From the NCBI GenBank assembly GCA_019162745.1, contig JAFLLC010000065.1, positions 1-34,122 of the forward strand: a stretch of DNA of 34,122 bases, written 5' to 3'. The DNA comes from Deltaproteobacteria bacterium. GTDB lineage: Bacteria > Desulfobacterota > Desulfuromonadia > Geobacterales > Pseudopelobacteraceae. Position numbers and translations under genes: made by a program. Below the pieces are notes generated by a model, which was given only the letters and a program-made list of their open reading frames with translations, was not told the origin of the DNA and searched no databases. Position 1 is the stretch's first letter; each line of letters begins with the position of its first letter. Shown here piece by piece: positions 1-34,122 of this stretch.

Positions 1-56
1 TTCGTGAAGGCGGCCGTACTGTAGGCGCAGGCGTTGTTGCTTCAATTATTGAATAG
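1..56 (+). CDS. tuf: Elongation factor Tu, C-terminal end (partial)
   Basis: The reading frame starting at base 3 gives 17 codons, REGGRTVGAGVVASIIE, and a TAG stop at 54-56. The REGGRTVGAGVV segment is the invariant C-terminal strand of EF-Tu domain 3, the GTPase that delivers aminoacyl-tRNA to the ribosome. The rest of the gene lies upstream of the window. Its position before rpmG, tRNA-Trp, secE and nusG is the usual order in Geobacter relatives. The fragment is short, but the motif and context leave little doubt. Confidence 0.93.
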   Translation, partial: REGGRTVGAGVVASIIE

Positions 57-132
57 ATTCGAATACAGATGAACGCGTGCAGACACGGCACCTGTCATTG
101 TCTGCAGATTTCATACAAAAGGAAGCACATTT

Positions 133-282
133 ATGAGAGACATCATTACACTTGGCTGCACTGAGTGCAAACAGAGAAACTACACGACAACAAAAAACAA
201 AAGAACAACTCCGGGGAAACTTGAATTCAGCAAGTATTGCCGCTTCTGTCGCAAGCATACTCCTCACAAAGAAACCAAATAG
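133..282 (+). CDS. rpmG: 50S ribosomal protein L33
   Basis: This 49-residue protein begins [12 protein letters not shown] and ends in a Lys-rich tail. It is a basic protein of the large subunit. Two Cys pairs (CTEC at residues 9-12, CRFC at residues 36-39) form a zinc ribbon, so this is the zinc-binding (C+) form of L33. The ATG at 133 has an AAAAGGAAG ribosome-binding site ending 7 bases upstream. The same bases from the Shine-Dalgarno to the start (AGGA/GCACATTTATG) recur almost unchanged before rplK. It sits between tuf and tRNA-Trp, as in Geobacter. It is too short for standard ORF cut-offs, but the assignment is secure. Confidence 0.95.
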
Positions 283-306
283 TCCAAATCGATTGTCGCA
301 CGGTAC

Positions 307-383
307 AGGCCAGTAGCTCTAACTGGTAGAGCGCCGGTCTCCAAAACCGGATGTTGGGGGTTCGAATCCCTCCTGGCCTGCCA
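307..383 (+). tRNA. tRNA-Trp (anticodon CCA)
   Basis: The 77-base cloverleaf includes an encoded 3' CCA. The acceptor stem AGGCCAG/CTGGCCT is perfect, the anticodon stem is CCGGT/ACCGG, and the loop CTCCAAA puts anticodon CCA at 341-343. The T loop is TTCGAAT. It lies inside the rpmG-secE interval with no obvious terminator after it, so it is probably processed from the operon transcript. Confidence 0.97.
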
Positions 384-436
384 TAAGTTCATTCGGTTTG
401 CACTCCGAAGGTGAACAATCAGCTTTTTATACAATC

Positions 437-458
437 GGCAGTTCGGAATTCTACTGCC
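437..458 (+). promoter_or_regulatory. Small hairpin next to the secE ribosome-binding site
   Basis: GGCAGT (437-442) and ACTGCC (453-458) form a 6-bp stem with a 10-base loop. The 3' arm abuts the CCAGGAG ribosome-binding site of secE, so the fold could limit secE initiation or mark a processing point after the tRNA. No experiment supports this, and short stems like this arise by chance. Confidence 0.25.
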
Positions 459-470
459 AGGAGCTAACGC

Positions 471-653
471 GTGCAAAAAGTCATCGCTTTTTTTGAATCA
501 GTAAAACTAGAACTTGAAAAGGTAACATGGCCAACACGCAAAGAAACGTTTGCAACAACGGGCGTTGTTATTTTTATTGTTGTGCTGATTTCATTCTATC
601 TTGGAACTTGTGATCTTATTATAGCCAAGTTGCTGCGTCTGATACTAGGATAA
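471..653 (+). CDS. secE: Preprotein translocase subunit SecE
   Basis: This 60-residue protein with one membrane span is the small essential subunit that clamps SecY in the inner-membrane protein channel. The amphipathic helix (about residues 1-25) contains the conserved KVTWPTRKE segment, followed by a hydrophobic span at about residues 30-52. It is the short one-helix form, not the three-span form of E. coli. The start is GTG at 471 with AGGAG about 8 bases upstream. No better in-frame start exists and the N-terminus fits the family. nusG follows 11 bases later, so the two are co-transcribed. Confidence 0.95.
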   Translation: MQKVIAFFESVKLELEKVTWPTRKETFATTGVVIFIVVLISFYLGTCDLIIAKLLRLILG

Positions 654-664
654 AGGGTCCAACT

Positions 665-1192
665 ATGTCCATGAAATGGTATGGTGTACATACATATTCA
701 AGTTTTGAGAACAAGGTACGCCTGAATTTGCTTGAAAGTATCAAAAATGAGGGAATGGAAAGTTATTTCGAGGAAATACTCATCCCTTGTGAAACCGTTG
801 TTGAACTCAAAAAAGGTGAGAAAAAGACATCCTCAAGAAAATTTTTCCCTGGTTATATTCTGGTCAAGATGGAATTGACTGATGAAACATGGCATCTCGT
901 AAAGGAAACCGCCAAGGTGACCGGTTTTGTCGGTGGTAACACCCCCTTCCCTATTGCCGATGAAGAGGTAAACAAAATTACCCGCCGCATGGAAGAGGGG
1001 GCCGAAAAGCCCCGCCCCAAAGTTCTGTTTGAAGTTGGGGAAACTGTCCGTGTTGTTGATGGCCCGTTTCTTAATTTTTCAGGAGTTGTTGAAGATGTCA
1101 AGCCGGATAAGGGTAAACTGCGCGTAACCGTTACAATTTTCGGTCGCGCAACCCCTGTCGAACTCGAATTCATGCAGGTCGAAAAGAACTAA
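665..1192 (+). CDS. nusG: Transcription termination/antitermination factor NusG
   Basis: This 175-residue protein binds the RNA polymerase clamp, suppresses pausing, and links polymerase to Rho or the ribosome. The NGN domain (about residues 4-112) begins [15 protein letters not shown] and contains FPGYILVKM. The KOW domain (about residues 124-175) has [12 protein letters not shown] and ends in VELEF. Length and both domains are standard for housekeeping NusG, not for RfaH-type paralogs. ATG 665 and a second ATG two codons later are both possible starts. It follows secE and precedes the L11/L1 genes, its normal place. Confidence 0.96.
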
Positions 1193-1203
1193 TAAATAAA
1201 TCA

Positions 1204-1223
1204 GTCATTCATTACAGAATGAC
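1204..1223 (+). promoter_or_regulatory. Perfect 7-bp hairpin in the rplK leader
   Basis: GTCATTC (1204-1210) and GAATGAC (1217-1223) enclose the loop ATTACA in the 64-base nusG-rplK gap. There is no T-run, so it is not an intrinsic terminator. In many bacteria L1 represses the L11-L1 operon by binding near the rplK start, so this hairpin is a candidate part of that site. The exact L1 recognition motif was not confirmed by eye. Confidence 0.35.
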
Positions 1224-1256
1224 AGGCATACGCTGTGTATATAAAGGAGCACATTT

Positions 1257-1679
1257 ATGGCTAAGAAGATAACCGGCTACATCAAATTACAGGTACCAGC
1301 AGGCAAAGCTAATCCTTCGCCTCCGATCGGACCAGCCCTGGGTCAGCATGGCGTAAACATCATGGAATTCTGTAAGGCATTCAATGCAAAAACACAGGCC
1401 GATGAGGGTACTATAACTCCGGTTGTTATTACCGTGTATGCTGACAGATCCTTTACGTTCATAACCAAGACACCACCTGTCCCCGTATTGATAAAGAAAG
1501 CTCTCGACCTTAAGAGCGGCTCTGCCGTTCCAAATAAAACCAAAGTCGGTAAACTTACCAAGGCTCAGGTTAAAGAAATTGCCACAAAGAAAATGCCTGA
1601 TCTAAATGCCGCTTCACTTGAAGCCGCCATGAGAACAGTTGAAGGTACTGCCCGCTCAATGGGCGTTGATATCGCCTAA
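1257..1679 (+). CDS. rplK: 50S ribosomal protein L11
   Basis: This 140-residue protein of the GTPase-associated centre binds 23S rRNA helices 43/44 and is needed for RelA activation and factor binding. The N-terminal domain has [35 protein letters not shown]-type sequence, seen here with the invariant PPIGPALGQ at about residues 22-30. The C-terminal domain has the Gly/Pro-rich linker and ends [12 protein letters not shown]. The ribosome-binding site AAAGGAG lies 9 bases before ATG 1257. Length matches the family. It is followed by rplA after 44 bases, giving the standard L11-L1 pair. Confidence 0.97.
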
Positions 1680-1723
1680 TCGTCACACCATATATTAATC
1701 AAGATCCCTAGAGAGGTCGTATC

Positions 1724-2425
1724 ATGTCAAAAAGCGCAAAGAAACATTCTGAAGCAATGTCAAAGATTGACAGGAACAAGGTTTATCAACTTGGGACTGC
1801 CGTTGATGTTGTGAAACAGACCGCTTATGTAAAATTTAATGAAACTGTTGATGTCGCAGTTAAATTGGGTGTAGACCCACGGCACGCTGACCAGATGGTT
1901 AGAGGTGCAGTTGTTCTCCCTAACGGTCTCGGTAAAAATGTCCGTGTCCTTGTTTTTGCAAAGGGTGAAAAAGAGAAGGAAGCCCTTGATGCCGGTGCAG
2001 ATTACGTTGGATCGGATGATCTTGTTGCCAAAATTCAAGCCGGCTGGTTTGATTTCGATACCGCAATTGCAACGCCAGATATGATGGGTGTCGTAGGTAA
2101 AATTGGTAAACTGCTCGGACCTCGTGGTCTTATGCCGAATCCAAAGGTTGGAACCGTTACTTTTGAGGTAGGCAAGGCTGTCAAGGAATCAAAGGCTGGT
2201 AAAGTTGAATTCCGTGTTGAAAAAGCCGGAATTATTCACGCGCCGGTCGGTAAAGTTTCTTTTGATGCAGAGATGCTCAAGGGAAATCTTCTTGCACTGG
2301 TAGAAGCGCTTATCAAAGCAAAACCGGCTGCGGCAAAAGGGACTTACATCAAGAAAATTTCACTCTCTTCTACAATGGGAGCCAGTGTAAATCTTGATAT
2401 CAGCGATGTAACCGCGCAGATATAA
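1724..2425 (+). CDS. rplA: 50S ribosomal protein L1
   Basis: This 233-residue protein of the L1 stalk helps release deacylated tRNA from the E site, and usually represses its own operon by binding mRNA. It has the expected two-domain arrangement, with domain II in the middle ([20 protein letters not shown] at about residues 70-89) and the [15 protein letters not shown] signature at about residues 129-143. Length and start (ATG with GAGAGG upstream) are normal. Stop TAA is at 2423-2425. The L10 leader begins just after it. Confidence 0.97.
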
Positions 2426-2438
2426 ATCATATAGTTTA

Positions 2439-2550
2439 GCCAAAGTCAAAGACAGCAGGCGCGCCGTTGCTCTTAATCCGAATTCTGGACCTGCCGAGAC
2501 TTGGGTACCGCATTCCATTGCGTTCCTGACTTTGGCCGGGGCTCTGCCCC
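2439..2550 (+). ncRNA. Ribosomal protein L10 leader (autoregulatory mRNA structure)
   Basis: The 152-base rplA-rplJ gap is dominated by a closing stem of ten perfect pairs, GCCAAAGTCA (2439-2448) with TGACTTTGGC (2527-2536). Inside lie AGACAGCAGGCGCGCC, then TTAATCC, then CCTGCCGAGACT, which I recognise as the core of the bacterial L10 leader family. The L10-(L12)4 complex binds such leaders to repress its own translation. A separate GC hairpin, GGGGC/GCCCC (2538-2542/2546-2550), follows, and the ribosome-binding site AAAGGAGG begins about 14 bases later. The family call is from memory; an Infernal search would confirm it. Confidence 0.88.
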
Positions 2551-2577
2551 ACATACCAAAAGAAAGGAGGAAGTCGC

Positions 2578-3102
2578 TTGAACAAAAATACAAAACAGGA
2601 ACTAGTCACCGAGATGCATGAGCGGCTGACACGCGCCAAGGCTGTTTTTCTCGCAGATTTTCGCGGAATGAACGTCGGGCAGGCCACAACGCTCCGAAAT
2701 GAACTTCGGGCTGCGTCAGTCGAGTACAAAGTATTCAAGAATACTTTGTTTGATCTGGCTGCCAAAGGCACTGATATTGAGTGCATCAGCCCGTTTCTTG
2801 CCGGTCCAACCGCCGTAGCCATTAGCTATGATGATCCGGCAAGTGCCGCAAAAGTACTGTACAAGTTTGCAAAAGATCCGCAAGGCAAGTTCGTGCTTAA
2901 AGCCGCTGTTCTGAGTGGTAAACTGCTTGACGTCAAACAAATCCAGGCTCTGGCAGAACTGCCCTCGCGTGAGGTTCTCATCGCCAAGATGCTTGGATCC
3001 ATGCAGGCGCCTGCAACCAACTTCGTTGGTGTACTTGCTGCGCTCCCCGGTTCGCTCGTACGCGTACTGGACGCAATCCGTGTACAGAAATCAGCAAACT
3101 AA
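2578..3102 (+). CDS. rplJ: 50S ribosomal protein L10
   Basis: This 174-residue protein forms the base of the ribosomal stalk. Its N-terminal domain binds 23S rRNA ([11 protein letters not shown] at about residues 24-34 is typical) and its C-terminal helix carries the L7/L12 dimers. The start codon is TTG at 2578, chosen because a perfect AAGGAGG sits 7 bases upstream and the first residues, [10 protein letters not shown], fit the family. The rare start codon together with the structured leader suggests tuned translation. rplL follows after 50 bases. Length is normal. Confidence 0.95.
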
Positions 3103-3152
3103 CCTGTAACAACTAACTTATAACTACAAATCATATTCGGAGGATTTACCCA

Positions 3153-3527
3153 ATGGCTATCACTAAAGAAGATGTAATCAGCTTTATCGAAAAAATGACT
3201 GTTCTGGACCTTGCTGAACTCGTCAAGGAACTGGAAGAAAAATTCGGCGTATCTGCTGCTGCTCCCGTAGCCGCTGCTGCTGTTGCCGGTCCTGTTGCTG
3301 AAGCTGCTGAAGAGCAGACTGAATTTGATGTTATTTTGAAAGCTTGCGGCGCCAACAAGATCAACGTTATCAAAGTTGTTCGCGCTTTGACCAGTCTCGG
3401 CCTGAAAGAAGCCAAGGACGTGGTTGACGGAGCTCCAGGTGCAGTAAAAACAGGTGTTTCCAAGCAGGAAGCTGAAGATGCCGTTAAACAGCTTGTAGAA
3501 GCTGGCGCTGAAGCAAATATCAAATAG
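3153..3527 (+). CDS. rplL: 50S ribosomal protein L7/L12
   Basis: This 124-residue stalk protein, present in several copies per ribosome, recruits and activates translation GTPases. The N-terminal dimerisation domain (about residues 1-31) is followed by an Ala/Val-rich flexible hinge (about residues 34-50) and the globular C-terminal domain with [25 protein letters not shown] lies 9 bases before ATG 3153. Length is standard. A hairpin lies downstream before rpoB, where other bacteria attenuate transcription. Confidence 0.97.
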
Positions 3528-3552
3528 CACCCTGAATTGTTTTCTTTATGAG

Positions 3553-3581
3553 AGCCAAGGTCGCCCTGAGCGGCCTTGGCT
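3553..3581 (+). terminator. Hairpin between rplL and rpoB (possible attenuator)
   Basis: AGCCAAGGTCG (3553-3563) and CGGCCTTGGCT (3571-3581) form an 11-bp stem with one G-U pair and loop CCCTGAG. The following bases, TGTGCTGTTTGC, are only partly T-rich, so termination would be incomplete. That fits the known role of the rplL-rpoB gap in E. coli, where a leaky terminator sets the ratio of ribosomal protein to polymerase mRNA. A second 7-bp inverted repeat, ACTTACT/AGTAAGT (3610-3616/3628-3634), lies nearer rpoB. Confidence 0.55.
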
Positions 3582-3682
3582 TGTGCTGTTTGCGCATGTT
3601 CTACTTGACACTTACTTCAAGTATTTCAGTAAGTTGAACTATATATCTGAATCCAGTTACGATACCCGCCAAAGGAGAAGCC

Positions 3683-6600
3683 ATGGCTTATTCTATTGCC
3701 AATAATCACCTCTTGCGTAAAAACTTCGCCAAGATAAAGAACATAATCGAAATCCCCAATCTGATTGATATTCAGAAAGATTCATATCGACGTTTTCTCC
3801 AGCAGGGAGTTTCGGCTGAATCGCGTTTGAATACCGGTCTAGAGGCCGTATTCAGGAGCGTCTTCCCGATCAAGGATTTCAGTGAAAGCGCTTCTCTCGA
3901 ATATGTATCGTACGCGCTGAACAAGCCAAAGTACGACGTTGATGAATGTCACCAGCGCGGCATGACGTACGCTGCACCAATGAAGGTGAAGGTCCGTCTA
4001 GTTATCTGGGATGCCGGTAAAGATGTCGCTGTCAAGGCAATCAAGGACATCAAAGAGCAGGAAGTCTACTTCGGCGAAATTCCGCTTATGACAGATAACG
4101 GGACTTTTATCATCAACGGAACTGAACGGGTAATTGTAAGCCAGCTGCACCGTTCACCAGGTGTCTTTTTCGATCACGACAAAGGCAAAACTCACTCAAG
4201 CGGCAAGGTATTGTACTCTGCCCGCGTGATTCCTTATCGCGGTTCCTGGCTGGATTTTGAATTTGACCACAAAGATATTCTGTACGTTAGAATTGATCGC
4301 CGTAGAAAAATGCCGGCAACCGTACTGCTCAAAGCTTTGGGATATTCCGTTGAACAACTGCTTAACTATTATTACAAGAGTGAAGAGATTTTTATCGGCA
4401 CAGATTCAATTACTAAAAGTATCGAACCTGAACTCCTGACGCTTCAAAAAACATTTATTGACGTAACAGACCCACTAACCGGTGAAGTTCTTGTCAAGGC
4501 AAACCGTAAATATACTAAATCTTCAATCAAGAAGATGCTGGAGCGTGGCATCAAGACCGTTCCGGCTACTATTGAAGACATTATTGGCCGCTATGCTTCA
4601 TCTGACATAGTTGACCCAACAACCGGTGAGATTGTTGTCGAATGTAATGATGAAGTGACGCTTGATCGTTTTGATGAAATCAAAGCACGCGGAGTAGCCA
4701 GCTTTAAGGCTCTGTATATTGACAACCTGCATATTACGTCGTCTTTCCGCGATACGTTACTGATTGATAAGATCAGTTCAAGTGACGAGGGATTGATTGA
4801 AATATACAGACGTCTCCGGCCGGGAGACCCACCTACTCTAAAAAGTTCATTGGCACTCTTTGACAACCTGTTCTTTAACCCCGAGCGCTACGACCTTTCA
4901 GCAGTTGGACGCCTTAAGCTGAATTATAAACTTGGCCTCAAAGTATGGCAGGACTGTATGGTGCTGAACGCTCCCTGCATGTTGAGCATTGAAGATGTTG
5001 CCAGTTTTGAAACCCTTATATCCCAACTCAGCGCTGCAAAGGACTCTTTCTCGCAGTATCTGATGACAAAACTGCCTTCTGATCTTGTCAAGGCTCTTAA
5101 AAAAGTGGAAACAGGTCAACTTGTATCAGACAAGATCAAAGATCAGTTGCTGCTTGAACTTAACAACCTTATTCGAGATAACGATTTTTACCAGAAGGAC
5201 CTGTTTGCTCCGTTCGGGCTTTCAAAGGCAACGTTGAAGCTGACCGAGGCCATTGAACAGGGAGGATTTGATGAAAATCGCAGACTGATTGAAACTCTGC
5301 GGCGCAACAGAATGATTTTTGAAGACCTGTACAATGCAGAGATAAAAATTGCAGTCAAAAATGATATTCTCGAGATCGTCAGATATCTTATCGAGCTCAA
5401 AAATGGCCGCGGCGCCATTGATGATATCGATCATCTGGGCAATCGCCGTGTGCGTGCTGTCGGCGAACTTTTGGAAAACCAGTACCGTATCGGTCTTGTC
5501 CGCATGGAGCGGGCCATCAAGGAGAGGATGAGTCTGCAGGAAGTAGAAAACCTCATGCCTCATGATCTGATAAATTCCAAGCCGGTTTCTGCCGTAGTAA
5601 AAGAATTCTTTGGTTCATCTCAGCTGTCCCAGTTCATGGATCAGACCAACCCACTCTCCGAGGTAACTCACAAACGCCGTCTTTCAGCGCTTGGACCAGG
5701 TGGTCTGACGCGTGAACGCGCCGGTTTTGAGGTCCGCGACGTTCATCCGACTCACTATGGCCGTGTATGCCCTATTGAGACCCCAGAAGGGCCGAACATC
5801 GGCCTGATTGCATCCTTGTCAACTTATGCGCGAATCAATGACCATGGGTTTGTAGAGACCCCGTTCCGCATTGTCCAGGAAGGCAAAGTTACTGATAAAG
5901 TCCGCTACTTCTCAGCACTTGAGGAAGAAGGACATGCAATCGCTCAGGCAAATGCAGAAATCGACGCCGACGGACGATTCGTCAACGATTACAACTCTGC
6001 ACGTAAAAGCGGCGAATTCATTCTTGTCCATCGTGACGAGATTGCCCTGATGGACGTTGCTCCAATTCAGTTGGTATCGGTAGCAGCCGCTCTGATTCCA
6101 TTCCTTGAAAACGATGACGCGAACAGGGCTCTGATGGGATCTAACATGCAGCGCCAGGCGGTCCCACTGCTGCGGGCCGACTCTCCTCTGGTCGGCACAG
6201 GAATGGAGCGTATTGTTGCACGCGATTCCGGGGTGTCAATCATTGCCCGGCACAATGGTGAAGTTGAGTCCGTTGATGCTTCACGAATAGTTGTGAAGAT
6301 CGATGAGAATGAAATTGATGAAAACGGCACCGGTGTTGACATTTACAACCTGATCAAGTTCGCCCGCTCAAATCAGAACACCTGCATCAACAACAAGCCG
6401 GTGGTCAAGGTTGGCGACAAGGTTAAACGGGGAGCCGTAATTGCCGATGGTCCATCAACCGACATGGGTGAACTGGCCCTTGGACAGAATATCGTCGTTG
6501 CCTTCATGCCGTGGGGCGGTTACAACTACGAGGATTCAATCCTTATCTCGGAAAAGCTTATCAAGGATGACCGTTACACTTCGATCCACATTGAAGAATT

Positions 6601-8179
6601 CGAGTGTGTTGCCCGTGATACAAAACTCGGCAAAGAGGAAATCACTTCCGATATTCCGAACCTTGGAGAGGAAACCCTCAAGGACCTGGATGAATCAGGT
6701 ATTATCCGTATCGGTGCTGAAGTAAAACCTGGTGATATTCTGGTTGGAAAGATTACTCCGAAAGGGGAGACTCAGCTCTCTCCTGAGGAAAAACTTCTGC
6801 GGGCTATTTTCGGTGAAAAAGCCGGTGACGTGCGCGATACGTCTCTTACAGTACCTCCTGGTGTTGAAGGGACAGTCATCGGTGCAAAGATTTTCTCCCG
6901 CAAGGGAAATGACAAGGACTCCCGCACCGAGCTGATTGAAAAGGCGGAAGAGGATAAACTTCGCAAGGACGAGCAGGATGAGATCCGGATTATCCGGGAC
7001 TCTGCCCTCGGCAAGTTGAAACGGCTATTGGTCGGCAAGACTCTGGCAGTTAAACTTGAAGACGGCAAAGGGAACCTGATCCTTGCAAAAGGGAGCCAGA
7101 TCACTGGAGAGTCACTACAGTCCCTGGCAAGTTCGGCATGGAGCAATATATCGGTAAGCGATGACAGCGAAACCGATGACAAAGTGCATCAGATTATTGA
7201 GACCCTTAACCGCCAGATAGACCTGATTAACACTGTTTTTGAAGATAAGATTCAGAAATTGAAGCGTGGTGATGATCTGCCGCCAGGCGTTATTAAGATG
7301 GTTAAAATTTATATTTCCATCAAGCGTAAGCTGCAGGTCGGAGACAAAATGGCCGGCCGCCACGGCAACAAAGGTGTAGTTTCACGCATTTTGCCTGAAG
7401 AAGATATGCCGTACATGGAAGATGGACGCCCTGTCGAGATTGTTCTGAACCCGCTTGGTGTACCGTCACGTATGAACGTCGGCCAGATTTTGGAAACACA
7501 TCTGGGCTGGGCGGCAAAGGGCATCGGCTGGAAAATTGAGGATATGCTTGAAAAACATACCTCGGAAGAAAACCTTAAAGTATATCTGAAAGATGTTTAT
7601 GGCGATGTAGGTACCTTTATTGATGGTCTTGATCACGCCGAACTTTTTAAAGTTGCAAAACGTCTGCAACGCGGCGTTGCCATGGCTTCACCGGTTTTTG
7701 AGGGTGCATCTGAAACCCAGATAAAATCTATGCTCGGAAAAGCAGGCCTGCACTCTTCCGGTCAGGTTACGCTTTTTGACGGTCGCACCGGTGTACCGTT
7801 TGATAACAAGGTCACCGTTGGTGTCATGTATGTGCTTAAGCTCCATCACCTTGTAGATGACAAGATCCATGCCCGTTCGATCGGACCATACAGCCTCGTA
7901 ACCCAGCAACCGCTTGGCGGCAAGGCGCAGTTTGGTGGCCAGCGACTAGGCGAGATGGAAGTGTGGGCCATGGAAGCGTACGGCGCAGCTCATGCCCTGC
8001 AGGAATTTCTGACCGTTAAGTCGGATGATGTTTCCGGACGTACACGCATGTATGAGGCGATCGTTAAAGGCAAACATACCCTGGAGCCCGGTTTGCCCGA
8101 GTCCTTCAACGTTCTCATTAAGGAACTTCAGTCCCTCTGCCTTGATGTTGATCTGCTTGAAGGTGAAGAAGAACAATAA
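3683..8179 (+). CDS. rpoB: RNA polymerase beta subunit, with a lineage-specific insertion
   Basis: This is the catalytic beta subunit, 1498 residues; E. coli has 1342 and Geobacter about 1370 from memory. The rifampicin pocket at residues 644-673 reads [11 protein letters not shown] then [18 protein letters not shown]. The positions equal to E. coli D516, H526 and S531 are D653, H663 and S668, all wild type, so rifampicin sensitivity is expected. Other signatures are [20 protein letters not shown], the [12 protein letters not shown] active-site segment, and the C-terminal [27 protein letters not shown] region. About 130 extra residues (429-558) interrupt the lobe just after [12 protein letters not shown]. 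The start has AAAGGAG 8 bases upstream. Confidence 0.97.
4967..5356 (+). other. In-frame insertion coding for residues about 429-558 of RpoB
   Basis: Conserved RpoB sequence runs to [18 protein letters not shown] and resumes at [17 protein letters not shown]. In E. coli and in the Geobacter RpoB I remember, these two parts are nearly adjacent. The intervening segment is Leu/Lys/Glu-rich and looks mostly alpha-helical, with amphipathic stretches such as [13 protein letters not shown] and [18 protein letters not shown]. Base composition matches the flanks and the frame is intact, so it is part of the protein, not a recent element. I cannot assign it to a numbered lineage-specific insertion. Its ends are approximate. 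Confidence 0.75.
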
Positions 8180-8190
8180 TAGATTTCCTG

Positions 8191-8220
8191 GCCGCATGTC
8201 TGTACCATCAGACATGCGGC
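8191..8220 (+). promoter_or_regulatory. Perfect 12-bp hairpin between rpoB and rpoC
   Basis: GCCGCATGTCTG (8191-8202) and CAGACATGCGGC (8209-8220) pair without mismatch around the loop TACCAT. The next bases are TTCAAACAAACGGAGG, with no T-run, so it should not terminate transcription, which must continue into rpoC. It could be an RNase III processing site, an mRNA stabiliser or a pause signal. The rpoC ribosome-binding site starts about 11 bases after it. Confidence 0.7.
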
Positions 8221-8244
8221 TTCAAACAAACGGAGGAAAGCAAC

Positions 8245-12444
<4,200 letters not shown>

Positions 12445-12472
12445 ACACAGTTACAACTGAAGGGCATCACGC

Positions 12473-12509
12473 AACGGCCGGAAGTTTTCTTCCGGCCGTT
12501 TTTTATTTT
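12473..12509 (+). terminator. Intrinsic terminator of the rplKAJL-rpoBC operon
   Basis: AACGGCCGGAAG (12473-12484), loop TTTT, then CTTCCGGCCGTT (12489-12500) form a perfect 12-bp stem followed by TTTTATTTT. The T-run is on the + strand only, so it stops rpoC transcription. It does not obviously stop the convergent thiolase-like gene. Confidence 0.95.
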
Positions 12510-12513
12510 AATG

Positions 12514-14124
12514 TTATTCTACAACCTTCCCGATCAGTTTTTTCCAACCGTTTCCTGCCAATTCAACCAAACCGTTCATAGTGCGTGTATAGAACCTGGT
12601 AACAGGAATACTGTTGACCAGCAGCGAACCATTCACCTTCTCTATAGAAACCGGATCGCCGGGAGTACACGCAGATATCTGGTGGTAATATTCACCTGGA
12701 ATACCAAAGAGGAATTTATAGGTTGCTCCTTCAAAGCGGCAGGCGACAATCAGGATAACGACCTCCGGGTGGCCTGTCTTATGATGGCAGCGAACCGTTG
12801 CGGAGGCAAAGGAACCGGCAACGGCTGAGCCTGGAGCCAGCAGAGAGTCAAGAGTAACCCCCTTTGGCTTCATTTTCCCGAGGGATGGGAGTCCCCACGG
12901 TTTAAATTGCTCATGAGGGCGCGTTTCGTAATGATCACTTCGCTCCAGCAGCGTTACGACATTATTATTGATCGGCCCGCCGATGGAATGCGACAGTCCC
13001 ATTGAAAAGCCCCGCTCTCTGATCAGTCGGTGATTTTCAACTATCTGAATCATGCCGGTAGCTCCAAGTGGATGTCCCCTCCCCTTCAGCCCCCCGGTAA
13101 GGTTTGTTGGAAAGGCACCGTTTTCTCCAGTCAGTGAATCATCCAGCAGAGCGTCCATTAACCGCGCCCTGCTGACAATGCCAAGATCGACCATATTTAT
13201 CGGCCCAAAGCCGTTAAAGGGATCATGCATGTTGACATGGAGGTTGCCGGCGAAATCCCGTATATTCTTGATGCCGGCCATTCCGTAGGCATATCCAGCA
13301 GCAATGACGGTCGCAGGGAATGAATGGAAGTAATTACGGTCTGCAATGGTCGGAATATCGGTTGCACTGCCGACTCCGGTAACCCGTACATCCTGTGGAC
13401 GCGAAGTAAGAACAACTGCAGCGACTCCGTCAGACATGGGGCAGAAGTCATGGTACCGCAATGGATACCAATATTTGTAATTTCTGCCATCGGCAATTTG
13501 GCGATAATATTCCTGCAGCTCAATCTGCACATTCAGGTGAGCGTTTGGATTTCGAGCCGCAAAGCGCTGGCTGCGTTGAGTCAGCAGTGCCGAATAGGCT
13601 GTCCACTCTTCATCAGAAAGGCCGAGGCGCTCCTTTAAAGCACGAGCGACCAATCCGCCGCAAGCCGGCATGGTAAGGCCGTATTCTGCTTCATTACGAT
13701 CGATCACCCCGGCAATAATACGGGTTGACTCAAGCGTCGAAGCATCGCTCATCTTTTGTACACCGAGAGCCAGAACAGCGTCATATCTTCCGGATGCGAT
13801 CTCCAGATATGCACTTTCAAACGCTGAAGCGCCAGATGAAGAGGCGGTATCTACAAGTACCGAACGGGCACCGGAAACCCCCAATATTCCGGCAATTTTA
13901 GCGGCTGTATTGTCTACAGCGGAAAACGCCGCCGGATTCTGGCTGCCGACAATCACCGCTTCAATATCACGACTCCGTACCGGGCTGCTGTCAAACACCT
14001 TGCCACTCAATTCTGCTAATTCCAGAAAAGAAAGCTTCTGTTTCTCTTTTCCGTTATACCTCCCTACCGGAGCCATCCATGAAGCGGCAACATAAACTGG
14101 TCGAGGTTTAAATGGCTTTTCCAT
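12514..14124 (-). CDS. Thiolase-fold protein lacking the nucleophilic Cys, with an extra C-terminal domain
   Basis: This 536-residue protein resembles SCP-x/archaeal-type thiolases (acyl-CoA acetyltransferases). Thiolase features are an N-terminal VYVAASWMAPVGRYNG, the loop VDTASSSGASAF (91-102), DFCPMSDGVAAVVLTS (227-241), GRGHPLGATG (348-357) and GLSHSIGG (376-383). The loop normally contains the catalytic Cys three residues before Gly. Here that residue is Ser95 (codon at 13840-13842), while His351 is kept. Residues about 425-536 are an extra, probably beta-rich domain that might be an OB-fold (DUF35-like) domain without zinc cysteines; this is a guess. The start at ATG 14124 was chosen for its GGAGAAAGGG site; upstream codons overlap msrA. 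It lies 67 bases after msrA. Confidence 0.8.
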   Translation of the reverse strand: MEKPFKPRPVYVAASWMAPVGRYNGKEKQKLSFLELAELSGKVFDSSPVRSRDIEAVIVGSQNPAAFSAVDNTAAKIAGILGVSGARSVLVDTASSSGASAFESAYLEIASGRYDAVLALGVQKMSDASTLESTRIIAGVIDRNEAEYGLTMPACGGLVARALKERLGLSDEEWTAYSALLTQRSQRFAARNPNAHLNVQIELQEYYRQIADGRNYKYWYPLRYHDFCPMSDGVAAVVLTSRPQDVRVTGVGSATDIPTIADRNYFHSFPATVIAAGYAYGMAGIKNIRDFAGNLHVNMHDPFNGFGPINMVDLGIVSRARLMDALLDDSLTGENGAFPTNLTGGLKGRGHPLGATGMIQIVENHRLIRERGFSMGLSHSIGGPINNNVVTLLERSDHYETRPHEQFKPWGLPSLGKMKPKGVTLDSLLAPGSAVAGSFASATVRCHHKTGHPEVVILIVACRFEGATYKFLFGIPGEYYHQISACTPGDPVSIEKVNGSLLVNSIPVTRFYTRTMNGLVELAGNGWKKLIGKVVE

Positions 14125-14191
14125 ACAGACCCTTTCTCCGTGGTAAATTGCCAGTTCCAAGGTTCCGCTCACAACCTTAAGTGCTGGCTTG

Positions 14192-14662
14192 CTAAAAGCC
14201 GCAACCGCCACTGTTTTTTTGATGATATTTCTGGTGATATGCTTCAGCCTCCCAGAAAACGGCAGCAGGTACAATTTGCGTGACAATAGTCCGGCGATAC
14301 GTGTGCCTGCTTTCCAACTCGTCACGTGAAGCAAGGGCGGAGTGATGCTGCTCCTCAGTATGATAAAAGATCGCCGAGCGATACTGTTCACCATAATCGG
14401 GACCCTGCCTGTTTATCTGGGTCGGATCATGACACCCCCAGAAAACCTTAAGCAGGTCATCATAGCTGACCTGCAGCGGGTCAAAAGTGATCTCTACCGC
14501 CTCGGCATGGCCTGTATCCAGATTACAGACATCACGATATGACGGGCTGTCTGTATGCCCCCCGCAATAACCGACACGTGTGGAAATAACCCCTGGAATA
14601 TCCATAAATTCCTCTTCTACGCCCCAGAAGCAGCCGGCAGCAAAAGTTGCAATTTCGACCAT
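14192..14662 (-). CDS. msrA: Peptide-methionine (S)-S-oxide reductase MsrA
   Basis: This 156-residue enzyme reduces the S-epimer of methionine sulfoxide, in proteins and free, using thioredoxin. The catalytic motif GCFWG has nucleophilic Cys11, followed by VGYCGG, HAEAVEITFDP and the C-terminal YHQKY. Cys154, three residues from the end, is a likely resolving cysteine. There is no signal peptide, so it is cytoplasmic. Length is normal for the short MsrA form. Upstream lie GGGTTGGGGGTG as ribosome-binding region and an 18-bp near-perfect dyad (14693-14710) that could be an operator. The thiolase-like gene follows on the same strand. Confidence 0.95.
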   Translation of the reverse strand: MVEIATFAAGCFWGVEEEFMDIPGVISTRVGYCGGHTDSPSYRDVCNLDTGHAEAVEITFDPLQVSYDDLLKVFWGCHDPTQINRQGPDYGEQYRSAIFYHTEEQHHSALASRDELESRHTYRRTIVTQIVPAAVFWEAEAYHQKYHQKNSGGCGF

Positions 14663-14692
14663 TTTACACCCCCAACCCTTATAAATCGGGAT

Positions 14693-14710
14693 AACTACGT
14701 TAACGAAGTT
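14693..14710. promoter_or_regulatory. 18-bp near-perfect dyad upstream of msrA
   Basis: AACTACGTTAACGAAGTT reads the same on the other strand except at one symmetric pair of positions. It lies about 30 bases before the msrA start, where a promoter would be expected, so a dimeric repressor or activator could bind here. No regulator is encoded next to it. Confidence 0.45.
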
Positions 14711-14742
14711 CTCTCCGGGTCTTTACGGCAGGTACTGCTGCT

Positions 14743-14768
14743 AAACGGCAAAGGGCCCCGAAGGGCCC
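14743..14768 (-). terminator. Probable yebC terminator
   Basis: Read on the - strand, GGGCCC, loop TTCG, GGGCCC (14768 down to 14753) is followed by TTTGCCGTTT. The stem is short but all GC with a stable TTCG loop. The T-run is interrupted, so efficiency may be moderate. It separates yebC from msrA. Confidence 0.55.
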
Positions 14769-14776
14769 ATTCTCTA

Positions 14777-15520
14777 CTACATCAGTTTTTCCATCTCTTC
14801 CTCAGAAATATCGAAGTTGGCATACACATTCTGGACATCATCGTTATCTTCCAGTTTATCCATTAGCTTCAACATGCTTTCGGCCTGATTCCCTTCGAGC
14901 TTGACCTGTGTCTGAGGGATCATGGTTATCTCAGCAGTCAAATGTTTAAAACCTTTAGCAGCCAACGCCTCGCGCGCTTCGATAAAGGAGGCCAAATCTG
15001 TTGTGACTTCAAAACAATCATCCTGCTCTGAAACATCTTCAGCACCCGCTTCAAGCGCTGCTTCGAAAAGCTGATCGAAATCAACCGACTTGTCATAATC
15101 GATCAGCCCTTTTTTGCTGAATAGCCATGAAACACAGCCAGCTTCTCCCATATTGCCATTACTCTTGGAAAAGATGCTGCGGATATCAGAAACAGAACGA
15201 TTTCGATTATCTGTTAGTACCTCAACCAACACAGCGGTACCACCTGGGCCATAACCCTCGTATATGATTTCTTCGTAGGTAACCCCCTCCATGCCGCCTG
15301 CTCCCTTCTTGATTGCCCGCTCGATGTTGTCCTTCGGCATATTCTCAGCCTTTGCCTTATCTACGGCAGTCCTCAAACGGGGATTTGCCAAAGGATCGCC
15401 ACCACCAAGTTTTGCAGCAACGGAGATTTCTTTGATTAATTTGGTAAAAACTTTGCCGCGCTTTGCATCAGTCGCGCCTTTTTTATGCTTAATAGTACTC
15501 CACTTGTTATGACCCGACAT
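14777..15520 (-). CDS. yebC: YebC/PmpR family protein (TACO1 family)
   Basis: This 247-residue cytoplasmic protein starts [22 protein letters not shown], the signature of the YebC/TACO1 family. Members have been described as DNA-binding regulators (PmpR) and more recently as translation factors that relieve stalling at proline stretches. Three domains are expected, and the conserved [20 protein letters not shown] segment is at about residues 88-107. The ribosome-binding site AAAGGAG lies 9-15 bases upstream of ATG 15520. In many bacteria yebC precedes ruvC; here ruvCA is about 17.5 kb away and yebC stands alone with its own terminator. Confidence 0.95.
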
Positions 15521-15751
15521 CGCTCCTGCTCCTTTGGTTTCCGTATATTTACTTCCGCTTTCAAACCAGATATGAAATTAAGACAGCGTAAAAGCTAAGC
15601 TGTAACGTTAAAAACAAAGACGGACAACTATATAGCGCCTAGATTGTGAATTTTATAATCCAGTTTTTTATTGCCTAAAAAGGCAGGAAATACTAGCATG
15701 CAAAGTCATACCTGTCTAGAGGGATTTTAGCCGTAAAAGGACCTGCCTGAC

Positions 15752-16105
15752 ATGATAAAAGTCTGTAATGCCGCTGTTTTATTTATTATTTCCATGCTCC
15801 TGAACGGCTGCATCACTGCCGTACAGTCCTACCACAGCGATGGTCTACCAATACTTTCACAAGAGGAGCTGATCCGCCCCTACACAAAACTTGGAAGGAT
15901 TCAAGTAACTCGTGAAACATTCGGGTCTGATTATTCGCTGTCACCTGATATTAAAGCATGGGGTCTTGCTGCTCTGCGACAACAGGGTGAACTTATGGGT
16001 GCGGATGCAATCATACTTCCGGAAGTTACCGGATGCACAACTACCTATGGACTCATTCCGTCAGCTGAATACCGTGCTACCGGATTTGCTATTAAATTCA
16101 AATAA
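15752..16105 (+). CDS. Small predicted lipoprotein
   Basis: This 117-residue protein has a signal peptide with hydrophobic core (about residues 7-17) and lipobox LNGC with lipidated Cys20, so it should be an envelope lipoprotein. The mature part contains a GADAIILPEVTG segment (about residues 86-97) and a final beta strand, YRATGFAIKFK. This resembles small lipoproteins of the YbjQ/RcsF-like alpha-beta fold, but I cannot name a family with confidence. Ser/Ile residues after Cys20 do not suggest inner-membrane retention. AAAGGA lies about 12 bases before the start. It is divergent from yebC and followed by the separately promoted tRNA-Cys. Confidence 0.8.
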   Translation: MIKVCNAAVLFIISMLLNGCITAVQSYHSDGLPILSQEELIRPYTKLGRIQVTRETFGSDYSLSPDIKAWGLAALRQQGELMGADAIILPEVTGCTTTYGLIPSAEYRATGFAIKFK

Positions 16106-16117
16106 GCTAAATAGTAG

Positions 16118-16147
16118 TTGACATTACTGCAGAATATTAGTTATAAA
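16118..16147 (+). promoter_or_regulatory. Sigma-70-type promoter for tRNA-Cys
   Basis: A perfect -35 TTGACA (16118-16123) is followed after 18 bases by -10 TATAAA (16142-16147). Transcription would start near 16154, about 12 bases before the tRNA. With the terminator downstream this makes a self-contained tRNA unit. Confidence 0.8.
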
Positions 16148-16166
16148 TATTGCTTGATTGAGTTAT

Positions 16167-16240
16167 GGCGCGTTATCCAAGAGGCTAGGAGCCGGTCTGC
16201 AAAACCGTTAACGTCGGTTCGAATCCGACACGCGCCTCCA
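16167..16240 (+). tRNA. tRNA-Cys (anticodon GCA)
   Basis: The 74-base cloverleaf includes an encoded CCA. The acceptor GGCGCGT/ACGCGCC is perfect and the T arm GTCGG-TTCGAAT-CCGAC is perfect. The anticodon loop CTGCAAA gives anticodon GCA at 16199-16201, with discriminator U as expected for Cys. The anticodon stem CCGGT/ACCGT has a C-U mismatch at its outermost pair (27-43). The D stem is 3 bp (TCC/GGA). Confidence 0.95.
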
Positions 16241-16262
16241 ATCTTATGAATCTGCAGACACA

Positions 16263-16298
16263 AAAGGCCGTGCATTTTAGCATGGCCTTTTTTTTGTT
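16263..16298 (+). terminator. Intrinsic terminator after tRNA-Cys
   Basis: AAAGGCCGTGC (16263-16273), loop ATTTTA, then GCATGGCCTTT (16280-16290) form an 11-bp stem with one G-U pair, followed by a run of T. It ends the single-gene tRNA transcript. Confidence 0.92.
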
Positions 16299-16332
16299 TA
16301 AATCGTGTATCTTCCACCGGGTATCAATAAAA

Positions 16333-17298
16333 TTATAAATCTGCTTTTGTGGCAGAGATAGCGGAGGAAAGCTTTTCCAGCATCAACTTGATATTTGTGC
16401 CACTGACAAGCAGCTTTGCAGCCCGCTCTATATTTTTCATGAATTTTTCAGCCCCATCAGCATCTATCAGAAATGAATTCCCACCATTTTCAGAAATTTC
16501 CTTTTCCACAATACCGGGACCAAGTTTGCCGATGTACTCAGCCGCGATCAACTTCACCTGCTCTTCCAATTCTGCCAGTTTTTGCGATACCAATTTCTTA
16601 TCTCGCTCTTGACGCTCCAGATTTGTTTTGTCAATACCGGATTTATGAAGAGAAACAGAGGTATCCCAGATTTTTTGAATATTTGTAACCTCCAGCAGAT
16701 TCGTCCCCATTAGCTCCTCAGCACTTTTAGTTGAAAACAGATCAATTTTGGCGCCCGGCAGCCCGGCTATTTTCTGTGACTCCGAAGAAGAAGTCTCTAT
16801 ATCGCTTGATCCATCATGAAAAAAACCAAGCGGATTACCGCCTTTATAAAAAATCATGGCTGAATGTTCATCAGTATAGATGCGGAGACAGCCATTCATT
16901 TGATCTTCTTTGACTTTTTCAAGCAGGGTCTTGATGTCGATCAGATTCAACGCCTGGGCTTTGTAGAGGGTTTCTCCTTCCAGGAGGGCATGAATACACA
17001 TGGTGAGATCTTTGGAAAGCTTATAGACATTCAGAGCACCGCTTCCTGTTGTAACCATTAACTCTGTCAGCGCAGAGAGAGCTTCAAAACCTGCCTCCCG
17101 CCTGCCATTCTCCCCTTCCACAAGGACGCTGACAAATTTCCCCGCTTCAAACACCAAAATGGCAGTGCTGGACTGAAACACAAAACTTGCATAGCCGGTG
17201 AAAGCACCATTACTTAGTTTCGCTAAAACATCAGGAAGCTTCAGCTTAGACACTGCCAGGTTTTCAAACAGTGGGCTTCCCTTGGGTAGAAGGAACAT
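16333..17298 (-). CDS. Unknown protein with two PATAN/DUF4388-like repeats
   Basis: This 321-residue cytoplasmic protein has no catalytic motif I recognise. Residues about 22-70 (LPDVLAKLSNGAFTGYASFV, then ILVFEAGKFVSVLVEG) and about 122-172 (IDIKTLLEKVKEDQMNGCLRI, then AMIFYKGGNPLGFFHDG) have the same pattern: a helix, then two strands with an F/Y-x-x-G turn. This recalls PATAN/DUF4388 modules of signalling proteins. A charged coiled-coil-like stretch (about 225-250) leads to a helical C-terminal domain with AAEYIGKLGPGIVEKEI, like domains found after DUF4388 in kinases and regulators. AGGAGG lies 6 bases before the start. The family reading is an inference. Confidence 0.7.
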   Translation of the reverse strand: MFLLPKGSPLFENLAVSKLKLPDVLAKLSNGAFTGYASFVFQSSTAILVFEAGKFVSVLVEGENGRREAGFEALSALTELMVTTGSGALNVYKLSKDLTMCIHALLEGETLYKAQALNLIDIKTLLEKVKEDQMNGCLRIYTDEHSAMIFYKGGNPLGFFHDGSSDIETSSSESQKIAGLPGAKIDLFSTKSAEELMGTNLLEVTNIQKIWDTSVSLHKSGIDKTNLERQERDKKLVSQKLAELEEQVKLIAAEYIGKLGPGIVEKEISENGGNSFLIDADGAEKFMKNIERAAKLLVSGTNIKLMLEKLSSAISATKADL

Positions 17299-17337
17299 CT
17301 GAGCCTCCTGAAATATCTCATTTACGCATAGTTCAAG

Positions 17338-17366
17338 AAACTAATGCAATTTAACAAGCATGTCAA
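17338..17366 (-). promoter_or_regulatory. Candidate promoter of the two-repeat protein gene
   Basis: On the - strand, TTGACA (complement of 17361-17366) is followed after 17 bases by TAGTTT (complement of 17338-17343). The -35 is perfect and the -10 is weak. Confidence 0.45.
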
Positions 17367-17430
17367 ATCTTTACTGTCGAATATAATTAAGAAAATCCCC
17401 CTCCAAAACGGGAGCTGATAAAGATAAACA

Positions 17431-17473
17431 AAAGACACGGGAGGCGGCCTTAACCTGTTCCCGTGCCTTTTTT
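17431..17473 (-). terminator. maeB terminator, possibly bidirectional
   Basis: AAAGACACGGGA (17431-17442) pairs with TCCCGTGCCTTT (17459-17470), a 12-bp stem with one mismatched G-T/A-C type position and a 16-base loop. On the - strand it is followed by TTTTGTTTATC. On the + strand TTTTTT follows. It lies about 30 bases after the maeB stop. Confidence 0.8.
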
Positions 17474-17504
17474 ATAACCGCAGTTATGCGCCCTGCAAAA
17501 AAAA

Positions 17505-19754
17505 TCAGGCCTTTTGAGCATCCACAACAGCGATGGCGGCCATATTTACGATGTCATCAACATTGTCGCCACGCTGCAGAACATGGACCGGTTTGTTCAT
17601 CCCCATCAGAATCGGTCCGATCGCCTCAGCGCCACCAAGGTGATGCAAAAGCTTGTAGCAGATGTTTCCTGAGTTCAAATCAGGAAAGATCAGAATATTG
17701 GCATTTGTTTTCAGTTTTGAGAAGGTAAAGCCCTCCAGCAGCTCCGGCACAACCGCCGTGTCGGCCTGCATCTCACCTTCTATGATCAGGCTTGGCGCAC
17801 GCTCCTTGACAATCTCCACAGCCCGTTGAACTTTTTTGGCCTGCGGGTGATTTACAGAGCCGAAGTTTGAGAAAGAGAGCATGGCTATCCTCGGTTCAAT
17901 ATCAAGCATGCGGACCTTTTCGGCTGACAAGATAGCGGTTTCGGCAAGCTCTTCAGCGGTTGGATCGATCGTTACAGTCGTGTCGGCCAGGAAATAGACC
18001 CCCTTTTTGAAAACCATCATATATAGACCATGAACACTGGACAGGCCCTTTTGTTTGCCAACGACCTCCAATGCCGGGCGGATCGTCTCCGGATAGTGAG
18101 TGTCAATCCCTCCCAGTAGAGCGTCGGCATCTCCCATCCGAACCATCATAGAGCCGAAGTGCGTGCGTGATTTACGACGCAGGAGGCGTTGCGATTCAGA
18201 CAGAGTTAACCCTTTACGCTGACGCAGATAATAGAGCTCCTCGGCATAGCCGTCTGTTAGATTAGAGTCGGCCGGGTCAATCATCGGTACATCAAGTTCT
18301 ATATGAAGCTCTGCCATTTTCTGTACAATTTTCTTCTGATCGCCGATCAGGATTGGCTTGGCGATCCCTTCTTCGACCAGTTCTTTGGCTGCCCTGAGGA
18401 TCTTTTCGTTGTCGCCTTCCGGAAATACAATAGTTTTCGGATCACTCTTGGCCTTGTTAATGATCATGCGCATGATCTCTTTGGACTTGCCTTGAGAGAA
18501 TTCAAGAAGTTCTATATATTTGGCCATATCTTCGATGGGTTGACGGGCAACACCGGTCTCCATTGCTGCTTGAGCTATGGCAGGCGCAACATGCAGCAGA
18601 ACTCTCGGATCGAACGGTTTCGGGATGATATAGTTAGGACCAAAGACAAATTTCTGGTTGCCATAGGCTTTACAGACAGAATCCGGGCATTCCTCACGGG
18701 CTAATTCTGCCAAGGCTTTGACGGCAGCCAACTTCATCTCTTCGTTGATACATGTGGCGCGACAATCGAGGGCTCCACGGAAGATAAATGGAAAACCAAG
18801 TACGTTGTTGACCTGGTTCGGGTAATCAGAACGGCCGGTAGCGATCATGACGTCGCTACGTGCAGCAATAGCATCTTCCGGGGTAATTTCCGGATCTGGA
18901 TTGGCCATAGCAAAAATGACCGGATTTGGGGCCATGCTGGCGACCATCTCTTTAGTAAATGCTCCCTTGACCGAGAGGCCAAAAAGAACGTCAGCTCCTA
19001 CTGCGGCTTCTTCTAATGTGCGGAAATGAGTATTGGCAGCAAAGAGCTCCTTGTAAGGGTTCATCCCCTCAACACGACCTTTATAGATGACACCCTTGGT
19101 GTCACACATAATCATGTTGTCCGGTTTTACACCAAGTGCAATTGCGAGCTTCGCGCAGGAGTTGGCGGCAGCTCCGGCACCGTTGACAACGATACGAATA
19201 TCTTCAATTTTTTTATCAACCAGGTATAGCGCGTTCAGTAGAGCAGCTGATGCAATGATAGCAGTACCATGTTGATCATCGTGGAAGACCGGGATTTTCA
19301 TGGTTTTTTTGAGAGTTTCTTCAATATAAAAACACTCCGGAGCCTTGATGTCTTCCAGATTGATGCCGCCGAAGGTAGGTTCCAGCAGTTGGCAAGCCTT
19401 GATGATCTCATCCGGATCTTCAGTGTCGAGTTCAATGTCAAACACGTCAATGTCGGCAAACCGTTTAAAAAGGATCCCCTTCCCCTCCATAACCGGCTTA
19501 CCGGCAAGCGCGCCAAGATTACCGAGGCCAAGTACAGCGGTACCGTTGGATACAACCGCTATCAGATTGCCCTTGGCAGTGTATTTATAGGCATCCTCAG
19601 GATTTTTCTGGATTGCAAGACAGGGCTCGGCGACGCCAGGTGAGTATGCCAGAGAAAGATCTTCGGCCGTCTGACACGGCTTGGTGGACACAACCTCGAT
19701 CTTGCCTTTGCGGCCGCTTGAGTGATATTCCAGCGAATCTTTAAATTTAGCCAT
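17505..19754 (-). CDS. maeB: NADP-type malic enzyme fused to a phosphotransacetylase-like domain
   Basis: This 749-residue fusion (MaeB family about 750-760) oxidatively decarboxylates malate to pyruvate and links the C4 pool to central carbon and NADPH. The N-terminal malic domain has [25 protein letters not shown] and [11 protein letters not shown]. The Rossmann motif [13 protein letters not shown] follows. The phosphotransacetylase-like part begins near residue 430 ([17 protein letters not shown]). In this fusion family that part is usually regulatory, sensing acetyl-CoA, rather than catalytic. The ATG at 19754 is preferred because GGAGAGA sits just upstream; a second ATG four codons earlier (19766) has no ribosome-binding site. 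A candidate promoter lies at 19839-19868. Confidence 0.95.
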
Positions 19755-19838
19755 TTTTCTCTCCATTTTTTTAGTTTAGTTAAAAAACCAGCGGGCTTTT
19801 ACGAAACATTACAGCTCAACTTTTACTAAAAGTGAAAA

Positions 19839-19868
19839 ACAATAGGCTTCTTAAAATACTATTGTCAA
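19839..19868 (-). promoter_or_regulatory. Candidate maeB promoter
   Basis: On the - strand, TTGACA (complement of 19863-19868) is followed after 18 bases by TATTGT (complement of 19839-19844). The implied transcript has a leader of about 80 bases containing a short hairpin (ACTTTTACTAAAAGT). Confidence 0.55.
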
Positions 19869-19950
19869 GTAGTTAATTAAGTGGCCTCCAAAAATAACCA
19901 TATTTAAATTCAGCCACATTCTTAACCGCCTGGCACAAGCGCGTTCAGCT

Positions 19951-19997
19951 GAGGCGTAAAGCCCCGAAGCCGATTCGGGCAGACGGCTATTCGCCTC
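19951..19997. ncRNA. Candidate structured RNA element of unknown class
   Basis: GAGGCG (19951-19956) pairs with CGCCTC (19992-19997). Inside, AGCC (19960-19963) can pair with GGCT (19985-19988), and CCGAA (19964-19968) with TTCGG (19974-19978). The apical loop GCCGA can alternatively pair with CGGC downstream, a possible pseudoknot. The fragments AAAGCC and AGACGGC recall the 3' half of cyclic-di-GMP (GEMM) riboswitches, but the 5' half with its GAAA loop is not visible. It could also be a repeat or a simple hairpin. Strand is unknown. Confidence 0.35.
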
Positions 19998-20041
19998 GAC
20001 ACAGAACCCTTACAGGCCAATCAATCATACTGTGTAATCAA

Positions 20042-20070
20042 TTGACTTATTTCCCCACATTAAGTAATAC
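20042..20070 (+). promoter_or_regulatory. Candidate promoter of the small gene and HDOD gene
   Basis: TTGACT (20042-20047) is followed after 17 bases by TAATAC (20065-20070). The -35 is good and the -10 is poor. If used, transcription starts near 20077, downstream of the foldable element. Confidence 0.35.
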
Positions 20071-20113
20071 TTTCCGCTCACTACGGTCAATTAATATGAA
20101 GCAGGAAACCACT

Positions 20114-20452
20114 ATGCAAAAAATACCATTAATGCTCGCCAAAGCGGGAATGATTCTTGCCCGTGATGTTTTTCGCGGCAACTCGCCAATCGGGATGCCG
20201 CTCTGCGGTAAAGGTACCGAGTTAACAGATTCTTTGATTGTCCGCTTTGAGAACATGGATGTCCAGACTGTCCATGTTGAAGGGCACCCTGTCTGGGAAG
20301 AGGGGGAGTGTTCTGTTGACGATCTCCTGCGCCAACTGGATAGCCGTTTCAGCAAAACCCTTCAGGAACCGCTGAATGTCGCATTGTATAATATCTATAA
20401 AGCATACCTGACCAGGTGCATGGGGGGCGACAGTGACAAGCAAGCGCGGTGA
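20114..20452 (+). CDS. Small unknown protein upstream of HDOD
   Basis: This 112-residue protein starts at ATG 20114, chosen because AGGAAA lies 6-8 bases upstream; earlier in-frame starts (from 20042) lack a site and overlap the likely promoter. The N-terminal segment AKAGMILARDVFRGNSPIGMPLCGKGTEL, here residues about 9-37, followed by VQTVHVEGHPVWE, resembles a short beta-rich module found at the N-terminus of HD-GYP and related signalling proteins. No catalytic residues are seen. The gene overlaps the HDOD gene by 20 bases, so the two proteins are translationally coupled and probably work together. The function is unknown. Confidence 0.75.
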   Translation: MQKIPLMLAKAGMILARDVFRGNSPIGMPLCGKGTELTDSLIVRFENMDVQTVHVEGHPVWEEGECSVDDLLRQLDSRFSKTLQEPLNVALYNIYKAYLTRCMGGDSDKQAR

Positions 20453-21278
20453 CCTAAAAAAAATCATCATGGACACCAAGACGTTACCAACACTTCCAAC
20501 GGTCATACAGAAACTGAATTCGCTCTCTGACAATGACAAATCGTCAGTACAGGAGATGGCCAAAATCGTTACGTCGGACCAGGTGATTTCCGCCCGTATC
20601 CTCCGACTGGCGAACTCCCCGTCGTACGGTTTCTACCGGGTATCCACCATCTCTAACGCCATGATTCTGCTGGGGGTGAACGTGGTCAAGAGCCTGGCAC
20701 TCTCTTCATCCATTTTTGCGATCATGGAGAAAGACATCGTCGGCTTGTGGGAACATTCCCTCGGAGTAGGCGCTGCAGCCAATCTGATTGCCCGTAAACT
20801 GGGTCTGCCCGAGTGCGAAGAGATTGCAACGGCCGGCCTTTTACATGACATCGGTAAAGTTATTATTTCCATCAAGTGCAGCGAAGCTGAGAAAGAGATT
20901 TTAAAACTTGTCCGCGAGCGCCGGATTTACACGATGGAAGCCGAGATGGAAATTATTGATACCGACCATGCGGAGGTCGGGGGGTGGCTGGCGAAGTGCT
21001 GGTTCCTGCCTGACAAATTGGGTGAACCGATCGCCTTTCACCATGATGTTGCCGCATCCAGGAATCATCGCATTAAGACAGCAGTGGTTCATATAGCCGA
21101 TGTACTTATCTGTGCCAGTGGTTTCAGCAATAGCGGGGAGAGTTTTGTACCGCCGATTCAGAAAATCGCTTGGGACACGCTCAAACTGAATGAACAGATA
21201 CTGGCAGAACTCGTCGATGAGATTGAAGACAAACTGGTGGAGGTTAAAAATTTCAGCCTTGAAATGATGGCAGACTGA
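20433..21278 (+). CDS. HDOD domain signalling protein
   Basis: This 281-residue protein has an HDOD domain over about residues 12-210, a relative of HD-type phosphohydrolases that is common in Geobacter signalling. Typical features are LPTLPTVIQKLNSL near the N-terminus, ILRLANSPSYGF, SNAMILLGVNVVKSLAL, then WEHS and GLLHDIGKV with the His-Asp pair present. This suggests metal binding may be retained, whereas many HDOD proteins have lost it. The start is GTG 20433 with GGGGGCGA just upstream, inside the previous gene. What it senses or controls is not visible. Confidence 0.88.
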   Translation: MTSKRGDLKKIIMDTKTLPTLPTVIQKLNSLSDNDKSSVQEMAKIVTSDQVISARILRLANSPSYGFYRVSTISNAMILLGVNVVKSLALSSSIFAIMEKDIVGLWEHSLGVGAAANLIARKLGLPECEEIATAGLLHDIGKVIISIKCSEAEKEILKLVRERRIYTMEAEMEIIDTDHAEVGGWLAKCWFLPDKLGEPIAFHHDVAASRNHRIKTAVVHIADVLICASGFSNSGESFVPPIQKIAWDTLKLNEQILAELVDEIEDKLVEVKNFSLEMMAD

Positions 21279-21331
21279 TGCTGACCCAGCCGGAATTACA
21301 ATCCTACTCCACTAGCCTCTCAGCATAGCGG

Positions 21332-21360
21332 TTGATACGCTTCAAACGCTGTGATATAGA
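21332..21360 (+). promoter_or_regulatory. Sigma-70-type promoter of the nadC operon
   Basis: TTGATA (21332-21337) is followed after exactly 17 bases by TATAGA (21355-21360). Transcription would begin near 21367, 25 bases before the chosen nadC ATG. This argues against the longer TTG-initiated reading frame that starts at 21332. Confidence 0.7.
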
Positions 21361-21391
21361 TCAACATACTTTTTTTGCACTGGTGACCATA

Positions 21392-22216
21392 ATGATAATG
21401 ATTGACCGACTCATTGAACAGGCCCTCCTTGAAGACATTCATACCGGTGACATCACCACCCTGGCGGTCGTCCCCGGGAAACGCCCCGCTTCAGCAAGGC
21501 TGGTTGCGAAAGAAGATCTTGTGACAGCAGGCCTTGCTACCGCCGCTCGGGTGTTCACCATTCTTGATCCCGATATCAGTTTCAATGTTTGCCTTATTGA
21601 TGGCCAAAAGGCAATAACCGGAAATATAATGGCAACGGTTCATGGAGAGGCCGCAACGCTTTTGATGGGTGAACGGGTGGCACTCAACCTGCTCCAGAGG
21701 ATGTGCGGCATTGCGACGCTCACGGCAAGCTTTGTTGAAGCGGTTGCAGGGACGAAAGCCAGGATCGTTGACACCCGTAAAACTACCCCCGGCTTGCGAA
21801 TCCTGGAAAAATACGCCGTACGTGTCGGGGGTGGGGTCAACCACCGCACCGGGCTGTATGACGGCGTTCTGATCAAGGAAAACCATATTACCGCCGCCGG
21901 AGGAATCACCGAGGCGATCCGCCGTGCCCGGGCCTATATCCCTCACACATTGAAAATAGAGATAGAGACAGAGACCCTGCCGCAGGTTGATGAAGCCATC
22001 GCGGCCGGAGCGGACATCATCATGCTGGACAATATGACTCTGGAGGAAATGCGGGCAGCTGTTGTCATCATTGCCGGAAGGGCACAGGTTGAGGCCTCCG
22101 GAGGGGTTAATCTGGAGCGCGTGCGGGCTATTGCCGAGACCGGCGTTGATATTATTTCGGTGGGGGCGCTGACCCATTCGCCACGGGCGATGGACATTTC
22201 TATGCTCCTGGACTAG
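21392..22216 (+). CDS. nadC: Nicotinate-nucleotide diphosphorylase (carboxylating), quinolinate phosphoribosyltransferase
   Basis: This 274-residue enzyme converts quinolinate and PRPP to nicotinate mononucleotide, the third step of de novo NAD synthesis. N-terminal IDRLIEQALLEDIHTGDITT is typical, as are ERVALNLLQRMCGIAT, VDTRKTTPGLRILEKYAVRVGGG-type substrate-binding sequence (RKTTPGLR seen) and NHRTGLYDGVLIKENH. The C-terminal barrel has IMLDNMT and EASGGV. ATG 21392 was chosen because GGTGA lies 5 bases upstream, the length then fits the family, and a promoter overlaps the longer version. birA follows after 25 bases. Confidence 0.94.
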   Translation: MIMIDRLIEQALLEDIHTGDITTLAVVPGKRPASARLVAKEDLVTAGLATAARVFTILDPDISFNVCLIDGQKAITGNIMATVHGEAATLLMGERVALNLLQRMCGIATLTASFVEAVAGTKARIVDTRKTTPGLRILEKYAVRVGGGVNHRTGLYDGVLIKENHITAAGGITEAIRRARAYIPHTLKIEIETETLPQVDEAIAAGADIIMLDNMTLEEMRAAVVIIAGRAQVEASGGVNLERVRAIAETGVDIISVGALTHSPRAMDISMLLD

Positions 22217-22241
22217 CCCAGGGATCCAGCGAGGCAGCAAG

Positions 22242-23219
22242 ATGCACCCAAAAGCCGGCACCATAATGAGCCTGTTCCATACCACACCGGGGTATATATC
22301 AGGCGAGCATCTCAGCAGGGAACTCGGGGTGTCGCGGAGTGCAGTCTGGAAGCACATGTCAGCGCTCAGAAAGGAGGGTTATTGCATCGAAGCGTTCCCT
22401 TCGCGCGGCTATCGGCTTGTCTCCTCACCCGATATTATCAATCCATACGAGGTAAGAACCCAGCTGAAGGACAGCAGGGTCGGCTGTCGGCTCAAATTTT
22501 CCAAACTGACCGCATCAACCAATGCCGATGCCTTTCGCCTGGCAGAAGAGGGAGCCGCAGAGGGGACCGTCGTCCTCGCGGACTCCCAAACCGGGGGCAA
22601 GGGACGACGCGGCAGGGTCTGGTCCTCACCTGCCGGAGTCAATCTTTATTGCTCGGTTATATTGCGCCCTTCAATAATGCCGCAGGAAGCACCGCAACTG
22701 ACATTTCTCTCTGCGGTGGCTGCGGCAAGGGCAATTGAACTGACTACAAAACTGACCCCTGAAATCAAATGGCCCAACGACCTGCTGGTCTCCGGTAAAA
22801 AAGTGGCCGGTCTGCTAAATGAAATGAGTGCGGAAACCGATTGCATCAACTTCGTCATTCTCGGCATCGGCGTCAACCTGAATATGTCAGCAGAGCTGTT
22901 CCCTGATGATCTGCGTCACCCGGCTACTTCCCTCCTTATAGAGTCCGGAGTGCGGGTTGATCGGTCACTTTTCACCGCCACCATGTTGAACCAGCTTGAC
23001 CGGCTGTACGCTGACTTTCTTGCACACGGTTTTGGGCCGGTCCGCGAAGAGTGGCAGCGGCGCTGCAACGCCAACGGGCGCCAGGTACTCGTCAATGACT
23101 CCGGGACTGAATGCACCGGGGGACTCTTTATCGGCATAGATTCGGATGGGGCGATGCTGCTCAGATCCGATAATGACAAACTGCACCGTATCACCTGTGG
23201 AGATGTGAGGGTTATCTGA
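22242..23219 (+). CDS. birA: Biotin-protein ligase / biotin operon repressor BirA
   Basis: This 325-residue bifunctional protein attaches biotin to carboxylase carrier proteins and, through an N-terminal helix-turn-helix, can repress biotin genes. The winged helix is at about residues 5-60 (LSRELGVSRSAVWKHMSAL). The ligase domain has STNADAF and the biotin/AMP loop GGKGRRGRVW (118-127, E. coli GRGRRGR), then IKWPNDLLVSGKKVAGLL and ILGIGVNLN. A C-terminal beta domain completes it. The stop at 23217-23219 directly abuts the coaX start, as in many Geobacter relatives. Confidence 0.95.
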   Translation: MHPKAGTIMSLFHTTPGYISGEHLSRELGVSRSAVWKHMSALRKEGYCIEAFPSRGYRLVSSPDIINPYEVRTQLKDSRVGCRLKFSKLTASTNADAFRLAEEGAAEGTVVLADSQTGGKGRRGRVWSSPAGVNLYCSVILRPSIMPQEAPQLTFLSAVAAARAIELTTKLTPEIKWPNDLLVSGKKVAGLLNEMSAETDCINFVILGIGVNLNMSAELFPDDLRHPATSLLIESGVRVDRSLFTATMLNQLDRLYADFLAHGFGPVREEWQRRCNANGRQVLVNDSGTECTGGLFIGIDSDGAMLLRSDNDKLHRITCGDVRVI

Positions 23220-23984
23220 ATGCTTCTGGTTATCGACGTCGGCAACAGCAATATAGTATTGGGAGTTTATAACGGCGTAAAGCTTATCCGCAGCTGGCGC
23301 CTTTCAACGGACAAGTCCCGCACATCGGATGAATACGCGGTGCTTCTGCACAGCCTGTTTGACCAGGCAGGGCTCGGTTTTTCTGAGGTCAAGGCCTCGA
23401 TCATATCCTCGGTTGTTCCCCCCTTAACCGGTGTCATGGAGGCTATTTCTCACGATTTCTTCAATTTGACCCCCTATATTGTCGGCCCAGGGATCAAGAC
23501 AGGAATGGTAATCCACTACGACAATCCCCGCGAAGTCGGTGCCGACCGGATTGTCAACGCTGTCGCCGGCTACGAAAAACATAGGTGCCCATTGGTCATT
23601 GTCGATTTTGGGACGGCCACAACCTTTGATTACGTCAATGGCAGAGGGGAATACTGTGGCGGCGCTATCGCCCCCGGCCTTGCCATTTCGGTGGAGGCCC
23701 TCTTTCAGCGAGCAAGCAAGCTGCCGAGAATAGACATTGTCAAGCCCCCCCATGTGATCGCCAAAAACACTGTCAACTCGATGCAAGCCGGGATTTTCTA
23801 CGGCTATGTAGGCCTGGTAGACGGGATTGTCGAACATATCCGGGCCGAGTCCAGCGAAGAATTCCGGGTTATAGCGACCGGAGGTCTGGCCGCTTTAATT
23901 GCCCCGGAGTCCAAGACCATTGATGAAGTCGATGGAAACCTGACTCTTGAAGGGTTGCGCATACTGTATGAACGAAACCGCTGA
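23220..23984 (+). CDS. coaX: Type III pantothenate kinase
   Basis: This 254-residue enzyme phosphorylates pantothenate in the first step of CoA synthesis. It belongs to the ASKHA fold, with the N-terminal DVGNSN phosphate loop (residues 6-11), [15 protein letters not shown] with the conserved [13 protein letters not shown], and [11 protein letters not shown]. Type III enzymes are insensitive to CoA feedback and need a monovalent cation. ATG 23220 directly follows the birA stop codon, so the two are translationally coupled. The EF-G-like gene comes 73 bases later. Confidence 0.95.
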
Positions 23985-24057
23985 TTGTTGTACCCGATGA
24001 GATTCTCCGGTAGTGGAAGACAAGTGAAATCCATATTGCACGCAAGGAGGCAGTTCT

Positions 24058-26157
24058 ATGGGACAGTTTGAAACCAGCAAGATCCGCAACGTGGGCATCA
24101 TCGCACATGGCGGCGCCGGCAAGACGTCGCTTTCAGAGGCAATTCTGTTTGACACCGGAATGATCGATCGACTCGGCCGGGTTGATGATGGTACGTCAAC
24201 AATGGATTTTGAACCGGAGGAGATCAAGCGGAAAATTTCAATCACCTCGGCTCTTGACCATTGCGAATGGCGGGGACATTCCATTCATATTGTTGACACC
24301 CCCGGCTATGGCAACTTCATTGCTGACACCCGTGCCTGCATGCGTGCCCTGGACGGCGCGGTCATCATTCTCTCTGCCATCTCGGGGGTCAAGGCCCAGA
24401 CGGAGGAGATATGGAGTTGGGCCAATGAGTTTGAAATCCCGCGCATCGCCTTTGTCAACAAAGTCGACCGTGAACGGGCCAGTTTCCTGCGGGCCATCGA
24501 CGATATGGAAAAAATGCTGGGAGCACGGGGGGTCGCCATCCAGATGCCGATCGGCCTTGAAGCGGCTTTTGAAGGGATTATTGATCTGATAACGATGAAG
24601 GCCTGCTTTTACTCAAAAGACGGCTCGGGAAAATATACCGAAGGAGACATCCCTGCGGAGTACGCCGAGGAAGCGGCTCGTCTGCGCGGAGAAATGGTCG
24701 AGACGGTCGCCGAAGCTTATGATGCGCTGACGGAAAAGTATCTTGAAAACGGCGATCTTACGCAGGAGGAAATTATCGACGGCCTGCGGGTCGGCACAAT
24801 GCGCAACACGTTTACCGCCGTCCTCTGCGGTGCCGCAACTGCCAATATCGGCGTAACCCACCTGTTGGACGCAATCTGCGCCTACCTCCCCTCACCTCTG
24901 GATCGGTCCAGTGCAGTCGGTATCCAGCCCAAAACAGAAGAGATCATTGAACGGGCACCGGCCGAGAAAGAACCGTTTTCTGCACTGGTTTTCAAGACGA
25001 CTTCCGACCCGTATACCGGTAAAATTACTATTTTCAGAGTATACTCCGGAGTACTCAACTCCGATTCAATTATTTTTAATTCGACCAAAGGGGTTGAGGA
25101 GCGGATCGGCCAGATTTACGAACTTGAGGGGAAAAAGCAGCATCCGATCAAACAGGCTGTTGCAGGGGACATCGTTGCCGTTGCCAAACTGAAGGAAACC
25201 GTTACCGGCGACACACTCTGTGACCCAGCCAAACCAATTATCTTTGAGCCGGCAAAACAGCTATTGCCGTTAATATCATACGCAATCGAACCCAAGACCA
25301 AAGCTGACGAGGACAAGATCCATAACGCACTGCACCGCATGATCGAGGAAGAACCGACGCTTGAGTCGCATCGTGACCCCCTCACCAAGGAATTTATTGT
25401 TTCCGGCATGGGGCAGGTACATCTGGAGGTCATCGTTGAAAAGATGAAGCGCAAGTTTGGTGTAGAAGTTCTGCTTAAGACCCCCAAGGTTCCTTACTTT
25501 GAGACGATCCGGGGGACAGCCAAGGTGCAGGGAAAATACAAGAAACAGTCGGGAGGACGCGGACAGTATGGTGATTGCTGGATTGAAATGTCTCCTGCCG
25601 GCCGTGGAGCAGGTTATGTTTTTGAAGATAAGGTTGTCGGCGGGGTCATCCCGCGCCAGTATATCCCGGCCGTTGACAAAGGGATTCAGGAGGCCAGCCT
25701 GGATGGATTTCTCGCCGGTTACCCGGTAGTCGACTTCAAAGTGTCCCTCTACGACGGTTCGTTCCACACCGTGGACTCGTCCGAGATGGCATTCAAGGTG
25801 GCCGGTTCGATGGCGTTCAAAAAGGCGATGGATCTTTGCAAGCCTGTCCTGCTTGAACCTATCGTAAACATGAAGATCACTGTGCCGGATGAGAATATGG
25901 GTGATGTTATAGGTGACCTCAACTCCAGGCGCGGCAAGGTTGTCGGTGTCGAACCAAAAGCGAATTCACAGATTATACGCGCGATTGTGCCGATGTCAGA
26001 AGTCATGGCCTATTCCAATGATCTCAAATCAATGACGAGCGATCGCGGTCTGTTCAGCACGGAGTTTTCCCATTATGAAGAGGTGCCTTCGCACCTTTCT
26101 CAAAAAATAGTTGCCGAGTCTCTGGCGGGGAAAAAAGAAACACATAACAATCATTGA
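24058..26157 (+). CDS. EF-G-like translation GTPase (FusA2-type)
   Basis: This 699-residue protein has all five EF-G domains but belongs to the EF-G-like (EF-G-2) branch. The P-loop is AHGGAGKTS (16-24) instead of the usual AHIDAGKTT. G3 is DTPGYGNF (80-87), with Tyr84 where canonical EF-G has catalytic His. G4 is NKVD (134-137). Domain IV/V features include GGRGQYGDC, MKITVPDENMGDVIGDLNSRRGKVVG and VPMSEVMAYSNDLKSMTSDRG. This branch lacks a settled role; hypotheses include slow translocation or ribosome rescue. An AAGGAGG site lies 7-13 bases upstream. It is not next to the str operon, so it is unlikely to be the main EF-G. Confidence 0.92.
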   Translation: MGQFETSKIRNVGIIAHGGAGKTSLSEAILFDTGMIDRLGRVDDGTSTMDFEPEEIKRKISITSALDHCEWRGHSIHIVDTPGYGNFIADTRACMRALDGAVIILSAISGVKAQTEEIWSWANEFEIPRIAFVNKVDRERASFLRAIDDMEKMLGARGVAIQMPIGLEAAFEGIIDLITMKACFYSKDGSGKYTEGDIPAEYAEEAARLRGEMVETVAEAYDALTEKYLENGDLTQEEIIDGLRVGTMRNTFTAVLCGAATANIGVTHLLDAICAYLPSPLDRSSAVGIQPKTEEIIERAPAEKEPFSALVFKTTSDPYTGKITIFRVYSGVLNSDSIIFNSTKGVEERIGQIYELEGKKQHPIKQAVAGDIVAVAKLKETVTGDTLCDPAKPIIFEPAKQLLPLISYAIEPKTKADEDKIHNALHRMIEEEPTLESHRDPLTKEFIVSGMGQVHLEVIVEKMKRKFGVEVLLKTPKVPYFETIRGTAKVQGKYKKQSGGRGQYGDCWIEMSPAGRGAGYVFEDKVVGGVIPRQYIPAVDKGIQEASLDGFLAGYPVVDFKVSLYDGSFHTVDSSEMAFKVAGSMAFKKAMDLCKPVLLEPIVNMKITVPDENMGDVIGDLNSRRGKVVGVEPKANSQIIRAIVPMSEVMAYSNDLKSMTSDRGLFSTEFSHYEEVPSHLSQKIVAESLAGKKETHNNH

Positions 26158-26175
26158 GTTGTAAGGGAGGATTTC

Positions 26176-27111
26176 ATGGATATTAAATTCAGCAAAGATT
26201 CGGGCGGCTCTCATCCGCAGGAAGCTCCCGGTGAAAAAAAGAATCAAAGGGCCCTTCTTCTCCTCCTGCTGATACTGGTCGGAGGTTTTGCGTATCTCTA
26301 TTTTTTCACCGACCTGATCAAGCCCATGGAGGTGCAGAAAACCGCCGAGCCCCCTGTTGCCGCACCGCAGATCATCAAAATGCCGCTGCCGTCCCGTGAG
26401 AGTGACCCTGCCCAGCAGGGTACAAAAGCGCAGGTAAAGCCAGTTCCACCTCCAGCGGCAAAGCCAGTTCCAGCTCCAGCGGTAAAGCCAGTTCCAGCTC
26501 CAGCCAAGCTGAAAGACGAGCCCAAAAAGATTGCAACAGCAAAACCATCCGGCATTAAACTACAGCCGGTGCCGGTTAAAGACAAAGCTACCCATAAAGC
26601 AGCGATAACAAAGGTTGCCGAGAAAAAGACGGCTGCAAAAGCAAAAAGCAGCTCAGCGAATTCGTGGTCGCTTACGGCCGGGAACTATGTCCTCGAAGAA
26701 GCAATGTCTGCCGACATGGCCCACATACGCAAGGCAGGTTTTGTGCCGACCATCAAACCGGCCGCACGTAAAAGGACGACTATGAGCCGCCTGTTTGTAT
26801 CTGAATTCGATGATCGCGCCGCAGCCAAGTCAACCCTGGAAAAGCTGAAACGTTACACTTCAGATGCGTTTATTATTGAACAGGACAGGAAGTTTGCCGT
26901 TTATGCCGGATCATATTTGCAGGCAGAGGCGGTAAATTCCGAACAAAAACGTTTAAAAGGAGCCGGTATTGCGACAATTGTCAGGCATGCCGAAATAGCA
27001 ATACCCTCAAATAGCCTCTCAATCGGCCCTTTCAAAAGTAAAAATGCAGCAGACGCAGCCATCAACAGATTAAAGAAAGCTGGAATAAAGGCGACTCTTT
27101 CACAGAAATAA
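26176..27111 (+). CDS. Membrane-anchored SPOR-type protein with Pro/Ala repeats
   Basis: This 311-residue protein has a short cytoplasmic N-terminus, one membrane span (about residues 26-44, LLLLLLILVGGFAYLYFF-type) and a periplasmic part. A Pro/Lys/Ala linker (about 80-120) contains three repeats of KPVPAPAx. The C-terminal half (about 195-311) has two SPOR-like alpha-beta units, for example FVSEFDDRAAAKSTLEKLKRY and LSIGPFKSKNAADAAINRLKKAG. SPOR domains bind denuded peptidoglycan at division sites, so a cell-envelope role is likely. It begins 18 bases after the EF-G-like gene with AAGGGAGG as ribosome-binding site. Confidence 0.85.
   Translation: MDIKFSKDSGGSHPQEAPGEKKNQRALLLLLLILVGGFAYLYFFTDLIKPMEVQKTAEPPVAAPQIIKMPLPSRESDPAQQGTKAQVKPVPPPAAKPVPAPAVKPVPAPAKLKDEPKKIATAKPSGIKLQPVPVKDKATHKAAITKVAEKKTAAKAKSSSANSWSLTAGNYVLEEAMSADMAHIRKAGFVPTIKPAARKRTTMSRLFVSEFDDRAAAKSTLEKLKRYTSDAFIIEQDRKFAVYAGSYLQAEAVNSEQKRLKGAGIATIVRHAEIAIPSNSLSIGPFKSKNAADAAINRLKKAGIKATLSQK
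26437..26508 (+). repeat. Three tandem 24-bp repeats in the SPOR protein gene
   Basis: Units 26437-26460, 26461-26484 and 26485-26508 each start AAGCCAGTTCCA. They code for KPVPPPAA, KPVPAPAV and KPVPAPAK. Units 2 and 3 are identical over 20 bases, so copy number could change by slippage, lengthening or shortening the periplasmic linker in frame. Confidence 0.9.
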
Positions 27112-27118
27112 CCTCCTT

Positions 27119-27949
27119 ATGGCCGAAAAAACCAAACTAACCATATCCCCGGCTGTGGCGGCATACGTCCGGCCGGGGACGCTTCCGGAGAGCAGGCTCG
27201 CCGGTTGTACTGCTGCCGCAAACATGGTAGCGCCCGATCGGTTGATGCTCCTGTTCTGTCTTTCAAAAGATGCCGAACCGGTCATCCGCACCGCTGCCCT
27301 CTCCCGCCTGGAAGAGTTACCGGTGGCGGTAATCAGAGAGTATCTGAATGACCCCAATCCCCACCCTCTGCTTCTCAATGCGTTGATTACCCTTTGTCGA
27401 AACTATCCAGGGAGAGACGAACCCTCTGAACCCTCCGCTATCTCGGACGAGGAAGAGCTTACCGAGGCTGAAGCAGACATGACTGAACCAGCCTCCGAGC
27501 CAGAGGTGGAAGAGCAGAACAAGGAAGATGACGAGGAGTTTCTCAGTAAATTTAAAGCAGCCCAGCTTATGGGGATCGGTGAAAAAATCAAGATGGCGCT
27601 TACAGGTGACAAGGAATGGCGCTCGCTGCTTATCAAGGATGCAAACAAACTTGTTTCAGGGAGCGTCATAAAAAATCCGCGTATCACCGAGGGTGAAATA
27701 CTGACGCTTATCAAGGCGGGCATTCAGAATGATGAGATCATGCGGTTGATCTGTGCGAACAAGGAATGGATAAAAAGTTACAAGATCCGAAAAGCCCTGG
27801 TAGAAAACACCCGGACCCCGGTGCAGAACGCCATGAGGTATCTGGGCACCATGGGAGAGAAGGACCTGGCCTATCTTGCCAAAAGTAAAAATATTTCTTC
27901 CGTCGTCTCGACCATGGCAAGACGGCTGCTGTTGAACAAGAAAAAGTAG
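27119..27949 (+). CDS. Unknown HEAT-like protein
   Basis: This 276-residue protein has no signal peptide or catalytic motif. The N-terminal part (about 1-98) and the C-terminal part (about 140-276) are helical and Leu/Ala-rich, with HEAT-like helix pairs such as AEPVIRTAALSRLEELP, VIREYLNDPNPHPLLLNALITL and, at the end, TPVQNAMRYLGTM. They are joined by a very acidic linker (about 99-140, rich in Glu and Asp). The start ATG at 27119 has no Shine-Dalgarno; the preceding bases are ACCTCCTT. It lies 7 bases after the SPOR stop and 18 before the GTPase gene, so it probably acts with the GTPase, perhaps as a scaffold. This is an inference. Confidence 0.75.
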   Translation: MAEKTKLTISPAVAAYVRPGTLPESRLAGCTAAANMVAPDRLMLLFCLSKDAEPVIRTAALSRLEELPVAVIREYLNDPNPHPLLLNALITLCRNYPGRDEPSEPSAISDEEELTEAEADMTEPASEPEVEEQNKEDDEEFLSKFKAAQLMGIGEKIKMALTGDKEWRSLLIKDANKLVSGSVIKNPRITEGEILTLIKAGIQNDEIMRLICANKEWIKSYKIRKALVENTRTPVQNAMRYLGTMGEKDLAYLAKSKNISSVVSTMARRLLLNKKK

Positions 27950-27967
27950 GGCATTCGGGAGTTCGTC

Positions 27968-28828
27968 ATGGCACTGGTTAATCATGCAAAAAAAGAGATC
28001 AACGCTAAAATAGTATATTACGGCCCGGCTGGCAGCGGCAAAAGCACGGCTCTCACCTATATCTATTCACGGATAAAACCTTCCCTGCGCGGTGATTTAA
28101 GGAGTGTCCCGGCTGGCGCTGACAACTTGCTGCTATTCGATTTCAGCCCTTTTGAAAATCCGTTGCCGAGCGGCTATAATGTACGGCTTCATGTCTACAC
28201 TCTGAGCGGAACCGTCACGAATCCGGCTACCTGGAAAATGACCCTCAAGGGAGCTGACGGGATAATAATCATGGTTAACCCTGACGATGAACAGCTGGCT
28301 GAGACGAGAGAGTGTGTTGCACAATTGAGGGATTTTTTGTCTGCGTATGGCGTCGGTCTCCACGAAACACCCGCCGTTCTCCAGATTAACAGTTTTTCCC
28401 AAAGGGATATGGGAGGTGAAGTGTCAGACATTGCTGCAGCACTCGATCTTTCCACGCTGGCAACCTGCCTTTCGAACGCCGCCTCCGGAGAGGGGCTGCT
28501 TGAGGCTTTGACCACACTTTTCCGCCAAACGCTGGACCGTATTAACGCCTGTGGCCAGCAGGGTGATCAGAACGACGGCATAGAGAAATCTGCTTCAGTT
28601 GTTGACCCAAAGAACCATGACGTTATGGTCACCCCAACCTCAGAAGCAGAGACCGGTGCAGGGATGGGAGATCCTGCAGCACAAACGGGAAATGACAGGC
28701 CGCTTGTGACTATCCTCTCCAAAGAGCTTTACGCCGACGGAACAACCATTAAGATCCCGCTGGAGATTCAATGCGGTACTGCTCAGAGAAGGCTTGTGGT
28801 GACAGTATCGGTCGCAGCAGTGGATTAG
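27968..28828 (+). CDS. Divergent MglA-like small GTPase with C-terminal extension
   Basis: This 286-residue protein has residues about 5-190 matching the MglA/Ras-like fold: KEINAKIVYYGPAGSGKST with P-loop at 19-27, YTLSGTV (78-83, where MglA has YTVPGQV) and LKGADGIIIMVN. The guanine-specificity motif NKRD of MglA is replaced by NSFSQRD (141-147), so GTP specificity is doubtful. About 100 extra residues follow: a low-complexity Gly/Thr/Asp stretch and a small beta-rich end. MglA proteins set cell polarity and motility with an MglB partner, and none is next to this gene. It is the last gene of the cluster. Confidence 0.82.
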   Translation: MALVNHAKKEINAKIVYYGPAGSGKSTALTYIYSRIKPSLRGDLRSVPAGADNLLLFDFSPFENPLPSGYNVRLHVYTLSGTVTNPATWKMTLKGADGIIIMVNPDDEQLAETRECVAQLRDFLSAYGVGLHETPAVLQINSFSQRDMGGEVSDIAAALDLSTLATCLSNAASGEGLLEALTTLFRQTLDRINACGQQGDQNDGIEKSASVVDPKNHDVMVTPTSEAETGAGMGDPAAQTGNDRPLVTILSKELYADGTTIKIPLEIQCGTAQRRLVVTVSVAAVD

Positions 28829-28861
28829 CAATTATTTGCAAACCAGTCAGGAAAAAACAGC

Positions 28862-29446
28862 CTATCGCTTAAAAATACGGGGTATCAGGAAGGGGACTGT
28901 GCGTTTATATGCCATGTATTCGTTTCCAAACTCCAGAAGCAATCGTTTTTCCTCAAGAAGAGCACCGGCAAGAAAATAGACGGCTGAAACCAGGGTCAAG
29001 GCAAACCAGCGACTGCTCATGACAGGATTGCTGAACAGAAACAGCATCGAAAACAGGTACAGCGGATGTCGCACAACCCGATACCACCCTTCAGTAACCA
29101 GCCTGGGCGCCTTCACTCCGTCTCGGGTCTGCTCCCTAATCCCCAAAAACTCTGCTGCACCGGTCTGGCGGACACAAGCGGCGAGAATAATAAGAATAAC
29201 CATCTGCACGAAGTACAACACAAGACTCCACACTCCCGGGACAACATACAAAACAGTGACGTTGCGGAATGCGGCCATAACCCAAGCGAAGAGCAGCAAA
29301 GAGACCATATTGTAATACAGGCGGTAGAAACGGCGAAGGTGGCCACTTCGTCCGCTAAATCGCTGTTTAAGGGACGGAATAGCCAGAAGCGAGTGCACTA
29401 AGGCAAAAAGGAAAAAACGGAGTAAGAACAGAGCGACGTCGGACAC
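28862..29446 (-). CDS. Membrane methyltransferase-like protein (ICMT/PEMT/NnrU-type)
   Basis: This integral membrane protein of about 194 residues has four or five hydrophobic spans. The C-terminal half has the family signature EGWYRVVRHPLYLFSM, then LEEKRLLLEFGNEYMAYKRTVPFLIP, as in isoprenylcysteine methyltransferase-like and phospholipid methyltransferase-like proteins that use S-adenosylmethionine. The substrate is unknown. The start is uncertain: GTG 29446 has GGTGG 5 bases upstream and is preferred, while an in-frame GTG at 29506 would add 20 hydrophilic residues. It converges on the GTPase gene with a 33-base gap and no clear terminator. Confidence 0.8.
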   Translation of the reverse strand: MSDVALFLLRFFLFALVHSLLAIPSLKQRFSGRSGHLRRFYRLYYNMVSLLLFAWVMAAFRNVTVLYVVPGVWSLVLYFVQMVILIILAACVRQTGAAEFLGIREQTRDGVKAPRLVTEGWYRVVRHPLYLFSMLFLFSNPVMSSRWFALTLVSAVYFLAGALLEEKRLLLEFGNEYMAYKRTVPFLIPRIFKR

Positions 29447-29494
29447 GCAAACCACCGTATAAGTTGGATAGTCAGGAACGCTATCACGATCGGC

Positions 29495-29523
29495 TTGTCT
29501 ACACAACTATTACATGCTATAAG
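29495..29523 (+). promoter_or_regulatory. Promoter of the kinase-BON gene
   Basis: TTGTCT (29495-29500) is followed after 17 bases by TATAAG (29518-29523), with TGC directly before it, an extended -10. The start would be near 29530, about 29 bases before the ATG. Confidence 0.65.
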
Positions 29524-29558
29524 CGATCAAACTGATTCACGTTATTGGAGGCTGGATA

Positions 29559-30389
29559 ATGGCAATTATTACCGTATCACGCGAAATGGGTACCGGAGCC
29601 TATCAGATCGCTTCAGAGGTCGCCCAGAAACTCAAGTACACCCTGATAGATGGGCCGAGAATCAAATCACTTGCTGCCAAATACGGCCTGGTTCCAGAGA
29701 TGCTGCAAATGGTCGATGAAAAGCCGCCTTCTTATGTTACTGCAGAAGACCGCAAACGGGCCGCAGCCCTTAATGTGATAGAATTGATCATCCTGGATTT
29801 CGCCCGCAAAGGAAATATTGTTATTTATGGACGGGGCGGCCAGGATCTGCTGAAAGATTGTAGAAACATTCTCCGGCTCCGTTTTATTGCCGATTTTGAA
29901 GAACGAGTTGAGCGGTTTGCCGAGCGGGAGTGGATTGACCCGGATATGGCCCGTTTACTGATACGCCGCAGCGATCACCAGCGGGGCGGTTTCATTCATT
30001 TCTATTTTGATCGTGACTGGCATAATCCGAACTATTATGACCTGGTATTCAACACCTCCCGCCTTTCAGAGGCGACGATAGTTGACAGTATTATTGCGGC
30101 GGCAAAAGACCCCGCCCTAAAAGAGTCTGATAAATCGGCTGTTGCTGTCATCGACAACCTTATTTTGTCAAAGAAGATCGAAACAGCACTCCTCAATGCA
30201 CCTGCTCTGGAGGATTATCGTCCATTTACGATTTCAATTGACAAAGGAGAGGTGTCAATCAGCGGCTATATCGTATCCGAGGCTCAGAAAAATGCCGCCA
30301 TCGCAATTGTCAAATCAGTCAAAGGGGTAATGTCGGTTTGTGAAGATATTCAGGTGTTTGATTACAAGGCCTATAAGGAAAAAATGTAA
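29559..30389 (+). CDS. Cytidylate kinase-like protein fused to a BON domain
   Basis: This 276-residue protein has residues 1 to about 195 resembling the cytidylate-kinase-like family: AIITVSREMGTGAYQIASEVAQKL (phosphate-binding region, with GTGAYQ instead of the usual Gly-rich loop), GNIVIYGRGG, LRLRFIADFEERVERFAE, then YYDLVFNTSRL. This is not the housekeeping Cmk. Residues about 207-276 look like a BON domain (FTISIDKGEVSISGYIVSEAQKNA, VKSVKGVMSVCEDI), known in osmotic-stress and membrane-associated proteins. No signal peptide is seen. The ribosome-binding site is TTGGAGG. The PHP gene converges on it with only 4 bases between stops. Confidence 0.85.
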   Translation: MAIITVSREMGTGAYQIASEVAQKLKYTLIDGPRIKSLAAKYGLVPEMLQMVDEKPPSYVTAEDRKRAAALNVIELIILDFARKGNIVIYGRGGQDLLKDCRNILRLRFIADFEERVERFAEREWIDPDMARLLIRRSDHQRGGFIHFYFDRDWHNPNYYDLVFNTSRLSEATIVDSIIAAAKDPALKESDKSAVAVIDNLILSKKIETALLNAPALEDYRPFTISIDKGEVSISGYIVSEAQKNAAIAIVKSVKGVMSVCEDIQVFDYKAYKEKM

Positions 30390-30393
30390 CTGA

Positions 30394-31257
30394 CTAACTC
30401 CTGATTTTATGTATCCGTTCATTCAGGGGGGCGAGCAGGGCGCTGTCAAAGCGTATCCCTTCACGCCCCCTGCCTATTTCAAGCCCCTCCTCAATCCCGT
30501 GAAAATCAGAACCTCCGGTCATCAACAGGCCTCTATCATTTGCAGTACGCCGCAAAAATTCAATTTCAAGCGGCCACCCCATATTGTTGTAAACCTCTAT
30601 ACCATCAAGACCCAGTAACTGAAGATCCGAGATTACAGCGCCGAGCATAATGGTGTCCTTTGTTATACTGGTCGGATGAGCGAGCACGGCAGCACCACCG
30701 ATACGGTGTATTTCTGCAATGGCGTCATCAATCGGCCAATAGCTTTTCGGGACATTACACGGCACCAGATAGCGACGAAACGCATCTTCCACCGAAACGG
30801 CATATCCCTGTTCCAGTAGAGCCCGGGCAATATGCGGGCGGCCGATGGTATCACGGGCAAAGGCCAGCACCTTTCTGCGTTCCAGTGGCAATCGCCCTTC
30901 AGTACGCAAGATATCATTTACACGCCCGAGAATCTCATCGTTGCGCCCCTCGCGATGCACCCTGAAACCATCAAGGCTCTGCAGAAATTTTTCATCGCAG
31001 CAGTCGATGCCATAGCCCAGCAGATGGACATCCTGCCACTCTTTAAACTGCACGGAAAGTTCGACGGCCGGGAGGGTTGCAATACCGGCGGCATCACCAG
31101 CGACAGAAGCTTCCTCTACCCCGGCAACTGAATCGTGGTCAGCTATGGCAATCACGCCCACATCAAGTTTTACGGCAAGGGCAACAAGTTCGGAGGGGGT
31201 AAAGGCACCGTCTGAAAAGCTGGAGTGTATATGGAGGTCTATATTCATGCTGTACAT
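30394..31257 (-). CDS. PHP-domain phosphoesterase
   Basis: This 287-residue cytoplasmic protein has PHP metal-binding motifs IDLHIHSSFSDG (6-17) and IAIADHDSVAG (about 35-45), then VELSVQF, HLLGYG, GRPHIARALLEQGY, AVLAHPTS and the C-terminal GGSDFHG. This arrangement matches the family of E. coli YciV/RNase AM and related 3',5'-nucleoside bisphosphate phosphatases. The exact substrate cannot be read from sequence. Neither ATG 31257 nor the ATG three codons later (31248) has a clear ribosome-binding site. It is divergent from nth, and their promoter candidates overlap. Confidence 0.9.
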   Translation of the reverse strand: MYSMNIDLHIHSSFSDGAFTPSELVALAVKLDVGVIAIADHDSVAGVEEASVAGDAAGIATLPAVELSVQFKEWQDVHLLGYGIDCCDEKFLQSLDGFRVHREGRNDEILGRVNDILRTEGRLPLERRKVLAFARDTIGRPHIARALLEQGYAVSVEDAFRRYLVPCNVPKSYWPIDDAIAEIHRIGGAAVLAHPTSITKDTIMLGAVISDLQLLGLDGIEVYNNMGWPLEIEFLRRTANDRGLLMTGGSDFHGIEEGLEIGRGREGIRFDSALLAPLNERIHKIRS

Positions 31258-31276
31258 TCTAGCGCGTCATGACAAA

Positions 31277-31306
31277 AAAGTAAAACCGCTATTGCAGAGA
31301 AATCAA
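31277..31306 (-). promoter_or_regulatory. Candidate promoter of the PHP gene
   Basis: On the - strand, TTGATT (complement of 31301-31306) is followed after 18 bases by TACTTT (complement of 31277-31282). It overlaps the nth promoter on the other strand, so the two genes could interfere. A perfect 8-bp palindrome GTCATGAC (31268-31275) lies near the start point. Confidence 0.35.
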
Positions 31307-31320
31307 GCATAGGATAGAAT
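31292..31320 (+). promoter_or_regulatory. Promoter of nth, giving a leaderless or near-leaderless mRNA
   Basis: TTGCAG (31292-31297) is followed after 17 bases by TAGAAT (31315-31320). The start point would fall at about 31327-31328, at the nth ATG itself. Confidence 0.55.
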
Positions 31321-31327
31321 CTGATAA

Positions 31328-31984
31328 ATGAAGCCTGACGATATACATGCAGTTATCGCGACTCTGCGCGAAGAATACAAAGGTTGGCAGACTCCGGCTG
31401 TTACAATCGTTGCCCAGTGCAACGGCAGTCCCTTCAAGGTTCTGATCTCCTGCATCATTTCGCTGCGCACTAAAGATGAAGTGACGGCCCTGGCTTCGGC
31501 ACGAATTTTTGCACGGGCACAGACACCTGAAGCGATGGCGGTAATACCTGCGGATGAGATATCAGAACTGATCTATCCCGCCGGTTTTTATCGGACCAAG
31601 GCAGGACAGATAGCCCTGCTGTCCCGGCGTCTGGTGGAAGAATATGGCGGCATTGTGCCGGACGATATCGACGAGCTTCTTCGCTTTAAAGGCGTCGGGC
31701 GAAAAACGGCCAACCTCGTGGTGACGCTCGGCTTCGACAAGCCTGGGATCTGCGTGGATACCCATGTACACCGGATATGCAACCGCCTTGGCTATATTGT
31801 GTCAAAAAATCCTGATGAGACCGAAAAGTTGTTGAGACTGCAGCTCCCCCCAGAATACTGGATCGAGATTAACGACCTCTTGGTCGCCTTCGGACAGAAC
31901 CATTGCCACCCGGTTTCGCCCCGATGCTCAAGCTGTAAATTGTCAGGCCTGTGCGACCGTATGGAAGTCAAAACGTCCAGATGA
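31328..31984 (+). CDS. nth: Endonuclease III (DNA glycosylase/AP lyase)
   Basis: This 218-residue base-excision repair enzyme removes oxidised pyrimidines. The helix-hairpin-helix LLRFKGVGRKTANLVV (118-132) holds catalytic Lys126. Catalytic Asp144 is in VDTHVHR. The [4Fe-4S] cluster ligands are C193, C200, C203 and C209 (spacing 6, 2, 5), as in E. coli. The segment ISLRTKDEVT replaces the common LSAQTTD, a modest difference near the damage pocket. ATG 31328 is the only sensible start. No Shine-Dalgarno is visible and a promoter ends 7 bases before it. It is divergent from the PHP gene. Confidence 0.95.
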   Translation: MKPDDIHAVIATLREEYKGWQTPAVTIVAQCNGSPFKVLISCIISLRTKDEVTALASARIFARAQTPEAMAVIPADEISELIYPAGFYRTKAGQIALLSRRLVEEYGGIVPDDIDELLRFKGVGRKTANLVVTLGFDKPGICVDTHVHRICNRLGYIVSKNPDETEKLLRLQLPPEYWIEINDLLVAFGQNHCHPVSPRCSSCKLSGLCDRMEVKTSR

Positions 31985-32093
31985 TGTTAAACAGACAAAA
32001 AACAGCGACAAGACTATTTGATTATTGCAAGCTGGCAAAAACTCATATAAATTGAAACACTATTTTATCGCAGCTACCTATAGGAGGTATTGC

Positions 32094-32960
32094 ATGTTAC
32101 AGAAAATCGGTTTCATCGGACTTGGTACTGTCGGACGACATATGGCTGCCAATCTGGCCAAAGGTAACTATGAGTTGACCGTATTTGACACTGAGTCGGC
32201 GATTGTAAAAGATCTGGTGGTTTTGGGCGCCAAAGGGGCATCCTCAGCGCTTGAAGCCGCAAAAGGGCGCGATCTTGTCATCGCTATTGTTCCTGAAGGT
32301 GATGAGTTGGGCCCGCTCTTTTTTGGCGCTGAAGGCATTTTGGCCGGGATTGATAGTGGGACAATTCTGGCTGACATGGGTTCACATTCTCTTGAAACAA
32401 CCATGAGACTGGCTGAAGAATGTGCAAACAAAAAAGTTCCGTATCTTGATGCGCCGGTATGGGGAAGTAAAGACCATGCGGTCAACGGGCTCATGACGAT
32501 CATCACAGCCGGAGACCCTGCTTTAGCGGGTAAATGCCGTGAACCGTTCTCATTTTTCGGGCTTAACACGATCCACGTCGGCAAGATCGGGGATGCCACC
32601 AAGATGAAGTTTATTGTCAATCTGGTGCAGGCAGAACTGGTTCAGGTACTGGCAGAAGGTCTGGTTTTCGGTGAGAAGATGGGGTTCAACGCCGACAAGA
32701 TTCTGGAAGTACTCGATACGCGTGGTGTGGCATCGCCCCTTTTCCATCAGAAAGGGCGCGCAATGGCTCGCGGTGACTTCTCCCGCAGCCTGGCTCTCAA
32801 ATATGTCAACGACCAGCTGCATATGGTCATGAATGCCGCTCGCCTGGTCGGCCTGACGCTGCCGGCAGCTGAAGCAGCCAGTAAAGTTTATCAGGCGGGG
32901 GTTGATGCAGGCCTTGGCGAAGAGGATGTCTCTGCAGTCATCAAAGTCCTGCGCAAGTAG
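32094..32960 (+). CDS. NAD(P)-dependent beta-hydroxyacid dehydrogenase, glyoxylate/succinic semialdehyde reductase type
   Basis: This 288-residue enzyme of the 3-hydroxyisobutyrate dehydrogenase superfamily has the Rossmann motif IGFIGLGTVGRHMAANL (5-21), the substrate segment YLDAPVWGSK (117-126), and a catalytic-lysine region GDATKMKFIVN (166-176). The GSK and TKMK variants are those of the glyoxylate/succinic semialdehyde reductase branch, known from Geobacter GSU1372 and plant GLYR. Reduction of succinic semialdehyde or glyoxylate is therefore the likely reaction. ATG 32094 has AGGAGG 7 bases upstream; an in-frame upstream extension to 32025 lacks support. It is a single-gene unit ending at a terminator. 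Confidence 0.9.
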   Translation: MLQKIGFIGLGTVGRHMAANLAKGNYELTVFDTESAIVKDLVVLGAKGASSALEAAKGRDLVIAIVPEGDELGPLFFGAEGILAGIDSGTILADMGSHSLETTMRLAEECANKKVPYLDAPVWGSKDHAVNGLMTIITAGDPALAGKCREPFSFFGLNTIHVGKIGDATKMKFIVNLVQAELVQVLAEGLVFGEKMGFNADKILEVLDTRGVASPLFHQKGRAMARGDFSRSLALKYVNDQLHMVMNAARLVGLTLPAAEAASKVYQAGVDAGLGEEDVSAVIKVLRK

Positions 32961-32988
32961 AAATTTGCACCGTAATTATTTCTGTATC

Positions 32989-33019
32989 AGGCGTCCAAAG
33001 CATTGGGCGCCTTTTTTTT
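32989..33019 (+). terminator. Intrinsic terminator after the dehydrogenase gene
   Basis: AGGCGTCC (32989-32996), loop AAAGCATT, then GGGCGCCT (33005-33012) form an 8-bp stem with one G-U pair, followed by eight T. The ruvC ATG is only 27 bases downstream, so the ruvC promoter must overlap or lie upstream of this terminator. Confidence 0.9.
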
Positions 33020-33045
33020 AGTACGTTGGCAAAAGGAACCGCACC

Positions 33046-33582
33046 ATGATTGTCCTCGGCATAGATCCCGGCTCACGCATAACCGGTTATGGAATCATAC
33101 AAAAGGCGGGTAATCGCCTGATCCACATCGATAATGGCGCTATTTTCACCGATACAGCGGCTGACTTCCCCGGCCGGCTCAAAAAAATCTTTGACGGGCT
33201 CCTGGAAGTTATCGCTCAGTATCGTCCCGACCAGGTAGCGATAGAAAACATTTTTTTTGCCTCCAACCCCCAGAGCGCGCTCAAACTCGGGCAGGCAAGA
33301 GGCGCCGCCATTGTAGCGGCGGTGCATTGCGGCCTACCGGTCGCCGAATACAGTGCCCTTCAGGTCAAACAGGCCGTAGTCGGCAAGGGTAAGGCAGCAA
33401 AAGAACAGGTGCAAAAGATGCTCCTGGTACTGCTCGGCTTACCGGAAATCGCCCAGGCTGACGCCTCTGATGCACTTGCGGTAGCAATCTGCCATATCAA
33501 TTCATACGACCTTAAACAGATATCAGGCAGCGGCATAAACATTAAAAAACAAAAAACATCCTGGAGGGACATGAAGCTATGA
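33046..33582 (+). CDS. ruvC: Holliday junction endonuclease RuvC
   Basis: This 178-residue resolvase cuts Holliday junctions made during recombination, working with RuvAB. The acidic catalytic residues are D7 ([12 protein letters not shown]), E67 (VAIENIFF), D139 and D142 ([13 protein letters not shown]), one residue later than E. coli D7/E66/D138/D141 except the first. LGQARG and the basic [10 protein letters not shown] segment are also typical. Length is normal. AAAAGGAA lies 9 bases upstream. Its stop overlaps the ruvA start as ATGA. Confidence 0.96.
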
Positions 33583-34122
33583 TTGCACTTCTGACCGGCC
33601 TGATTGCCTATAAATCACCCGACCATATCGTCCTCGACGTACAGGGGGTCGGCTATCGGGTACATATTCCCTTTTCGACCTACTATGAGTTGCCTGAAGA
33701 AGGAGGCACAGCATCACTGCATATCCACACCAGCGTCCGAGAGGATGCGATATTGCTCTACGGATTCCGCACCCGGCTCGAAAAATCCTTCTTCCAGATG
33801 CTGATCGCCGTATCCGGCGTAGGCCCTAAACTGGCCCGCGATATCCTCTCCAACATCCAGCCCGGCCCGCTGGCGCAGGCATTGGCGCAAAGCGACCTTG
33901 GCAAGCTTGCAACCATTCCGGGCATCGGCAAAAAAACGGCGGAACGCCTGGCGCTGGAACTGAAAGATAAGGTTGGCAAGCTGGATTTATCATCGCTTCC
34001 TGCTGCTGAAGCCAGGATAATACCGACTGATGACATTGCCGAGGATGTAATATCGGCACTGCTCAATCTTGGTTATAAGGAACCGCAGGTGAGAAAAGCG
34101 CTGGCGGGGCTTGATGCCGGTG
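33579..34122 (+). CDS. ruvA: Holliday junction branch migration protein RuvA (partial, runs off the window)
   Basis: The first 181 codons are present. The ATG at 33579 overlaps the ruvC stop in the 4-base ATGA, with CTGGAGGG upstream. The protein begins [20 protein letters not shown], the RuvA OB-fold, and has two helix-hairpin-helix motifs, [14 protein letters not shown] and [17 protein letters not shown], that grip the four-way junction. The start of domain III ([21 protein letters not shown]), which contacts RuvB, is visible. The last 15 or so residues and probably ruvB lie beyond the window. Confidence 0.96.

Follow-up and report, generated by a model that had tools for sequence, protein, structure and literature searches.

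A thiolase-fold lineage of bacteria and archaea with serine in place of the catalytic cysteine, fused to a C-terminal domain in Geobacterales

Thiolases are the classic example of acyl transfer by a Cys residue. In these enzymes, both active-site histidines have catalytic roles, and glycines form the oxyanion holes. In the archaeal thiolase/DUF35/HMG-CoA synthase complex (6esq and 6et9), the thiolase works with a DUF35 protein, according to the available part of PMC6392133. The same part of that paper records that the C88S variant of a relative, PhlC, is inactive and that ST0096 of Sulfolobus tokodaii (PDB 4yzo) is a structural neighbor of PhlC; a plain Cys-to-Ser swap thus gives no working enzyme of that kind. 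A 2010 study of SSO2064 noted DUF35 homologs fused to members of the thiolase superfamily (PMC2954200, available part). Since the words "Geobacter," "Desulf," "serine," and "cysteine" do not occur in its text, the fusions described there are neither the protein reported here nor a Cys-to-Ser change. MsTLP1 of Mycobacterium smegmatis (4egv) has a thiolase fold that lacks the catalytic Cys, together with an extra C-terminal domain, a six-stranded antiparallel β barrel; it binds CoA with a Kd of 0.6 mM and has no thiolase activity (PMC3406046, available part). In the Ltp2/Sal steroid aldolases, which are complexed with DUF35, the thiolase fold has been turned to another C-C reaction, and the catalytic residue is the Tyr of a YDHF/YDCY motif (PMC12329534, available part).

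The gene considered here lies in a contig of 34,122 nucleotides from the order Geobacterales, the whole of which we call the window. The open reading frame at 12514-14124 of the minus strand encodes a protein of 536 amino acids (aa) that contains VLVDTASSSGAS; residue 95 is encoded by TCT at 13842-13840. The features mapped in and beside the gene are as follows.

12514..14124, minus strand: the whole gene, encoding a thiolase-fold protein with Ser at the nucleophile position and a fused C-terminal domain, 536 aa (translation; Pfam Thiolase_N and Thiolase_C_1).
12931..14124, minus strand: the thiolase-fold part, residues 1-398 (predicted model; fold match to 6esq_A).
13840..13842, minus strand: the Ser95 codon, TCT, in the place of the nucleophilic Cys (translation; alignment of homologs).
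13216..13227, minus strand: the HDPF motif, residues 300-303, in the place of HDCF, with Pro for the second catalytic Cys (alignment).
13069..13077, minus strand: the GHP motif, residues 350-352, with His351 kept (invariant in 35 of the 35 rows of alignment A1).
12577..12825, minus strand: the C-terminal barrel, residues 434-516, predicted to be of the OB type and likely a divergent DUF35-type partner (model; weak OB matches; profile links).
12473..12500, plus strand: a terminator-like hairpin in the gap between the thiolase-like gene and the rpoC-like gene that converges on it (hairpin scan).

The reading frame stays open upstream to 14394, which would give a protein of 626 aa. The start codon is nonetheless likely to be at 14124, because full-length homologs mostly align from residues 1 to 6 of the window protein, because a GGAGAAAGG stretch sits six bases 5′ of the ATG at 14124, and because the longer form would run into the adjoining gene at 14192-14662, which we take to be msrA-like. 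The hairpin at 12473-12500 has 12 pairs and a T run on the plus strand only, and so it fits the rpoC-like gene; terminator-like sites in the region numbered 3, against 3.4 expected from shuffling.

An earlier reading of the sequence (the original prediction) had placed Ser95 at the Cys position, found GHPLGATG with His351 intact, and noted an extra C-terminal domain. Translation and alignment confirm the observation, with Ser at residue 95, and GRGHPLGATG, His351 included, is present in the translation. The Pfam thiolase N and C domains are accompanied by a ketoacyl-synthase N match across the same part of the protein. In the structural model of the whole protein (pLDDT 87.3; pTM 0.89), the thiolase part extends to about residue 398; beyond it lie a linker (about 35 residues), a barrel (about 434-516), and a tail modeled with low confidence.

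The best fold match of the model was the archaeal acetoacetyl-CoA thiolase 6esq_A (Z 41.9; rmsd 1.8; 369 residues aligned). Unlike the window protein, the thiolase of 6esq and 6et9 has a Cys nucleophile, an HDCF motif, and its DUF35 as a separate protein. Of the features that define SCP2/archaeal-type thiolases, the window protein has the thiolase fold and the GHP histidine and lacks both the nucleophilic Cys and the second catalytic Cys, that of HDCF, the latter a loss on which the original prediction had not remarked. ST0096 also fits the model (Z 40.0; rmsd 1.7; 333 aligned) and shares its peculiarities: Ser where the Cys would be (NTSGSGG), retention of HD and GHP, and an HDxx motif without Cys. 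However, ST0096 is a chain of 373 residues with no fused C-terminal domain.

MsTLP1 resembles the window protein in its fold and its missing catalytic Cys, and it has an added C-terminal barrel where one is predicted for the window protein. A Foldseek comparison of the whole model with 4egv covered 527 to 536 columns (TM by target, 0.75 to 0.76; rmsd, 6.2 to 6.8); the predicted barrel has no Pfam hit. The motifs differ: as given in the available part of PMC3406046, MsTLP1 has Gly at the Cys place, YSCF, GGL, and NGG, whereas the window protein has Ser95, HDPF, GHP, and IGG, and membership in TLP1 was rejected on this ground. Membership among the Ltp2/Sal aldolases was rejected as well, since the window protein has His300 of HDPF in place of their Tyr motif.

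The original prediction had proposed checking whether Ser is conserved among homologs, and had allowed that homologs might vary between Cys and Ser or that TCT was a misread TGT. Ser95 is present in every one of the 119 homologous loci fetched from the class, which represent 88 distinct DNAs among loci L001 to L120 (the 120th, L002, is a 27% paralog from the window's own genome and lies outside the count). All four TCN codons are used in the distinct DNAs (TCC, 31; TCT, 29; TCG, 15; TCA, 13). A further 14 of 14 sister-order loci, at 53 to 58% identity, have Ser, every one with HDPF and GHP; a misread base is thereby ruled out. The gene was matched at 1e-40 in 110 of the 141 genomes of the order and at 1e-60 in 126 of the 277 genomes of the class. 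Across alignment A1, His300, Asp301, His351, and Gly382 are invariant, as are T93, A94, S96, and G98 of the nucleophile loop. A1 consists of 17 rows from the window's order, 2 from sister orders, and 16 of the 20 loci L121 to L140 (L123, L125, L131, and L132 were left out). The rows used here and in the trees came from searches seeded with the window protein and with L124 and so are not an even sample; many loci of the window's order are in two collections. GSU0654/GSU0655 had been considered as the Geobacter sulfurreducens counterpart but were dropped; GSU0654 is thiF-1 in the available part of PMC7962754.

A search of the phylum gave a second group of fused proteins, of 495 to 539 aa, that are 30 to 33% identical to the window protein over A1. 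Their nucleophile loop reads VETASSTG, and among 21 loci the residue is Ser in 20 (TCN in 15, AGC in 5) and Cys in 1. One member, L184, has Asp at the His300 place, so this histidine is not universal. The 20 haloarchaeal plasmid loci divide into 11 with Ser, 1 with Asn, and 8 with Cys; the 12 that lack Cys all fall on one side of a branch (SH-aLRT 99), and the count of 11 Ser in 12 refers to these. In the Asn row, L198, the other motifs are intact. Thus, the variation that the original prediction feared is absent from the class and outside it amounts to Cys in 1 of 21 and Asn in 1 of 12. Among 83 aligned rows, the HDCF Cys is missing from 46 of 46 Ser rows and kept in 31 of the 34 rows with Cys; in place of HDCF the lineage has HDAF, HDPF, or HDM. 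HDAF also occurs in a Cys relative (7yvy), and therefore loss of the HDCF Cys says little by itself. Two of the 83 rows have Gly at the nucleophile place.

Trees were built without the two catalytic columns. In a tree of 58 rows, made from a set of 73 by dropping 18 near copies and adding three PDB rows, the Ser rows plus one Cys row and one Asn row make up one side of a branch (99/93, the starred branch); ST0096, itself a long branch, falls together with the haloarchaeal rows. The branch holding the Ser rows was recovered with 83 rows without ST0096 (SH-aLRT 97). The fused bacterial rows also lie on one side of a branch (100/98 with 73 rows; 98 with 83 rows). Placed on the tree, this pairing of Ser with a missing HDCF Cys amounts to nearly one event rather than many. 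The Ser-type family is thus old and real and has been kept across Geobacter-type bacteria and some archaea. A very long branch leads to the window's own group (2.02 changes per column with 73 rows; 1.73 with 58 rows), and therefore what is seen around the archaeal genes may not carry over to it.

The proposal that the extra domain replaces the separate DUF35 partner of archaeal thiolases fared well among the relatives and less well for the window protein itself. Modeled alone, the C-terminal barrel is small and has an OB-type strand order (pLDDT 78.1); a structure search returned weak, generic matches to OB folds, with Z up to 6. DUF35 was absent from the profile and fold matches listed for the C-terminal domain of the window's group, which has no Pfam hit of note, and PF01796 had no hit in the window protein or in 19 A2 rows. 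In hhalign, the domain weakly matched its DUF35-like counterpart in the wider fused group (E 0.0013; probability 18); identity between the two groups is 16% in this domain versus 37% in the thiolase part. PF01796 matched 15 of the 35 A1 rows at E values up to 1 (best, 2.6e-8), four fused relatives scanned singly gave PF01796 matches below the gathering score, and the C-terminal profile of the wider group found the DUF35 chain of 6esq (E 0.0044).

In the haloarchaeal branch, a PF01796 gene lies directly downstream of the thiolase-like gene in 12 of 12 loci, with a four-base overlap in 11, and 7 of the 12 downstream genes score above gathering (for L195 and L198, annotated ORFs were scanned). 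An OB or zinc-ribbon gene also adjoins all eight haloarchaeal Cys loci, and thus the pairing is not special to Ser. No PF01796 match was found in the window's genome at an E value of 0.001, and the list of families for the 35 A1 members did not include the zinc ribbon zf-ChsH2. Because the wider group carries a DUF35-like domain where the haloarchaea have a neighboring PF01796 gene, the bacterial protein has the look of a two-gene unit joined into one, minus the zinc ribbon. Position in the protein, kinship, the weak profile match, and the OB-type model make it likely that the C-terminal domain of the window protein is a divergent, built-in DUF35 partner.

The window gene lies between the msrA-like gene and the convergent rpoC-like gene. 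No CoA-metabolism cluster or operon was found around it. Neighbors called with a simple gene caller varied among 80 loci of the order, of which 2 ran into a contig end upstream and 6 downstream. Upstream were a 3-hydroxyisobutyrate/tartronate-semialdehyde-type dehydrogenase (25 loci), msrA-like genes (14), and yebC-like genes (4); downstream were convergent rpoC-like (26), rpoH-like (10), and gcvT-like (6) genes. The dehydrogenase was the only neighbor at these loci that was named by family searches, under NCBIfam cut-offs; rpoB, rpoC, yebC, msrA, rpoH, and gcv are presumptive names. A glyoxylate/glycine theme, suggested by the dehydrogenase, the gcv genes, and a hit to a GlcC-like regulator, was set aside as too thin.

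The setting is different in the sister orders. There, the gene is immediately flanked by a histidine kinase on one side and a second kinase on the other in 11 of 14 loci (a contig end cuts one more) and in 2 of 2 others. The usual order in L199 to L212, L158, and L159 is response regulator, histidine kinase, thiolase-like gene, HisKA_3 kinase, response regulator, GntR. At L200 the kinases and regulators were checked with Pfam, and the GntR regulator was nearest to the PdhR/LldR models, below their cut-offs. The two-kinase block was not seen among the 80 loci of the window's order, a few of which have single regulator-type neighbors.

What the family does is best approached from what it has kept. 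The thiolase fold, the retained histidines, and the retained Ser together point to an acyl-CoA site that still functions but has abandoned thiolysis. The sequence, its conservation, the tree, and the fused or paired genes of relatives are direct results; we infer that the window protein is an enzyme, that it binds CoA, and that the OB barrel of its own group is a DUF35 domain. The lineage has an archaeal-type thiolase fold, lacks both catalytic Cys residues, and retains both histidines and the oxyanion-hole glycines. Most likely an acyl-CoA would be bound, with the fused OB barrel standing in for the separate DUF35 partner, and a non-thiolytic reaction would follow, either the making or breaking of a C-C bond through an enolate or an acyl transfer. 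Ser95 would replace the thiol nucleophile, either as a polar side chain that forms hydrogen bonds or by accepting the acyl group. The non-thiolytic acyl-CoA chemistry of the original prediction fits the residues lost and kept; we hold this reading, with the OB barrel as the replacement of the DUF35 partner, at about even confidence.

Alternatively, the window protein could be an ordinary SCP2/archaeal thiolase in which Ser95 reflects a sequencing error or a one-off mutation, since TCT is one base from TGT and the overall fold is that of a thiolase. However, Ser in 119 of 119 class loci, in the 14 sister-order loci, and beyond rules this out, and we give it practically no weight. A more serious alternative, but an unlikely one, is that Ser95 is a true nucleophile, as in the natural Ser enzyme DpsC: it would take the acyl group of an acyl-CoA as an O-acyl-serine and hand it on to water, an alcohol, an amine, or a carbon acceptor. 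This would agree with the retained histidines, with a Ser kept in an otherwise ordinary loop, and with the use of TCN as well as AGC codons for Ser in the wider fused group, which speaks for some need of a hydroxyl. Against it are the inactivity of PhlC C88S (PMC6392133, available part) and L198, whose Asn is unable to accept an acyl group; the Asn row favors a Ser that holds the substrate over one that accepts the acyl.

It is also rather improbable that the protein is a non-catalytic acyl-CoA-binding sensor or scaffold, which in the sister orders might report the acyl-CoA state to the adjoining two-component systems; ligand binding and a scaffold role were among the options of the original prediction. 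Such a role is suggested by the place of the gene between two kinases, mostly with GntR near, by the loss of both catalytic Cys residues, and by the precedent of the Cys-less MsTLP1, which binds CoA without thiolase activity (PMC3406046, available part). However, the catalytic His, Asp, and Gly do not vary across A1, the kinase block was not seen among the 80 loci of the window's order, and the archaeal relatives sit among catabolic genes. Returning to a non-thiolytic enzyme, a bolder version, which we offer as a long shot, is that a lineage reaching from Sulfolobus and the haloarchaea to Desulfobacterota gave up thiol chemistry, with Ser for the nucleophile and the second Cys lost too, and together with DUF35, fused in bacteria, does an undescribed acyl-CoA reaction. 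In Desulfuromonadia the protein would in addition link the level of acyl-CoA to two-component signaling, as a sensor in the cytosol next to the two histidine kinases.

In a search that covered mainly the open-access literature, no listed paper was recognized as a description of the window protein or of a Ser-type thiolase lineage. Because 4yzo is already deposited and thiolase-DUF35 fusions were noted in 2010 (PMC2954200, available part), neither half is new alone. Nevertheless, a natural Ser lineage with the second Cys lost and an OB partner fused or paired makes it testable how a thiolase fold without thiols acts. The best NCBIfam model for the protein is a generic "thiolase domain-containing protein," which it reaches with 187 of 420 bits, far below the cut-off. 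With the gene in 110 of 141 genomes of the order and such a model as its best match, models of acyl-CoA metabolism in metal reducers would be misled by automatic annotation of the protein as an acetyl-CoA acetyltransferase.

The haloarchaeal plasmids gave some further observations. Within flanks of 2.5 to 5 kb, acyl-CoA or 3-hydroxyacyl-CoA dehydrogenases were present at none of 10 annotated loci of the non-Cys branch (9 Ser and 1 Asn) versus 5 of 8 Cys loci. A CoA transferase lies directly upstream in 3 of the 10, and AMP-binding genes of the CoA-ligase type lie in the flank of one of the 10, L194. The lack of these dehydrogenases and the CoA transferases count in favor of non-thiolytic acyl-CoA chemistry. 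Five loci, chosen after a first look at their neighbors and not at random, were read over 22 to 30 kb: three have xanthine-dehydrogenase-type genes, a fourth has a family-23 (nucleobase-type) transporter and MoeA, and the fifth, L227, has none of these. In L223 to L226, the Ser-type thiolase and its OB gene are near xanthine-dehydrogenase-type enzymes (three loci), family-23/NCS2 transporters, amidohydrolases, or urease, none of which L227 shows; for these hand-picked loci this is a hint of N-heterocycle breakdown. Lastly, L161 and L162 have Gly at the nucleophile place (EGGGATGG), beside a DUF35 match, and represent a further Cys-less branch.
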